Shown here: positions 1 through 64,000 of the stretch, piece after piece
Layout of the letters: every line of letters starts with the position of its first letter
How positions within the stretch are numbered: the first letter of the stretch is position 1
NCBI GenBank assembly: GCA_014360905.1
Contig: JACIWW010000002.1
Span: 62,001-126,000, forward strand
Source of the DNA: Chloroflexota bacterium
GTDB lineage: Bacteria > Chloroflexota > Anaerolineae > UBA2200
Length of the DNA stretch: 64,000 bases
Direction: 5' to 3'
Program-made: the position numbers and the translations under genes
The notes under the pieces: model-generated
Seen by the model: only the letters and a program-made list of their open reading frames with translations
Databases searched by the model: none
What the model was told of the DNA's origin: nothing

Positions 1-1045
1 TCATATCGCTGTTGAAGCTGCCGGTTTGCTTGGCATGAATGCATTCAATGAAACTGCGATACAGATTCGCCATTGCCTCCAGCCAACCCTCAGGGTGGCC
101 CTTAGGAAGCCTACCGTATTTAGCAGCCTCTGGAGCAATGGAACAATAGCCCTTGTGATGCTCAGTAAAGGGTGCTCCGTCCTGCTTGGCAATAATGACC
201 TTTTCTGGATCTTCCTGAGACCAAAAGATAGCACCCTGGTCTCCATAGATGCGTACGCGTAAGCCATTGTCATGTCCTATGGCTATCTGAGAAGTCCAAT
301 ACATGCCAGTAGCACCGCCTTCATACTCAACCAGCACGAAATCGTTATCGTCCAAAACGCGGCCAGGAACCATAATGTCCATTTTGGCGAGAACGCGTTT
401 CACTTTGAGGCCGGTCATGGTCGCCACGGCATTTTCTATGTGCGTACCTAAATCGGCAAGACAATTGGATTGGCCGGATTGAGCCGGATCACAGCGCCAG
501 GACCCTTGTTTGCCACCCCAATCCCCTTCACGAGCTAACCATCCCTGTGGATACTCAGCAACGACAGTGCGAATTTTGCCGATTTCGCCTGCTCTGATCA
601 CCTCTCTGACGTGTTTTGCTGTCACATATCCCATGTATGTATAAGTAACCATGAAAAACAGATCTTTTTCTTTTGCCAGTTTCTCAAGTTCATAGGCCTG
701 ATCAGTGTTGATGGTCAGGGGTTTGTCACAGGCTACATGGATGCCTGCCTCCAAGAATGCCTTGCATATAGGGTGGTGGGTGTTATTCGGGGTTACGACA
801 ACCACGAAGTCAATTCCATCGTCGCGCGCTGCCTCGGCCTTCGCCATTTCCTCAAAGTTCCTGTATAGGCGTTTGGGATCTATGCCAAGCGCAGCACCGG
901 TAGCCAGTGTGTTCTCATAGGAACGAGAAAAACATCCCGCTACCAGCGTGGCTTTACCATCTATGTTGATCGCTTTCCTATGTGCTTCGCCAATGAACGC
1001 GCCCTGACCGCCACCAACCATGCCATAGCGCAGTACCCGGCACAT
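1..1045 (-). CDS. Gfo/Idh/MocA family oxidoreductase, C-terminus cut by window edge
   Basis: NAD(P)-dependent dehydrogenase of the Gfo/Idh/MocA family, which usually oxidises or reduces a sugar, inositol or sugar-acid hydroxyl. The N-terminus has a Rossmann glycine motif (YGMVGGGQGAFIG), and a CDKPLT segment stands where the family has its EKP motif carrying the catalytic lysine; DLGTHIEN matches the later conserved histidine region. The frame stays open to base 1, so the C-terminus lies outside the window. The ATG overlaps the stop of the upstream cupin gene (TGATG), which implies translational coupling and places it last in the visible catabolic operon. Substrate is not deducible. It is a different subgroup from the second dehydrogenase of this operon at 3528-4508. 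Confidence 0.85.
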   Translation of the reverse strand, partial: MCRVLRYGMVGGGQGAFIGEAHRKAINIDGKATLVAGCFSRSYENTLATGAALGIDPKRLYRNFEEMAKAEAARDDGIDFVVVVTPNNTHHPICKAFLEAGIHVACDKPLTINTDQAYELEKLAKEKDLFFMVTYTYMGYVTAKHVREVIRAGEIGKIRTVVAEYPQGWLAREGDWGGKQGSWRCDPAQSGQSNCLADLGTHIENAVATMTGLKVKRVLAKMDIMVPGRVLDDNDFVLVEYEGGATGMYWTSQIAIGHDNGLRVRIYGDQGAIFWSQEDPEKVIIAKQDGAPFTEHHKGYCSIAPEAAKYGRLPKGHPEGWLEAMANLYRSFIECIHAKQTGSFNSDM

Positions 1046-1467
1046 CAATCGTCCTCCGCAAGCACATCATAGCCAATTCGGTTGTACAGGTCGAGTTGTG
1101 GTGGAGTTGCGACTCCAACGGTGACGAATCGTCCTGTACTCCCGGCAGGTTTTCTAGTGCCATGAAGAACACCCGGAGGCGCGTAAAGAACGTCCCCCGC
1201 TTTTACAGGAATCCACTTATCGTAGAGGAAAAATTCTCCTTCCCCTTCAAAGCAGAAAACTAGCTCTTCCGAGAGTGGATGAACATGTGGCTCAAATTCC
1301 ATGCCCGGTAGATGCACGCCACTGGTAATGCCTACATTGCGAGAACCAAGACGTGGCGTTAAGACCAAATGAACCTCGAGCCCTGTCGATTTTGCCCAGT
1401 TGTAGCCTTCATGGATGTTGAAGATCCCACCTCTCTCTTGTACTTCTTTCTTTGTTCTGCTCGCCAT
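1045..1467 (-). CDS. small cupin-domain protein
   Basis: Single-domain cupin of 140 residues. Both cupin motifs are visible: PHVHPLSEE with the two metal-binding histidines and the glutamate, and GDVLYAPPGVLHG with the later histidine, so a mononuclear metal site is likely intact. Such small cupins act as sugar or sugar-acid isomerases, as dioxygenases or as ligand-binding proteins. It starts 4 bases after the stop of the PreA-like gene and overlaps the next dehydrogenase by one base, so it belongs to the operon. Its role is probably a metal-dependent isomerase or sensor of the same catabolic route, but this is inference. Confidence 0.8.
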   Translation of the reverse strand: MASRTKKEVQERGGIFNIHEGYNWAKSTGLEVHLVLTPRLGSRNVGITSGVHLPGMEFEPHVHPLSEELVFCFEGEGEFFLYDKWIPVKAGDVLYAPPGVLHGTRKPAGSTGRFVTVGVATPPQLDLYNRIGYDVLAEDD

Positions 1468-1471
1468 TTGC

Positions 1472-2623
1472 CTACCTCCTCTGTAATTTTATCGCACCTA
1501 CACGGCAAACACTCGCGCAAAGCCCGCACCCATCGCATTTTTCGCGGCCGATAACGGGTTTTTTATCCATGAGTGTGATAGCATCATAAATGCACACATT
1601 CTCACATTGTCCACAGGCAACGCATATATCACGCTCGCAGTATGCAAAGTAACGTGTCTCGCGGTCGTACTGCTCCATACTCAGCATATTCTTGCTTGCA
1701 ACACCGATGATATCAGCAAGCGATTCAATACCTTTGCATTCCATGTATGCATTAATTTCTGCCAGCATCTTTTGCACCCAGGCGTAGCCTTTGAGGTAGA
1801 CGACCGTGGCAATCTGGACAGTGTTCGCACCGGCGAGCAGGCATTTGATTACGTCACCGCCTGTCATCACCCCTCCAGTTGCGCTGATGGGGGCTTGCAC
1901 TCGCGGGTAAATGACGATCACCCAGCGTAATATGGTGTAGATTGCCCAACTGCCGCCGTGCCCCGCGAGGCCGCCGAACAGGATCGGCTTCTGAGCATCG
2001 ATGTCGATTTCGATGCCAGTGGAACGATTCATTATCGTCAGTCCATCGGCGCCGGCCTGATCCAGGCAATAGGCGGTGTACAGCGGGTTCGAAAGCTGCC
2101 CCGACATTTTGGGCACTATTGGGATCTTGACTTTCTGTTTACATGCCTGCAAGGCCGCTAGTGTAATGGAATGAATGTCGTTGGAAGGATCACGGATCAG
2201 AAGGCCTGTCGGGCAGCTTGGCACTATTTCAATGGCATCTGCTCCTGCTTGTTCGCAAACCAATGCGTACTCTGCCCAACTTTCTGGGTTAATACAGTTG
2301 ATGCTGGCAATAACTGGGATGGAGACTCGTTGTTTGGTGCGTTGCACTGTTTCGGCGTAATCTTCCAGATCCCCTTGATAGGCCTGTTCGTAACTATAAA
2401 AGGTGGTTGATTCATAGCCCTTGATACCGCTGCGCAGTACTGCAAAGCGGGGAAAAGGGTTGTAACGCATCAGTGCTTCTTCTTGCACTGATTTGAGCAC
2501 AACAGCGCTATAGCCGTTGTCCTCGCACTTTACTGCTTGTTCGACACCGCGGGTTGTGCCCGCCGAGGCGGCAATTATGGGATGCTCGAGTTTTATTCCC
2601 GCATAAAAAACCTTTTTGTCCAC
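1472..2623 (-). CDS. dihydroorotate-dehydrogenase-like flavoprotein with C-terminal 2[4Fe-4S] ferredoxin domain (PreA-like)
   Basis: 383 residues. The first roughly 310 form a class-1 dihydroorotate dehydrogenase / dihydropyrimidine dehydrogenase-type TIM barrel: an LEHPIIAASAG opening, SCPTG in the middle, and FMN-phosphate-type glycine turns (FGGLAGHGG, ATGGVMTGGD). The C-terminus is a bacterial ferredoxin with two CxxCxxC-xxxC clusters (CVACGQCENVC and CDGCGLCASVC). This is the architecture of PreA, the catalytic subunit of NAD-dependent dihydropyrimidine dehydrogenase. The typical PreA active-site loop with its cysteine base is not evident and no PreT partner is adjacent, so a pyrimidine substrate is not established. 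Operon position suggests a flavin- and Fe-S-dependent redox step in the same pathway as the sugar-type enzymes. Confidence 0.8.
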   Translation of the reverse strand: MDKKVFYAGIKLEHPIIAASAGTTRGVEQAVKCEDNGYSAVVLKSVQEEALMRYNPFPRFAVLRSGIKGYESTTFYSYEQAYQGDLEDYAETVQRTKQRVSIPVIASINCINPESWAEYALVCEQAGADAIEIVPSCPTGLLIRDPSNDIHSITLAALQACKQKVKIPIVPKMSGQLSNPLYTAYCLDQAGADGLTIMNRSTGIEIDIDAQKPILFGGLAGHGGSWAIYTILRWVIVIYPRVQAPISATGGVMTGGDVIKCLLAGANTVQIATVVYLKGYAWVQKMLAEINAYMECKGIESLADIIGVASKNMLSMEQYDRETRYFAYCERDICVACGQCENVCIYDAITLMDKKPVIGREKCDGCGLCASVCRVGAIKLQRR

Positions 2624-2634
2624 ATGCAGTGCCC

Positions 2635-3531
2635 TTATAAGGTCTTGATGATATTGCGAATGTACTCCGCGGCACGCACCATTCCCTCGGCAGCGGGTGG
2701 TAAGTCAATTTGCTGCCATCTGCGCTCGTATTCCAATGAGATCCAGCCATCATAGCCGATCTCTTTCAATCTCTTCAGAATGGCTGGCCAGTCAAGGATT
2801 CCCTCGCCTGGAATGCGCGAGTGCACTGTACGTTCTGATTCAGGAACGAAGGTAACGTTTGAGAATTTGGGTTTTTGAGGACGTCCGCTGCGGTAGACAA
2901 GATCTTTGCAATGAACAAAGAATATCTTGTCCTTTAGTAACTCAATCGCTTCCTCGTATTCCTCGGCTGGGAAAAAGGCCAGATTCGCTTGGTCATAGAG
3001 CACACCTACATTGGGGTGGTTAATCTCCCTCAAAATCTCTGCCGTCCTTGCCGCAGTAGTGGTCATAGTGCCAAAGTGTGTTTCCAGACAAAGCTTCACA
3101 TTGCGTTCTGCTGCATAGTCGCCACATTCGCGCATTGATTTCACGAGCGCTTGCAGTTTCTTTTTTCCCGGGTCGGTTTCCCCATCCAAGAACTTGCCTC
3201 CGTAGACCCGAATGTGGTGGCAGTCGAGTAAGGCAGCCATGTCAATGATTCGTCTCAGGCCAGCGCACTCCTTTTGGCGTATTTCTTCATCGAGTGAATT
3301 ATATAGATTGAGATAGGGCGTGAGCCCTGCAACCAATAGGCCTGATTGTTGGACTTTTTCCTTAACAGAAAGCACTTCAGTGTCCGTTGCAGCAAGAGGG
3401 ATAGCACATCGGTAACCATCAGTCTGTACAATTACTTCAATGCCGTCCAGTCCAATCTGGGCGAAAAATGCGATTGCCTCATCAAGGCTGTATTCTGGTG
3501 TGCCCATCGTATGTCCACATATCTTCATCAC
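2635..3531 (-). CDS. sugar phosphate isomerase/epimerase (xylose isomerase-like TIM barrel)
   Basis: 298 residues of the AP-endonuclease-2 / xylose-isomerase-like TIM barrel superfamily (IolE, hydroxypyruvate isomerase, tagatose epimerase relatives). Diagnostic segments are LCLETHFG (metal-binding glutamate), VLYDQANLAF (metal aspartate), FVHCKD (histidine) and WISLEYERR near the C-terminus (second glutamate). A two-metal isomerase, epimerase or dehydratase active site therefore seems intact. The start overlaps the end of the neighbouring Gfo/Idh/MocA gene by four bases. Pairing of this family with Gfo/Idh/MocA enzymes is typical of inositol, keto-sugar and sugar-acid catabolism. Confidence 0.85.
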   Translation of the reverse strand: MMKICGHTMGTPEYSLDEAIAFFAQIGLDGIEVIVQTDGYRCAIPLAATDTEVLSVKEKVQQSGLLVAGLTPYLNLYNSLDEEIRQKECAGLRRIIDMAALLDCHHIRVYGGKFLDGETDPGKKKLQALVKSMRECGDYAAERNVKLCLETHFGTMTTTAARTAEILREINHPNVGVLYDQANLAFFPAEEYEEAIELLKDKIFFVHCKDLVYRSGRPQKPKFSNVTFVPESERTVHSRIPGEGILDWPAILKRLKEIGYDGWISLEYERRWQQIDLPPAAEGMVRAAEYIRNIIKTL

Positions 3532-4508
3532 TTGGAACTCCCCCAGTCTCTTGAGAGATCGGGCAATCCTGCTGCCCGTAATATTTTATCCATCAGCTCA
3601 TGAGTCCTATATGCGTCTTCAGCGTTAGTAAGCGGTTTCTCGCGCGTCTTGACGCAGTGGAAAAAGTGTTTGATGCAGTCTTCGAAGCCTAGCCGGTGCA
3701 CCACGGTGCACCAACCCTTATTCAGTGGCGTCATAGTCTGCCCTTCCTCCCGGTCCGGATAGATCACCCTGTAACTGTCAAGATTATCACTGATGGCAGT
3801 AATGCCTCCACCGTACATCTCGACATGTTCGCGCCATTGTCCGGCTTCACGTGAGGCCACCAATAGCCCAATTCCACCATCCTTAAATCCAAGCAATGCC
3901 GTACAGGCATCCTCGTAGAATGGATCAGCAAACAACGCGCGCGCCTCAACACTTTCGCATTCACCCAAAATATGGCGTAGCAAATCGACCATGTGAATAG
4001 CATTTTCTAAAGTTCCACGGAACTCTTTGAATTCGCGACTCTTGTTGGCAATCACCAGATGAGGGCGTCTATTGCCGAAAGCGGCTAAAGCGCGGGTATT
4101 GCAGGGTGCAAAACGTCGGTTGAATGCAACCATCAATATCCGCCCAGACTTGACCGCGGCATCTGTCAATAAGGCGCACTCATCCAGGGTCATGGCTAGC
4201 GGCTTTTCGCAGAGGACGTCCAGCTTGTGCTCGAGTAAGGGGAGGAGGTATTCCCTGCGCACCGTCTTGGGCGTCAATAGGATTGCACAATCGAGTTCGG
4301 TATCCAGAAACTCGTCAAACGTTTTGCATGCCTTTTTTGCGCCAAAACGCGCTGCAGCGCGCTCAGCATTCTGGTACGTTCTGCTGTAGACTGCGGCGAT
4401 TTCCACGTCCGGCATAGATGCCAGAACCGGGAAATGGGCAATCTGCGCGATAGCACCTGTTCCAATAACCCCGACTCTGATCTTTCTTTGTTCCGTCGTC
4501 ATGCTCAT
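3528..4508 (-). CDS. Gfo/Idh/MocA family oxidoreductase
   Basis: Complete 326-residue NAD(P)-dependent dehydrogenase. VGVIGTGAIAQIAHFPVL is the nucleotide-binding glycine motif and CEKPLAMT carries the catalytic lysine of the family; NRRFAP follows, as in many sugar dehydrogenases. It starts six bases after the LivF stop and overlaps the isomerase gene downstream, so transporter and enzymes are one transcriptional unit. The substrate is unknown; likely a cyclitol, an amino- or keto-sugar or a sugar acid, because the partner is a xylose-isomerase-like protein. Confidence 0.87.
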   Translation of the reverse strand: MSMTTEQRKIRVGVIGTGAIAQIAHFPVLASMPDVEIAAVYSRTYQNAERAAARFGAKKACKTFDEFLDTELDCAILLTPKTVRREYLLPLLEHKLDVLCEKPLAMTLDECALLTDAAVKSGRILMVAFNRRFAPCNTRALAAFGNRRPHLVIANKSREFKEFRGTLENAIHMVDLLRHILGECESVEARALFADPFYEDACTALLGFKDGGIGLLVASREAGQWREHVEMYGGGITAISDNLDSYRVIYPDREEGQTMTPLNKGWCTVVHRLGFEDCIKHFFHCVKTREKPLTNAEDAYRTHELMDKILRAAGLPDLSRDWGSSK

Positions 4509-4514
4509 GATGTA

Positions 4515-5213
4515 TTATCCTCCAAGATAGGCACGCTTGACTTCTTCGTCATTAAAGAGATCGGATGACTTGGCGTGTTTTCGGATTCGACCATTTTCCA
4601 GTACGTAGGTGTAGTCGGAGATCATCATGGCTTTGCGTGCATTCTGCTCCACCAGCAAGACCGTGATGCCTGATCGAGCAATGTCAGTGATGATGCCAAA
4701 AACCTGATCCACGAGCCGTGGCGCAAGCCCGAGGCTTGGTTCATCCAGCAACAGGATCTGGGGCTCAGCCATCAAACCACGCGCAATGGCTAACATCTGC
4801 TGTTCTCCGCCTGATAGCGTTCCAGCCAACTGGGAGCGCCGCTCACCAAGGACCGGAAATAGCTCATACATTTCGAGCATCTTCTTTTTCGCAGTGGAGG
4901 CTCTGATGCGCCATGCGCCCATAAGCAGGTTCTCAGCGACCGTTAGATTGACGAAAACGCGACGTCCTTCGGGAACTTGAACAATACCTGCTTTCACAAC
5001 CTCGTGTGGCGAGGTTGGCAACGGCTTGTTGTGCAGCAGAATCTCACCACTTCGTCGCTTTACAACACCTGATATGGTGTTGAGCAAGGTGCTCTTGCCG
5101 GCGCCGTTTGAACCAATGATGGAAACGACCGAGCCTTTTGCGACGAATAAAGTTACATCTTCGAGCGCAACTACGTGATCATAATTCACGCAGAGGTTTC
5201 TGATCTCTAACAC
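4515..5213 (-). CDS. livF: branched-chain amino acid-type ABC transporter, ATP-binding protein LivF
   Basis: ATPase of a Liv/HAAT-type importer. Walker A is GSNGAGKST, the signature is LSGGEQQM, Walker B is ILLLDEPSLGLAP, followed by VLLVEQNA, a LivF hallmark. I chose the GTG at 5213, giving 232 residues starting V/M-LEIRNL as LivF proteins do, with GGAGAGG nine bases upstream. An in-frame ATG at 5282 would add 23 residues and overlap livG by 104 bases, which is unlikely. With the chosen start the overlap is 35 bases. It follows livG and precedes the Gfo/Idh/MocA gene by six bases. Confidence 0.9.
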   Translation of the reverse strand: MLEIRNLCVNYDHVVALEDVTLFVAKGSVVSIIGSNGAGKSTLLNTISGVVKRRSGEILLHNKPLPTSPHEVVKAGIVQVPEGRRVFVNLTVAENLLMGAWRIRASTAKKKMLEMYELFPVLGERRSQLAGTLSGGEQQMLAIARGLMAEPQILLLDEPSLGLAPRLVDQVFGIITDIARSGITVLLVEQNARKAMMISDYTYVLENGRIRKHAKSSDLFNDEEVKRAYLGG

Positions 5214-5985
5214 TCTTGCTGTCCTCTCCGATATACGCCTTGATAACCTCCGGATCGTTGCACACGGTTTGGGGTTTCCCATGTGTTAGCAGATGTCCGA
5301 AATTGAGTACGTAAATGTGCTCAGACAGTTCATTCACTACCTGCATGCGGTGCTCGATAATCAGAATTCCGAAATGGAATAGCTCTCTAAGTTCCGCAAT
5401 CAAGCCAATGAAGGCTACTAATTCGCTAGGGTTAAGTCCTGCTGCAGGCTCGTCTAACATCAATAACTTGGGCTGGCTCACGATGGCACGCGCAAGCTCG
5501 ACACGACGTTGCAATCCATAAGGGAGGTCGTGAGGGTGCTCGTTTTTGTACTTGGTCAGACCTACGATCTGAAGCGCTTCGAGTGCACGAAGCATGTTCG
5601 CCCTGTCGGTGTGGCGTTTGTGTGGCAATGCCAGCATAGCACTGAGCAGCGAGTAGTTGCTGTGCGCGTCAAGCGCAGTCATTACGTTTTCCAGCACGCT
5701 AAGTCCCCTGAACAGCCGGATATTCTGAAAGGTGCGTGAAACACCCATGCTGGCAATTTCGTGCTGCGCTTTGCCAACGATATCTTTTCCCATAAAGAGA
5801 ATCTTGCCCGCGTCGGGCTTGTAGATGCCAGAGATCAAATTAAAGATGGTGGTCTTTCCCGCACCGTTAGGCCCGATAATGCTGATAATTTGGTTGCTGT
5901 CCACCGACAGCGAAACGTCTCTAACTGCTCTTACTCCACCGAAACTCTTGGAGAGATTATATACTTCTAGCAACATTTCCATCAC
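5179..5985 (-). CDS. livG: branched-chain amino acid-type ABC transporter, ATP-binding protein LivG
   Basis: 268-residue ATPase with Walker A GPNGAGKTT, signature segment LPYGLQRRVELAR, Walker B LLMLDEPAAGLNP and switch histidine in LIIEHRM. The AAGLNP and long helical insertion after Walker A (a HTDRANMLRALEAL region) are LivG features. Signature LPYGLQRRVE replaces the common LSGGQ, as is normal for LivG (LPYGxQRRLE). It is separated from livM by two bases. With LivF it forms the nucleotide-binding pair at the cytoplasmic face. Confidence 0.92.
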   Translation of the reverse strand: MMEMLLEVYNLSKSFGGVRAVRDVSLSVDSNQIISIIGPNGAGKTTIFNLISGIYKPDAGKILFMGKDIVGKAQHEIASMGVSRTFQNIRLFRGLSVLENVMTALDAHSNYSLLSAMLALPHKRHTDRANMLRALEALQIVGLTKYKNEHPHDLPYGLQRRVELARAIVSQPKLLMLDEPAAGLNPSELVAFIGLIAELRELFHFGILIIEHRMQVVNELSEHIYVLNFGHLLTHGKPQTVCNDPEVIKAYIGEDSKSVRDQKPLREL

Positions 5986-5987
5986 CG

Positions 5988-6917
5988 CTATCCTTGCTCT
6001 GCTCCCTGTGTTTGAGGCAGGGCAAAGACCCTCTTGAGGAACCTCATCAGTGTCAGTACAATCCGCTTTATGGTTTTTCTATCGAGCTCCGCCTCGCCAA
6101 AAAGCCCCTGCGGGCGGAAGTTGACAATAAAAAGAACAATGATGCAGTAGAGCACAATGCGCAGTGGGTCGGAAAAACGCAGAATTTCAGGAATGAGTCC
6201 GAGGACGATTCCGGCAAAGACTGACCCTGTCAGGCTGTTCACTCCGCCGAAAAACACCATGACGATCCACATGGACGATTGAGTCCAGCCGAATGCAGCG
6301 GAGTCCAGGTAGGTCGTGGTATGGACATAAAGACAACCACCGAGCGCTGAGATGGCACCTGCCAAGGTAAAGATCAGCAATTTGACCCGTGCCACATTGA
6401 TGCCCATAGAGGCAGCGGCGAGTTCATCACCCTTGATCGCAATGCACTCGCGGCCGAAGCGAGAGTTTTTGAGGTTCCAGATAAAGATGATCATTAGTAT
6501 AAACGTGGCAATGATCATAGCCTGATTGGTGTACTTTGGGATTGCCGTGAGTCCCAGAGCTCCGCCAGTGATGCTGGCGGTGTTGTTCAGAAATGCCACC
6601 AGCGCTTCGCTAAATCCTAAGCTGACGATGGCAACATAGTCACGGCGCAGCCTTACGGCAGGTAGGCCAATCAGGAAGCCGAACAGCGCGCCCGTCAGTA
6701 CTGCCGCTGGTATGGTAACAAGCAATGGCATGTGGAAGTACTTGGACAACATAGCTGCAGTATAGCCACCAACTGCCATGAAGGCAGCCTGCCCCATGGA
6801 GAACATACCCGTAAGGCCGGTGAGTACGTACACGCCCAGCATTCCTATCATCAAGATGAGAACATTGTTGATAAGAAAGGAATACAGGTAACTTATATAT
6901 GTTGCAACCACTACCAC
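5988..6917 (-). CDS. livM: branched-chain amino acid-type ABC transporter permease LivM
   Basis: 309-residue integral membrane protein with about eight hydrophobic segments, LivM-type (GLTGMFSMGQAAFMAVGGYTAA motif near the N-terminus, RLRRDYVAIVSLGF, and the EAA-like loop GRECIAIKGDELAAASMGIN). The C-terminus FRPQGLFG is typical of LivM/LivH permeases. It lies two bases before livG and 174 bases after livH; a perfect 9-bp hairpin sits in that gap (7005-7033). Confidence 0.92.
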   Translation of the reverse strand: MVVVATYISYLYSFLINNVLILMIGMLGVYVLTGLTGMFSMGQAAFMAVGGYTAAMLSKYFHMPLLVTIPAAVLTGALFGFLIGLPAVRLRRDYVAIVSLGFSEALVAFLNNTASITGGALGLTAIPKYTNQAMIIATFILMIIFIWNLKNSRFGRECIAIKGDELAAASMGINVARVKLLIFTLAGAISALGGCLYVHTTTYLDSAAFGWTQSSMWIVMVFFGGVNSLTGSVFAGIVLGLIPEILRFSDPLRIVLYCIIVLFIVNFRPQGLFGEAELDRKTIKRIVLTLMRFLKRVFALPQTQGAEQG

Positions 6918-7004
6918 CTCCCTACCATATCCATTGCTCCTGTTTGCATAGATTTCTCACAAATCCAAAGGCTCCGTGAAATGAGCGATGAACCGCCACT
7001 GGGA

Positions 7005-7033
7005 GCCTGCTTGCTCGTCTAGGTCAAGCAGGC
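7005..7033 (-). other. 9-bp perfect hairpin between livH and livM
   Basis: GCCTGCTTG pairs with CAAGCAGGC across an 11-base loop. There is no run of T on either side, so it is not a classical terminator. It lies in the longest gap inside the transporter operon and may be an mRNA processing or stability element that separates permease subunit levels; that role is inference. Confidence 0.5.
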
Positions 7034-7091
7034 GTACGCTGGCCATGTGCACAGAGGCTATCATCCATTCTCGGCAAAGGCCTACTGGCCA

Positions 7092-7988
7092 CTAGGCTTT
7101 TTCCATCGCAAAGACACCTGCAAGACCCTGCGGACGGAGAAACAGGAAGATGAGCATGAAGAAGAAAGTGCCAACTGGCGCAAGGCTAGTGCCGAGAATG
7201 ACTGAGAAGGCTGTTTCGACCAGACCAAGGATGATCGCAGCAAACAGTGCGCCATTGAGGCTGCCAAGACCACCGATGACACAGACCATGAAACCTTTGA
7301 CAGTGTACATGCTGCCAATCTGAGGCGAAAGGATGGTTCGGATTCCAACGAACACTCCAGAAACTCCAGCAAGCGCGCCAGCGATAAAGAAGGTTGCCAA
7401 AACAATCAAGTCCACATTGACGCCCATCAGGCTCGTGGTACGTGGATCCATGGATAGGGCACGGACGGCCATGCCGAAGCGGGTCTTGTGCAAGATCAAG
7501 ATCAAGATGCCAAGCATGACCGCTGCGACTGTGAGCATCATGAAGTTGGATATATCTAGGCTAACGCCTCCGAATTGAACAAATCGCTGTTTGAAAAAAT
7601 TGGGATAGGAATAGAAAAGGCCGCTGAACTTGAGCGCAACCAGGTTCTGCAGGAGCATGCCCATTGTAATGGAAGAAACAAAGAACAGCAGAACTTGTTT
7701 CGAGGACTTGCGCAGGCGATGAAAGCTGATGAGCTCTACTATGATGTTAATTATCCCACCGCATAAGGCGGCAACAGCCAGAGTCAGCCAGAGGTTGGCG
7801 CCTATAATCCTGGTGGCGAGCAGCCCCAAATAGGCACTGCACACCATGGTACCACCATGTGCAAAGTTCGAAAACTTCAAGATGCTGAATATCAGAGCCC
7901 AGCCCACGGCAATAATGGCATACATGGCGCCATTGGAGACGCCGCCAATCAGCAACTGCAGATAGTAGTTGAGGTTCATAGGATCCAC
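7092..7988 (-). CDS. livH: branched-chain amino acid-type ABC transporter permease LivH
   Basis: 298 residues, about eight membrane segments. The N-terminal LLIGGVSNGAMYAIIAVGWALIF stretch and the FSNFAHGG segment are the LivH signature; the cytoplasmic loop GMAVRALSMDPRTTSLMGVNVD is the ATPase-contacting EAA-like loop, and FLRPQGLAG ends the protein. GGGAG lies nine bases before the ATG. A long hairpin separates it from the binding-protein gene upstream. Confidence 0.92.
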   Translation of the reverse strand: MDPMNLNYYLQLLIGGVSNGAMYAIIAVGWALIFSILKFSNFAHGGTMVCSAYLGLLATRIIGANLWLTLAVAALCGGIINIIVELISFHRLRKSSKQVLLFFVSSITMGMLLQNLVALKFSGLFYSYPNFFKQRFVQFGGVSLDISNFMMLTVAAVMLGILILILHKTRFGMAVRALSMDPRTTSLMGVNVDLIVLATFFIAGALAGVSGVFVGIRTILSPQIGSMYTVKGFMVCVIGGLGSLNGALFAAIILGLVETAFSVILGTSLAPVGTFFFMLIFLFLRPQGLAGVFAMEKA

Positions 7989-8009
7989 TCCCGTCCATAC
8001 CTAGAGGAG

Positions 8010-8044
8010 ACTTGCCCCTGCCAAACCACGATGCAGGGGCAAGT
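8010..8044 (-). other. 12-bp perfect hairpin between livJ-type gene and livH
   Basis: ACTTGCCCCTGC pairs perfectly with GCAGGGGCAAGT around an 11-base loop, 31 bases after the binding-protein stop codon. No T-run follows in the direction of transcription. GC-rich hairpins at this position in ABC operons often protect the upstream mRNA from 3' exonucleases or terminate part of transcription, giving an excess of binding protein over permease. The structure is seen; the role is inferred. Confidence 0.6.
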
Positions 8045-8075
8045 CCGCTCTTGGTTTACGGTAGGAATCTTAGTT

Positions 8076-9320
8076 CTAATGCTTGAGATACTCGGGAACG
8101 TAATAGCCCAAGTTCTTGTATCCACCGTTTTCGATGTTGTAGATGCACATGCCAAGTCCCAGAGGCATGTGAGTCTTGGGATCGATGCTGAAGTTGTCCG
8201 TGATGAGGCATTTGACGCCTGAAATATTCTCGAGAGCGTCGCGAATAGCCGCACGGTCGTCGCTGCCAGCCTTCTCGATGGCGGCCTTTGTGACCAGGAT
8301 GGTATCATAGGCGATCCAGGACTTGGGCGTCGGCTTCTCGTTGTAAGCCGCGACATAGGCGGCTGTCACATCGGCAAGGTGAGGAGCCTCCATATCCAGG
8401 TTAACCGGGAAGTAGATGCGGCTCGCTGCCTTGGGATCAGACACGAGAGTCGCGAAAGGATAGCTGAAGTCGAGGCTTCCGCACTGCACGATATCCATGC
8501 CCATCTGGTACATCTGATTGGTCGCCACAACGAGAAGCTGAGTGTTGCAAGCGTTGAACAGGAATTCTGCCCCGCTGTTCTTGATGGCCGTGAGCTGCAC
8601 CGTCAGATCGGTGTCGGCGATCTTGCATTTCTGAATGGTCTTGATCTCGATGCCGACCTTGCTGGCATAATCCAGAAATGCATTGGCCTGTGTAACGCAG
8701 TAGGCATGATCCTCAGCGATGAGAACCGCGGCCTTCTTCAGCCCCAGCACTTCAAATGGGTAGGCGCCCCCGATAATGCCGGTCTGAATAGCGGACGGCT
8801 GCACGAGGAACATGTAGGGATGCAAGGAATCGAGCTTCTCGCCCAGCATACATCGCGGGTCGCCAAACTGACCGAAGAAGACAAGGCCCTTCTCGTCCGC
8901 TACAGGCGCAACCGCAAGGCCAACGTTAGAGAAGGGAGGGCCCACAACGATAGCTGCTTTGTCCACGTCAGCCAGGCGCTTGAAGAGCGAAATGGCTTCC
9001 TGTGGATCGCTTCTGCAGTCGTAAACGATCAGCTTGACCTGGCGGCCGAGAATCCCGCCTTTGGCATTGATGTCATTGACTGCGAGTTCCCAACCGCGGG
9101 CAACAGCGGTGCCCAGAACCGAACCGTTGCCTGTGAGATCCGTGATGCCGCCAATGATAATGGGCGCCTTGACCTCCTGGGTGGGTTGCGCGGTTGGTTC
9201 GGGGGGCTTTGCGGTGGGTGCCGGTGGCTTCGTAGGCGTCGGTTGTGCGGGCTGGGCACAAGCTGCCAGCAACGATGCCACGAGCATGAGAGCAAGCAGA
9301 GTGGCGAGTAACTTTTTCAT
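8076..9320 (-). CDS. branched-chain amino acid-type ABC transporter substrate-binding lipoprotein
   Basis: 414-residue periplasmic-binding-protein (type 1 fold, LivJ/AmiC family). The start at 9320 is preceded by AAGGAGGATCAAAGAAA; an ATG 36 bases further upstream is unlikely because it would precede the signal peptide. MKKLLATLLALMLVASLLAAC is a lipoprotein signal with lipobox LAAC (Cys21). A proline/threonine-rich linker of about 25 residues follows, then IIIGGITDLTGNGS, the usual opening of the ligand-binding domain, and KLIVYDCRSDPQEA. It captures the substrate for LivHMGF. The ligand is not necessarily an amino acid: the downstream enzymes point to a sugar-like compound. Confidence 0.9.
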   Translation of the reverse strand: MKKLLATLLALMLVASLLAACAQPAQPTPTKPPAPTAKPPEPTAQPTQEVKAPIIIGGITDLTGNGSVLGTAVARGWELAVNDINAKGGILGRQVKLIVYDCRSDPQEAISLFKRLADVDKAAIVVGPPFSNVGLAVAPVADEKGLVFFGQFGDPRCMLGEKLDSLHPYMFLVQPSAIQTGIIGGAYPFEVLGLKKAAVLIAEDHAYCVTQANAFLDYASKVGIEIKTIQKCKIADTDLTVQLTAIKNSGAEFLFNACNTQLLVVATNQMYQMGMDIVQCGSLDFSYPFATLVSDPKAASRIYFPVNLDMEAPHLADVTAAYVAAYNEKPTPKSWIAYDTILVTKAAIEKAGSDDRAAIRDALENISGVKCLITDNFSIDPKTHMPLGLGMCIYNIENGGYKNLGYYVPEYLKH

Positions 9321-9350
9321 TTTCTTTGATCCTCCTTGATGTGTTTTCTT

Positions 9351-9369
9351 GGACAACCTTTCGTTGTCC
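9351..9369 (-). promoter_or_regulatory. hairpin in the 5' leader of the binding-protein gene
   Basis: GGACAAC and GTTGTCC form a perfect 7-bp stem with a five-base loop, between the promoter at 9429-9457 and the Shine-Dalgarno sequence at about 9325-9335. It may stabilise the leader or be a protein-binding palindrome; nothing in the sequence decides between these. Confidence 0.4.
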
Positions 9370-9428
9370 GTAGAGCCTCACAGCAGACAGTCTACCGTGT
9401 GCAATTTCGCTGCAAGACTTAAGTTCCG

Positions 9429-9457
9429 ATAATACTTGCAATCTCACAATCTGTCAA
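9429..9457 (-). promoter_or_regulatory. sigma-70-type promoter for the transporter/catabolic operon
   Basis: On the minus strand TTGACA (9457-9452) and TATTAT (9434-9429) are separated by exactly 17 bases. Transcription should begin near 9422, giving a leader of about 100 bases before the binding-protein ATG at 9320. No clear copy of the tandem operator found at the lacI promoter is seen here; the nearest similar sequence is an imperfect GCAATTTCGCTGC just downstream, at 9401-9413. Confidence 0.7.
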
Positions 9458-9519
9458 ACAATCTGTATCCATCACTATTGGGCTTCGTTCCATTACCTCC
9501 TTTCCTAATGACAGCCACA

Positions 9520-10536
9520 TCAGTCATCCCTATACCTCCTCGGTGCGCATGAGCCGCGAACTACCAATTTCACATCAAGAATAACCTTTCGACTAGAGCA
9601 GGAAGCTGATGCAGACATGCGTTCGATGAGCAAGTCGGTGGCGATTCTACCAATGTCCTGGATAGGCTGCGCAATGGTGGTGAGAGGCGGGAATGTAAAG
9701 GATGCCTGAGGGATGTCATCAAAGCCAATAACGGATATATCATCTGGTATGGCGAGAGCCTTCTCACGGATAGCGGCCATAGCCGCCATAGCCATAACGT
9801 CGTTGCAGGCAAAAATGGCGGTCGGGGGTTTCTCCAGACTAAGAAGTTTTTGCGCTCCGCTAATGCCACTCGCGTAACGGAAATCGCCCCTCACAATCAG
9901 GTCCTCGTCGATTGGCAGACCGGCGACGGTCAGCGCATCTTTGTAACCACACACTCGATCGGCACTGGGCGTAGTGTCTGAAGGTCCGGTGATGCACCCG
10001 ATACGGTGATGGCCCAGTGAGATCAGATACTCCGTGGCGAGGTAGCCCCCATGGTAGTTGTCTACCAAGACCACGTCCACTTGTGCATTGGGCATCTGCC
10101 GATCCGCAATCACAACGGGGACCTTTTCTTCTGTGAGCAGGGTGATATGCTCGCTCTGGCTACTAGCGGCAATGAAGATGACGCCATCCACCTGTTTGGC
10201 CAGGAGCACGTTGACATAGGCCAGCTCCTTCTCCAGTTGGCCATCGGAGTTGCACAAGATAGTGCTGTAACCAGCCTCAAAACCACGTGTCTCTATCACC
10301 CTAGCTACATCGGCAAAGAAGGGGTTGGAGTTATCAGGAACGATCAGACCAATCGTATGGCTTATCCCTTGTCTGAGACTGCGGGCCAAGCTGTTGGGAT
10401 GGTAATTCAATTCTTCCATCGCTTTCAACACTCTTTCGCGTAGCTCTTCGCTTACGTGGCGCGTTTCATTAATCACGTGTGATACAGTTGTGACTGAAAC
10501 TCCAGCAGCTTGGGCCACATCCTTCATCGTCGCCAT
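9520..10536 (-). CDS. LacI family transcriptional regulator
   Basis: 338 residues. The N-terminus MATMKDVAQAAGVSVTTVSH is a LacI helix-turn-helix with the hinge helix region NSLARSLRQG, followed by a type 1 periplasmic-binding-like sensor domain (IGLIVPDNSNPFFADV; ITGPSDTTPSADR; FACNDVMAMAAM; IGFDDIPQASF). I chose the ATG at 10536 because LacI proteins begin just before this motif; the frame continues to 10602 but adds 22 residues unlike the family. The gene precedes the transporter operon on the same strand and has its own promoter overlapped by tandem operator-like sites, so it is probably autoregulated and probably controls the liv/catabolic genes, sensing a sugar or related ligand. Confidence 0.9.
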   Translation of the reverse strand: MATMKDVAQAAGVSVTTVSHVINETRHVSEELRERVLKAMEELNYHPNSLARSLRQGISHTIGLIVPDNSNPFFADVARVIETRGFEAGYSTILCNSDGQLEKELAYVNVLLAKQVDGVIFIAASSQSEHITLLTEEKVPVVIADRQMPNAQVDVVLVDNYHGGYLATEYLISLGHHRIGCITGPSDTTPSADRVCGYKDALTVAGLPIDEDLIVRGDFRYASGISGAQKLLSLEKPPTAIFACNDVMAMAAMAAIREKALAIPDDISVIGFDDIPQASFTFPPLTTIAQPIQDIGRIATDLLIERMSASASCSSRKVILDVKLVVRGSCAPRRYRDD

Positions 10537-10620
10537 AGCCCAGTCCTTTGAGCAGAGTACTGAAAGTCCACAGGGCTTTTTCTGAATAATTATGCCCCTC
10601 AACAGCGAAATCTTGGTTAA

Positions 10621-10644
10621 GCAAACGGTTGCGCAAACGATTGC
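10621..10644 (-). promoter_or_regulatory. two tandem LacI-family operators
   Basis: Two 12-bp sites lie head to tail with no spacer: GCAAACGGTTGC (10621-10632) and GCAAACGATTGC (10633-10644). Both have the GCAA-N-CG-N-TTGC form with central CG used by LacI/PurR/CcpA-type repressors. They begin six bases downstream of the -10 box and cover the predicted start of transcription, the arrangement expected for repression of the regulator's own gene. Confidence 0.75.
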
Positions 10645-10649
10645 TAATT

Positions 10650-10678
10650 AATATAGCACAAAGATGTTCATTTGTCAA
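10650..10678 (-). promoter_or_regulatory. sigma-70-type promoter of the lacI-type gene
   Basis: Minus-strand TTGACA (10678-10673) and TATATT (10655-10650) with a 17-base spacer. The predicted start near 10643 falls in the tandem operator, about 107 bases before the regulator ATG. Confidence 0.75.
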
Positions 10679-10738
10679 GAGCTCAAGTGCGCTTGGGCCA
10701 ATAGATCGTTACCAGGTGATGCAGGCGATCTTGACAAA

Positions 10739-10798
10739 AGGTGGTGCTCCTGTGGTAAAAGAGTTGTGGCAAAAACTTCACCAGGAGGAGCACCACCT
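10739..10798 (+). repeat. 13-bp inverted repeat that would sequester the transposase ribosome-binding site
   Basis: AGGTGGTGCTCCT (10739-10751) is perfectly complementary to AGGAGCACCACCT (10786-10798), with 34 bases between. The right arm includes part of the AGGAGGAG Shine-Dalgarno region and ends one base before the ATG of the transposase remnant at 10799. In RNA it would hide the ribosome-binding site, a known way insertion sequences limit transposase synthesis when transcribed from outside. It could also be part of a degraded element end. Confidence 0.5.
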
Positions 10799-11084
10799 AT
10801 GGCCGATCTGGCCTACCGGGAAGTATACACTATGAATCGCGTTCAAGCAAGACACCATCTCGTGCAAACCCATCAGGAAATGGGCAGCATCAGCACCACA
10901 GCACGCCGCTGGCATACCTCTAGGCAAGGTCGTGCGCAAGTGGCTGCGCCGTGCCGATGAGCACATTGCCTTGTTGCCTCCGCTCTCGCTCGACCCTATT
11001 AGCACGGACTTATTGCTGCCTTGCGACAAGCAGGATGGAACGATCTATTGGCCACTTACATCTTCTGTGGGTTTTGGCAATTAA
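10799..11084 (+). pseudogene. frameshifted N-terminal fragment of an insertion-sequence transposase (helix-turn-helix part)
   Basis: The frame from ATG 10799 reads through RVQARHHLVQTHQEMGSIS and then TTARRWHTSRQ, which resembles the N-terminal helix-turn-helix of IS481/IS3-type integrases. It then derails; the next frame continues the expected sequence as VVRKWLRRADEH from about 10929. This indicates a +1 shift near 10925-10930. The second frame stops at 11084 and no DDE catalytic core follows, so only a broken remnant remains. Family assignment is tentative. The 3' end abuts the convergent protease gene. Confidence 0.6.
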
Positions 11085-12148
11085 CGTCCGCCAAAGGGAT
11101 ACGGAGCCGTGACGTCATAATAGGTCACGATTAGAACCAGCACAAGCATCAGGATGATACCTACAAAATGGATCAGATTCTCTCTGGCGGGGTCTATGTG
11201 CTTGCCTCGTAAGGCTTCGAGGGTGACAAAGAGCAAACGACTCCCATCGAGACCAGGAAAGGGTAAGAGATTTGTTGCAGCGAGCGCTGCACTGAGAGTT
11301 GCGATGAGTTGCAACAAGGGGAACCACCATCCACTAGTTACTATCTGCTGGGCAGCCTGCCCAGTCAATTGAGCGATGCCAACCGGGCCAACCGGACGCA
11401 CCAAGTCCACGGGAATTAGACCGCGCAGTATTTTTATGGGCAGTAAGAATAGAGACGAGACAGAGAGCAGTGTTTCCATCACTGCTCTGCGGATAGCTTC
11501 AGGCCATGGGTAGGAGACGACCTCTACCCAGCCGGCATCGTTGCGCACCGCCACACCGCGTGATTCCATTTTCACAAACCAAGGCCCTCCAGGTGGCAGA
11601 GACAAGGTCAAGCGGCGTCCATGACGGCGAATGGTTACCTTTCTGATGTCACCGTTCACCGACCTGGCATAGACGATAAGGTCCAACACAGTAGAGACTT
11701 CGTGATCATCCACAGCTAGGATTAGATCGTTGTCCTCAAAGCCTATCGCATATGCCACAGAACCAGGCAATACTTTCTGTACCCCTACTGCCAGGTCATG
11801 TGCGACAGGCCAGCCCGTTACAAACCCAATGCTGAAGAGGACAACAGACAGCATCAGATTCAGCGCAGGACCACCGAGCAAGAATGCAGCACGCGCGTGT
11901 GCCTCTTTATCGGTGAACAAAGTGCCTGGTGCCCCCTCTTCTGCTAGGCGGACAAATGCTCCAAAGGGTATCAAATTCAGGGTATACATTGTTTCGCCGA
12001 TGCGAGCGAGGGTAATCAGACGCGGAGGATATCCCAGTCCGAACTCTTCTACATGTAACCCAATCCGTTTGGCCATAACCAGGTGGCCAAATTCATGGAC
12101 AAACATTAGTAGGCTCAGTACAACGATGGCGGAAAGGACAATGATCAA
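11081..12148 (-). CDS. site-2 (M50) membrane metalloprotease, RseP-like, paralog 1
   Basis: Intramembrane zinc protease with HEFGH in the first membrane segment, a GLGYPPRL/LNLIPFGAFV region, GGPALN in the second core, one PDZ domain in the middle, and LLPFPGLDGSRL near the C-terminus (LDG motif). The start is uncertain. The frame opens at a TTG at 12172, but the TTG at 12148 has AAGGGGGGA five bases before it and gives 355 residues. A second protease of the same type lies at 43153-44220. RseP proteins cleave anti-sigma factors or signal-peptide remnants; the substrate here is unknown. The gene stands alone, 100 bases after surE. Confidence 0.87.
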   Translation of the reverse strand: MIIVLSAIVVLSLLMFVHEFGHLVMAKRIGLHVEEFGLGYPPRLITLARIGETMYTLNLIPFGAFVRLAEEGAPGTLFTDKEAHARAAFLLGGPALNLMLSVVLFSIGFVTGWPVAHDLAVGVQKVLPGSVAYAIGFEDNDLILAVDDHEVSTVLDLIVYARSVNGDIRKVTIRRHGRRLTLSLPPGGPWFVKMESRGVAVRNDAGWVEVVSYPWPEAIRRAVMETLLSVSSLFLLPIKILRGLIPVDLVRPVGPVGIAQLTGQAAQQIVTSGWWFPLLQLIATLSAALAATNLLPFPGLDGSRLLFVTLEALRGKHIDPARENLIHFVGIILMLVLVLIVTYYDVTAPYPFGGR

Positions 12149-12249
12149 AGATTCCCCCCTTGCAATCAGCAAGTGTCCATAGCTATGCCTTCTCTATGAG
12201 CATTATAGCAGAGGAAACGCTTTTCCACAAGCATCGCTCTCTTGGTGGG

Positions 12250-13071
12250 TTAAGGGATTGTGTCCTCTATAGATAATGTTGCCTGTAGATGCTGCAAATC
12301 CACCTTGGCGGTAAGATCAATGGTCAAAGGGCTAATGGAGATCACTCGATCCACAGCCACGGCATGGATATCAGAATCAGGTTCCAATGCTTCATAATCA
12401 ATTTCACGCACATATCCAGACAGGTGCTTCTGTCCTTCTATATCAATACTCGATGGAGAAACCCAGTACTGTTGTCGGGAAACTCGGGTGAAGCGCCAAG
12501 GAGTATGGGGCCTGGCTGTACAAGGGACATCGAGCTTCAGAATGTCAATTCCCCTCGGCATGCCGTGAGTCAGCAGCCATTTGGCAAATCGGTGCACGAA
12601 TACCGCCGCTGTGCTAAAGTCCACTTCGGTACTTTGGCTAAAATGAAATCTCCGCTCCGTCTCCAGTGAAGCAGCCAATGTCGGGATACCGAAGCCAGCT
12701 GCTTCTAGCGCTGCTCCAATCGTTCCAGAAATTGTAATGCCCGCACCCAGATTTTCGCCGTAATTAATGCCTGAAATGACTAGATCAGGCATCCTGGGCA
12801 GGATACACAGCAAGCCATAGCGCACTACCTGGGCAGGCGGTTTGTCCACAGCAAAGGCACGCACTCGCGTACCATCAACAACTAGGTTGCTTTCTTCTAC
12901 ATGGGTTGGACCCCCGATGAAACTGCGGCTGAGTCCCGAGCACTGTACCGATGGAGCTACTACCCAAACTTCTGCCAGTGAAAGCACACTGCGAACAGCT
13001 GCCACCAATCCCGGTGAGGCAATCCCGTCATCGTTGGTGATCAAGATTAGAGCATGGTTTCCCTTATCCAT
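12250..13071 (-). CDS. surE: 5'-nucleotidase SurE
   Basis: 273-residue SurE-family phosphatase acting on nucleoside 5'-monophosphates. ILITNDDGIASPG carries the metal-binding Asp-Asp pair; APSVQCSG and SGINYGENLGAGITISGTIGAA are the conserved loops for metal and substrate. GAGAAG precedes the ATG. The 275 bases upstream (13072-13347) hold no supported gene. Confidence 0.92.
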   Translation of the reverse strand: MDKGNHALILITNDDGIASPGLVAAVRSVLSLAEVWVVAPSVQCSGLSRSFIGGPTHVEESNLVVDGTRVRAFAVDKPPAQVVRYGLLCILPRMPDLVISGINYGENLGAGITISGTIGAALEAAGFGIPTLAASLETERRFHFSQSTEVDFSTAAVFVHRFAKWLLTHGMPRGIDILKLDVPCTARPHTPWRFTRVSRQQYWVSPSSIDIEGQKHLSGYVREIDYEALEPDSDIHAVAVDRVISISPLTIDLTAKVDLQHLQATLSIEDTIP

Positions 13072-13347
13072 TGGATCTTCTCACATATACTTCAGCATTT
13101 CCAATCTTCAGTGAATTTGTGGTTTTTGTCAAATATCGGCTTGTCTGAGGGTGAAAGTTGCCTCTTGCGAACCGAAAAGTAGACAAGTTGCCCACGACTG
13201 AGTTGCGCAGTAGATGAAGAGTGGATTATGCGTAGCTCCGAGCCGACTGCGTGCATGAAAAGTTCCGCAAGGTTCCCGTTTGCCATCGAGGCAACAACGG
13301 TAGTAGAATAGCGCATCTTTGGCAATGCCAAACGGAGAGTGCTGTGC

Positions 13348-14859
13348 ATGGTTTGTTTGGAGCTGTTGTATGGAATCCTAGCAGCGTGGCTTGCTTTGTA
13401 CGGTCTGAATAGCCTGATGCTGACCGTCATCTATCTCTTAGGGAGCTTGCGCCAGCCGCAACTGACAGCACGATGGGAGAGCTGGCCAGCAGTTACTGTA
13501 CAGTTGCCCATTTACAATGAACGACATGTAGTGGAACGCCTGATTGCTGCCGTGGCAGCCTTGGATTACCCACATGATTTGTTACAGATTCAGGTTCTAG
13601 ATGATTCCACAGATGAAACCACGGTGATAGCGCAGCAGGCTGTTGCTCGCTACGCTCAGATGAGTCTTTCAATCCAGTATCGGCATCGTTCACAGCGGAT
13701 TGGGTTCAAAGCTGGCGCTCTGGCCGAAGGACTGCACCATGCCAAAGGAGAGTTATTGGCTATTTTTGATGCCGATTTCATCCCTCCGAAGGATTTCTTG
13801 CGCCGTATTGTGCCCTATTTCTCATCAGACAATGTCGGCTGTGTGCAGGCACGTTGGGGGCATTTGAATCGCACTCATTCCGTCCTAACACGAGCGCAGG
13901 CACTGGGCATAGACGGGCATTTCATTGTCGAACAAGGGGCACGTAGTCAGGCACACTTCTTTCTCAACTTCAATGGCTCTGCTGGCGTATGGCGCCGTGC
14001 GTGTATAGAAGGGGTAGGAGGTTGGCATACTGATACGCTGACGGAGGACCTGGATCTCAGCTACCGTGCCCAATTGGCAGGGTGGCGCATTGCCTATGTT
14101 CCTGATATCGAGGTGCCTGCCGAATTACCACCTCAGATGGATGCTCTGCGCCGCCAGCAGGCGCGTTGGGCCCAGGGCAGTATCCAGGTAGCGCGGAAAC
14201 TCTTATGGCCATTGTGGTGCGCTGCGTATCCCTGGTTCATCAAGGTCGAAGCAGCGCTTCATTTAACTGGCTATATGGTGCATCCTTTGATGCTGGTGAC
14301 GTTGCTGTTGACCTTGCCCATGTTGCTGACCAGCAGCCGGGTAGCCGCTTTTGTGCCCTATTTCCTTTTTGCCTCCATAGGGCCGCCGCTGCTGTACCTA
14401 GTGGCGCAGCGCAGGCGCGGCCCTGGCTGGTGGCGAGAATTGCGGTTTATGCCGTTTTTGCTGTCGCTGGGCATGGGATTGTCCTTGAACAACACAGTGG
14501 CTATGGTGCGTGCGTTGCTTGGGCAGCAGGAAGAATTTCAGCGTACACCTAAATTCGATATCCATGATAACCGTGGGCATTGGCGCGATAGCATGTATGC
14601 ACTGCACTGTACCACACTGGTCTGGTATGAGACAGGGCTTGCTGCCTTTTCTCTGTCCATCGCAATGCTGGCTGTGCGTCAGGGAAGATTTCCTCTTGCT
14701 TTGTGGTTGGTGATTTATGGGCTGAGCTACTCCTATGTTGCTGGGACGAGCCTTATCCAGAGCCTGCAACGAAGACATAAAGAGGCTACCTCAAAGCAGA
14801 CGCAGCGTCTAACAAGGGAAAAAGGCTCAAGGTCAAAACAATTTCGGAAGATAGCCTAG
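13348..14859 (+). CDS. family 2 processive-type glycosyltransferase, membrane bound
   Basis: 503 residues with an N-terminal membrane segment, a GT2 catalytic domain and a C-terminal block of about four to five membrane helices. Catalytic features in order: VQLPIYNERHVVERL, DDSTDET, FDADFIPP (DxD), TEDLDLSYR and QQARWAQG (Q/RxxRW), as in cellulose synthase and mannan synthase relatives. It likely polymerises a UDP- or GDP-sugar and may export the chain. I chose ATG 13348, eight to ten bases after GGAGAG; a GTG at 13339 is too close to it. The gene is convergent with mutY and the two stop regions overlap by four bases. Confidence 0.88.
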   Translation: MVCLELLYGILAAWLALYGLNSLMLTVIYLLGSLRQPQLTARWESWPAVTVQLPIYNERHVVERLIAAVAALDYPHDLLQIQVLDDSTDETTVIAQQAVARYAQMSLSIQYRHRSQRIGFKAGALAEGLHHAKGELLAIFDADFIPPKDFLRRIVPYFSSDNVGCVQARWGHLNRTHSVLTRAQALGIDGHFIVEQGARSQAHFFLNFNGSAGVWRRACIEGVGGWHTDTLTEDLDLSYRAQLAGWRIAYVPDIEVPAELPPQMDALRRQQARWAQGSIQVARKLLWPLWCAAYPWFIKVEAALHLTGYMVHPLMLVTLLLTLPMLLTSSRVAAFVPYFLFASIGPPLLYLVAQRRRGPGWWRELRFMPFLLSLGMGLSLNNTVAMVRALLGQQEEFQRTPKFDIHDNRGHWRDSMYALHCTTLVWYETGLAAFSLSIAMLAVRQGRFPLALWLVIYGLSYSYVAGTSLIQSLQRRHKEATSKQTQRLTREKGSRSKQFRKIA

Positions 14860-15971
14860 AGGCTCGGAGCGTCTCGTGATGGATGATGGCCAGCCTGCAG
14901 AGCTTGGATGATCGTGCGGTTCGCAGCAGGAAAAGCATAATCGCACAGTTCGTGGGGTTGTATCCATTTCCAAGCAGCACAGCCAAAATTCTGCGGCTCC
15001 CCGCTCACGTACCGGCAGTGGTAAGCATATAGGGTGATGCGGAAGTGTGTGTACGCATGGTGTACTTGAGCCAGAGGCTCTCCTACTTGAATCTCGATAC
15101 CAAGCTCCTCCCGTACTTCCCTGATCAGACATGCTTCCAAGCTTTCCCCTGGCTCCCGCTTGCCCCCTGGGAATTCCCACAGACCGCCGAGCAAGCCTCC
15201 AGGAGGGCGTTGAGCAATGAGGATAAAGCCATCGCGCCAGATTACTCCAGCCGCAATGTCATAGTGGGGTGTGGCTTTCTTCGGTCGCCGCACGGGTAAT
15301 TCTTCCTGGATGTGCAAGCGCCATGCTTGACATTCCTCATGCCAAGGGCACTGGCTGCAAGCAGGGTGGCTGGCGGTGCAAATGGTAGCTCCCAGATCCA
15401 TCAGCGCTTGGTTGAATGTGCCAGCCTGCCCGGGTGGAAGCAGTGTGGAGGCAAGTTCCTGAATACGTTTTGCCCCCTTGGGGGTGGTTAGGTCTGTCTT
15501 AATCCCGAACATGCGGCTGAGCACGCGCTTGGCATTGCCATCTATAGCTGGGCGGTCCTGGCCAAAACAGATGCTCAAAATAGCGCCAGCAGTGTAAGGG
15601 CCAATGCCAGGCAATGCCAGGAGCGCTTCGAGCGAGTTAGGGAGATCTCCATCGTACTGGACACACACTTGCTGGGCCAGTGCATGGAGGTTGCGTGCTC
15701 GGGCATAGTACCCCAACCCTTCCCATGCTTTGAGCACTTCATCTAATCTTGCCTCAGCCAGCGAACCCCAGGTCGGGAAAAGCTTCAGAAACCGTTGGTA
15801 GTAGGGAAGCACAGTTTGTACCCTAGTTTGATGGAGCATGAATTCGGCAACTGTAATGGCATAGGGATCGCGCGTGTTGCGCCAGGGCAAGTCTCTGCGG
15901 TTTTCTTGGTACCAATCGAGAAGCTGCCGGGCAAGGCTGTGGGACAAGGGACTACCAGTCGCCAAAGTCAT
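14856..15971 (-). CDS. mutY: A/G-specific adenine glycosylase MutY
   Basis: 371-residue base-excision repair enzyme removing adenine opposite 8-oxoguanine. VAEFMLHQTRV contains the catalytic glutamate (Glu43), LPGIGPYTAGAIL is the helix-hairpin-helix, AIDGNAKRVLSR has the catalytic aspartate, and C-x6-C-x2-C-x5-C (CTASHPACSQCPWHEEC) binds [4Fe-4S]. The C-terminal MutT-like domain recognising 8-oxoG is present, with a Nudix-like GGKREPGESLEACLIREVREE. The start overlaps the end of the upstream gene by 20 bases, so the two are probably cotranscribed. Confidence 0.93.
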   Translation of the reverse strand: MTLATGSPLSHSLARQLLDWYQENRRDLPWRNTRDPYAITVAEFMLHQTRVQTVLPYYQRFLKLFPTWGSLAEARLDEVLKAWEGLGYYARARNLHALAQQVCVQYDGDLPNSLEALLALPGIGPYTAGAILSICFGQDRPAIDGNAKRVLSRMFGIKTDLTTPKGAKRIQELASTLLPPGQAGTFNQALMDLGATICTASHPACSQCPWHEECQAWRLHIQEELPVRRPKKATPHYDIAAGVIWRDGFILIAQRPPGGLLGGLWEFPGGKREPGESLEACLIREVREELGIEIQVGEPLAQVHHAYTHFRITLYAYHCRYVSGEPQNFGCAAWKWIQPHELCDYAFPAANRTIIQALQAGHHPSRDAPSL

Positions 15972-16443
15972 CCTCTTCTGCCAAACGACCTAACCTGCGC
16001 AATGCACGCCACAATCGCTCTTCCCAGATGCTACCATGCAAGAGTTGATTGATCTCCTGGGCTTCCTGCAGGCGTCCCCAATGGGTAACGATGAAAGTGA
16101 TGCGCCGCCATTTATGGCTGGCAATTGGATGGGGTAGAGGACGCAATTCCCCAAGATGCACCTTATAGTAGAGTTCTTTGGCATGAGGATGATCGGGCTC
16201 ATCGGGTAGGAGTTGGATCCGTGGCATGATCTCCCAAACGGAGGTATGAGCATAATAATTGATGGACCATTTCTGATCGCCAAACTCTTTGGTCTGGTAA
16301 AAGGCCAGTATGGGTGCATTCAGACCACGCTTAGGCAGGTGCTTCACTGGAATACGGTACCAATGTTGGTCACGAGCTATGATCAAGTCCTGTGGTTTGT
16401 TCAGAATCGCAACCAGTACAGTCGTATAGCGATCGGGTCCCAT
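15952..16443 (-). CDS. conserved-looking hypothetical protein cotranscribed with mutY
   Basis: 163 residues, not assigned. Start ATG 16443 has AAGGAG five bases upstream; the frame extends to 16506 but without a ribosome-binding site. The protein is soluble and rich in Trp, Tyr, Arg and His, with segments DQHWYRIPVKHLP, ILAFYQTKEFG, LLPDEPDHPHAKELYYKVHLG and RRITFIVTHW. The first resembles PUA/EVE-like or nucleic-acid-handling folds only loosely. Adjacency to mutY suggests a DNA-related role, but this is weak. It has its own consensus promoter at 16506-16534. Confidence 0.75.
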   Translation of the reverse strand: MGPDRYTTVLVAILNKPQDLIIARDQHWYRIPVKHLPKRGLNAPILAFYQTKEFGDQKWSINYYAHTSVWEIMPRIQLLPDEPDHPHAKELYYKVHLGELRPLPHPIASHKWRRITFIVTHWGRLQEAQEINQLLHGSIWEERLWRALRRLGRLAEEDDFGDW

Positions 16444-16505
16444 GTTTACTCCTTGTCCCATGGGAAATGGACAAGTCCGAAGTAGCACGGTGCATACATG
16501 GCCCA

Positions 16506-16534
16506 ACTGTAGCGCAAATGTGTCTGCTTGTCAA
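16506..16534 (-). promoter_or_regulatory. sigma-70-type promoter for the hypothetical-mutY pair
   Basis: Minus-strand TTGACA (16534-16529) and TACAGT (16511-16506), spacer 17 bases. It points to the gene starting at 16443 and is arranged back to back with the promoter at 16557-16585. Confidence 0.6.
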
Positions 16535-16556
16535 AGAGATTTCATATTCTGAACAT

Positions 16557-16585
16557 TTGACTGCATCCCGCGACCTTTGTAATAT
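16557..16585 (+). promoter_or_regulatory. sigma-70-type promoter for the GH13 gene at 16624
   Basis: TTGACT (16557-16562) and TAATAT (16580-16585) separated by 17 bases; start expected near 16592, about 32 bases before the ATG. Confidence 0.6.
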
Positions 16586-16623
16586 AGTCGTTGCTCAAGA
16601 CTCTTCGTTGAGGCAGCGTTCCA

Positions 16624-18135
<1,512 letters not shown>

Positions 18136-18171
18136 CCAGTAAGCCTATCCCTGCTACTTTTTTCGCATAAT

Positions 18172-18233
18172 GGCGGCGTAGCTCAGTTGGCAGAGCAGGG
18201 GACTCATAAGCACCGGGGCACTAGTCGCTACCA
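18172..18233 (+). pseudogene. tRNA remnant with CAT anticodon, lacking the T arm
   Basis: The 5' part is a perfect tRNA start: acceptor strand GGCGGCG, TA, D arm GCTC-AGTTGGCA-GAGC, then GGGGA-CTCATAA, an anticodon arm with CAT (Met or modified Ile). From there it fails. The 3' anticodon strand reads GCACC instead of TCCCC, and only 19 bases remain before an encoded CCA, so variable loop and T arm are missing (62 bases in all). The last bases AGTCGCT-A-CCA can still pair with most of the acceptor strand. It looks like a deleted tRNA gene, possibly a scar of an integration event. Confidence 0.6.
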
Positions 18234-18245
18234 TATTTGTTTCTC

Positions 18246-18290
18246 AGTAGCAAAAAACGCTTTCTCATCTGAGAAGGCGTTTTTGCTACT
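18246..18290. terminator. long bidirectional terminator hairpin
   Basis: The arms 18246-18267 and 18270-18290 (beginning AGTAGCAAAAAACGC and ending GGCGTTTTTGCTACT) form about 21 base pairs with one bulged A and one G-T pair, around a two-base loop. The A/T runs in the arms serve either direction: it ends the GH13 transcript from the left and the acetamidase-remnant strand from the right. Confidence 0.75.
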
Positions 18291-18660
18291 CTGCGTCAAA
18301 AGAGATGTCCAAGTTCTTGGGTAGCGTGACTTTGGCAGTAACCAACCGATTGACAACCTGACTGATGCCGCCATTGCCAACGATGCTGAGCAGCCGATAG
18401 GCCTCATCAAAGTTCACGTGATAAGTGCGACAAATAAACTCCACCATATCCGCGGCAGCAATGGTCAGTGCCTCTTGCAGCGTCGGAGCACTAGCAAGCG
18501 TAATCCATGCCTCCTTAGTTTGCACCCGTGGCCGCAACAGGGTCTCAGGAGAGATGTGGACGCGAAGCTTTACCCTACCGGCTGTCTCTACTCCTTGGCC
18601 ACATAATTCTCCATCACCCTGTGCAGTGTCTTCTTGCCAAAATGGATGATGTGGATACAA
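18286..18660 (-). pseudogene. C-terminal fragment of an acetamidase/formamidase
   Basis: An open frame of 124 codons that begins right after an in-frame stop with only a TTG start. It resembles the C-terminal third of FmdA/AmdA amidases: AQGDGELCGQGVETAG, then KEAWITLASAPTLQEAL, then MVEFICRTYHVNFDEAYRLLS and a VVNRLVTAKVTLPK end. The N-terminal roughly 180 residues with the metal site are absent; the TPR gene promoter region lies where they should be. This is a decayed amide-hydrolase gene, not likely to be functional. The stop codon falls inside the terminator hairpin. Confidence 0.7.
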
Positions 18661-18696
18661 TTATAATCTACTTAGATTCAGTTGTAGGAGATGAAC

Positions 18697-19134
18697 ATGG
18701 ACTTGAACGTGTCAAAATACCAGATCAAGGAGGAACTCCGTAAACAATGGACGACACGAGCGGTGCAATCAGCGCTCATGGGCCATTGGGATGAAGCAGT
18801 CCAGGCCAATTTGCGCGTGCTCGAAATGTTTCCCGACGATATCCAAGCTCGTAATCGACTAGGTAGGGCATACCTTGAATTGGGGCGTTACGAAGAGGCA
18901 ATAGCAGCGTACGAGGCAACTTTGCAGCGACAACCCTCGAACAATATTGCCAGAAAAAGATTAGCAGGGCTATATGCTCAACTTAACCGCAAGCCCACAA
19001 TACCGCTTGAGATTACCCCTGCCATTGAACTGGCTGAGGAAGAAGAGGAAGAAATCGAAGAATTTGAAGAGTATATCGAGGAAGAGGAAATCGAACCTGG
19101 AATTGACCTCGAGGAAGACAGCGGCGAATTCTAA
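18697..19134 (+). CDS. small TPR protein with acidic C-terminal tail
   Basis: 145 residues. Two tetratricopeptide repeats are visible (about residues 20-90), e.g. MGHWDEAVQANLRVLEMFP and RNRLGRAYLELGRYEEAIAAYEATL. The last 35 or so residues are mostly Glu and Asp with scattered Ile/Phe. No signal peptide or membrane segment, so probably a cytoplasmic protein-protein adaptor. ATG 18697 is six bases after GGAG; an ATG at 18691 abuts it. A possible promoter TTGCCA-16-TACAAT lies about 60 bases upstream. Partner unknown. Confidence 0.85.
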   Translation: MDLNVSKYQIKEELRKQWTTRAVQSALMGHWDEAVQANLRVLEMFPDDIQARNRLGRAYLELGRYEEAIAAYEATLQRQPSNNIARKRLAGLYAQLNRKPTIPLEITPAIELAEEEEEEIEEFEEYIEEEEIEPGIDLEEDSGEF

Positions 19135-19204
19135 ATCCGCTTCCAATCATATTGGAGCATCGCAACGAAGTATAACTTGACTTGTAAAGTATGCCTCGGC
19201 AGAG

Positions 19205-20230
19205 TTAGCGAGTTGCCTCTTTGATCTTGGCTAAATTAACACGTTGCAGGCGTGGATTGGGCGTAATACCGGGAATTCGGCCTCGTTTGGCGATAGGCTT
19301 ACCTGCGATCACTTTGAGGTCTCCCGTGAAATCAATTGGCGGGGCACTGCTAATAGCACTGCCTACGCCGAATACGTCTACAGGTGCTTTTTGTTCGCGA
19401 AACAAGCGAATGCGCTCTGCATCTACTCCACCGCTCACCGTGATCTTGACCCACGTGTATCCAGCCTGATCTAGGCGTGCCCGCAACTCTTTGACCAATT
19501 CCGGGGTCACACGGCCACGCTCTGGCGGCGTATCCAGTCTTACTCCCCACAACCTGTAACCCAAAGCCTCAGCTACACGCAAGCTCTCCTCGCATTCGTC
19601 CTTGAAGGTATCCACTAGTGCTATACGGCGGATATGAGGTGGCATATGTCGGTCGAAAGCCTCTGTGGCCTTTACGGTATCGCCAAAGATCAGGACCATT
19701 GCATGTGGAATTGTCCCAGTAGCCTCCAACCCAGCCAAGTCCGCTCCTACAGGCGTAGCACAGCCAGCGCAACCACCCACAATCGCGGCATATTCCAGAC
19801 GTCCCGCTACGCTCGGGTGGACATGGCGCGCACCAAAACTGATCACTGGAATGCCATCTGCTGCTTCTACACACGCTCGCGCCGCAGTAGCCCAGCCACT
19901 GGTTTGCGCTAACATACCCAATATTGCTGTTTCGTACAGCCCGAATCGCGAGTAGGATGCCGTGATGCGCAGCACTACCTCCTTGGCCGCCATTGGCTCA
20001 CCTTCAGCCAATGCCCACACTTCACCGTCTTCTGGCAATACCTGGGCCAGTAACTCAAGCACTTCATTCATCCCACAAAGAATGCCCTCTCTATTGGGGA
20101 AAATCTCCATAGTAACCACTGGATCCAATCCCTCGGCACGCAGGATAGCCTGGGTGCGCGAGAAATAGATATCAGCAGTATATCCAGAGAGGATGCTTTT
20201 ATTGATCTTAGAGTTCACCATAGTATTCAT
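19205..20230 (-). CDS. pncB: nicotinate phosphoribosyltransferase
   Basis: 341-residue NAPRTase of the short type, converting nicotinate and PRPP to nicotinate mononucleotide in NAD salvage. Diagnostic segments: SGYTADIYFSRT near the N-terminus, SFGARHVHP, VGGCAGCATP (substrate loop), LIFGDTVKATEAFD and ITVSGGVDAERI (phosphate-binding). Zn-type cysteines in the loop are as in archaeal and Thermoplasma-like enzymes. Downstream of the nicotinamidase gene, separated by 124 bases, which fits a two-step salvage unit. Confidence 0.87.
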   Translation of the reverse strand: MNTMVNSKINKSILSGYTADIYFSRTQAILRAEGLDPVVTMEIFPNREGILCGMNEVLELLAQVLPEDGEVWALAEGEPMAAKEVVLRITASYSRFGLYETAILGMLAQTSGWATAARACVEAADGIPVISFGARHVHPSVAGRLEYAAIVGGCAGCATPVGADLAGLEATGTIPHAMVLIFGDTVKATEAFDRHMPPHIRRIALVDTFKDECEESLRVAEALGYRLWGVRLDTPPERGRVTPELVKELRARLDQAGYTWVKITVSGGVDAERIRLFREQKAPVDVFGVGSAISSAPPIDFTGDLKVIAGKPIAKRGRIPGITPNPRLQRVNLAKIKEATR

Positions 20231-20354
20231 AGCTCCTTAACCACAAGTTAGGTACCAGCACAAAATGGAAAAGCATGTAGTGACGCCTTGTTCTTACCAA
20301 TCGGTTGCTATGAAGACATCGTCACCACAAGCTTGCCATTCAAATTTGACAGAG

Positions 20355-20870
20355 CTAGACTATCTTAGCTCCGAGTATTTTCTCCATATGTTTCAGCGCG
20401 AAGGCATGAGCCTCGGGATCAAAACTTGCCACGCAATCGCGCGGTACCTCCACCACGTAATCGCGGTTGCGCGCATCCGCAACCGTATGCATTACGCAAA
20501 TGTCCGTGCACACTCCCACGACGATAATCTTATCAGGTTGCAGTTCCTTCAGCCTGTCCTCTAAGACCGTATCGTAGAATCCACTGTAACGCCGCTTCGG
20601 TATAACTTCTCCAGGAAAGTCGGCCAGTTCAGGGATGATCTCGCATTCCGAAGTACCTCGCACACAGTGGGGTGGGAACATGGCGAATTCTTTGTCGTCA
20701 GGATCGTGGGTATCAGCGAGGAAGATGATATGGGACCCTTTCTCCTTTTCGTTTTGTAGCAATTGCCGCACACAAGGAATGATCTCGCGAGCAGCCGGGC
20801 CACAAAAAAGCGTATGCCCTTCCTCTAAAAAACCGCGTAGCATATCCACCACAATCACTACATTGCTCAT
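20355..20870 (-). CDS. pncA: nicotinamidase / isochorismatase-family hydrolase
   Basis: 171-residue cysteine hydrolase. The catalytic triad of the family is visible: Asp in VVIVVDML, Lys in VIPKRRYSGFYDT, Cys in VGVCTDICVMHT. FLADTHDPDDKEF supplies the metal-ligand Asp and His region. The adjacent nicotinate phosphoribosyltransferase makes nicotinamide to nicotinate the most likely reaction. It lies 31 bases after the SAM hydrolase gene and likely shares its transcript. Confidence 0.87.
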   Translation of the reverse strand: MSNVVIVVDMLRGFLEEGHTLFCGPAAREIIPCVRQLLQNEKEKGSHIIFLADTHDPDDKEFAMFPPHCVRGTSECEIIPELADFPGEVIPKRRYSGFYDTVLEDRLKELQPDKIIVVGVCTDICVMHTVADARNRDYVVEVPRDCVASFDPEAHAFALKHMEKILGAKIV

Positions 20871-20901
20871 CCTAGATAACCTCCCTTGACTATCTCTCCC
20901 T

Positions 20902-21681
20902 CTATATAGGCGTTACGACCACCTCTGTCCCTCGATCTGCCTTCAGCATCGCTGCCGCATTGCCGTTGCGCACAGCGATTTCCAAATGACCACTGCTGCC
21001 AATCAGTGCCAACAATGCACCATCAGCAGCCCCGGCATAAGTTTTCGACAAACTATCTACTTCATAGCCTGCGATGTGCACTCGCCAACTCTGCCCAGTC
21101 GTCAAAAGTTCACGCGGTACGTTCGTGATAATGTTGCCAAACCGATCTACGTGCAATACCTGGCCATGAATGCTACCATCGTTCTGCACCAAGGCCTCCG
21201 TAACTGCAAAACGCACCGGATCTTGTATAGCAGGCCCCATGTCGCTCAGTGCCACTCCTAGCGAGATATGCGCTGCCACGGGTGCAAAAAGATCGCGCCC
21301 ATGAAATGTATTGCTGAGCGGCGAGAGCCAGTACCGTGCATTCGTGAGATGCACCACCTCGCTAATAGACTCGCGTGCAAATACGTAGCTCAGCACACCG
21401 TTGTCGGGCGCCACAAACGTACCGTGTGCAGTGCGCACCGCTAGAGCACGCCGTTCACTACCTACCCCAGGATCGACAATGACTACGTGAACAGTACCCG
21501 CCGGGAAATACGGGTACACTGTAGAGAGCACAAAAGCTGCTGTGTGTATATCCTGCGGGGCAATGTCATGGCAGATATCCACAACGACTGCTTTGGGGTT
21601 GATACTCAGGATCACGCCATGCATTACGCCCGCGTAACCATCGGCTGTTCCAAAATCGCTGAGCAGCGTGATAATGCTCAT
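20902..21681 (-). CDS. SAM hydrolase (S-adenosyl-L-methionine hydroxide adenosyltransferase family)
   Basis: 259-residue DUF62-family enzyme that hydrolyses S-adenosylmethionine to adenosine and methionine. Conserved segments: ITLLSDFGTADGYAGVMHG, VVDICHDIAPQDI, HVVIVDPGVGSERRALA, APDNGVLSYV, FHGRDLFAPVAAH and DRFGNIITNVP. The chosen ATG 21681 begins just before the SDFG motif with GAAGGAAG upstream; the frame runs to 21729 but the promoter -10 box lies within that stretch. Physiological role of SAM turnover is unclear in the family. Confidence 0.88.
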   Translation of the reverse strand: MSIITLLSDFGTADGYAGVMHGVILSINPKAVVVDICHDIAPQDIHTAAFVLSTVYPYFPAGTVHVVIVDPGVGSERRALAVRTAHGTFVAPDNGVLSYVFARESISEVVHLTNARYWLSPLSNTFHGRDLFAPVAAHISLGVALSDMGPAIQDPVRFAVTEALVQNDGSIHGQVLHVDRFGNIITNVPRELLTTGQSWRVHIAGYEVDSLSKTYAGAADGALLALIGSSGHLEIAVRNGNAAAMLKADRGTEVVVTPI

Positions 21682-21700
21682 GGTTCTTCCTTCGCCGGAT

Positions 21701-21729
21701 ATTGTAGTCACGAAGGAGCAGGGCGTCAA
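21701..21729 (-). promoter_or_regulatory. promoter of the SAM hydrolase-pncA-pncB transcript
   Basis: Minus-strand TTGACG (21729-21724) and TACAAT (21706-21701) with a 17-base spacer; the leader would be only about a dozen bases. It faces away from the gyrB-operon promoter 17 bases to the right. Confidence 0.6.
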
Positions 21730-21745
21730 AATCGTTATCCTCGGC

Positions 21746-21774
21746 TTGACAAAAGAACTTTTGTTCTATATAAT
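21746..21774 (+). promoter_or_regulatory. consensus promoter of the membrane protein-gyrB operon
   Basis: TTGACA (21746-21751), 17-base spacer, TATAAT (21769-21774): a perfect sigma-70 consensus. Start expected near 21781, about 60 bases before the first gene. Confidence 0.8.
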
Positions 21775-21841
21775 GAAACTGACGAGGGCTTTTCAAAAGA
21801 GGCGGATTGTGTTACAATTCCTCTCTGGAGGAACGCGAACA

Positions 21842-24711
<2,870 letters not shown>

Positions 24712-24847
24712 TGGATCGGCAATCGCCTGTTAACTGCGCTAGGCTTCCTGATCACGAGATACCCTGCTTTCACCAGAAGGGGTTCAACTATCCTCGCTGC
24801 GCGGTGCAGAGCGCAGGAACCCAGTCCATCAAATAGGAGGTATACCC

Positions 24848-25294
24848 ATGGCAGAGATCGTCGTCGTGCGTCAGAATAGCAAATTCGAGACTGAATTCCA
24901 GTATGCAGATACAGAAGCCCCCGATGCAGCCAGCCGTGAACTCAGACCCATTCACGCCATCCATGAACTGACGCCGTATGGCATGTTGCTTGCCGGTCTG
25001 GGATCCTGCACAGCTATCCTCCTGCACTCCTACGCGCAGAATCATGGGGTAAAGCTAGAGGAAGTGGAAGTGCGCCTGCGCTACGACCGCATTTTTGCCA
25101 AGGACTGCGCAGAGTGCGAAGAAACGGAAAAATACACCGAGCAGATCGATGCGGAGGTTGGCTTCGTTGGCGACCTCACGCCTGCAGAGCGCAATAAACT
25201 ATTCCTGATTTCAAAGCACTGCCCAGTGCACAAAATTCTGCACAACGGCATTCGTACGGAATTCCGACCGGCCAAGATCCCGCAACCTTCCTGA
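24848..25294 (+). CDS. OsmC-family peroxidase-like protein
   Basis: 148 residues. OsmC/Ohr fold with the two conserved cysteines, in LAGLGSCTAI and ISKHCPVHK, so thiol-dependent hydroperoxide reduction is possible. GGAGG lies nine bases upstream of the ATG. It is 136 bases downstream of gyrB and 140 before the RuBisCO-like gene, which has its own promoter. An unusual CAECEETEKY segment adds two more cysteines in the middle. Confidence 0.88.
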   Translation: MAEIVVVRQNSKFETEFQYADTEAPDAASRELRPIHAIHELTPYGMLLAGLGSCTAILLHSYAQNHGVKLEEVEVRLRYDRIFAKDCAECEETEKYTEQIDAEVGFVGDLTPAERNKLFLISKHCPVHKILHNGIRTEFRPAKIPQPS

Positions 25295-25333
25295 CAAAAT
25301 CTTACCATCCTAGCGGATGTGCTCTGAGTGTAC

Positions 25334-25363
25334 TTGACAGCAGTATATCCTGGGTGTTACAAT
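25334..25363 (+). promoter_or_regulatory. promoter of the RuBisCO-like gene
   Basis: TTGACA (25334-25339) and TACAAT (25358-25363), 18-base spacer. Start near 25370 supports translation from ATG 25435 rather than from the upstream in-frame ATG at 25354. Confidence 0.65.
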
Positions 25364-25434
25364 GCCATCAACACGTAAAAGTGTTATTGCCCCGCAGATC
25401 AACCAGGATGATCAATATTTACAAGGAGGTAAAA

Positions 25435-26736
25435 ATGGATATCGAATCTTTGCCCATCGCCCTGCCCGATGGGGTGGATTACGATGAGTATGTCATTGGA
25501 ACATACCTTGTTTCCTATCCCAAATCAATTCCGGTGGCCAAGTTAGCTCCTGCTCTGGCCATCGAGCAATCCACCGGTACCTGGGTGCCTGTGCCAGGCG
25601 AAACACCCGAGGTACGCCGCAAGCACGTGGCTAAAGTGATTGGCGTGTACGAAGTTCCGGACTATGAGTGGATGGTTCCTCCCGAGGTGAATGAACGCCA
25701 ATACATCATCCAAATCGCCTTCCCGGAGATCAACTTTGGCGAGCAAATCCCGATGCTCTTGACCACAGTCGTTGGAAACATCTCCATGGCAGGCAAACTC
25801 AAGGTGCTGGATTTGCGCTTCCCCGAGAAGTACGTCGCGGGCTTCAAAGGCCCTAAATTCGGCATCCCCGGCATCCGCAAACTGCTTGGCGTGCCCAAAC
25901 GACCCTTGCTCAACAACATGATCAAGCCCTGCACCGGCTATCCGCCCGAGGTGGGGGTAGAACTATTCCGCCTGGCCGCTCTAGGTGGTTGTGATATCAT
26001 CAAAGACGATGAGTTGCTGGCCAATGCTTCGTTCTGCGAGTGCGAAAAACGAGTGAAACTGTACATGGAAGCAGAGCGGCAGGTCTACGAAGAAACGGGC
26101 GAGCACACCCTGTACACGGTGAATGTCACTGATGAGATCCCCAAAGTCTTTGAAAATGCCCGCCGAGCAGTGGAATTGGGTTGCAACGCACTGATGGTCA
26201 ACTATCTGGTGACCGGCTTCCCCGTGCTGCGGGCATTGGCAGAAGACCCTGCCATCAACGTGCCCATTCTGGCGCACATGGACCTGGCCGGCGCATTGTA
26301 TGCCTCAGAATGGCATGGCATCAGTTCCCACTTGGTGCTGGGCAAACTCCCCCGTTTGGCGGGAGCGGACATTGTGGTCTTTCCCGCACCATATGGCAAG
26401 GCTCCGGTATTGGTGGACAAATTCCAAAACGTGGCCCGCAACTTGGCTTTCCCATTCTACCAAATCCGTCCTACTTTCCCCATGCCCAGCGGTGGCATCA
26501 CGCCCAAAATGGTACCTCAGGTTATGCATGACTTGGGAACGGACATTGTGATTGGCTCCGGTGGTGGCATCCATGCCCACCCGCAAGGTCCCGTGGCTGG
26601 AGCCAAAGCCTTCCGGCAGGCCATTGACGCGACCATGCAAGGACGCTCATTGGAAGATGCCGCAAAGGAATATCCAGAACTCAGGGTTGCTCTGGAGACC
26701 TGGGTGGATCCCTTTGGCAAGGGCCTCGGGATGTGA
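25435..26736 (+). CDS. RuBisCO-like protein (form IV)
   Basis: 433 residues; AAGGAGG lies four bases before ATG 25435. The metal and carbamate triad of the RuBisCO superfamily is kept in GGCDIIKDDE (Lys190, Asp192, Glu193), as is a KP-type loop-1 lysine (Lys164, KPCTG), a loop-6-like YGK, SGGI and GGGI phosphate loops. Residues needed for CO2 fixation are altered: the second lysine of KPK is Cys166, HxHRAG reads HMDLAG, and the GIH loop reads DIVVFP. It is therefore unlikely to be a carboxylase. Relatives act as enolases or isomerases in methionine salvage or on 3-oxo-isoapionate phosphate. No partner enzyme is adjacent, so the substrate stays open. The gene stands alone with its own promoter and terminator. 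Confidence 0.88.
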   Translation: MDIESLPIALPDGVDYDEYVIGTYLVSYPKSIPVAKLAPALAIEQSTGTWVPVPGETPEVRRKHVAKVIGVYEVPDYEWMVPPEVNERQYIIQIAFPEINFGEQIPMLLTTVVGNISMAGKLKVLDLRFPEKYVAGFKGPKFGIPGIRKLLGVPKRPLLNNMIKPCTGYPPEVGVELFRLAALGGCDIIKDDELLANASFCECEKRVKLYMEAERQVYEETGEHTLYTVNVTDEIPKVFENARRAVELGCNALMVNYLVTGFPVLRALAEDPAINVPILAHMDLAGALYASEWHGISSHLVLGKLPRLAGADIVVFPAPYGKAPVLVDKFQNVARNLAFPFYQIRPTFPMPSGGITPKMVPQVMHDLGTDIVIGSGGGIHAHPQGPVAGAKAFRQAIDATMQGRSLEDAAKEYPELRVALETWVDPFGKGLGM

Positions 26737-26770
26737 ACTAATGGAACAGGCAGATAGGATAGAGTGAATC

Positions 26771-26826
26771 GCCCGCATGAAACGGGCTTATCCAAACTCC
26801 TTAGCAGGTGCTAAGGAGTTTGGCTT
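26771..26826 (+). terminator. terminator after the RuBisCO-like gene
   Basis: Two hairpins follow the stop: GCCCG-CATGAAA-CGGGC (26771-26787) and a perfect 15-bp stem CCAAACTCCTTAGCA / TGCTAAGGAGTTTGG (26792-26806 and 26809-26823) with a two-base gap, then CTTTT. Strong intrinsic terminator; the second stem could also stop the convergent ATPase transcript. Confidence 0.8.
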
Positions 26827-26887
26827 TTGCAACGCTTAGGCTAAAAACACTTTCGCTGCGCTTTTGTGGCTGAAACCCTCTGGGGAC

Positions 26888-29308
26888 TCAACCCATTTGA
26901 CTATTTTTGCTCAGGAAGCGGGCAAGCGGTCGCTTCACGATCTCGGAAATCACGAGATAGAGCATTGCAAGCGATACAATGAGCACCAAGTGGGGCATTG
27001 TTGGTCTGGTAAATTCGAAAAAGGCGGCAGTCCACGGGATCACAGGCAGTGCAATCGCCAGCACAAAAGCCGTTGTCGACAAGAACGTGATGAGTGGCGC
27101 TGGCCAACCCGCCTTTTCGATGGGCAACATGGAGCGGATGGATACCAGAAGTAGAATCTCCGTGATCACGCTGGCAATGAACCAGTTGGTCTGCAGCACT
27201 CCTGGTGAAATGCGGTAGAAGAGCCCAAAATAGATGAAATCAAACACGGTACTGACGAGTCCCAGTGTGATGAAGATGATATACAGCGAACGAAAATCAT
27301 AGCGCTGTGGATGGGCCACTTCCTGCTCGGAGACGCGGTCAAAAGCGATTGCCATCATGGGAAAATCCGAGAGGAGATTGAGCAACAGCAACTGCTTGGG
27401 CAACATGGGCAAGAAGTCAATGAAAAGCGAACCAATCGCTACGGCGTAGAAATTGCCAAAGTTGGAGACAAGCGTAGCCCGAATGTACTTCAAGGTGTTG
27501 GCGTGTGTCTCACGCCCCAAGCGGATGCCATCCACGATCACGCGCAAGTCATTTTCCAAAAGGACGATATCGGCGATCTCACGCGCCACATCCGCCGCCG
27601 ATGGCACCACCAGCGAGACGTGTGCTGCTTTCAGCGCCGGCGCATCGTTGATCCCCTCCCCCAAGAAGCCAACGGTATATTGCTCCTTGAGCAGTTCGAT
27701 TAACTCTAACTTTTGTTCGGGCGTCGTGCGTGCAAACACGCGGATTGTTCCAATGCGTTTGCGTTGCTCCTGGATGGGAAGAGCCAAAAAAGCAGCCGCT
27801 TCCATGATTTCATCGTCCGTGGTCACGAGCCCGGCTTCGCGCCCAACGGCATCAGCCACCAGTAAGGCATCGCCAGTGATAACCGTGATTGCCACATTCA
27901 GACGCTTAGCCGCCTCGATAGTGGCAATAGTAGTGGACTTGAGCCGATCAACAAACGAGACAAAGCCGCCAAACCGAGCGCCATTGCCATCATGGTAACT
28001 GACGCCGAGCACCCGATGCCCCTGTCGTTCCTCTTCTACAAGCCAACCTCTGACCTGCTCCGGCGCGATCAGTCCCTGCTCAAAGAAGTATTCTGGGCTG
28101 CCCCGACGGATATGCAGCCGCAGGCCATCGTTGCCCCGTACGATAGCCCCGTTGCTGCGCAGCGCTGGATCGAACGCTTCTTCTTCCAGGAGTTCAAATG
28201 TATTCACCTCAGCCTGTTGCTCGGGCGAAAGTGCTTCGTCAATAGCGCGATCAAATGGCTCAGGATTAGGCCCGGATAAGCGATACGCCGCCAAACGTGC
28301 TAGCACGAGCGGATGAAAGCGCGATTCTGGCACGACATAGCAATTGGTGTAGACGAGGCGATTCTCGGTAATCGTGCCAGTCTTGTCTGTACAGAGCAAA
28401 TTCACCGATCCCAGGTCTTGCACCGAGGAAAGCCGCTTGACAATGACCTGCTTCTGGGCAAATTGGAGCGCGCCCCTCGAGAGCGAAAACGTCAGGACGA
28501 GCGGCAGTGCCTCGGGTATCACCGACACAGCAAGTGCGATCGCAAAAATCAGAAGGTGGGGAATATCCGCACCCTTGCCCTCAATCAAAATATTGGCCAG
28601 GACCATAAACAGAAGCGTGATCAGCGTCACCCGTAGGATAAAGGCACTGATGCGGTCAATGCCCTTGACCAACTCGCTCTCCGCCTGCACGGAAGAAGCT
28701 GTCGCCGCGATGGCCGCCAAGCGCGTCCTAACCCCGGTAGCAGTAACTTCCGCCAGGGCATTCCCTCGTACGATGACCACCCCTTGCAAGAGGCGATGCT
28801 CGTCGCGTATTTCTTGCGTTTCGGTGGTGACAGCCAATTTGGCTACCGGAATGCTCTCACCCGTAAAGGTTGTCTCATCAACCAGCAGATTGCGCGCCTG
28901 GCGCACAACGGCATCTGCCGGGACAATGTCGCCGGCTTCGAGTTTGAGGATATCGCCAGGGACAATCTGATCAACGGGCACTTCCTGATCCTGGCCATCG
29001 CGCCGCACGGTCGTCGTGCGCACCAGGTATGACTTGAGTTTGTCCACCGCCGCGTTCGACTTGTACTCCTGGAAAACATTGAGCGCCGTCCCAAGAAACA
29101 CAAACAGCAGGATAAACGAGGCATCAATCGGCTCGCCCAGTACAAAGGTCACAATGGCTGCAACCAACAACAGCAGGTTGAAGATGCCCCGAAACTGGCG
29201 CACAATCAACTGTGGCAAACGATATCGCGGCTCAGGCAAGGCATTGGAGCCATAGCGCACAAGGCGCTCGGCTGCTTCAGCCGACGAAAGTCCGTCCAAA
29301 TCGCTCAT
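26888..29308 (-). CDS. P-type cation-transporting ATPase
   Basis: 806-residue P-type ATPase of the P2/P3 (Ca2+/Mg2+/H+) kind. TFTGES is the actuator loop, VIPEALPLVLTFSL the metal-binding M4 helix, CTDKTGT the phosphorylation site (Asp308), VITGDALLVAD and FARTTPEQK later P-domain motifs; ten hydrophobic segments are present. The C-terminal half (LLLNLLSDFPMMAIAFD) is most like MgtA-type magnesium importers. Two key positions differ: the hinge motif GDGxNDxPAL reads GEGINDAPAL (Glu551 for the metal-coordinating Asp), and the nucleotide-domain KGxPE reads RGSPE. The ion cannot be named safely. It may be translationally coupled to an upstream frame of uncertain reality. Confidence 0.9.
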   Translation of the reverse strand: MSDLDGLSSAEAAERLVRYGSNALPEPRYRLPQLIVRQFRGIFNLLLLVAAIVTFVLGEPIDASFILLFVFLGTALNVFQEYKSNAAVDKLKSYLVRTTTVRRDGQDQEVPVDQIVPGDILKLEAGDIVPADAVVRQARNLLVDETTFTGESIPVAKLAVTTETQEIRDEHRLLQGVVIVRGNALAEVTATGVRTRLAAIAATASSVQAESELVKGIDRISAFILRVTLITLLFMVLANILIEGKGADIPHLLIFAIALAVSVIPEALPLVLTFSLSRGALQFAQKQVIVKRLSSVQDLGSVNLLCTDKTGTITENRLVYTNCYVVPESRFHPLVLARLAAYRLSGPNPEPFDRAIDEALSPEQQAEVNTFELLEEEAFDPALRSNGAIVRGNDGLRLHIRRGSPEYFFEQGLIAPEQVRGWLVEEERQGHRVLGVSYHDGNGARFGGFVSFVDRLKSTTIATIEAAKRLNVAITVITGDALLVADAVGREAGLVTTDDEIMEAAAFLALPIQEQRKRIGTIRVFARTTPEQKLELIELLKEQYTVGFLGEGINDAPALKAAHVSLVVPSAADVAREIADIVLLENDLRVIVDGIRLGRETHANTLKYIRATLVSNFGNFYAVAIGSLFIDFLPMLPKQLLLLNLLSDFPMMAIAFDRVSEQEVAHPQRYDFRSLYIIFITLGLVSTVFDFIYFGLFYRISPGVLQTNWFIASVITEILLLVSIRSMLPIEKAGWPAPLITFLSTTAFVLAIALPVIPWTAAFFEFTRPTMPHLVLIVSLAMLYLVISEIVKRPLARFLSKNSQMG

Positions 29309-29552
29309 ACATCATCCTTTACCCAACCGATTTGTCTTTTGAAACGCCATATTGACCACGCATTATCCACCAATTGCCCCATTTCTGCCAAATGGCTGGC
29401 ATCAGCCATGCGAAAGCACTTCAGTGTGGATAGTGAGTAGTGGGTCTTGAAGCGAGGGAGGATTACCCAGAGAGGCACACGGAACTGCAAGCCCTTGGCC
29501 CACTCAAGAGTTTCGAAGGGGCTCAGAATAAAATGCTCAAGGCAGTGGCCTG

Positions 29553-29837
29553 CTAATGCGTGCACGGGGTTGCGAAGGGCGTGCCATCGTGGTAGAGATT
29601 TGCCCAAGCGTAAACTGGCCAAAAAGTCACATCAAATGCGAGACCCAGAAGGGGGCTAAACACTTCTGGCTCTACAAATTCACCGCGCGCGGCTCGCGCT
29701 TCCCGGCACGCCGCTAATGCGCTCCTCCATTTGAAGTGGAACCCCAGCCCAACGGCGAGATAGAGGAGGACAAGCGTCAGGAGGATAAGCAGAATTCGAG
29801 CAATCATTTGGCCAGTGCGAAAACTACGTATTGCCAT
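29553..29837 (-). CDS. small single-span membrane protein
   Basis: 94 residues from ATG 29837: a short basic N-terminus, one membrane helix (MIARILLILLTLVLLYLAVGLGF) and a roughly 55-residue tail with EFVEPEVFSPLLGLAFDVTFWPVYAW. The tail's second hydrophobic stretch may be membrane associated. No function recognised. Start uncertain, since no strong ribosome-binding site is seen and the frame is open to 29882. It lies 85 bases downstream of the CPBP protease gene. Confidence 0.55.
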   Translation of the reverse strand: MAIRSFRTGQMIARILLILLTLVLLYLAVGLGFHFKWRSALAACREARAARGEFVEPEVFSPLLGLAFDVTFWPVYAWANLYHDGTPFATPCTH

Positions 29838-29921
29838 TTTCACCCGTCTTTCAAGCCCACTGAATACTTGGCTCGGCTGCACGCGCTTGTTAGCCCGTGG
29901 CTCGGTGGCGAGCCCATGTTC

Positions 29922-30740
29922 TCACATGAACCCAAGCGATGCCGCTAGCGCTTGTGGCAGCCCATGCAAAATCGTCGGCGCGGCAATGCTCCCCGTTTTC
30001 TCGCGCACAAAACCGAGGGCCAAGCCAGCAAAGAAGGTCCAGAACCCCCACCAAGGCGTCAACTGCCAAGCGCCCATTACCAAACTGCCAAGATTGAGGA
30101 CGTGCATCAACCCAAATAACGCAGACGTGATGATAACGCCCCATCCCCAATTGACCCCATAGAACTGAAAAGGTCTCCCGAAAACGGCATTCAGCCTCGA
30201 TTGAATATAGCCCCGAAAGAAAAGTTCTTCTCCTAAGCCAAGAAAGAAGACGTAGAAGAGTAATGCTGAAATAGCATTATTCAAAGAGACCTTCTGAGCG
30301 AGATGCGAATAAGCCATGACCAAGGCTACGCCGGCCAGTGTGCCGTGTTCATTCCGTGTCGGTTTGCTCTGGAGCAACCAACCTAGTGCCCAGAGCAAAG
30401 CGATATGGACGCCCGCCATGAGAAGTGCGCCAGTCCAGTGCTTGTAATTGACCAACCCTAGAACCGCGTTGGCAATAGCCATGGGCACGAATGCGGTCGC
30501 CGTTACGTCCAGATGGTACGAGATAGGGCGCAGAGACAAGCCATAAGAGGCCAGGTCTCTGCGAGTGACCACCAGCCAGAGCAAGGGAAAGGCAATCATC
30601 ACAGCGTATTCGATGAAAAAGCGATTCGATACTTGCCTTTCCCACTTGCCAATAGGGGAGAGGCCTACCAGTGCGGTGAGCAGCAAGGTAAGGCTAAAGA
30701 CGACGACAACTTCGATGACTGCTTTCGCTTTCATTGGCAT
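29922..30740 (-). CDS. CPBP (CAAX protease/bacteriocin-processing) family intramembrane metalloprotease
   Basis: 272-residue polytopic membrane protein, about eight helices. Family motifs are EELFFRGYIQSRL (EExxxR, metal-binding glutamates), FGLMHVLN (FxxxH) and a later histidine in PTILHGLPQA. Members cleave prenylated or bacteriocin-like peptides or act as chaperones in membranes; no bacteriocin gene is seen nearby, so the substrate is unknown. Confidence 0.85.
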   Translation of the reverse strand: MPMKAKAVIEVVVVFSLTLLLTALVGLSPIGKWERQVSNRFFIEYAVMIAFPLLWLVVTRRDLASYGLSLRPISYHLDVTATAFVPMAIANAVLGLVNYKHWTGALLMAGVHIALLWALGWLLQSKPTRNEHGTLAGVALVMAYSHLAQKVSLNNAISALLFYVFFLGLGEELFFRGYIQSRLNAVFGRPFQFYGVNWGWGVIITSALFGLMHVLNLGSLVMGAWQLTPWWGFWTFFAGLALGFVREKTGSIAAPTILHGLPQALAASLGFM

Positions 30741-30797
30741 TGCATTTCGTAATCTAGCTGCACAACGGTTGGGTTTAGCCGCACGCGGAGTTACGTA

Positions 30798-31913
30798 CTA
30801 GCCCGCCTGATTGCTTGCACCACGTCCTACGCTTGAGCCAACCGTGTTTCCAAGCCACTCAACTGCCTGTTTGAATTTCTCGAGTTCTTCTGAACCCTTG
30901 AAGCCATCAGCAACTCTGATTGTAGGATACTTGGAAAATACGGCGGGTACATGGCGAAAAGTGGGTATCTCCGTTATCCTTCGATGAAATTCCTCAAGCA
31001 CTTCTTTGCCTACCTGGAGCAATAGCATTCCGTAGTTCAATGCCAGCCTCCCGTTTGTGTACACCGTGAAGACGGAGATAGTTTTCCCCTCCTTGATGTA
31101 ATGAAAAGTGAAGGAGCCTGTTTCCACTCCTGTCCCCAGCCACACCCTGTCGGCTGTATCCTCAGCCCACTCGTACAAACTCTCCACGATGGCCACAATA
31201 CCTGGTTCGACATTCCCGGCAAGTGCTTCGAAAATCTCCTCTCTAGTCCACTTTCTACTCTTGTCACCTTTTGGGACAGCAGACTTCACAGAAAGACCGT
31301 GCAATTGCGGTACAAGGATTTCAATCCCAGCAGCCTGAAATCTGCGAACTTCAAGAGCGTGGAGTGAGAAGATTGACTTGCTGCACTCGTTTATGTATCG
31401 GATTATGCGTCTCAATTCCTCGTTGATCTCGTCTACAACAATGATCAGGGTAAAGCCCCCATTCTCCAATGACTGGGTAATCCCTTCCTCAAAACTGGTC
31501 CGATCCCACTCCCCAGCTACTGCCTCCTCGATAAGCTCCGTTAATCTCTTGCCTTTTAGTCGCTGCACTCGATTGTCAAATTCTCGATAGTTCATCCCCC
31601 AAAGATATGAAGCATATTCAAGGATCTGACCAATGACTTTGCGCCTGCTCTCTGGGTTAGCAACAAGTTTGCACTCAATAATCGCGATGTCGCCATCAGC
31701 ACTCAACGCTAGGATGTCCGTATTTCCCGAACCGGGAAGGCCAAACTCACCAACTGCAAATACAAGAGGTGAAACGCCTTCCCGAATCTCATCAATTGGT
31801 ATCAAGAACGGAGATTCTATTAGGAGATGCTGAAGATCAGCCTCGGCCTTGCTCCTAACCAGGTCTGCAGACTCCCATCTCTTTGATTGCCCATTGCGCA
31901 CAAGGATTTTCAT
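30798..31913 (-). CDS. PD-(D/E)XK nuclease-superfamily protein (NucS-like core)
   Basis: 371 residues. The N-terminal 120 residues hold a PD-(D/E)XK fold: GNTDILAL (metal Asp) followed by DIAIIECKLVANPESRR (ExK) and VIGQILEYASYLWG, the QxxxY helix typical of NucS/DUF91-like and restriction-like nucleases. The C-terminal 200 residues include WTREEIFEALAG and a mixed alpha/beta part with no recognised motif. It could be a DNA-repair or defence nuclease acting alone; no methylase or toxin partner is adjacent. AAGGAG is 12 bases before the ATG. Confidence 0.75.
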   Translation of the reverse strand: MKILVRNGQSKRWESADLVRSKAEADLQHLLIESPFLIPIDEIREGVSPLVFAVGEFGLPGSGNTDILALSADGDIAIIECKLVANPESRRKVIGQILEYASYLWGMNYREFDNRVQRLKGKRLTELIEEAVAGEWDRTSFEEGITQSLENGGFTLIIVVDEINEELRRIIRYINECSKSIFSLHALEVRRFQAAGIEILVPQLHGLSVKSAVPKGDKSRKWTREEIFEALAGNVEPGIVAIVESLYEWAEDTADRVWLGTGVETGSFTFHYIKEGKTISVFTVYTNGRLALNYGMLLLQVGKEVLEEFHRRITEIPTFRHVPAVFSKYPTIRVADGFKGSEELEKFKQAVEWLGNTVGSSVGRGASNQAG

Positions 31914-32278
31914 AGGACTATTTCACTCCTTGCCATGAATCAAATAATCTCGCATTCCCCCCATCTGAGCCCACGGTATTTCTGGCTGACTGGGTCTTGA
32001 GATCTTCCAGAAATTGCCCTTCTAAATCCATCAGATAACTTTGTAGTTTGGTATGAGCCGCACATACATTGATTATCTGGAATTTTCCCCTATAATACCT
32101 CCCAATCGGGCTTTTCGCGGCGATTCTGTATCGCAATTTTGCAACAGAAGCCGTTCTATGTCAACTTCTGCGTGAGATACCAGATGGGGAAAACACTCTG
32201 CCCAATCCATGAGGCTATCCAACTCCAAATGATGCTATCATTACCCAGTGATAACCAACGAGAAGGAGAGCATTGACC
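31914..32278. other. intergenic region between divergent genes; promoter candidate only
   Basis: 365 bases between the nuclease-like gene (minus) and the transglutaminase-like gene (plus). It holds a 72-codon minus-strand frame (31918-32136) that I do not accept as a gene, and a minus-strand promoter candidate TTGACA-17-CAAAAT (32164-32159 and 32141-32136). A transcript from it would start just inside the 72-codon frame. For the plus-strand gene only AAGGAG at 32263-32268 is clear. Confidence 0.5.
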
Positions 32279-32929
32279 ATGATGGATTCACCCTGGACTG
32301 ACGAGGAACGAGCCTTCCTGGCCCAGCTTAACACCCCTTGGAAGATCCAACAGTATTTGGACAGCATCCCTTACAATACGGATGGCCAGACCCGCTCACC
32401 ACGCCGGGTCATGCGCGACGGACGAGCGCACTGCACGGAAGGTGCCATCTTTGCCGCCGCCGCGCTGCGCTTCCACGGCCATCCACCACTGCTCCTCGAC
32501 CTGCGCGCTGAGAACGACGATGACCACGTCATTGCCATTTACCGGGTGCGTGGATTCATTGGCGCGGTGGCCAAGTCGAACTTCTCGGGGCTCAGGTTTC
32601 GCGAACCCATCTACAGAACCTATCGCGAACTCGCCCTCTCCTATTTCGAGTCATATTTCAATACCTTGGGCGAAAAAACTCTCCGCTCCTACTCGCGCCC
32701 GCTCGATCTGAGCATCTTTGACCAACGAAATTGGATGACCACGGAAGAAGACCTGGCATGGATTGGGCAGCGCTTGGATGCGCTGCGCCACTATCCCTTG
32801 GTCGATGCAATCAGGGCACAGGGCCTATCCCCAGTGGATAAAAGGATGTACGATGCTGGCTTTTTGGGCACGGATATGGCCGGCGTGTACCAGGCAAAAC
32901 CAAGAAACGCTGGAGAGTATCCAGGCTAA
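32279..32929 (+). CDS. transglutaminase-like/papain-fold hypothetical protein
   Basis: 216 residues from ATG 32279, ten bases after AAGGAG. DGRAHCTEGAIFAAAALRFHG and DDDHVIAIYR match the Cys and His blocks of transglutaminase-like cysteine hydrolases; an acidic third residue could be the Asp in RPLDLSIFD or nearby, which is not certain. No signal peptide, so cytoplasmic. The role (peptidase, amidase, cross-linker) is unknown. It is convergent with tupA, with one base between the two stop codons. Confidence 0.75.
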   Translation: MMDSPWTDEERAFLAQLNTPWKIQQYLDSIPYNTDGQTRSPRRVMRDGRAHCTEGAIFAAAALRFHGHPPLLLDLRAENDDDHVIAIYRVRGFIGAVAKSNFSGLRFREPIYRTYRELALSYFESYFNTLGEKTLRSYSRPLDLSIFDQRNWMTTEEDLAWIGQRLDALRHYPLVDAIRAQGLSPVDKRMYDAGFLGTDMAGVYQAKPRNAGEYPG

Positions 32930-32930
32930 G

Positions 32931-33863
32931 TTACTTGGGATGCGCCATACGCCAGGGGGTCGAATTAGGCACGAAGATGGACTGTCCAAACTGATCCCTG
33001 CCAAACTGACTAATCTTTTCCTGTACGGGCACGGAGATGATCCAGTCCAGAAACGCATTGGCCAGCTCAGCGTTGATCTTCTCATTCTTGACGGGATTGA
33101 CTGCAATAACCCCGTAGGGGTTAAATAGAATGGGATCACCTTCCACCAGGATCTCCAAATCAAGCCCCTGCAGCTTACGGACCAGATAGGTCGCACGGTC
33201 GCTGAGTGCATAAGCCTGCTTTTCATCAGCTATGGTCAGCACCGCACCCATGCCCTGCCCAGCTGAAATGTACCAGGTACCCTGCGGCTCAATACCGACT
33301 GTTTTCCAAATAGACTTCTCTTTACTATGCGTACCTGACTCATCACCACGTGAAATAAAGGGGGCCTGTGCCTGGGCAATCCTCTGAAAGGCTTCCGCAG
33401 CGCTGTTTAACCTCTTGATACCAGCCGGATCGCTGGCTGGCCCGACGATCACAAAATCATTGTACATGACATCCTCGCGGCGGATGCCATGTCCTGCTTT
33501 CATGAACGCCTCTTCGTTCACCCGAGCGTGTACTAGCAACACATCTGCATTGCCATCCTCCCCCAACTTCAATGCCTGCCCAGTGCCTACGGCAATGACA
33601 TCCACTTTGGTGTTATACTGCCTTTCAAAATCGGGAAGGATGAACTCAAGCAAGCCTGAGTCGCGCGTGCTTGTTGTCGTGGCTAGGATTAGTCTCCGCA
33701 ATGGCACCTGGCTAGAGGAACCAGAAGGCGTCTTACTCGTCAGGTTAGGGTTTTGTAAGACAGCCTCCGGCAAGGGTAAAGCTGTCCCTGCACACCCGCA
33801 AAGCAGTCCAAGAATACATAGCAATGTCAAGAGATCAAAGATGAACTTTCCAAAGTTTTTCAC
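32931..33863 (-). CDS. tupA: tungstate-type ABC transporter substrate-binding lipoprotein
   Basis: 310 residues. Lipoprotein signal with lipobox LLCGC. The mature part shows the TupA signature ATTTSTRDSGLL, which binds the oxyanion, then ISRGDESGTHSKEK, and GTWYISAGQGMG. TupA proteins bind tungstate with very high affinity and some also bind molybdate. It is the last gene of the molybdopterin/tup transcript, after the chromate-transporter-family gene. Confidence 0.88.
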   Translation of the reverse strand: MKNFGKFIFDLLTLLCILGLLCGCAGTALPLPEAVLQNPNLTSKTPSGSSSQVPLRRLILATTTSTRDSGLLEFILPDFERQYNTKVDVIAVGTGQALKLGEDGNADVLLVHARVNEEAFMKAGHGIRREDVMYNDFVIVGPASDPAGIKRLNSAAEAFQRIAQAQAPFISRGDESGTHSKEKSIWKTVGIEPQGTWYISAGQGMGAVLTIADEKQAYALSDRATYLVRKLQGLDLEILVEGDPILFNPYGVIAVNPVKNEKINAELANAFLDWIISVPVQEKISQFGRDQFGQSIFVPNSTPWRMAHPK

Positions 33864-33865
33864 TT

Positions 33866-35017
33866 TCAGCCTCCCCTAAGTAGATACCGTGCCAGTCCAA
33901 CAACCATACCACCGAGCACCATCCATACCGTGTCAATTTGGAAATGGAGTAACGCTACCACCCCTCCAAGCAAAATTAGCGCTGTCCAGACATCAACAAT
34001 CGCCGCACGAAGTAACACCAGGCCAACCGACAGGATCAGCGCCACCACGGCGGCGTTCACGCCGCGCAGGAAACCCTGAGCTATAGGCGACGCACGCAAT
34101 TGCGGAATCAATGGCCCGCTTAAAGAAACAATCACAAACGAGGGGAGAAACATGCCTAGAGTAGCTACTACGGCACCCGGCACTCCAGCGACCAGGTAGC
34201 CGATGAATGTTGCCGCAGAAGATACAGGGCCTGGTGTAATTTGACCCACAGCAATCGCGTCCAGAAGCTGCTGTTGATTCAGCCAGGCATAGCGTATGAC
34301 CACATCCCGTTGGATAAAGGCAAATAGCACCATGCCACTGCCAAAAAGGAGAGAACCAACTTTGAAGAAAAACAGACCCAAGCGCACCAAGCGACCATCC
34401 ATAGGTGGTATCATAAACTGTGGCATCAAGGAGAAAAAGCTGCCACCAATAATGCCATGCACCAGCCAAGGCCAGCGCTGCTTGGCGGATAACAAGAGGC
34501 TGATGGCCCCAGCCGCCAATAGCACCACTGCCTCGTTGACACCGGCTAGGGCTGCTACCAGAGAAACTATACCCAATACAAGGGAGAGCCGATCGCGAAT
34601 AGCCACACGTGCCAAACGATAAACCGACACCAGGATGATAGCCATCACTGCCGGGTTAATGCCATAGAACAGGTTGGCTACCTGCGGCAGTGTCCCCAGG
34701 CGCACGTACAGCATAGCGATTGCCAGGCTAATCAGAAAAGCGGGTACGATAAATGCACCGCCACCTGCAATCAATCCCAGCCATCCCGCACGGACAAAAC
34801 CAATGTGAATTGCCATCTCCGTGGCATTAGGCCCAGGCACTAGGTTAACAGCAGCCAGTAAATCAAGAAAGTGCTCTGGGCTCAGCCACCGTCGTTTATG
34901 AACAGCTTCTTGCTCTATCAGGGCAATGTGCGCTGCTGGCCCCCCAAAACTGATTATGCCCAGTTTCAGAAATAGCCAAGTAACCTCTAATAGCCGTCCT
35001 TTGGAAGCCCTATCCAT
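33866..35017 (-). CDS. chromate-transporter (CHR) family protein inside the tungstate operon
   Basis: 383 residues made of two homologous membrane halves, each starting with the CHR motif: FLKLGIISFGGPAAHIALIE in the first half and FFKVGSLLFGSGMVLFAFIQ in the second; ATEMAIHIGFVRAGWLG and ITPGPVSSAATFIGYLVAG follow respectively. Known members export chromate or exchange it for sulfate. I chose ATG 35017 (AGGAG eight bases before); the frame extends to 35047. It lies between tupC and tupA, two bases from tupA, so it is expressed with tungstate uptake and Moco synthesis. Confidence 0.88.
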   Translation of the reverse strand: MDRASKGRLLEVTWLFLKLGIISFGGPAAHIALIEQEAVHKRRWLSPEHFLDLLAAVNLVPGPNATEMAIHIGFVRAGWLGLIAGGGAFIVPAFLISLAIAMLYVRLGTLPQVANLFYGINPAVMAIILVSVYRLARVAIRDRLSLVLGIVSLVAALAGVNEAVVLLAAGAISLLLSAKQRWPWLVHGIIGGSFFSLMPQFMIPPMDGRLVRLGLFFFKVGSLLFGSGMVLFAFIQRDVVIRYAWLNQQQLLDAIAVGQITPGPVSSAATFIGYLVAGVPGAVVATLGMFLPSFVIVSLSGPLIPQLRASPIAQGFLRGVNAAVVALILSVGLVLLRAAIVDVWTALILLGGVVALLHFQIDTVWMVLGGMVVGLARYLLRGG

Positions 35018-35062
35018 CCTTCGTGCTCCTGTAATTGGTGTTATCATTCTAGAAGGTCACCC

Positions 35063-35794
35063 TCAGTACACCATCTCACCACGGACAAAAGCCCTGGTGC
35101 GCGGATCGCGGGGAGACTGGAAAAAGACCTCTGCATCTGCTACCTCGATGAGTTCACCGCTTAATAGCAATGCTGCTCGATGGGCAAGCCGACGTGCCTG
35201 GAAGACATTGTGCGTCACTAACACTACAGTTATGCCACTGTCGCAGTTCAGCTTCCATACAATATTCTCGATAAGCCCCACATTATACGGATCCAAGTTG
35301 GCTGTTGGCTCATCTAGCAACAATACGTTGGGTTGTAAGACCATTGCGCGCGCCAAAGCCACGCGCTGCGCTTCGCCCCCAGAAAGGGTCCGCGCGGGCT
35401 GATGTGCCAGCGCTGTTAGCCCTACCTGGTCCAAGACTTTCTGAACCAGAGCATCGGAATCACGTTGGCCACGCAGCCACAACCCGTAGGTTACATTCGC
35501 CCACACGCTGCGATCCAAAAGTACAGGACGCTGAAACACCGTCGTCACTCGCCGACGCAGTTCCAGCGGCATGGGCTGAACTGGATTGAATTCAATATCT
35601 AGAAAACGGATGTGTCCGGTTGTGGGCGGCTCCAGGAAGTTCAGCAAGCGCAGCAGGGTGCTTTTGCCTGCACCGCTTGGCCCGACCACGGCAAAGATCT
35701 CGCCTCGCCGGATGCCCAAGTAATCCACGCGTAACACGCATCGGTCGCTATAAACCTTGGTCACGTTGCGCAATTGGTAGATGAACTCGTTCAT
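35063..35794 (-). CDS. tupC: tungstate-type ABC transporter ATP-binding protein
   Basis: 243 residues: Walker A GPSGAGKST, signature LSGGEAQRVALAR, Walker B VLLLDEPTANLDP, switch VLVTHN. The C-terminus lacks the long regulatory TOBE domain found in ModC, which fits TupC. Start overlaps the permease stop by four bases (ATGA). Confidence 0.88.
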   Translation of the reverse strand: MNEFIYQLRNVTKVYSDRCVLRVDYLGIRRGEIFAVVGPSGAGKSTLLRLLNFLEPPTTGHIRFLDIEFNPVQPMPLELRRRVTTVFQRPVLLDRSVWANVTYGLWLRGQRDSDALVQKVLDQVGLTALAHQPARTLSGGEAQRVALARAMVLQPNVLLLDEPTANLDPYNVGLIENIVWKLNCDSGITVVLVTHNVFQARRLAHRAALLLSGELIEVADAEVFFQSPRDPRTRAFVRGEMVY

Positions 35795-36495
35795 CGCTCG
35801 AGTGCTCTCCCCTGAAAACGGAGCATGGCTACGTTGGTGAGAAAAGCAAGGCTCAACAAAATTAGCCCGAGCGCCATCGCCAGGCTAAAGTCACCTTTGC
35901 TCGTCTCCAGCACAATAGCCGTAGTGAGAACGCGCGTGCTGTGCTCGATGTTGCCTCCAACCATCATGACTGCCCCCACCTCGGAGATGATGCTGCCAAA
36001 GCCAGCGATAATCGCGGTTACAACTCCAATCCGCGCTTCCAGGAGGATGGTTAGCGCAGCCTGCCAAGGCGTGGCGCCCAACGCCTGCACTTGTTGCCGC
36101 AAGCCCGGATCTACACTCATCACGGCGGCCATGGTGAACCCGGCGACCAAAGGGAAAGCGATGATGGTTTGCGCCACGACCATAGCCGCTGGGGTGAACA
36201 ACGAGGGGATAATGGGCCAACCTAACCGGCCCAGAGGCCCACTGCGCGAGAGCAGCATGTAGACGAAAAGCCCCACCACCACCGGGGGAAAGCCCATGCC
36301 GGTGTACAAGAAGGCGATAACCAGCCGCCGCCCGAGGAAACGTTTCAGTCCTAAAAAAACACCTAAGGGAATGCCTAAAAGCGTGCTGAACAACAGTGCT
36401 GTGCCTGTAACCCTCAGAGACAGTACCACGATCTCCATCAGCGTAGCATCTCTAGCAACAATTAGATGAACTGCACGAACTAGACTCTGGAACAT
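35791..36495 (-). CDS. tupB: tungstate-type ABC transporter permease
   Basis: 234 residues with five to six membrane segments, starting SLVRAVHLIVARDATLMEIV, as TupB does. The EAA loop that contacts TupC is VQALGATPWQAALTILLEAR, and GFGSIISEVGAVMMVGGNI is the conserved TupB segment. It is 16 bases downstream of moaB. Confidence 0.88.
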   Translation of the reverse strand: MFQSLVRAVHLIVARDATLMEIVVLSLRVTGTALLFSTLLGIPLGVFLGLKRFLGRRLVIAFLYTGMGFPPVVVGLFVYMLLSRSGPLGRLGWPIIPSLFTPAAMVVAQTIIAFPLVAGFTMAAVMSVDPGLRQQVQALGATPWQAALTILLEARIGVVTAIIAGFGSIISEVGAVMMVGGNIEHSTRVLTTAIVLETSKGDFSLAMALGLILLSLAFLTNVAMLRFQGRALER

Positions 36496-36511
36496 GGATA
36501 CTGAGCCCTAT

Positions 36512-37033
36512 TTATCTGCTATTTGCTCTTTTGTATTCATGTCTCTGATTTGCCCCATGTACCCCTTTGAGAATCTCGATCCCGTGAGGTAGAGCAGGCC
36601 GGATAACCGCCAGACCTTCCTTCACCGCCTTAGGGTTACCAGGAAGGTTCACAATGAGCGTCCGTCCTCGGATGCCGGCTACTGCGCGCGAAAGCATGGC
36701 ATGAGGTGTGGTTTTCAGCCCTTCCACCCTCATTGCCTCGGCCAATCCTGGTGCTTCCCGTTCAATCACGTCACGTGTTGCCTCTGGCGTTACATCGCGG
36801 GGTGCAAAACCTGTTCCACCCGTGGTGAAGATGAGATCGAGGCTATCCTGATCGCTCCAGGCACAGAGAATCTCTCGGATTCGTTCGCGCTCATCTGGCA
36901 CGATAGCCTGCTTCTTAACCTCAGCTCTCAACTCCTCTTTAGCCCACTGACAGATAACCGGGCCGCTTATATCCTCTGTTTCCCCACGCGAACAACGGTC
37001 GCTGATCGTCAAGATTCCCACTGCAATCGCCAT
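36512..37033 (-). CDS. moaB: molybdopterin adenylyltransferase-type protein MoaB/Mog
   Basis: 173 residues. Adenylates molybdopterin before metal insertion. VGILTISDRCSRGETED, the TTGGTGFAPRDVTPEAT loop that binds the pterin phosphate, and RTLIVNLPGNPKAV are all present. MoaB and Mog cannot be separated by eye. Located between moeA and tupB, thus linking cofactor assembly and metal supply in one transcript. Confidence 0.88.
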   Translation of the reverse strand: MAIAVGILTISDRCSRGETEDISGPVICQWAKEELRAEVKKQAIVPDERERIREILCAWSDQDSLDLIFTTGGTGFAPRDVTPEATRDVIEREAPGLAEAMRVEGLKTTPHAMLSRAVAGIRGRTLIVNLPGNPKAVKEGLAVIRPALPHGIEILKGVHGANQRHEYKRANSR

Positions 37034-37062
37034 GTAAACCTCCCTTGAGTGCTGCTCCAGTT

Positions 37063-38316
37063 TTAATCGCCCCAGTCCAGCATCATGACCTGCACGCGAG
37101 TTCCAGCAGGGACCCGCCGCATATCCTCAGGGATAATCGCCACTCCATTGGCGTAAACCATCGAACTGAGAATGCCTGACCCCTGATCCCCAGTAAGGTA
37201 AGCGCGGTATCCTGGCTCTCCAGAGGCGACTGCTGCTTTTTCGATGCGTACACGCAGATAATGCCGACGTTCATCTTTGCGCCTCACCTCATCCATGAGC
37301 ACTGCCTCAATGGTTGGCCTTTGCCACTTTTCAATACCTAACATCTTGAAAATGGCCGGCCTGGCAAATAGTTCAAAAGCGATCATGACTGAAACTGGAT
37401 TGCCTGGCATGCCTAACAACGGTACTCCACCAATCTGCCCAAAAGCAAGCGGCTTCCCAGGTTTCATGCGCACACGCCAGAAGGTGATATCTCCTTCTGC
37501 CGCTAGGACCTTTTTCACGACGTCGAAATCGCCGACTGATACCCCCCCAGAAGTAAGGAAGAGGTCCACCTTCTGAGCCAGTCCCTCGCGGATCTTTTGT
37601 GTCAGGTCAGCGATGTCATCGCGCGCAATGCCCAACAAGATAGGAATCCCGCCACAGCGCATGACCTGCGCGGCATTGGAATAACTATTGGCGTTGCGGA
37701 TTTTGCCCGGTATAAGCGGGGCATCAATGTCCACCACTTCATCGCCAGTGGCCAAGATTGCAACACGAGGACGGCGCGTAACAAGCACTTCCTTGCGCCC
37801 CAACGTAGCCAGCATTCCCACTTCCTGCGGACGGATACGAATGCCACAGCGCAAGACCAACATCCCTTTGCGCACATCCTCACCAGCAAGGCGCACATTC
37901 TTGCCTTTTGGCACCTCCACCATGATCTTTACCCACTCGCCTTCCTGCTGTGTGTCCTCAAATTGGACTACGGCATCTGCTCCAGGAGGAATAGGCGCTC
38001 CTGTCATGATACGGATAGCAGTCCCCGGTGTAACCGAGGTGTCCGTAACATAGCCAGCCGGCAGGTCAGCAATTACTCGCAACAGCTTGGGGCTCTGAGT
38101 ACTGGCCCCTTGTGTGTCTGCTGCCAGAACCGCATAGCCATCCATGGCTGAATTGGAGTGCGGTGGTATGTCCACATCTGCATAGACATCCTCCGCCAAA
38201 GCACGCCCCAAAGATTCTAGGATAGGAACCCGTTCAGCTTCCAGCGTATGGAAATAGTTCAGCACACGTTCCAACGCTTCCTCAACACTCAGCATTGGAT
38301 ACAATTCTTCTGTCAT
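37063..38316 (-). CDS. moeA: molybdopterin molybdenumtransferase MoeA
   Basis: 417 residues. Inserts molybdate (or tungstate) into adenylated molybdopterin. Motifs: PPHSNSAMDGYAV, RIMTGAPIPPGADAVVQ, ATGDEVV, LTSGGVSVGDFD and LLGMPGNPVSVMI, followed by the C-terminal domain IV. The ATG overlaps the moaE stop by four bases. Confidence 0.93.
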   Translation of the reverse strand: MTEELYPMLSVEEALERVLNYFHTLEAERVPILESLGRALAEDVYADVDIPPHSNSAMDGYAVLAADTQGASTQSPKLLRVIADLPAGYVTDTSVTPGTAIRIMTGAPIPPGADAVVQFEDTQQEGEWVKIMVEVPKGKNVRLAGEDVRKGMLVLRCGIRIRPQEVGMLATLGRKEVLVTRRPRVAILATGDEVVDIDAPLIPGKIRNANSYSNAAQVMRCGGIPILLGIARDDIADLTQKIREGLAQKVDLFLTSGGVSVGDFDVVKKVLAAEGDITFWRVRMKPGKPLAFGQIGGVPLLGMPGNPVSVMIAFELFARPAIFKMLGIEKWQRPTIEAVLMDEVRRKDERRHYLRVRIEKAAVASGEPGYRAYLTGDQGSGILSSMVYANGVAIIPEDMRRVPAGTRVQVMMLDWGD

Positions 38317-38732
38317 CTCTCATTCCTCCATTCCGAACCATCAGTCCAGACTTCCTTCTTCCAGATGGGAACAATTTCCTTTAAGCGATCAATCGCGTAA
38401 TGCAGCGCATCAAAAAGCTCCGGACGATGCGCTGCGGAGAGAGCAATAACCACACTAATTTCCCCCACTTCAAGCCGTCCCACCCGATGTACAATCGCAA
38501 CCTGTTGGATCGTTTTCCAGCGGGCTTGGATTTCTTCGCCGATCTGGCGCAGCATCCCCTCAGCCATCTCAGGGTAAGCTTCATACTCCAGATGGCGCAC
38601 CTCGCGGCCATCTGTATTGTCACGCACCACACCAACAAAGACACTTACCGCTCCGATAGCTGGATTAGCCAGCCGTGCCATCACATCGTCCACAGATAGT
38701 TCCTCGGTTGTGATTTCAAACAACTTTGTCAT
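38313..38732 (-). CDS. moaE: molybdopterin synthase catalytic subunit MoaE
   Basis: 139 residues from ATG 38732 with GGGAGG nine bases upstream; the frame extends to 38798 inside moaD. GAVSVFVGVVRDNTDGREVRHL, VAIVHRVGRLEVGEISV, AAHRPELFDALHYAIDRLKE and PIWKKEVWTDG give the full MoaE signature including the catalytic lysine. Works with MoaD, encoded just upstream. Confidence 0.92.
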   Translation of the reverse strand: MTKLFEITTEELSVDDVMARLANPAIGAVSVFVGVVRDNTDGREVRHLEYEAYPEMAEGMLRQIGEEIQARWKTIQQVAIVHRVGRLEVGEISVVIALSAAHRPELFDALHYAIDRLKEIVPIWKKEVWTDGSEWRNER

Positions 38733-38790
38733 TGTCCATATCCTCCCAACTGTGCTATATGCGGCCGGCAGCACATATTGAACAACTGCG

Positions 38791-39036
38791 TTATCCACCG
38801 CCCACAGGTGGTAGGAAAGCTACCTCATCTGCGTCATGCAACTCCGCTTGCGGAAAGGCATACTTGCGATTAACTGCAATCAGCGTAGCGTCAAGAGAAG
38901 AGCGTAGCAGAGGATACTGCTCAGCAATCTGGCTCATTAACTGCTGCACCGTCGCGCCAGAAGGTAGCTCTAACTCCATTTGTGTCCTGCCTATTGCTTC
39001 GCGCATGGCAGCAAAGAACCGCACCTTTATCTTCAT
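38791..39036 (-). CDS. moaD: molybdopterin synthase sulfur carrier subunit MoaD
   Basis: 81 residues, ubiquitin-like, starting VRFFAAMREAIG and ending in PPVGGG, the diglycine that carries the thiocarboxylate. Its ATG overlaps the moaC stop by one base. It ends 58 bases before the moaE start. Confidence 0.9.
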   Translation of the reverse strand: MKIKVRFFAAMREAIGRTQMELELPSGATVQQLMSQIAEQYPLLRSSLDATLIAVNRKYAFPQAELHDADEVAFLPPVGGG

Positions 39037-39515
39037 TAATCTCTCTCCAGCACGAGCTCACCACTTTTGCCACCGCTCTTGCGCACCAACCTTATATTGC
39101 CGATGCGCATGGTCCGTTCCACCGCCTTGGCCATATCATAAATGGTCAATGCCGCAACGCTGACAGCAGCGAGCGCCTCCATTTCCACTCCCGTTTTCCC
39201 CCTGCTGCGCACTGTCGCCGTGATCTCGATGCATGATGCAACCTCGTCAATCCGAAAATCCACGTCCACTTTGGTCAACAACAAGGGATGGCAGAGAGGA
39301 ATCAGCTCCGGCACACGCTTGGCTGCCATAATCCCTGCTACCTGCGCCACAGCCAGCACGTCTCCCTTCGGCAAGCCCTTCTCCACGATGAGGCGCAGTG
39401 TTTCTGGGCGCATCGCAATCTCGCCACGGGCTATAGCCACTCGCTCTGTGTCCGGCTTTGTACCTACATCCACCATGCGTAGGCGTCCTTCTTCATCCAC
39501 ATGTGTCAGTTCCAT
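39036..39515 (-). CDS. moaC: cyclic pyranopterin monophosphate synthase MoaC
   Basis: 159 residues. [36 protein letters not shown] (divided here by the core LCHPL), [28 protein letters not shown] (with GVEMEAL) and RKSGGKSG are MoaC motifs; the catalytic lysine lies in KSGGKSG. It catalyses the second half of cyclic pyranopterin formation after MoaA and lies 57 bases downstream of moaA. Confidence 0.93.
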
Positions 39516-39572
39516 TACGTTACGACCTCCGTTTGATTCAACCAGACCACTAAGAAACCAATAACCAGGAAT

Positions 39573-40571
39573 TCATCCGCCAATTTGGGACATAGTGCGT
39601 CTCTCTGGCAACTCGCATTCGCTCAGGTGATGCCGCAATGGCTTGCTTTCAATCGCTTGAAGGATCAGCGCCTTGATCTGAGTCACATCTGCCCCCTGCC
39701 GCAGAGGAGTACGCAAGTCAATCTCCCTGTCAGAGAGCAAGCAAGGACGTAACTGTCCATCAGCGGTGAGGCGCAAACGGTTGCAATGGTAACAGAAATG
39801 TTCGCTAACTGGAGTAATAAAGCCAATGGTTCCGTTGGCCCCCGGCAAGCGGTAATAGCGGGCGGGGCCACCCCCTTTGCTTGCCTTTGCCGGCTCTAGC
39901 GTTCCCAGCGCCTCTTCCACCTTCTGGCGAATTTCCTGTGCAGTCACCACACTATCCCGCCAGTTGGATTCCATCAGTCCTTGTACATTGCTAACCGGCA
40001 TCCATTCAATAAAGCGTACGTTCCATCCTGCCTCCATGGTCTTGCGTGCCAGATCCCCCACCTCATCATCGTTCATGCCACGAATGACTACGGTATTGAT
40101 TTTGACTGGTTCCAGCCCTGCCTGATGAGCCGCTTCAATCCCAGCGAGGACATCCTCGATCTGACCCCAACGTGTGATGCACCTGAAACGCTCCGCGCGG
40201 AGCGTATCAAGGCTGATATTGACCCGCTGCAGACCCGCTCCGGCCAGAGCCTGGGCATAACGCGACAGCAGGATGCCATTGGTAGTCATTGCCAAATCGT
40301 CAATACCTGGGATATGCGCCAATATGCGCACCAAATCCACAATGTCCAAACGAACTAGAGGCTCTCCACCGGTCAGCCGCACTCTGCTGATACCCAGTTC
40401 TGCTGCGGCCTGCACTACAGTCGCGATTTCCTCATACCTTAGGATCTCCTCGTGTGAGCGCCAAGGAATGCCTTCTGGTGGCATGCAATAGAAGCAGCGC
40501 AAATTGCAACGGTCTGTCACGGAGACACGCAGGTAGTTAATTGGACGGCTATATGCATCAAAATGAGCCAT
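39573..40571 (-). CDS. moaA: GTP 3',8-cyclase MoaA
   Basis: 332-residue radical SAM enzyme starting molybdopterin synthesis. VTDRCNLRCFYCMP binds the N-terminal [4Fe-4S] (CxxxCxxC), LTGGEPL is the SAM glycine motif, CYHCNRLRLTADGQLRPCL binds the C-terminal cluster and GTP, and the chain ends in the required GG (MSQIGG). ATG 40571 fits the family start; the frame reaches a TTG at 40622 without a ribosome-binding site. First gene of the Moco operon, downstream of the riboswitch-like leader. Confidence 0.93.
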   Translation of the reverse strand: MAHFDAYSRPINYLRVSVTDRCNLRCFYCMPPEGIPWRSHEEILRYEEIATVVQAAAELGISRVRLTGGEPLVRLDIVDLVRILAHIPGIDDLAMTTNGILLSRYAQALAGAGLQRVNISLDTLRAERFRCITRWGQIEDVLAGIEAAHQAGLEPVKINTVVIRGMNDDEVGDLARKTMEAGWNVRFIEWMPVSNVQGLMESNWRDSVVTAQEIRQKVEEALGTLEPAKASKGGGPARYYRLPGANGTIGFITPVSEHFCYHCNRLRLTADGQLRPCLLSDREIDLRTPLRQGADVTQIKALILQAIESKPLRHHLSECELPERRTMSQIGG

Positions 40572-40620
40572 TCGTAGTGCTGCCTTCCTATTCAGATCAT
40601 GCCGTGCTTTGATTAGATAC

Positions 40621-40658
40621 AAAAATCGGCGCTACCTGGAAAGCGGTGAGCGCCGATT
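40621..40658 (-). terminator. intrinsic terminator in the moaA leader
   Basis: In the direction of moaA, AATCGGCGCT and AGCGCCGATT form a perfect 10-bp stem around a 15-base loop and are followed by a run of five T in all. It sits between the riboswitch-like region and the moaA ATG, about 50 bases before it, and so is a candidate expression platform. The loop contains CTTTCC, complementary to the GGAAAG at the end of the upstream structured region. Confidence 0.75.
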
Positions 40659-40659
40659 G

Positions 40660-40770
40660 AGACCCCGTTAACATTCTCCTTTCCAAGCACGGGAGGCGCA
40701 GCCGTTTCCAGCTACACCCTATCGCCCAACATCCATAGCTTTTGGCCATCAGGCGTATTGGGTCGGAGAA
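40660..40770 (-). ncRNA. Moco (molybdenum cofactor) riboswitch-like leader
   Basis: The leader upstream of moaA folds as a closed multi-stem RNA. An outer stem TTCTCC (40770-40765) with GGAGAA (40679-40674) encloses ACCC-AATA-CGCC paired with GGCG-ATA-GGGT, an inner ATGGC/GCTAT hairpin, and a GTAGC/GCTGC hairpin, then CGCCTCCCG and GGAAAGGAG. CTCCGACCC at the start and CCTCCC...GGAAAGGAG at the end recall the conserved ends of the Moco RNA motif as I remember it. Position before moaA, followed by a terminator, fits that class, which senses molybdenum or tungsten cofactor. Assignment rests on fold, partial sequence and context, not on a covariance search. Confidence 0.65.
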
Positions 40771-40788
40771 AACGATTGATTTGGTTTT

Positions 40789-40816
40789 ATTTTATCTTTC
40801 TCTCGTCAAAAGTCAA
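40789..40816 (-). promoter_or_regulatory. promoter of the Moco/tup operon
   Basis: Minus-strand TTGACT (40816-40811) and TAAAAT (40794-40789), 16-base spacer; start near 40782, just before the structured leader. Confidence 0.55.
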
Positions 40817-40839
40817 ATCGAATGTTCAAAAGCAATTGT

Positions 40840-41199
40840 TTAGGATAGTTCCGAAGGGTTCTCTTCTGCTCCTTCTCTTGTCTCTAGCATGTTGCTGTAA
40901 ACCTTGTAATCCTGCTCGTTGGCCTGAACACACTCCACCAAAAAATCGCCTGGTACGCCCATTGGCGCACTGAATTCGTCCATGACCTCCTGCACAAACA
41001 AGCGCAATTCTTCATCTGAGTAATGCGCAAAGGGCGCACGCCAAAGGAGCAGAGTGCCATATGTTCCATCAACCGTATAGTGCAGGTCTAGTTTGCCCAG
41101 GCTGGCTGGTAAACCTTCTTCATCCAGCCTGTCCAGATCAAACAATGCGTATTCCTCTGATTGCACAGTACGCACAATGCGTTTCAATTGTAGCCTCAT
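40840..41199 (-). CDS. hypothetical protein
   Basis: 119 residues from ATG 41199 with GGAGG four bases upstream (frame open to 41259). Not recognised. Mixed alpha/beta and soluble; features are LQLKRIVRTVQSEEYALFDL, DLHYTVDGTYGTLLLWRAPF and a helical C-terminal half ending in acidic and Ser residues. No cysteines near a metal-type motif apart from a single Cys. Last gene of the rseP-type / zinc-ribbon / HEAT unit, 66 bases after the HEAT gene. The TYGTLLLWRAPF beta segment suggests a binding rather than catalytic protein; that is only an impression. Confidence 0.7.
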   Translation of the reverse strand: MRLQLKRIVRTVQSEEYALFDLDRLDEEGLPASLGKLDLHYTVDGTYGTLLLWRAPFAHYSDEELRLFVQEVMDEFSAPMGVPGDFLVECVQANEQDYKVYSNMLETREGAEENPSELS

Positions 41200-41265
41200 G
41201 GTTCCTCCAAAGGAAAGAATCGCTAAGGTAAAGCCTGGGCCATCCGACATCATGAGCAAGAGCCA

Positions 41266-42246
41266 TTAGTACTCCTCTGGCTCGATGTCCTCATCGTGAT
41301 CCATCCCATAAACGAACAGGTCAAGAGGTTGCTCCCCTAGCTCCAATTCCGCTAAAGCATCCTCGGCTGCTAGGCGCACGACCTCGTCCGCACTGCGACA
41401 ACAACGCTCCAAGAAGCGCCGCGCTCGTGTACCTCCTATCTGCCCCAATGCTGCAATAGCTGCAAACTGTACTTCGCGGTCGGGATCAGAAGCCAATCGA
41501 ATCAAAGCAGGCACCGCTTCTTTTACCTCTAATTCCCCACAGGCACGAGCAGCCTCGTAGCGCATGGCGGGGTTGGCGTTAGAAAGCTCTGATTGTACAA
41601 TCCTTGCCCAGCTTGTATCGGCACTGCGCCCCATAGCGAATATAGCGCTAATCCGCATGGACTCCTCAGCCTCCTGGTAAGCCGCAGCAATGATTTCTCG
41701 TACATAATCCTCGCCCAAGTAGGCAATGGATTCTACCGCGCGGCGGCGCACTTCGACATGCTCACTCCTGTTGCTAATCGTTTCCAATAAAGCAGCACTC
41801 ATTAAGCGAGCATAACGCTCATCCAGTTCCTCCAGTTCTGCCATCAGGACAAAACGACCTAACGAACTGGCTGCAGCCGCGCGCACGGATACAGCCGTGT
41901 CATGTTGCAGTGCATGAACCAAGGGGGCAATCAGCGATACTTCATCATCTTCCCAGAGCCCTTCGATTGATACGGTGCGGACATGCTCATCTTCATCCAT
42001 CATCGTGATCCGAAAAAGGGCATTGAAATCCAGCTCGAAGTTGGCTTCGGCACTCTCTGCGAGCAAGGAAGCAATCTTTCGCCGCCGCTCCAAGGAAAGA
42101 GTAGGCCATTGACGCTGAAACAGCCGTACTTCCTCCGAGCTAGGCCCAGAAAGCGCATATAGAACAGAGCTCGAAAGCGGTGCTCGCTCATCAGCGAGGC
42201 GCAAAAGCGCCTCTTCAAATGTCATACATTCACTGTCATTGATCAT
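41266..42246 (-). CDS. HEAT-repeat protein
   Basis: 326 residues from ATG 42246 (GGGAG eight bases upstream). Six or so HEAT/PBS-lyase-type helical repeats from about residue 70 to 300, e.g. VRAAAASSLGRFVLMAE, VRRRAVESIAYLGEDYV, MRYEAARACGELEVKEAV and VQFAAIAALGQIGG. The C-terminus is acidic (DHDEDIEPEEY). A scaffold for protein interactions; partners likely among its co-transcribed neighbours. Confidence 0.87.
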   Translation of the reverse strand: MINDSECMTFEEALLRLADERAPLSSSVLYALSGPSSEEVRLFQRQWPTLSLERRRKIASLLAESAEANFELDFNALFRITMMDEDEHVRTVSIEGLWEDDEVSLIAPLVHALQHDTAVSVRAAAASSLGRFVLMAELEELDERYARLMSAALLETISNRSEHVEVRRRAVESIAYLGEDYVREIIAAAYQEAEESMRISAIFAMGRSADTSWARIVQSELSNANPAMRYEAARACGELEVKEAVPALIRLASDPDREVQFAAIAALGQIGGTRARRFLERCCRSADEVVRLAAEDALAELELGEQPLDLFVYGMDHDEDIEPEEY

Positions 42247-42301
42247 AAACCACACTCCCAATACATAGAACCGCACTCACATACATCAGATACACTCTTA
42301 T

Positions 42302-43141
42302 CTAATACCAGAAGAAGATGCGGGTTTCACTAGGTGGACTCAAGGCGATTCCCTCGCGGTTGCCGTCCTCTGTGATGCCCGTCTGCTTCATGACCGTCAC
42401 ATTCCATTGAAAGGCACGCTCTGACTGACCTGCCTTTGTGTACAGTTCGCTTGGGACCACCCAATTCGTTTCCTTTGTCCAGGTACCGCTGTACTGCGCC
42501 ACGCCGCCCGACATGAAACGCAGGTTTACTGCATACCACTGATCCTCAGCCAGTGTCCCTACCGAGTCCCAACTCAGTTGAATCTGTGCATCACCACCAC
42601 GAAATTCCACTTGATTCTCCGGCCCAATTAGGCGTAGTGCAGTGAAGGGCAGTGTCGGCGTACGTGTCGGGGCTGGCTTGCGCGTGGCGGTCGGCGGTGG
42701 CATAGTAGGTGTATCCGTAGGCGGCAGAGGTGTGCTAGTGCGCGAAGGAGTTGGCGTGGCTGTGGCAGTCAGCGTACGGGTAGGGCTCGGCGAAGCAGTG
42801 AAGGTAGCGGTCACCAAAAAAGCGAGGGATGGCGCCTGTACACGCCGGGGCAATAACCCCCGCAGTTCAGCCCATGGCACGTAATGCATGTAATGCATAA
42901 GCAGATAAACTGTTGTAGACAAGATAGCCAGTATCATCAGTCCTCGCAGTACCCCACGCCAACTCCGCTTTAGTGGCGCTGCGCAGTATGGACAAAAGCT
43001 CAAACCGGATGGCACTCGCGCTTGACAGGACCGACAACGCACTGTCCGTCCCAAGAGTTTGGAACCTCCTAAAGTTGCCCCACACTCAGGGCATAAGCGT
43101 AACCCCGGCTTGACTTCAGCGCCACAAGTTCTACATCGCAT
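42302..43141 (-). CDS. double zinc-ribbon membrane protein with extracytoplasmic domain
   Basis: 279 residues. Two N-terminal zinc ribbons (CRTCGAEV...CPECG and CRSCQARV...CPYCAAP), one membrane helix at about residues 66-88, a linker of about 60 residues rich in Thr, Pro and Ser, then a beta-rich domain of about 110 residues beginning RLIGPENQVEFRGGD and ending RIFFWY. The ribbons should be cytoplasmic and the last domain outside. The domain style (LSWDSVG...WYAVNLRF) resembles fibronectin-type or Ig-like modules. Start 11 bases after the protease stop. Confidence 0.85.
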   Translation of the reverse strand: MRCRTCGAEVKPGLRLCPECGATLGGSKLLGRTVRCRSCQARVPSGLSFCPYCAAPLKRSWRGVLRGLMILAILSTTVYLLMHYMHYVPWAELRGLLPRRVQAPSLAFLVTATFTASPSPTRTLTATATPTPSRTSTPLPPTDTPTMPPPTATRKPAPTRTPTLPFTALRLIGPENQVEFRGGDAQIQLSWDSVGTLAEDQWYAVNLRFMSGGVAQYSGTWTKETNWVVPSELYTKAGQSERAFQWNVTVMKQTGITEDGNREGIALSPPSETRIFFWY

Positions 43142-43152
43142 GTTGCCAACCT

Positions 43153-44220
43153 CTAAGGCAATGGACTCCCACCTTGGGCAATGCGCAAAATGTCAAAATA
43201 GGACACCACCAGCATGAACGCCATAAGGAGCATTAAGCCAATGAAATTGATAAGTCCCTCTTGTTGCGGCGCCATGCGCCTACCGCCGCGCAGTTTCTCC
43301 AGCAAGATTAAAAAGATCCGACCGCCATCCAACCCTGGCACAGGCAGTAAATTGAGAATGAACAGGTTGACGCTGAGGAAACCAGTAAAGTGCATGAAAT
43401 TCACCAGGCCGCTTTGAGCAACGAGTCCGCTTATCTGAAAAATGCCCACTGGCCCTGTTATTTCCTTAGGTGACACCGTGCCCTGGAACATCTGCACAAA
43501 ACCTGCAACAGTCAAAAGCAAGGTTGTCCCCACCTCACGCAGGCCAAGCCAGGCTGCTTCCCAAGGCGGGTGTCTCACCGTCTTGAATTGATACCCCTCC
43601 TGCATGCCAATCGTAATGCCCATCGCGCCTTCACCGGCGGGTGGTTTCACTCGTGGCGTCAGACGAACTAACAATTGCTCATCGCCTCGCAACACAGACA
43701 AGCTGATCTCCCGGCCTTGAAAGGCGCGCGTATATTCGACCAACTCTATTACATTTTGAATCTGCCGGTCTTCTAGGGCCAATATGACATCGCCCGCGCG
43801 TATGCCTGCCTGCTCAGCCGGCGAATTAGGTGCCACTGACCACACGACCACTCTACCGACAACGACCTGTTCACCGATCATAAAGGCACAAGCAAAGAGC
43901 ACGGCTCCTAAAAGCAAGTTCATCACGGGGCCGGCCAGCAAGGTGCGGATGCGCACCCATGCACTTTTTCCAGCAAAACTCCCAGGGTGGCTGGGATCTT
44001 CTTCACCCAGCAAGCGCACAAAACCACCCACAGGGATAGCGTTGAGTGTGTACTCTACACCATTGCGCACAGCCAATGTCTTCAGACGAGGAGGATAGCC
44101 GAGCCCAAATTCTTGGACGACAATGCCCCCGCGCCTGGCCATTAAGAAGTGTCCCCCTTCGTGCACGAGCACTACTACGCTGAATACAACCAGAAAAGCA
44201 ACCGCACTAGTAAGCATCAT
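43153..44220 (-). CDS. rseP: site-2 (M50) membrane metalloprotease, RseP-like, paralog 2
   Basis: 355 residues. HEGGHFLMARR contains the zinc motif HEGGH, FGLGYPPRLKTL and LNAIPVGGFVRLLGEEDPS follow, AGPVMNLLLG is the second core motif, a PDZ domain spans about residues 120-190, and LNLLPVPGLDGGRIFLILLE is the LDG motif. More canonical than the protease at 11081-12148 (HEGGH and a GEEDP loop, versus HEFGH). First gene of a four-gene unit with zinc-ribbon, HEAT and hypothetical proteins, possibly functional partners in envelope stress signalling. Confidence 0.9.
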   Translation of the reverse strand: MMLTSAVAFLVVFSVVVLVHEGGHFLMARRGGIVVQEFGLGYPPRLKTLAVRNGVEYTLNAIPVGGFVRLLGEEDPSHPGSFAGKSAWVRIRTLLAGPVMNLLLGAVLFACAFMIGEQVVVGRVVVWSVAPNSPAEQAGIRAGDVILALEDRQIQNVIELVEYTRAFQGREISLSVLRGDEQLLVRLTPRVKPPAGEGAMGITIGMQEGYQFKTVRHPPWEAAWLGLREVGTTLLLTVAGFVQMFQGTVSPKEITGPVGIFQISGLVAQSGLVNFMHFTGFLSVNLFILNLLPVPGLDGGRIFLILLEKLRGGRRMAPQQEGLINFIGLMLLMAFMLVVSYFDILRIAQGGSPLP

Positions 44221-44334
44221 GATGTATCTCCAAAGGCGTAAAACCAGATGGAACCCCTATGGTGTGAGACCAACCTTCGCCAGCCCTCAAAAAGTGGCTC
44301 ATTCGCAATGCTCTCAGCATCATAAGCATGGATT

Positions 44335-44364
44335 ATTATAACCTCATTGGGGGTCAGAACGCAA
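44335..44364 (-). promoter_or_regulatory. promoter candidate for the rseP-type unit
   Basis: Minus-strand TTGCGT (44364-44359) and TATAAT (44340-44335), 18-base spacer; leader of about 108 bases before the ATG at 44220. The remaining intergenic sequence (44221-44416) shows no other feature. Confidence 0.45.
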
Positions 44365-44416
44365 ACTATTCTGGTACGCGGTGGATAATTCAATATATCG
44401 CGTCAAACCCAGCGAT

Positions 44417-45220
44417 TCAGTAGGTGATGAGTGTACCGGGATTGAAATCTGGGTTGTCTAAAGCTTGTTGTAGCAAACCAGGTTCCAGACCTGATAACAA
44501 ATATACACGTAATTCAGGCAGATTGCGCACCAATTCAACCATCAGTTGCACTTTGGTTTGCATCCCTCCGGTAACATCCACGCCGTGCGAACCACCAAGA
44601 ACGCTTTTTTCTTCATTTACTTGACCGGCATGAATCACGGGAATTAAATGTGCCTTTGTATCTAAACGGGGATCAGCACTGTAGACCCCCTTCACCTCTC
44701 CGGCCAAGATAATACGCTGTGGATGTAGTAGATGAGCCAAGTAAACAAAGATGATCTCCGTAGAAATAATGGCAGTACCCCAAAGTTCATCAATGGCTAC
44801 ATCACCATAGACCAACGGCACCAAACGCTGTTCCAAGACTTTCTGTAGCGGATAGATACTCAGCTCAATTAACTTCCCGCCTCGGCAGTGAGCAGAAGCC
44901 GATGGCTGTATCGAAACTACGGGGACGCCTGCAGCCCAAAATATGTCCGTGACTAGGCGGTTCAACCGCGTAGCAGCTGCTCCGGTCTCGGCATAACCCC
45001 GCCAATCCGTGCATCCAACCTGAACCTGATAGCGCTGCGCCACGAAGTGGCCAAAGGACCCGCTTCCATGACCCAGCAACAGACGCATATCGGGGCGCCT
45101 ATCCAAAGCATGGCACACCTCTCGGGCCAATCGTTGAATTACCTCGGGACGTGGAGTGGCCTCGACGTTTTTGTCGGTGATCAGCGACCCTCCCAGTTTG
45201 ACAAACACTAGTTCAGACAA
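44417..45220 (-). CDS. ipk: isopentenyl phosphate kinase
   Basis: 267-residue amino-acid-kinase-fold enzyme phosphorylating isopentenyl phosphate to isopentenyl diphosphate, the last step of archaeal-type mevalonate pathways. FVKLGGSLITDK binds the phosphates, GHGSGSFGHF carries the histidine that marks IPK, PVVSIQPSASAH and YGDVAIDELWGTAIISTE line the substrate pocket, GEVKGVYSADPR and GGSHGVDVTGGMQTKV follow. Its ATG overlaps the aconitase X small subunit gene by eight bases. This linkage to aconitase X and UbiD supports the pathway assignment. Confidence 0.9.
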   Translation of the reverse strand: MSELVFVKLGGSLITDKNVEATPRPEVIQRLAREVCHALDRRPDMRLLLGHGSGSFGHFVAQRYQVQVGCTDWRGYAETGAAATRLNRLVTDIFWAAGVPVVSIQPSASAHCRGGKLIELSIYPLQKVLEQRLVPLVYGDVAIDELWGTAIISTEIIFVYLAHLLHPQRIILAGEVKGVYSADPRLDTKAHLIPVIHAGQVNEEKSVLGGSHGVDVTGGMQTKVQLMVELVRNLPELRVYLLSGLEPGLLQQALDNPDFNPGTLITY

Positions 45221-45599
45221 CCACTATCTCCTCATCATTGATTTCAACCATATTGCCAGTACGGATCTGGGCAATATCCACCTGGTCTACCATTGGAATG
45301 CCCGCCATGATTGCTCCTACTGCGACAATGGCCTCACTGCGAGCATTGATGATCGCTGCTGGAGCTTTGCCCCGCTTAGCCAAGCGGTAAAGCGTGTACG
45401 AACCCACAGTGCTGCCCTTCCCAGTGGGGAAAACCAGCACGCGACCCGCAATGCACTCCCCCTCCAAGGGATGACCCACCTCAATAACCACGCCTGTTTC
45501 TGCGTCAACCCCACCCAAAAAACCAATGGGCGCGGGTGATACCAGGGCCAGTCCCTGTGCCCTACCCCGGCAAATAGCGCGTCCATGCAACTTGATCAT
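45213..45599 (-). CDS. aconitase X swivel (small) subunit, probable phosphomevalonate dehydratase small subunit
   Basis: 128-residue DUF126/aconitase X swivel domain: LHGRAICRGRAQGLALVS at the start, PTGKGSTVGSYTLYRLAKRG and GIPMVDQVD are the conserved substrate-site segments. In archaea the two-subunit aconitase X dehydrates mevalonate 5-phosphate to trans-anhydromevalonate 5-phosphate. In other bacteria, aconitase X acts on hydroxyproline, but the IPK and UbiD neighbours favour the isoprenoid role. 49 bases after the large-subunit gene. Confidence 0.85.
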   Translation of the reverse strand: MIKLHGRAICRGRAQGLALVSPAPIGFLGGVDAETGVVIEVGHPLEGECIAGRVLVFPTGKGSTVGSYTLYRLAKRGKAPAAIINARSEAIVAVGAIMAGIPMVDQVDIAQIRTGNMVEINDEEIVVV

Positions 45600-45648
45600 G
45601 CCTTATACCTTCCCAACACACCCATAGATCTTCGCAGGTTCAGAAGCC

Positions 45649-46884
45649 CTAGCGTGACACTTCCCAGCGCCCCGTAAGCGCAGCTTGTAGGCATTGCTCC
45701 AGCGAGCCAAAGCGACGAGGTAGCTTGGAGTGCATGGGGCTATAGAAAGCAGCCTTAGCTGAATTGGTGGCCATAGCTTTGAATCTCAACTCCTCTATCG
45801 GTGCAACAACTAAACAAGTATCGGAAAATACTCTGCCCCCTGCAGCTTCTATGGCGGCAACCAAGCCTTTTTGCTCTGCTAGCTCCCGTACAGCACGCGA
45901 AGTGGTGATCCACAGCGTCGCTTTTACATGCTCGCCTCCCAAGAATGCAGCCACCTTTTCGATATCGGCCAGCGTACTGTGCGGACACCCTAGACTAACG
46001 AAATCAATCTCATCGAGGGACGAATTAAGCGCTTCATAGCCATCTGCCAAATCCTCGATCGGGATCAGGGGTAGTTTCTTGTGCAGCGGCATCGCGTGTT
46101 GAGCTTCTGGAGTGACGCCCTCGATATGGTACAATGCCACAGCGCCACTGGCAGCCATGGCTGCCCCTAGCGCCATCAAGTGCTCTTGTTGGGGTAGAAA
46201 CCCTGCTTTTTTCCAGGTCTCGGCAAGAAAGCGGAAATAGGGGACGCCGTCTCCAACCAACAATCCGACGAGGTAACCAAGCGCCCCATAGTCAGCTTCG
46301 CTGTATAGGGGACAGCGCACTTCAACGATATGGGTCGCTTGGCGATTCTCCGACAAATGCAACCCGTATGCTGCCGTTCGTCCAGTGATTGCTGCTGCTA
46401 GGGCGCTAGGTCCACCCTCCCGATTGCTGCGTGCTGCCAAGACCGAATTGGCAAAACTCACCGCGGATGACTCGCTCCAAGCTAAATGATCGCCCGCCCG
46501 TGGGGCATAGCCAACTAGGTACGGTGTGCACGTGCAGGTCGGAGCCACTCCCATTGTTGTAAGCGCTTTGATCACCCGTTGCTGTTGACGAGCAAATTCA
46601 GGTGGAATGCCCATCTCAGTCCAACGTTCTAGGTCCATGCCGGCTGGGTTCATAAATGTAGGCACACGCACCCGCGCACCTTGAGCCGCCCATTCTTCCA
46701 GAAATTCTACACCGGCATCGCCCAGGTTCTTGTAACTCACGCCTGCCACCTGTGCACTGGCCACGTGAACTAGACCCTGCGCGTCGTAGATCTCGGCTAG
46801 GGTCACCACAATCTGCATTGCTTTTTGCACGGCCGGCCCTTGCGCGCCAGCCAACATGGCTTGCTCTTCTTCCGTCAACTGCAT
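45649..46884 (-). CDS. aconitase X catalytic (large) subunit, probable phosphomevalonate dehydratase large subunit
   Basis: 411-residue DUF521/aconitase X protein. TCTCTPYLVGYAPRAGDHLAW, SSAVSFANSVLAARSNREGG, SLGCPHSTLADI and FSDTCLVVAP are family signatures; the cysteines in CTPY, GCPHS and DTCLV are the expected [4Fe-4S] ligands. With the swivel subunit it should catalyse dehydration of mevalonate 5-phosphate. Starts three bases after the UbiD-family stop, so translation is likely coupled. Sensitivity to oxygen is expected from the cluster, consistent with an anaerobe. Confidence 0.87.
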   Translation of the reverse strand: MQLTEEEQAMLAGAQGPAVQKAMQIVVTLAEIYDAQGLVHVASAQVAGVSYKNLGDAGVEFLEEWAAQGARVRVPTFMNPAGMDLERWTEMGIPPEFARQQQRVIKALTTMGVAPTCTCTPYLVGYAPRAGDHLAWSESSAVSFANSVLAARSNREGGPSALAAAITGRTAAYGLHLSENRQATHIVEVRCPLYSEADYGALGYLVGLLVGDGVPYFRFLAETWKKAGFLPQQEHLMALGAAMAASGAVALYHIEGVTPEAQHAMPLHKKLPLIPIEDLADGYEALNSSLDEIDFVSLGCPHSTLADIEKVAAFLGGEHVKATLWITTSRAVRELAEQKGLVAAIEAAGGRVFSDTCLVVAPIEELRFKAMATNSAKAAFYSPMHSKLPRRFGSLEQCLQAALTGRWEVSR

Positions 46885-46887
46885 AAC

Positions 46888-48237
46888 TCAGCCAATGTAC
46901 TTTTCCAAAGGCATAGACGGGTACCTAACCTTGCGAAACGTCGCGCGCTCTTCCTCAGTGCGCAGTGCCCCAGAGGGCTTACGCCAGGGGATGGTCGCAT
47001 CCAGACCCATCTTGGCCGTGCGTGATTTTTCTCCAGCGATATGCAAGGCGGAGGGATCCAACGAACTACCGCCCTGATCACTTAGAATAACCACCCCGCT
47101 GTTCGCCTGTAACCGCGTTGCAATAGCCCATTCGAGTTCGTCCGGATTATAAATATCGATGTCATCGTCCACTACGAGCACGTGCTTCAGCGAAGCATGT
47201 CCCCGAAACGCAGCCTGAATGGCCAACAGGCCATCGTCTGGCCCACGCTTACGGATTTGCACTACCGCATGCAGCCACGAACCGCCACCCGGGGTGAGGA
47301 GCACGTTTACGCAATCGCACACTTTGCTCACCTCGGCATAGATGGTTGGCTCACGGGGCAGTCCCATGAGCAACTTATGCTCCAATCCACCAGGCAAAAG
47401 AGCTTGGTAGTATGCATCCGGGCGGTGTGTTACACAATGGATTTCGATAACAGGCTGACGGCGCACGATGTCCATCGTTTCCGTCAAGTCTAGGAACGGC
47501 CCCTCTTGTGTCTGTTGTCGCGTGATGCGCCCCTCCAACACAATCTCCGCTTCCGCCGGCACCTCCAGGTCTACAGTACGGCACTTGACCAAAGGCGTAG
47601 GCGTCAAGGCATTGGCAATAGCCAATTCATCCACACCAGGAGGCGGGCTCATCGCCGCTGCGAGCAGCACCGCCAGGCTATTGCCAATGCAGATGGCAAT
47701 GTCCAACTCACCCCCTGCCTTTTGCAGAGCATTATATGTACCACGCCCTTCAACAAGCCGTGCAGCAAAATGCGTAGCATCCAACCGCATCAGCCGGTGA
47801 AAGCTCATATTGCGGCCATACTCCGGGTCCTTGACAATCGCTATCCCTGCTGTTATGTACGGGCCACCATCGCTCGGCAGGTGCATGAGAATGGGTAAAC
47901 AGTACAGATCCACCTGTTGCTCAACGACTTCCTGGCAAGGCCCTGAAGTGATAATGGGCGGTGGGACAGGATTGTGCAATGCTTCAGCTAAGGTGAAAAG
48001 CAATTTCTCCTTGGACACACCCAAGCCGGAAGCTAGAAGCGACCTCTGCGCGCAGATACCCGCAACTACAGGATAGTCAGATCCCTTCACGCGCTGAAAA
48101 AGCACTGGCCGTTCACCCAACTGGTGGATCAGCGCTGCCATTTCCAGGTGGGGATCTACCTCCTGCGACACAGTCAATAACTGCCCAGTATGTTTCAGCA
48201 CATCCAAGAATGTACGAAAGTTCATCTGCTCAGCCAT
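46888..48237 (-). CDS. UbiD-family decarboxylase, probable anhydromevalonate phosphate decarboxylase
   Basis: 449 residues from ATG 48237 (frame open to 48288). UbiD family, prenylated-FMN-dependent non-oxidative decarboxylases: RTFLDVLKHTGQLLTV start, AGICAQRSLLASGLG, PFLDLTETMD, ALLPGGLEHKLLMGLPREP, LVVDDDIDIYN and a C-terminal swap segment. Between aconitase X and RNase Z in the same operon. In archaea this family decarboxylates trans-anhydromevalonate phosphate to isopentenyl phosphate, the substrate of the IPK encoded in the operon. The UbiX-type prenyltransferase that makes prenylated FMN is not in the window. Confidence 0.87.
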   Translation of the reverse strand: MAEQMNFRTFLDVLKHTGQLLTVSQEVDPHLEMAALIHQLGERPVLFQRVKGSDYPVVAGICAQRSLLASGLGVSKEKLLFTLAEALHNPVPPPIITSGPCQEVVEQQVDLYCLPILMHLPSDGGPYITAGIAIVKDPEYGRNMSFHRLMRLDATHFAARLVEGRGTYNALQKAGGELDIAICIGNSLAVLLAAAMSPPPGVDELAIANALTPTPLVKCRTVDLEVPAEAEIVLEGRITRQQTQEGPFLDLTETMDIVRRQPVIEIHCVTHRPDAYYQALLPGGLEHKLLMGLPREPTIYAEVSKVCDCVNVLLTPGGGSWLHAVVQIRKRGPDDGLLAIQAAFRGHASLKHVLVVDDDIDIYNPDELEWAIATRLQANSGVVILSDQGGSSLDPSALHIAGEKSRTAKMGLDATIPWRKPSGALRTEEERATFRKVRYPSMPLEKYIG

Positions 48238-49195
48238 TTGCCATCTGGGCTCCAGGAGTGACAATCTTCTGTTCCTCATCACCTGCACGGGTAAGGCGGT
48301 AGTGATCTAGATCCTTCGCCACTACTGTGTTGGGAAAGATAGGACAAGCTTCAGCCAGAATCTGACTCGCTGAATACCGTCGTGAGATATGCGTCAAATA
48401 CAGTTTCTTGACCCCTGCTTGGTAGGCCAGAGTAGCGGCTTGGGAAGCTGTCAGATGACCAAAACGCACTGCCATCTCTGCTTCTACATCCAGATACGTA
48501 GCCTCGATAACCAGGGCATCTGCTCCGGCTACATGCTCGACCAATCCGTCGATCTGAGCAGCATCGCCAACCCAGGCAAGTTTCACGCCAGGAACCAAAG
48601 GTCCCAATACCTGCTCTGGATAGACCATGCTTCCGTCAGCCAGTGTAATCGCCTGGCCCTGTACCAAGAGCTTGCGTTCTGGCCCAGCCGGCACACCTAA
48701 TCGCTCCGCCTCGCTCACAAGGAAGGGGCGTCGGCTCTCCTCCTCGAACAAAAAGCCAAAACAGCCAGGGCCTCGGTGGATAACGGGGAAAGCAGTGATC
48801 GTCAATCCGTGACGCTGCCAAATGACACCAGGATGGATCTCATGGTACTCGATTTTCAGTTGCACCTCTCCGCCTCGCAATACCACGTTCATCAAATCGC
48901 GAACGCGCTCCAGAGCCCAACCACCAGCGTATATGCTGAGATGGTTTGCTGCTTCCCAACGGGCGAAAGTAGATACCAGACCACCTAATCCTAGAATGTG
49001 ATCAAGGTGACCATGTGTCAACAGTACTTTATCCAGTCGCTTGAACCCAAGGCCGCTTTTCAAGATCTGACGTTGCGTCCCCTCGCCGCAATCCACCAGA
49101 AACCGCTGATCCTCGTACATGACCATCGCTGCGGAAAGTCCACGCTCCACAGAGGGTGCTGAGGCGGAGGTGCCGAGGAAAACGAGTTCGATCAT
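48230..49195 (-). CDS. rnz: ribonuclease Z-type metallo-hydrolase
   Basis: 321 residues. Metallo-beta-lactamase fold with THGHLDHILGL (zinc motif HxHxDH), FLGTSASAPS start, DCGEGTQRQIL, VIEATYLDVEAEMA and GHLTASQAA (HEAT/HTTxxxxA-like). tRNA 3'-processing endonuclease by similarity. Compared with common RNase Z, the VGDAAQ segment replaces TGDT, so a related phosphodiesterase role remains possible. Overlaps the UbiD gene start by eight bases; first gene of the isoprenoid operon. Confidence 0.85.
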   Translation of the reverse strand: MIELVFLGTSASAPSVERGLSAAMVMYEDQRFLVDCGEGTQRQILKSGLGFKRLDKVLLTHGHLDHILGLGGLVSTFARWEAANHLSIYAGGWALERVRDLMNVVLRGGEVQLKIEYHEIHPGVIWQRHGLTITAFPVIHRGPGCFGFLFEEESRRPFLVSEAERLGVPAGPERKLLVQGQAITLADGSMVYPEQVLGPLVPGVKLAWVGDAAQIDGLVEHVAGADALVIEATYLDVEAEMAVRFGHLTASQAATLAYQAGVKKLYLTHISRRYSASQILAEACPIFPNTVVAKDLDHYRLTRAGDEEQKIVTPGAQMANG

Positions 49196-49312
49196 GATGC
49201 TTATGACTCCATAAATGTGCTCGCTGGAACAACTGCTTCATAGCGGACAATCCACTGGTGGCGATTGCCCTTGCGAAGTATCCAATAACTTACCTGCCTG
49301 TAGTAATTATCC

Positions 49313-51022
49313 TTATTGTTTTTCCTTGACGAACTGGCGCCAATCGCCGTGGATTCCATCGTCCGTCACGCCATAGTAGACGTGTAATTGGCCATCGCTT
49401 CCACGCTGCACGAAATCATAGCATTTGTAACGCGCACGGCGATAGGATTTCCACAATCCAATATTCCCGCGCCACTTAACCTGCTCGGCCTGCACTGGCC
49501 GGTTCTCAAATTCGGTGATGGCATAGCGCCACAGACGGCGCGCTGACGGCCGCGTTACATTTCGCACTAAATTGCCGTTGCGCAGGTCCTTGAGTGTATA
49601 ATATTTCACCCCTTCGCGCTCTACAACCTCGACTATCTCCACACCCGTCCGAGGTGGGGCAACCAACTGCCCGATTGCTGGAGCAGTCGCTGCAGCCGCG
49701 GGAACAATTGCCGTCGTGGCAGGAACCTTCTGTGGCACAACTGAGGGAGCGAGAGCTCGCTGGACAAGTTGTACCACCTCGTCACGCAGGGCGCGACTTG
49801 TTTCCGATTCTTGCCGCACATAGATTTCAACCCCGTGCAAGGCATAGGGCGGGTTCTCGCCCTTTGGCACGGTCACACGCAGAACATGCGCACCTTGCGA
49901 CTTCACAACATCAACAACCACCTCAATCGGTGGCGTAACTGCGCGACTGATCTCCGCAATCAGAGTACGGGTTGCCTCCTCGGGATGATCTATGCCAATT
50001 ACATGGCTTCTGGGCTTTGAGCCTGCACCAACATAGATCGTGCCGCCATTGGTATTGGCAAAGGCCACTACGTCACGGAGAATAGCCCGCAAATGCCCAC
50101 CCTTACGTGTCATGCTCTCATGAAACGATTGCACAATGCTGGGGCCAGCTTCTTGAGCGACTTGAACATAGTCAACAACAGGCGCGGTTGGTTGATAAGG
50201 CCGCGTGCGCGTGAAATCATCGCCAAGAAAGACCTCTTTCAATGCTTCGAAAGTGAGCTCGGGAAGCAGAATCTCGGTTACCCGATCCCCAATGCCAAGA
50301 GCATGCTCGTCTTTCGGATCGCGATCAAGGCGATGTGCATCTGAAGACTGAATACAATGCATACGTCGTGGATATTCCGGTTTCGAACCATTGTAGAAGG
50401 ATGCTGTCGTATGACGTCCCGATTCCTCCAAATCAGTAACTTCAAGCGCGTGTAGGTGGGGATCCTGGGTGTAGGCGATCTTGGTCTGCCCGCCAAAATC
50501 GTAACCACGCATGGCTACTCCATGGGCCGAGTTAGCATGCGCAGCGATGACCAATCCACCCGCTTCAGCAATAATGCGGTAGGCAGTCAGCACGTCTACA
50601 GTAGCCCCAACTTCACATGACCCAAGATCGAGCTTATCTGGCGGGATCCTTAGGTCAAGCAGGATGTGCTCTAGCTCACGAATAGAGGTTTCGGGAGGAA
50701 AAATTCCTAGTATGTGAAAGCCCAAGGTGGCCGTGAACTCGAATCCTGGTAAGATGAGCATCTTCTTCTCCAGGCGCCGGTACTCTTCCAACTCCTGCTT
50801 TTCTTCGCTGCGCAGGCGCTTCAGACGCTCCAGCAATTCCAGCTCGTGAATGCGCGTTCTGATAGCAGCAACACCGGCTACTGTGTTGTGGTCAGTAATC
50901 GCAACAATGTCGAGCCCTCGCTCCTCGGCTTTTTGTAAAATTTGCAGATAAGTAACATTCGGTTGTTGATAGCAGGACGAAGCTGGAGTATGAATATGCA
51001 GGTCTGCACGCCTCCAGCTCAT
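49313..51022 (-). CDS. PHP phosphoesterase domain fused to a Schlafen AlbA_2-type domain
   Basis: 569 residues. N-terminal PHP domain: ADLHIHTPASSC, ITDHNTVAG, PGFEFTATLG, IAAHANSAHG and SSDAHRLDRDPK give the full set of metal ligands of a trinuclear phosphoesterase. From about residue 290 an AlbA_2 (Schlafen-type, DNA/RNA-binding) domain: SMTRKGGHLRAILRDVVAFANTNGG is a hallmark (AFANTNGG), then IYVGAGSKPR. The last 100 or so residues, after an Ala/Pro linker, form an unrecognised W/Y/R-rich module (RRARYKCYDF). I chose ATG 51022, after the lon stop; an ATG at 51112 would overlap lon by 74 bases. Possible nucleic-acid-linked phosphoesterase. Confidence 0.82.
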   Translation of the reverse strand: MSWRRADLHIHTPASSCYQQPNVTYLQILQKAEERGLDIVAITDHNTVAGVAAIRTRIHELELLERLKRLRSEEKQELEEYRRLEKKMLILPGFEFTATLGFHILGIFPPETSIRELEHILLDLRIPPDKLDLGSCEVGATVDVLTAYRIIAEAGGLVIAAHANSAHGVAMRGYDFGGQTKIAYTQDPHLHALEVTDLEESGRHTTASFYNGSKPEYPRRMHCIQSSDAHRLDRDPKDEHALGIGDRVTEILLPELTFEALKEVFLGDDFTRTRPYQPTAPVVDYVQVAQEAGPSIVQSFHESMTRKGGHLRAILRDVVAFANTNGGTIYVGAGSKPRSHVIGIDHPEEATRTLIAEISRAVTPPIEVVVDVVKSQGAHVLRVTVPKGENPPYALHGVEIYVRQESETSRALRDEVVQLVQRALAPSVVPQKVPATTAIVPAAAATAPAIGQLVAPPRTGVEIVEVVEREGVKYYTLKDLRNGNLVRNVTRPSARRLWRYAITEFENRPVQAEQVKWRGNIGLWKSYRRARYKCYDFVQRGSDGQLHVYYGVTDDGIHGDWRQFVKEKQ

Positions 51023-51038
51023 CGGCTGCTTTGCTTTT

Positions 51039-53564
51039 CTATGTTTCGGCACTTGTTTTCGTTTTCTTCCTTCTCTTAACACTCGTTGTAGTATTTGTCT
51101 TGGGGAGGCCATCGGTTAACGCCGCCGCTAGCACTTCATCTACGGTGTCTACCAGGACAAATTTCATCTCCCTTCTGACCTCCTCCGGAACTTCTTCTAG
51201 GTCGGGCTCATTACGCCTGGGCAGAATGACGGTATCGAGACCAGCACGCCGTGCAGCCAATACCTTCTCCTTCACTCCCCCAATAGGCAACACCTGACCG
51301 CGTAGCGTGATCTCACCAGTCATTCCCACCTTTGGATTCACCGGCCGACCTGTGAGCAGAGAGACCAGCGCAGTAGCCATCGTCACCCCAGCGGAAGGGC
51401 CATCCTTGGGGATGGCAGCAGCAGGAATATGCAGGTGGATATCGCTCTTAGCAAAGATATCATCAGGGATGCCCAGATCCTTGGCTTTTGAACGCACATA
51501 GCTCAAAGCTGCCTGGGCCGATTCCTTCATCACATCTCCCAGTTGCCCCGTGATCAAAAACCCTTTGCTGCCTGGCATGCGGGTGGCTTCAACAAAGATG
51601 ATGTCCCCTCCAGTGGCCGTCCAGGCTACACCAGTGGCAACACCAGGGATCATCGTCCGCTCCGCTGCTTCGAAGAAGTAACGGGGCTTACCCAGCATCT
51701 CGACGACCACCTCGGGCGTGATCACCTTTTTCTCCGTTATCTTCCCTGCCGCGATTTGCGTAGCCACTTTGCGACAAATGGAACCTATCTCGCGCTCCAA
51801 ATTCCGCAGCCCAGCTTCGCGTGTATAGTCGCGGATGATGCGCTGCAATGCCTCATCCGTGAACTCGATTTCGTCTTTGGTCAGTGCGTTCTCGCGCAAT
51901 TGCCGTGGGATAAGATACCCACGTGCGATTTTCACCTTCTCTTCCTCGGTATAGCCAGATAGTTGCAAGATCTCCATGCGATCCTTCAATGGCGGCGGAA
52001 TCGGGTCAAGCAGATTCGCCGTAGTGATGAACATGACCTGCGATAGATCAAAGGGCACGTCCAAATAGTGATCGCGAAATTCTCGGTTCTGCTCTGGGTC
52101 CAGCACCTCTAGCAAAGCGGAGGAAGGATCCCCGCGCCAGTCTGCGCCGATCTTGTCCACCTCATCCAACATAAAGACTGGGTTCTTAGTACCTACGCGT
52201 TTGATGGCCTGTATGATACGTCCAGGCATGGCCCCGATGTAGGTGCGGCGGTGTCCCCGAATCTCCGCCTCATCCCGTATTCCACCCAAGGACATTCGGG
52301 TGAACTTGCGGCCTAAAGCACGAGCAATGGACTGCCCCAGTGATGTCTTCCCTGTCCCTGGTGGTCCGACAAAGCACAGAATAACCCCTTCCCGCTCTCG
52401 GCGGATGTAATCCACGGGTTCTTCAGTGGGCTCCTCACCTTCGGCCTTCTTCCGCTCCTGACGCAGCTTGCGCACGGCCAAATACTCCAAAATGCGCTCC
52501 TTGATTTTTTCCAAATCATAGTGGTCCTCGTCCAGTACCTGGCGTGCGCGCTCAATGTCCAAGTTGTCCTCGGTTACCACCTGCCAGGGCATGCTGACCA
52601 GCCAATCCAGATAGGTCTTGATGACCGAGTACTCCGCAGCAGCAGGTGGCATCTTAGACAGGCGGTCTAACTCGCGACGAGCTTCCTTCTCGGCCTCTGG
52701 TGGCATTCCTGCCTTTTCGATCTTGGCGGCCAATTCGTTTATCTCAGCCTGCTGTTCATCCTCCTCACCCAGTTCCTTCTTGATGGCCTTTAACTGCTCG
52801 CGCAAGTAGTACTCGCGCTGCATCTTTTGCATTTCAGACTGAGCCTGATCCTGGATCTTCTTGCCCAACTCCAGGACCTCTAACTCCTTGTTCAGGACAA
52901 CATTCAACTTTTGCAACTTGGCTGTAACGCTATCGGCTTCCAAAATAGCCTGCGCATCCGTCATGTCCATGCGCACATAGGAAGCTACCAGGTAAGCGAG
53001 CTGCCGTGGATCTTCGACGCTAAGCGTGGCCATAATCAATTCTTCGGGTATATAGGGCATCAGCGAGGCCATGCGTCGGAATAACTCAATCGTGTTACGC
53101 ATCAATGCCTGGACCTCGACGCCTTCTTCCACTGTGTCAGGGCTCACTTGCACTCTTGCCATCATGTACGGCTCAGTCTGGGTGAATTCTACGATTTTGA
53201 TGCGCTCTATACCCTGCACAAAAAGCCGTATAGTGGAATCAGGAGCCTTGGCAAAGCGGGCAATAAGGGCCGCCGAGCCAACACGGTAGACATCGTCAGG
53301 ACCTGGCTCTTCTATACTCGCATCCTTAAGGGCCACCAGAGCGATAATGCGGTTGCCCAGCACAGCATCGTCCACCAGCCTGATCGAACGCGGTTGGCCC
53401 ACGATCAAGGGCAAGAGAATGGGAATGGGATATACAACTGTATTCTTCAACGGCAGGATAGGCAGAACCTCAGGGATGGTCAGGCGCTCAGTAGACTGCT
53501 CTGCCTGCATCGCCGGTGCTTTTTGCTCTGCATTCGTTCCCGCTCCCTGTGCCAATGACTTCAT
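51039..53564 (-). CDS. lon: ATP-dependent Lon protease
   Basis: 841 residues, LonA type: N-terminal substrate domain ([13 protein letters not shown]), AAA+ module with Walker [16 protein letters not shown] and Walker [14 protein letters not shown], and serine protease domain with [11 protein letters not shown] (catalytic Ser) and [14 protein letters not shown] (catalytic Lys). C-terminus is lysine rich (KRRKKTKT). GGAGGTGA lies eight bases upstream. 42 bases after hsp20, so both are likely one stress transcript. Confidence 0.95.
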
Positions 53565-53606
53565 TATTCAATCACCTCCATGGCCACCGTTTTCCGCATT
53601 ACCCCT

Positions 53607-54056
53607 CTATGCTTTGCGTTCAGGCACTATCACGATTGGTACTTTGTACTCCCTGCGCACTTTTGGCAGGAGAATGTACAGGAAACCTCTGTCGTAATTT
53701 GCCTTTGTTTCGTTCTCATCCACATCGCAAGGCAAGTGTACTTCGCTATGGAACTCGCCATAGCTGATCTCCATTTGCTGATATGCCATCTTTGCCGCCG
53801 GGTCAAAGCGGTAACCATGCACTGTCAGGAGACGTCCGTCAAGCCGAACGATGACATCGCTCTCTTCCACACCAGCCACTTCAACCTTGACGGTAATGTG
53901 CGAATCGGTCTCGTAAACATCGGTGGGTGGATGCCAGATACGTGGCTGCCCAGGATATAGCCTTTCCCGGCTCGATGCCATAGAAACAAAAAATTGGTGA
54001 TACCAGGGATTACCTGGATCATGATCTCGCACTTTTAACTTGTCATCGGACCACAT
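53607..54056 (-). CDS. Hsp20/alpha-crystallin-type small heat shock protein
   Basis: 149 residues. Alpha-crystallin domain at about residues 42-140: PPTDVYETDSHITVKVEVAG, VIVRLDGRLLTVHGYR, YGEFHSEVHLPCDVDENETKAN and the terminal LPKVRREYKVPIVIV with the IxI-like tail motif. Holdase chaperone. GAGGT lies nine bases upstream. Upstream promoter at 54098-54126. Neighbour of lon, fitting a protein quality-control unit. Confidence 0.9.
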   Translation of the reverse strand: MWSDDKLKVRDHDPGNPWYHQFFVSMASSRERLYPGQPRIWHPPTDVYETDSHITVKVEVAGVEESDVIVRLDGRLLTVHGYRFDPAAKMAYQQMEISYGEFHSEVHLPCDVDENETKANYDRGFLYILLPKVRREYKVPIVIVPERKA

Positions 54057-54097
54057 ATTGATTTACCTCTTTCGTACAGACTCAGGATGGCATTCAT

Positions 54098-54126
54098 ATT
54101 TTACCGTATATGCATCAAAAAATCAA
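54098..54126 (-). promoter_or_regulatory. promoter of hsp20-lon
   Basis: Minus-strand TTGATT (54126-54121) and TAAAAT (54103-54098) with a 17-base spacer. No CIRCE-type inverted repeat is seen next to it. Confidence 0.55.
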
Positions 54127-54208
54127 AGGGCATGGTTCCTAGTCATTCATGTTGAGCACGCGAGAGCACTCAAAAGCGGAGGCAGCACACATAATAAGAA
54201 AAGCAACT

Positions 54209-54237
54209 TTGCTCTTCTCCTTGCTTTGCGATATACT
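54209..54237 (+). promoter_or_regulatory. promoter of the glycyl radical enzyme operon
   Basis: TTGCTC (54209-54214) and TATACT (54232-54237), 17-base spacer; start near 54244, leader about 45 bases before ATG 54289. This supports the short start of the enzyme. Confidence 0.55.
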
Positions 54238-54288
54238 ATGTTCGACCGTCCTACCCCAATCGAATCTTTAGCCCAAGGAGGGAATGCA

Positions 54289-56721
54289 ATGACCACTCAG
54301 ATGGAAGGCTGCCAAGTGATTGCACCGGCGCAATTATGGGCTGCGGCTACCACTCTTCCACCCCGCGTGCAACGGCTGCGTGAGCAGTTCTTTTCCTTCT
54401 ATGAGCGAGATTACACCAACGAAGTCCGCGCTTATACCACTGGAACACCTTGGGACGTAGTGTATTCCATCTGGAACTGGACCAACGTGCCAGAGATGGC
54501 TATGTTCTTTCACGGTGTACGTAGCTATCTCTGGGCAGCAGCTACGCCCGTGCAATTACCCAAAGGATTTTGGAATGAGCCACTGGTGGTACGCCGAGCG
54601 CTTTTCTTCCGCGAAGTGCTACAAAAATACCTACCAGTGCAAATCCTAGATGGCGAGCTCATTGTTGGCTCGCACTTTAATACTGCCCTGTCTCGCTGCT
54701 TGAAGAAGGACGAAGCCCAGGCACGCGACCGAGCAGAACAAGCCTTTCTCAAAGAATGGCAAACGCTTAATAGCCTGGGCGTGGGCAACTGTGGCGCTAT
54801 TCCTGGGCACTTGGTACCAAACTACGCCAAAGTACTGCGCATTGGTTGGAAGGGAATTCAGGAAGAAGCCAAGGCACTGCTGGAGCAGCCCGTGAATATG
54901 TCTACGACAGGTGCAGGTATCACCCCCGAACAGCGTGAGTTGGCACGGGCTGTTGTCATCTGTGCGGATGCAGTCCGTCTGCTGACAGAGCGCTATGCCC
55001 GCGAGGCGGAGCGTTTGGCTGAAACCGAGACCAATCCACTCCGTCGAGCAGAGCTGCGAGAGATTGCTCGCACCTGCCGCAAAGTGCCTTGGTTGCCAGC
55101 AGAGACCTTCCCCGAGGCTTTGCAGTCTCTGTGGACCACGCACATGCTGCTTATAGCTGCCGAAAGCTACCCCGGCCCTGGCGTATCCCCTGGACGAGTG
55201 GATCAGTACTTGTATCCATATTACAAAGCTGATCTAGACGCTGGCCGGCTGACCCGCGAACAAGCCAAGGAATGGCTGGAATGCTTGTGGATCAAGCACA
55301 ATTATGTCTATGATTACCAAAGTTGGGTGGGCACTAATCAGGGAATCAATTCCTCATTCGGCCAGCTTATTACTCTGGCCGGCATGGATGCAGAGGGAAA
55401 CGATGCCTCGAACGATCTCACCTACCTGATGCTGGATGTCATTGAAGAAATGAATCTACTGGAACCTAAGCCCAACATTCGCATCCATGCACGCACGTCA
55501 GACCGTTTGCTGAGCCGCATTGTAGATATGCTGGCGAAAACCCAAGGTTCGCCGTTTTTGATCAATTTTGATGAGAATTCCATAGCTGGCTTGCGCTGGG
55601 AGGGATTGCCGGAAGAACTCCTATGGGACTATACACCAGTTGGTTGCTTGGAGAACACCCTCCCAGGCTGTGATCGTTCTGGCACTGTTGATGTGAACCT
55701 GAACCTGGCCAAAGCAGTAGAGCTGGCTCTGAACGATGGTCGGGACATGGCCACTGGTAAGCAAATTGGCCCACGAACTGGTGATCCAACCACCTTCACT
55801 TCTTTTGAACAGTTTTTCACTGCATTTAAAACCCAGCTTCGTCATCTGCTGGAATGGATCATCCGTGTCAACGACATGGCGGATGCAGGACGAGCACGGT
55901 GGGAACCAGTGCCATACATGAGCGCACTGGTGGAAGGTTGCCTGGAAAGTGGCAAGGATAGCAACGCCGGTGGTGCACGCTATAACTTCTTGACCGTGGA
56001 AGGAGTGGCTCTGGCTACTGCAGCGGATAGCCTGACCACTGTGAAGAAACTAGTCTTTGAAGAGCGCCAGATCGAAATGGAGCAACTCCTCAAAGCTCTG
56101 CGGGCTAACTTTGAAGGCTACGAAAACCTGCGCCAAACCTTGCTGAACAAAGCTCCCAAATACGGCAATGACGATCCTTATGCAGATGAAATTGCCCGCG
56201 AAATCAGTCGGTTCTGGACAGAGCAAGCATTCCGCTATGTCTCCCCAACAGGCAAGCGCTACCGAGGTGGTTACCTCTCCTGGAACTACTGGATTGCCTA
56301 TGCCCCTTCCACCGCTGCTACGCCTGATGGACGTCGGCGAGGCCAATTTCTCTCCAATGCGGTCTGCCCAGTCAATGGGGCCGACCGCCAAGGTCCCACT
56401 GCGGTGATCAAGAGCGTGGGCAAATTGGGCTTGGAGACAGCCCCAAATGGCGCCAGCCATACGATGAGCTTTAGCCCCAGCCTCCTTCGACATCCTGAGC
56501 AGCGGCAGAAGCTGATGGCCTTGCTGCGCGCTTATGGCAAAGTAGGCGGCACTTGCCTGCAGATCAATATCATTGATGCAAATACCCTCCGCGCAGCACA
56601 AAAACATCCCGAAGAATACCGCAATCTGTTGGTGCGAGTGACTGGTTACAACGCGTATTTTGTCGGACTGGGCAAAGAAATCCAAGACGAGATCATCGCT
56701 CGTGAATCCCACCAACTGTGA
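54289..56721 (+). CDS. glycyl radical enzyme (PFL/dehydratase-like), substrate unassigned
   Basis: 810 residues from ATG 54289 with AAGGAGG seven bases upstream. The frame is open further left but the promoter lies there. Cys-Glu active site: PVGCLENTLPGC, with Cys453 and Glu455, and glycyl radical motif RVTGYNAYF with Gly786. GHLVPNY (typically GHxxPDY) and FLINFDENSIAGLR are also GRE features. The GCxE pattern places it with C-O or C-N lyase/dehydratase-type GREs, not with pyruvate formate-lyase (CC). The residue after GCxE is Asn where most such enzymes have Pro (GCVEP), so choline, glycerol, hydroxyproline, isethionate and arylacetate substrates are not obviously matched. Followed by its activase. 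Confidence 0.9.
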   Translation: MTTQMEGCQVIAPAQLWAAATTLPPRVQRLREQFFSFYERDYTNEVRAYTTGTPWDVVYSIWNWTNVPEMAMFFHGVRSYLWAAATPVQLPKGFWNEPLVVRRALFFREVLQKYLPVQILDGELIVGSHFNTALSRCLKKDEAQARDRAEQAFLKEWQTLNSLGVGNCGAIPGHLVPNYAKVLRIGWKGIQEEAKALLEQPVNMSTTGAGITPEQRELARAVVICADAVRLLTERYAREAERLAETETNPLRRAELREIARTCRKVPWLPAETFPEALQSLWTTHMLLIAAESYPGPGVSPGRVDQYLYPYYKADLDAGRLTREQAKEWLECLWIKHNYVYDYQSWVGTNQGINSSFGQLITLAGMDAEGNDASNDLTYLMLDVIEEMNLLEPKPNIRIHARTSDRLLSRIVDMLAKTQGSPFLINFDENSIAGLRWEGLPEELLWDYTPVGCLENTLPGCDRSGTVDVNLNLAKAVELALNDGRDMATGKQIGPRTGDPTTFTSFEQFFTAFKTQLRHLLEWIIRVNDMADAGRARWEPVPYMSALVEGCLESGKDSNAGGARYNFLTVEGVALATAADSLTTVKKLVFEERQIEMEQLLKALRANFEGYENLRQTLLNKAPKYGNDDPYADEIAREISRFWTEQAFRYVSPTGKRYRGGYLSWNYWIAYAPSTAATPDGRRRGQFLSNAVCPVNGADRQGPTAVIKSVGKLGLETAPNGASHTMSFSPSLLRHPEQRQKLMALLRAYGKVGGTCLQINIIDANTLRAAQKHPEEYRNLLVRVTGYNAYFVGLGKEIQDEIIARESHQL

Positions 56722-56731
56722 TGAACACGAC

Positions 56732-57652
56732 ATGACGGTCACTGGCCTTGCTTTTAATGTACAGCGCTTCAGTACAGAGGATGGCCCGGGCATCCGCACA
56801 ACAGTCTTTTTGAAGGGGTGTCCCTTACGCTGCGCCTGGTGCCATAATCCAGAAGGCCTGAGCCCCAAACCTGAATTGGTTTGGTATGATATGCGCTGCG
56901 TTGGCGCTCGTGAATGCCTGAAAGTTTGCCCAGTGGATGCGCTGCAATTGATGCCGTCGGGCATGCGCATTGACCGTGACCGTTGCACCATGTGTGGTGC
57001 ATGCGCAGAAGCCTGCCTGGCTGGAGCTTTAGAGGTCATTGGCCGCCATTGGAGCCCTGAGCAATTGTTGCTGGAATTGCTCAAAGACAAGGTATTTTAT
57101 GAAACATCTGGAGGTGGTATCACTTTCAGTGGCGGCGAGCCCATGATGCAGGTAGATTTCCTCTGTCAGGTATTGCCTAGATGCCGGGAAGCAGGCCTCC
57201 ACGTCGCCTTGGATACGTGTGGTGCGGTCTCTTGGGAACGCTATGAGCAAGTGTTGGACTGGGTGGACTTGGTCCTTCTCGACCTGAAAATCATGGATGC
57301 AGGACGTCACAAAGATGCTACCGGAGTCTCGAACGAACACATTCTGGAAAATGCTCGCCACATGGCCGCTCGACAGATGCCAATGTGGATTCGCACGCCA
57401 GTCATCCCTGGTTATACAAATGACCTGGCAAATATCCAGGCGATCGGTTGGTTCATCCGGGAGAGATTGCCCACAGTACAACGCTGGGATTTGTTGGCTT
57501 ATACCAATCTAGGCAAACCCAAATATCACCGGTTGGATCAGCCCTATCTATTGGAAGAGGTACCATTGCTCACCAGCGAGGAAATGGAACTTATCTGGCA
57601 TACAGCAGTCCAATTGGTTCCACAGGCGCACTGGTCTGGGGCCACTCGATAA
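56732..57652 (+). CDS. glycyl radical enzyme activating protein (radical SAM)
   Basis: 306 residues from ATG 56732, ten bases after the GRE stop. FSTEDGPGIRTTVFLKGCPLRC (with the CxxxCxxC WCHNPEG core) is the activase motif; two extra ferredoxin-like clusters (CVGARECLKVCP and CTMCGACAEACLAG) sit between, as in dehydratase-type activases; ITFSGGEPMMQ and LVLLDLKIMD follow. It would install the radical on Gly786 of the upstream enzyme. No strong ribosome-binding site; probably translationally linked. Confidence 0.92.
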   Translation: MTVTGLAFNVQRFSTEDGPGIRTTVFLKGCPLRCAWCHNPEGLSPKPELVWYDMRCVGARECLKVCPVDALQLMPSGMRIDRDRCTMCGACAEACLAGALEVIGRHWSPEQLLLELLKDKVFYETSGGGITFSGGEPMMQVDFLCQVLPRCREAGLHVALDTCGAVSWERYEQVLDWVDLVLLDLKIMDAGRHKDATGVSNEHILENARHMAARQMPMWIRTPVIPGYTNDLANIQAIGWFIRERLPTVQRWDLLAYTNLGKPKYHRLDQPYLLEEVPLLTSEEMELIWHTAVQLVPQAHWSGATR

Positions 57653-57672
57653 AGACAGAGGAGAGCAAGACA

Positions 57673-59013
57673 ATGGCTCATGACACTCCTCTGTACTATC
57701 GCAATCTGGTCTTGTACGAGGTCTTTGTGCGCAACCATGGCCCCAGTGGTACATTCGCCGACGTACAAGCCGACCTGCCCCGCATTCGGGACATGGGGGT
57801 TGATGTGGTCTGGTTCATGCCCATCCATCCCATTGGCAAAATACAGCGAAAGGGGCGTTTGGGTAGCCCATACTCTATCGTTGATTATCGGGAAGTCAAT
57901 CCTGAGTACGGGGACAAGGCAGCCTTGGCGCATCTGATTGAGAACGCACACGAATTGGGACTGAAGGTCATGATAGACGTCGTGTACAACCACACTGCAC
58001 ATGACTCGCGACTAGCACAAGAGCATCCAGAGTGGTTTCACTGTGATGAACATGGCGTTCCCGCAAGCACGGTCCCGGAATGGAGCGATGTCATTGATCT
58101 GAAACACCCCAACCAAGCTTTGGCAGCCTACCTAATCGAGATCCTTCAGGAATGGGCCGAATTCGGCATAGATGGCTTTCGCTGCGATGTTGCTTCGTTG
58201 CTACCACTGGAATTCTGGCTACAGGCGCGTCGCGAGGTAGCCAAGGTTAAGCCTGGCATAATCTGGCTGGCTGAGTCGGTGCACGCTGCATTCGTTGCTG
58301 CACGGCGTGCCGCCGGGCTGACTGCCATCTCCGACAGCGAGCTCTATCAGGCCTTTGATCTGACCTATGATTATGATATCTGGCCTATCTGGCAGGCTGC
58401 TGTGGTGGGGAAGGTTCCTGTAGGACGTTATCTGGAGATGTTGCGCTATCAGGATTGCATCTATCCGGCCAATTTTGTCAAACTGCGCTGTGTAGAAAAT
58501 CACGACCAGGCGCGCATCATGGCCTTGGCCCCAACCCGTTCTCAGGCAATTGCATGGACAGCTTTCCAGGCGTTTAACAAAGGGGCGTTTCTCATCTATG
58601 CCGGCCAGGAATCAGCGGCTACCCACACTCCTTCCCTGTTTGATACAGACAGAATAAAGTGGGGCTATTATGAGCTACAGCCATTCCTGACTTTATTGAC
58701 GCATCTGAAAAAAGATCCGGCACAGATGGCAGGCCAGTTCGTTCTGCTGAGCACAGAGCCAGCGATTCAGGCAACTTGGTTTTTGCCTGGCAATAGTCTG
58801 TATGGTGTTTTCAACACGAGCGCTACCACGGGACGGATGTCTGTACGGCTGCCTGACGGAGAGTACACCGATCTCTTGAGCGGGGCAACTGTGCTTGTTA
58901 CGCAAGGGCATATGACGATCCCACCTTCAGCAGTCATTCTACGCTATGCAGACAAAATAGATTTGCAAGCGTTCTACTCAGAACTCTTGGATTACCATCA
59001 CGAGCCACAATGA
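57673..59013 (+). CDS. GH13-type alpha-amylase family protein
   Basis: 446 residues from ATG 57673 (GAGGAG about eight bases upstream). Barrel motifs DMGVDVVWFMPIHP, VMIDVVYNHTA, FGIDGFRCDVASLLP (nucleophile Asp), GIIWLAESVH (acid/base Glu) and RCVENHDQARI (third Asp). No signal peptide. Differs from the GH13 enzyme at 16624 in length and in having a shorter barrel and a small C-terminal beta domain (GEYTDLLSGATVLV). Subfamily not assigned. Its place after the GRE activase, 20 bases away, may be chance read-through. Confidence 0.87.
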   Translation: MAHDTPLYYRNLVLYEVFVRNHGPSGTFADVQADLPRIRDMGVDVVWFMPIHPIGKIQRKGRLGSPYSIVDYREVNPEYGDKAALAHLIENAHELGLKVMIDVVYNHTAHDSRLAQEHPEWFHCDEHGVPASTVPEWSDVIDLKHPNQALAAYLIEILQEWAEFGIDGFRCDVASLLPLEFWLQARREVAKVKPGIIWLAESVHAAFVAARRAAGLTAISDSELYQAFDLTYDYDIWPIWQAAVVGKVPVGRYLEMLRYQDCIYPANFVKLRCVENHDQARIMALAPTRSQAIAWTAFQAFNKGAFLIYAGQESAATHTPSLFDTDRIKWGYYELQPFLTLLTHLKKDPAQMAGQFVLLSTEPAIQATWFLPGNSLYGVFNTSATTGRMSVRLPDGEYTDLLSGATVLVTQGHMTIPPSAVILRYADKIDLQAFYSELLDYHHEPQ

Positions 59014-59088
59014 TGGCGCTAGGAAGATTAAGGAGAACATAGAGGCCTGAGCGCTTGGGCTAATTCTCACAATCTGGAGGGAAGAACG

Positions 59089-59880
59089 ATGTCTGTATTG
59101 GAGCAGACACCTGGATTGTTAGCAGCTTTACAGGGTGAAATGACGCCCAAATTCCTGGCCTCGCGCAACGCAGCAGGTGTGCCGAATGTGGTGCCAGTAG
59201 TATCCATCCTTCCTGCGGAGGACCAGCCGGACACCCTATTCTTTGGCAATTTCTTGCTGCGCAAAACCATCCAAAACCTCAACGAAGATCAGCGCGTGGG
59301 GATCCTGGTCATCACTCAGGAGTTGCAGGGCTGGGTGCTCAAAGGCGAATTCGTGGAGTTTCAACGTACTGGTGCTTACGTAGATCGTCAGATGAGCAGC
59401 TCCCTACTGCGCTACAATGCATACACTGGCATACGCAATGCAGGGGTCATCCGCGTACACTCGGTGGAAGCCGCTTTTGGCATTTCCAAATGGCAAGTAG
59501 CCAAGGACTACTTACTGGCGAGATTATCAAGAGCTGGTGGTGTACGAGATGGCGGCGTGAAAATGCCTCTGCCTGTGCAGCGCGAATTTGCCAAAATGAT
59601 CGCTGTGAAGGTGCTGACCTGGGTCGGAGAAGATGGCTACCCCATAGTGATACCTGCTCTCTCCTTGCAACCGTCCGGAGAAACAAATCTGGTCTGTCGG
59701 AAAAGCACGCGGTTCCCAGAACCGCCGCTAGGTTCTTTGGTAGCAGCCAACATCCTGACTTTTGAGGCGATATCTTACCAGGTCAAGGGGCGCTGGGTTG
59801 GAAGCGGCAAGACGGGCATCATCCGTGTACAAGAAGTCTACGCCGGTGGTCCGCCCCTTCCGGGCGGCCGAGTAGCATAG
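59089..59880 (+). CDS. FMN-binding split-barrel (pyridoxamine 5'-phosphate oxidase-like) protein
   Basis: 263 residues, appearing as two tandem split-barrel units: the first with FLASRNAAGVPNVVPVVSIL and LFFGNFLLRKTIQNL, the second with TWVGEDGYPIVIPALSL. Proteins of this kind bind FMN or heme and act as reductases or oxidases. Preceded by GGAGG eight bases before ATG, in its own context after a 75-base gap. Exact reaction unknown. The chain lacks typical PNPOx pyridoxal motifs, so a flavin reductase role is more likely. Confidence 0.8.
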   Translation: MSVLEQTPGLLAALQGEMTPKFLASRNAAGVPNVVPVVSILPAEDQPDTLFFGNFLLRKTIQNLNEDQRVGILVITQELQGWVLKGEFVEFQRTGAYVDRQMSSSLLRYNAYTGIRNAGVIRVHSVEAAFGISKWQVAKDYLLARLSRAGGVRDGGVKMPLPVQREFAKMIAVKVLTWVGEDGYPIVIPALSLQPSGETNLVCRKSTRFPEPPLGSLVAANILTFEAISYQVKGRWVGSGKTGIIRVQEVYAGGPPLPGGRVA

Positions 59881-59883
59881 ATT

Positions 59884-59922
59884 GAAGCGCCTCCGCAGCA
59901 AATGCGGGGGCGCTTCTCTTTT
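59884..59922 (+). terminator. terminator after the split-barrel gene
   Basis: GAAGCGCCTCCGCA (59884-59897) and TGCGGGGGCGCTTC (59903-59916) form a 14-bp stem with one G-T pair, followed by TCTTTT. Confidence 0.75.
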
Positions 59923-59988
59923 GGAACATTCCCTTACCCTGTGCCGTCTCAAGATATGAAAAACCGCGTATGTCTTGAGGAGGTGCAG

Positions 59989-62220
59989 ATGAAAATGTTG
60001 GCGTCAACACGCCCACGGGGTCAGCGTTTCTGGTTTACAACATGCGCCGCTCTGCTGCTATTCCTGACAGCGCACACAACCATCAGAGCAGATGGGTTCA
60101 TCATTCCCATTCCGCCACCCCGAGTGGAAATCGTGCCCGATCTTGCGGTCAAATATCACCACGTTAGGGTCACCATAGCAGACCAAGTGGCTCAAACAGA
60201 AATTGACCAGGTTTTCCTCAACGATTCGCCGTACGACCTGGAAGGCACCTATATCTTCCCCTTGCCTGAAGAAGCCGCCATTTCTGATTTTGCGATGTTT
60301 GTAGATGGACAGCGCTTGGCAGGCAAGATCCTGGATAAAGAGGAGGCACGCCGCACTTATGAGAGCATAGTGCGTCGCCGCCGAGACCCTGCATTGCTCG
60401 AATATGTTGGCCGTAACGCCTTCCAGGCCAGCGTTTACCCCATTCCTGCCCATGGTGAGAAGCGTGTACAGCTTGCTTATAGCCAGATTCTGCCCGCTGA
60501 CAGGGGGCTAATCCACTATGTCTATCCTCTGGATACCGAACGCTTCTCGAGTCGGCCATTGGAAGAGGTGGTCATCACCGTGGATTTGCGCTCCCATGTA
60601 CCGATTAAAGCTATTTACTCTCCCTCTCACGATGTGGCGATCGAACGCACAAGTGAGACATCGGCTCTCGTGAGCTTTGAAGCGAACAACGTTCGACCAG
60701 TTAAAGACTTTGAACTGTACTATAGTCTCTCGGAAGATGATATAGGAGTGCACCTGCTCTCTTATAAGGAGCACGGAGAAGATGGTTTCTTCCTCCTCCT
60801 TATCGCACCCAAAATGGAAATAGATGAAGAGGCAATCGTGGCCAAAGATGTCATTTTTGTCCTGGATACTTCAGGCAGTATGGAAGGGCAAAAGCTGCAG
60901 CAAGCTAAGGAAGCCCTCGAATTCGTTTTGGATCACCTACGGCAAGGAGACCGATTCAACATCATCGCCTTCAATACCTCCATCAGCAAATATGCACCAG
61001 ATCTGCGTCCTGCCTCCGAAAGCGCTGAGGCACGCCATTTTGCGCGTCGTCTGTCTGCGGGTGGTGGAACAAATATCCACCGTGCCTTGCTCGAGGCATT
61101 GCAAATGCCCAGCAGCGCACGGCCCCAGTTCATTATTTTCCTGACAGATGGCTTGCCCACTGCTGGCGAGACTGACTTGCAGCGCATTCTTGCCGAGGTG
61201 AACCGTGTTGCCGCGAAGAACATACGCCTGTTCACTTTCGGAGTTGGTTATGACGTGAACACGGTGCTACTAGATTCGCTCAGTGAGGCGCATCGCGGGG
61301 TGAGTTCTTACGTTGAACCGGGACAAAGCATCGAGGAGGTGGTAACCTCTTTTTATAGTAAAATCAACGCACCTCTTTTATCGGATTTACGTCTTCAAAT
61401 TCAGGATGTCGTGGTAGAAGATCTGTATCCATACCCTCTGCCAGATCTCTTTGCTGGCAGCCAATTGTCGGTGGTCGGTCGCTATCGTGAAGGAGGTAAA
61501 GCGCGGATTACGATAAGCGGCATGGTCAATGGGAAAGAGCAGTTTTTTTCTTATTCAAACGTATATTTCAGTCAGCAGAGTGGCCAGGATTTCGTCCCTC
61601 GCTTGTGGGCTACGCGCAAGATTGGATATTTGCTCAAAGAAATTCGCCTGCACGGGGAAAACAAGGAACTAGTGGACAGTATTGTATCCCTCAGCGTGCG
61701 CTATGGCATTATGACGCCATATACCTCCTTCTTGGTGGATGAAGAACAGGACATTCTGACCGAAACCGGCCGCCAGCTGGTTGCTGAGAGCAACAGCTTC
61801 CCGACTGCTGCTCGCGCGCCTTCATTTGGAGCAAAGGCAGTTGCCGATAGCCAGACACAGAACAAATTGACATTGGCTGAACGGGCTGGCGGGAGCGAGA
61901 CCACTGAGATCAGGTTAGTGGGGAACAAAACTTTTGTCTTGCGTGACCATATCTGGACCGACACAACCTACAATCCACAGCAAATGCGCGTTACTTGCCT
62001 GCAACTTGGCAGTCCAGCCTACTTTAAACTGCTGGCGGAGCATCCGCAGTGGGGCAAATACTTCGCTGTTGGCAGCCAGGTCATCGTGGTACTGGAGGGC
62101 ACGGCGTACCAGGTCAAGGCAGACGCATGTGAAACTCAAGAGCCTCCTCTGGCGAACCCTCAGGCCTTGAGCCCGTGGGAACAATTCTGGCAGTGGTTTT
62201 GTGCCATAACAAAACGATAA
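59989..62220 (+). CDS. secreted VIT and von Willebrand factor A domain protein
   Basis: 743 residues from ATG 59989 with GAGGAGG about six bases upstream. N-terminal signal/anchor (RFWFTTCAALLLFLTAHTT). VIT domain about residues 45-180 (SIVRRRRDPALLEYVGRNAFQ with DKEEARRTYE), then VWA about 290-460 with complete MIDAS: DTSGSMEGQ, GGGTNIHRAL and FLTDGLPTAGE. The C-terminal 250 residues contain VSLSVRYGIMTPYTSFLVDE, the usual VIT/VWA (inter-alpha-trypsin inhibitor-like) ending, and a distinct tail with TCLQLGSPAYFKLL. Likely an extracytoplasmic metal-dependent adhesion or complex-assembly protein. Confidence 0.9.
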   Translation: MKMLASTRPRGQRFWFTTCAALLLFLTAHTTIRADGFIIPIPPPRVEIVPDLAVKYHHVRVTIADQVAQTEIDQVFLNDSPYDLEGTYIFPLPEEAAISDFAMFVDGQRLAGKILDKEEARRTYESIVRRRRDPALLEYVGRNAFQASVYPIPAHGEKRVQLAYSQILPADRGLIHYVYPLDTERFSSRPLEEVVITVDLRSHVPIKAIYSPSHDVAIERTSETSALVSFEANNVRPVKDFELYYSLSEDDIGVHLLSYKEHGEDGFFLLLIAPKMEIDEEAIVAKDVIFVLDTSGSMEGQKLQQAKEALEFVLDHLRQGDRFNIIAFNTSISKYAPDLRPASESAEARHFARRLSAGGGTNIHRALLEALQMPSSARPQFIIFLTDGLPTAGETDLQRILAEVNRVAAKNIRLFTFGVGYDVNTVLLDSLSEAHRGVSSYVEPGQSIEEVVTSFYSKINAPLLSDLRLQIQDVVVEDLYPYPLPDLFAGSQLSVVGRYREGGKARITISGMVNGKEQFFSYSNVYFSQQSGQDFVPRLWATRKIGYLLKEIRLHGENKELVDSIVSLSVRYGIMTPYTSFLVDEEQDILTETGRQLVAESNSFPTAARAPSFGAKAVADSQTQNKLTLAERAGGSETTEIRLVGNKTFVLRDHIWTDTTYNPQQMRVTCLQLGSPAYFKLLAEHPQWGKYFAVGSQVIVVLEGTAYQVKADACETQEPPLANPQALSPWEQFWQWFCAITKR

Positions 62221-62318
62221 CGATTCACTAATTTGCGTTTTGGGAGATATGCTGTATAATCTGGTTGAGCAATTGTGCGCTATCCTCCAATGACCCTGAA
62301 TGAAGGAGGTTTTAAGAA

Positions 62319-62789
62319 ATGAACGCGAAATTGCTGCGCTTTAGGATATTGAGCCTACTGATGGCGACCGTCCTACTTTGTCTGAGCGCCTTACCTGTTC
62401 AGGCTGCCCCACCGCCCACACCTGTGCCATCCGCTGCTCCGCCTATGCCACCTACTCCTTATGCACCGACAGGCTATCCCATTTATCATCAAGTACAGCG
62501 GGGAGAGAATCTGACGCGCATTGCCTTGCGCTATGGAACGACCATATGGGCTATTGCTCAGGCAAACGGCATTTGGAATATCAACTATATCCGTGCTGGA
62601 CAGATCCTGCTCATTCCGGTACCAGGCCCTACCCCTGGGCCAACGCCGCGTATCTACATCGTGCAGCCAGGTGACACCCTGAGCGCTATTGCCTGGCGGT
62701 TCGGCACCACGGTGTGGGCGATAGCTCAGGCTAATGGCGTCTGGAATCCCAACTTGATTTACATCGGACAGAGGTTGTACATCCCTTAA
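62319..62789 (+). CDS. secreted protein with two LysM domains
   Basis: 156 residues: signal peptide (LLRFRILSLLMATVLLCLSALPVQA), a Pro-rich spacer, and two LysM modules (YHQVQRGENLTRIALRYG and YIVQPGDTLSAIAWRFG), each with IWAIAQANGIWN-type ends. LysM binds peptidoglycan or chitin-like glycans. GGAGG upstream of the ATG. A short inverted repeat after the stop (about 62787-62811) may act as a weak terminator. Confidence 0.9.
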   Translation: MNAKLLRFRILSLLMATVLLCLSALPVQAAPPPTPVPSAAPPMPPTPYAPTGYPIYHQVQRGENLTRIALRYGTTIWAIAQANGIWNINYIRAGQILLIPVPGPTPGPTPRIYIVQPGDTLSAIAWRFGTTVWAIAQANGVWNPNLIYIGQRLYIP

Positions 62790-62869
62790 AACCGCGCTGA
62801 TGGCGCGTTTCGATTGACACTTCGTCAGTTAGAAATGTGTGCCGTCGAGCAATCCAGAAGGAGGGGACA

Positions 62870-63229
62870 ATGAAAAGGATGATCAGAAAAGGGTTGCTGG
62901 TCTTTGCGCTCCTGGTAGTTTTGCAATTGATCGTGGGGGCAACAGCCGTTATGGCTGACTGCAGCCGCTGGCACGTCGTCAGGCCGGGCGAGACGCTTTT
63001 TGCCCTTGGCCGTTTATACGGCGTCAATCCCTATACGATTGCTCAGGTGAACGGACTGGCTAATCCGAACTACATTCGGATAGGGCAGGTGTTGTGTATC
63101 CCCGCTTCCTGTGGCTGGACTGCTCCGCCACCCCAACCACGCTATCCACCAACCCAATGCTGGTACTACTATCGTTGCTGGCCCTATTATTACCCCTGCT
63201 ATTGGTGGAACTGGTGTTGGGATCCATAA
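62870..63229 (+). CDS. secreted LysM protein with aromatic/cysteine-rich tail
   Basis: 119 residues from ATG 62870 (AGGAGGGG upstream). Signal peptide (MIRKGLLVFALLVVLQLIVGATAVMA cleaved near Ala), one LysM (WHVVRPGETLFALGRLYG), then a tail of about 40 residues dominated by Tyr, Trp, Pro and Cys (YYYRCWPYYYPCYWWNWCW). The tail has several evenly placed cysteines that could form disulfides, and is unlike normal LysM linkers. Possibly a wall-bound surface protein. Confidence 0.85.
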   Translation: MKRMIRKGLLVFALLVVLQLIVGATAVMADCSRWHVVRPGETLFALGRLYGVNPYTIAQVNGLANPNYIRIGQVLCIPASCGWTAPPPQPRYPPTQCWYYYRCWPYYYPCYWWNWCWDP

Positions 63230-63255
63230 AGCCTTTCCCCCACGATTCATAAGTT

Positions 63256-63296
63256 GCAGGGTATCGGGGAGTGCCGACCTCGGTACCCTGCTTTTA
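63256..63296 (+). terminator. terminator after the second LysM gene
   Basis: GCAGGGTATCGGGG (63256-63269) pairs with CCTCGGTACCCTGC (63278-63291), 14 positions with one mismatch and one G-T pair, followed by TTTTAT. Confidence 0.7.
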
Positions 63297-63322
63297 TGTA
63301 GCCTATCTTCATGGAGGTCAAC

Positions 63323-64000
63323 ATGGATTGCGTCATCAGAAATGGTACGATTGTTACTGCCGAGCGCACGTTGGTGGCTGACATTGGCATTCAGGGCGAG
63401 AAAATTGCTGCTATTGAGCCAGGACTTGAAGGCGACAAGTACATTGATGCCAGTGGCTTCTATGTATTCCCCGGCTTTATTGACCCGCATGTACATCTGC
63501 AGATGGCTATTGGCGACCTCACGTCGAGCGACGATTTCACCACAGGCACGATCGCTGCTGCCTGCGGTGGAACAACCACAGTCATTGATTTCACAGAGAA
63601 CTACCGTGGAGATGACCTGCTCGAAGGAGTTGAGAAACGACGCGCTCAAGCGGATGGAAAAGTAGCAGTGGATTATGCCCTTCATCTGACCCTCGCCGAT
63701 GCAAGCGAAAGGACGTTGGTACAGTTGCCCTTGTTGGCCAAGGAGGGTTATGCAAGTGCCAAGCTGTATACCACCTACGAGGGCCTCTGGCTGCAGGATG
63801 GAGAGCTCTTGCGCCTGCTTGCAGCAACGCGCGATTGCGGCATATTGCCCATGGTTCACACGGAAAACCGGGATGCCATCGCCTATCTCACAGCTGAACT
63901 CTTGCGCCAAGGCAAAACAGCCCCCAAATACCATCCTCTTAGCCGCCCACCCCTAGTTGAGGCTGAAGCCGCAAATCGTGTGACGGTTCTGGCCGATCTG
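63323..64000 (+). CDS. dihydropyrimidinase / D-hydantoinase-like amidohydrolase, cut at the right edge
   Basis: First 226 residues only. Amidohydrolase barrel with FPGFIDPHVHLQM (metal-binding HxH), AKLYTTYEG (carbamylated lysine region), and MVHTENRDAIAYL (third histidine). Relatives hydrolyse dihydropyrimidines, hydantoins or allantoin. GGAGG is seven bases before ATG 63323. The remaining two-thirds including later metal ligands are outside the window. It is on the opposite end from the PreA-like gene, so a pyrimidine catabolic link cannot be claimed. Confidence 0.85.
   Translation, partial: MDCVIRNGTIVTAERTLVADIGIQGEKIAAIEPGLEGDKYIDASGFYVFPGFIDPHVHLQMAIGDLTSSDDFTTGTIAAACGGTTTVIDFTENYRGDDLLEGVEKRRAQADGKVAVDYALHLTLADASERTLVQLPLLAKEGYASAKLYTTYEGLWLQDGELLRLLAATRDCGILPMVHTENRDAIAYLTAELLRQGKTAPKYHPLSRPPLVEAEAANRVTVLADL

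Follow-up and report, generated by a model that had tools for sequence, protein, structure and literature searches.

Four consecutive genes of a Chloroflexota bacterium (class Anaerolineae) very probably encode a working lower mevalonate pathway of archaeal type, with its aconitase X (AcnX) and UbiD components drawn from archaea. The window, that is, the whole stretch of 64,000 nucleotides analysed, carries them in the order UbiD, AcnX large subunit (AcnX-L), AcnX small subunit (AcnX-S) and isopentenyl phosphate kinase (IPK). An earlier note on this DNA had taken them for the complete second half of the archaeal mevalonate pathway, a reading that tree placement, substrate residues, a motif and a family cut-off now support. 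Its description of four consecutive genes on one strand was also confirmed in coordinates and spacing, with a 3-bp gap between UbiD and AcnX-L, a 49-bp gap between AcnX-L and AcnX-S and an 8-bp overlap between AcnX-S and IPK (Table 1).

Table 1. Predicted products of the gene cassette and its upstream neighbour, with window coordinates
Predicted product	Coordinates	Strand	Basis
UbiD-family anhydromevalonate phosphate decarboxylase (AMPD)	46888..48237	-	PF01977/PF20695/PF20696; nested in archaeal AMPDs; EGPFxDxT motif
AcnX large subunit, phosphomevalonate dehydratase (type IIb)	45649..46884	-	best solved match TkPMDh 7cnr; Fe-S and MVA5P ligands; tree
AcnX small (swivel) subunit, phosphomevalonate dehydratase	45213..45599	-	PF01989; NF003046; GSTVGS substrate loop as in TkPMDh
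Isopentenyl phosphate kinase (IPK)	44417..45220	-	NF040647 equivalog; best PDB matches are solved IPKs
RNase Z, not a pathway enzyme	48230..49195	-	NF000801 over cut-off; same neighbour adjoins UbiD in L042 and L048

The UbiD gene was started at the ATG at 48237, the longest open reading frame beginning at 48288; it overlaps RNase Z by 8 bp. Pfam domains were clear for UbiD (PF01977, 8e-59), AcnX (PF04412, 500 bits) and AcnX_swivel (PF01989, 6.5e-35), and RseP follows IPK after ~200 bp. The genus-mate MAG-37 (L042, with coordinates matching those of G082) keeps the order PHP/RNase Z/UbiD/AcnL/AcnS/IPK/RseP at 81–92% identity, so the cassette is not a chance arrangement. The four pathway genes are presumably co-transcribed, and RNase Z, immediately upstream of UbiD, probably belongs to the same transcription unit. 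Promoter and terminator scans of the locus returned no more than shuffled sequence did. The closest relatives of the operon outside Chloroflexota are archaeal, as they would be had archaeal DNA contaminated a bacterial MAG, but this origin is scarcely credible: AcnX is spread through the class, and a 415-kb contig of MAG-37 has the locus too, flanked likewise by the bacterial genes for Lon, RNase Z, RseP and MoaA.

Among solved structures, AcnX-L best matched the phosphomevalonate dehydratase (PMDh) of Thermococcus kodakarensis (TkPMDh, 7cnr; 348 bits), with hydroxyproline dehydratases at 247–253 bits. AcnX-S scored 168.6 bits with NF003046 (cut-off 163). The Fe-S and mevalonate 5-phosphate (MVA5P) ligands of the TkPMDh large subunit are named in PMC8184944, with which our Tk numbering agreed at every residue checked. 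All three Fe-S cysteines (C110, C283 and C342) are kept in the window protein, as are all the MVA5P ligands (G48, V49, S50, N53, N79, E129, S130, S131, K361 and Y365). The Ser-Thr-Val loop of the small subunit, another MVA5P ligand, is likewise retained. A second AcnX in the genome (paralogue L002) shows the At-type Asp at 47, has Gly at 50 and is gapped at 53. Its neighbours are an FAD amino-acid oxidase, genes of the DapA family and two genes of the proline racemase family. Given its lack of several PMDh features and its racemase and oxidase neighbours, the genome holds two kinds of AcnX.

In the AcnX-L tree the window protein grouped with PMDhs, and hydroxyproline dehydratases and the in-genome paralogue fell outside (SH-aLRT 100). 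The pair is, on tree position and retained ligands, a member of the archaeal (type IIb) PMDh group. Type I/IIa cis-3-hydroxyproline dehydratases belong to the same superfamily but differ from it in substrate pocket and Fe-S ligands. A degradative operon built on a hydroxyproline-type dehydratase is extremely improbable, since tree and pocket residues place this AcnX with PMDh, a separate AcnX (L002/L180) already occupies a proline racemase/hydroxyproline-like cluster, and the match counted for that assignment reached 327 bits, far under its cut-off of 700.

The window UbiD has the UbiD domains and the Arg/Glu core (N..R, EGPF), and, like archaeal anhydromevalonate phosphate decarboxylases (AMPDs), carries Asp as the third acidic residue. 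The motif EGPFxDxT is common to both, whereas HmfF and InD have EGPF(G/A)E; other group-specific residues are shared as well. In a tree with three outgroups only, on long branches, the protein was nested inside archaeal AMPDs (98); its neighbours there were Bathyarchaeia together with two further archaea (L078 and L095), and HmfF, InD and a dihydroxybenzoate decarboxylase did not group with it. By clade and motif it is a member of the AMPD group. The UbiD family is broad, and the closest solved relative is HmfF, which acts on furan dicarboxylate (289 bits); the enzyme might then be a decarboxylase of aromatic or other acids whose place in the operon is a matter of chance. This is very unlikely for a protein nested in archaeal AMPDs and sharing their motif and group-specific residues, the more so as it is the sole UbiD in the genome and the UbiD-AcnL order is kept from archaea to Anaerolineae.

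The AcnX-L tree further gathered 53 Chloroflexota entries into one clade (92). That clade lies inside archaeal PMDhs, TkPMDh among them, and two KSB1 MAGs form its sister group (88). The corresponding UbiD grouping of Chloroflexota was weak (80), and both trees were quick ones with SH-aLRT support only. Another Anaerolineales MAG (L121) fell elsewhere among archaea in both trees, beside L094 in that of UbiD (100); this separate placement points to a second transfer. Archaea carry the order MVK-UbiD-AcnL-AcnS-IPK. The AcnX and UbiD genes would have passed from archaea to an ancestor within Anaerolineae, the direction that we infer.

The IPK scored 173.7 bits with its equivalog model (cut-off 120) and is, by this model and its nearest structures, a member of the isopentenyl phosphate kinase group. 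A genome search for the upper pathway recovered the whole set of thiolase, HMG-CoA synthase (HMGS), HMG-CoA reductase (HMGR), mevalonate kinase (MVK) and isopentenyl diphosphate isomerase (IDI). One cluster on another contig holds HMGR (TIGR00532), an archaeal HMGS (TIGR00748, 544 bits), an archaeal-type thiolase (PRK06064, over cut-off) and a DUF35-like protein, named from sequence features with a weak family match. MVK (TIGR00549, over cut-off) and the type 2 isomerase IDI2 (TIGR02151, 418 bits) lie away from this cluster. DXR and the TIGR01240 mevalonate decarboxylase had no match in this genome, a draft of 96% completeness. None of its four GHMP matches was IspE; they comprise MVK and three proteins reading as sugar kinases. 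Judged by DXR and IspE, the DXP-pathway genes covered by the search, the genome has no complete DXP pathway, and it does have MVK and HMGR. As DXR, IspE and the TIGR01240 decarboxylase were not found, the archaeal-type mevalonate route looks like the cell's only detectable route to isopentenyl diphosphate (IPP) and isoprenoids.

In the proposed pathway, thiolase, HMGS, HMGR and MVK, encoded on other contigs, would feed the lower steps. AcnX-L/S, with a [4Fe-4S] cluster, is predicted to dehydrate MVA5P to trans-anhydromevalonate 5-phosphate. UbiD would decarboxylate this product to isopentenyl phosphate, presumably with prenylated FMN (prFMN) as cofactor. IPK would then phosphorylate isopentenyl phosphate to IPP, and IDI2, encoded elsewhere in the genome, would yield DMAPP. 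This scheme draws on the genes present, on their families, clades and conserved ligands, on the absence of the alternatives searched for and on distribution. Points on the other side are the lack of UbiX, the loss of the Fdc1-type metal His, 21 genomes with both AcnX and the alternative decarboxylase, and the draft state of the genome.

UbiX is the prFMN synthase, and UbiD should need prFMN. In this genome (G000) neither TIGR00421 nor PF02441 had a match over cut-off, leaving its UbiD with no recognised source of prFMN. UbiX was likewise not found in G082, G053, G106, G017, G007 and G043. PF02441, a model that also covers CoaBC, had nothing over cut-off in these six or in G000, all seven being 88–97% complete; no such protein occurred in the three family relatives tested with it, and TIGR00421 matched in none of six genomes of the family. 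Among AcnX-bearing genomes of the class, UbiX was present in 72 of 105 and not found in 33, some of the latter being incomplete drafts. In L044/G013 UbiX heads the corresponding operon, and in G163, G262 and G288 it lies close to AcnX, linking prFMN to the pathway in genomes that do have UbiX. We did not take the absence of UbiX to exclude the protein from the UbiD family, because it is a condition of cofactor supply and does not define the protein.

Two candidates for a hidden UbiX were set aside. A weak Flavoprotein match (G000:C9:59092) lies in what by eye appears to be a SIS-domain protein. Of twelve Flavoprotein matches of ~205 aa (Bathyarchaeia, G006), considered as divergent UbiX, the two that were read (L169 and L170) resemble AfpA-type archaeoflavoproteins in their sequence features and stand beside an FMN-reductase-like gene.

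With the cassette intact, the UbiD step could instead run without prFMN, by another cofactor or route, in a lineage without UbiX. UbiX was not found in four AcnX-bearing family genomes, the order-mate G017, two f9 genomes and others, and RGT replaces RH at the position of Fdc1 His191, a metal ligand. We consider this unlikely. The RGT variant is common to many archaeal AMPDs and to L044/G013, which has UbiX in its operon and so argues against reading loss of the His as a sign of prFMN independence; and a single residue, position 72, outside the motifs examined, separates the AMPDs of UbiX-bearing from those of UbiX-lacking Chloroflexota. As no other IPP route is apparent in the genome, there is either an unrecognised prFMN source or a UbiD differing in cofactor use. 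It is possible, if short of probable, that a prFMN-type decarboxylase, to all appearance essential, works in the absence of UbiX both in this Chloroflexota lineage and in several Bathyarchaeia sharing its UbiD type, through an unrecognised flavin prenyltransferase, prFMN scavenging or a prFMN-free UbiD.

Across the class, PMDh-type AcnX (46–100% identity, presence threshold set by eye) occurred in 105 of 298 genomes and the TIGR01240 decarboxylase in 146, with both in 21 (Fisher p 5.5e-14 over the 298, uncorrected for kinship). Most genomes with PMDh-type AcnX thus lack the alternative decarboxylase. IPK exceeded its cut-off in 252 of the 298, and a full-strength DXR match was seen in three. 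Among the matches listed, with spacing examples picked by eye, IPK lies ~390–650 bp from AcnL in at least 21 genomes, a distance that fits an AcnS gene between them; in five others it is 80–120 bp away from the alternative decarboxylase, both genes being on one strand. AcnX and UbiD would stand where some relatives have a phosphomevalonate/diphosphomevalonate decarboxylase gene beside IPK, and the location of IPK next to either one suggests replacement of one decarboxylation module by the other. Many Anaerolineae AcnL genes, for example that of G030 (L177), do not adjoin AcnS, UbiD or IPK.

The archaeal pathway of the Aeropyrum pernix type (PMDh, AMPD, IPK) was reportedly described by Hayakawa et al. 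in 2018. Its three steps, enzyme families, ligands and motifs are those of the window, whose gene order is also that of many Bathyarchaeia; the window differs in its bacterial host, its HMGR of TIGR00532 type and the UbiX that was not found. Kanno et al. 2024 (AEM 90:e01106-24) are said to describe archaeal-type PMDh and AMPD in another Chloroflexota bacterium, Ca. Promineifilum breve. The present genome is separate, probably of a different lineage, and has the full cassette. The review PMC13001223 cites Kanno et al. 2024 (its ref. 64) for the occurrence of the archaeal pathway in that organism, which makes the earlier note's remark that no characterised bacterial example was known out of date. 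In 2023 the pathway was still called unique to archaea (PMC10040528). The haloarchaeal-type/Chloroflexota pathway, with phosphomevalonate decarboxylase and IPK (Dellas et al. 2013, PMC3857490), also uses IPK, and some sister lineages have the decarboxylase gene adjoining it; the window genome, in contrast, has AcnX and UbiD in place of a TIGR01240-type decarboxylase.

This is therefore not the first bacterial case. What is added is the spread through ~105 of 298 class genomes, the placement inside archaeal diversity and the second transfer; the literature searched contained no survey of Anaerolineae. The missing UbiX in lineages seemingly dependent on UbiD marks a gap in the biology of prFMN that can be tested. 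Where a single organism had been reported, the archaeal mevalonate pathway now seems likely to be a feature of much of a bacterial class, in which IPK is kept while the decarboxylation chemistry varies among relatives between a GHMP-type decarboxylase and AcnX with UbiD. This bears on the evolution of mevalonate pathway variants and on their movement between domains.

An upper mevalonate cluster is present on a separate contig of this bacterial genome (G000). G000 also encodes a second AcnX pair, in a cluster where two genes of the proline racemase family accompany an FAD oxidase, genes of the DapA family and an apparent ABC transporter; this cluster probably serves hydroxyproline degradation. 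Beside the lower-pathway operon, the position of a PHP/AlbA_2 protein gene is kept in the genus-mate MAG-37 locus (L042) and in locus L048.

Features discussed in this part
Feature	Location	Remarks
PHP-domain and Schlafen AlbA_2 protein	window 49313-51112	N-terminus weakly TrlF/Ppl-like
Archaeal-type thiolase, HMGS, DUF35-like gene, adjoining HMGR	L175:5700-9728, G000 contig C26	
Second AcnX pair	L180:10812-12514, G000 contig C1	clustered with proline-racemase-family genes
AcnX and UbiD, Anaerolineales MAG	L121:6510-9599	

No PF02441 (Flavoprotein family) match exceeded the cut-off in the whole of G000 or in the genomes G082, G053, G106, G017, G007 and G043, leaving CoaBC as well as UbiX undetectable by this search; the family was present in 14/14 control genomes.

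Within the same family as G000, AcnX, IPK and the TIGR01240 decarboxylase were found in neither G126 (84% complete) nor G145 (82%), reflecting either incompleteness or a different route. In many Anaerolineae, no small subunit was found near the operon-type AcnX large subunit (loci L051, L053-L059, L061-L063, L065, L066 and L069), and mostly no UbiD or IPK either.

Outside Chloroflexota, phosphomevalonate dehydratase-type AcnX occurs in two KSB1 MAGs, where AcnS and IPK accompany it, and in a Planctomycetota MAG, whose copy lies on a short contig and could be contamination (loci L073, L077 and L116). AcnX and UbiD of the Anaerolineales MAG group elsewhere among archaea, representing an independent transfer.
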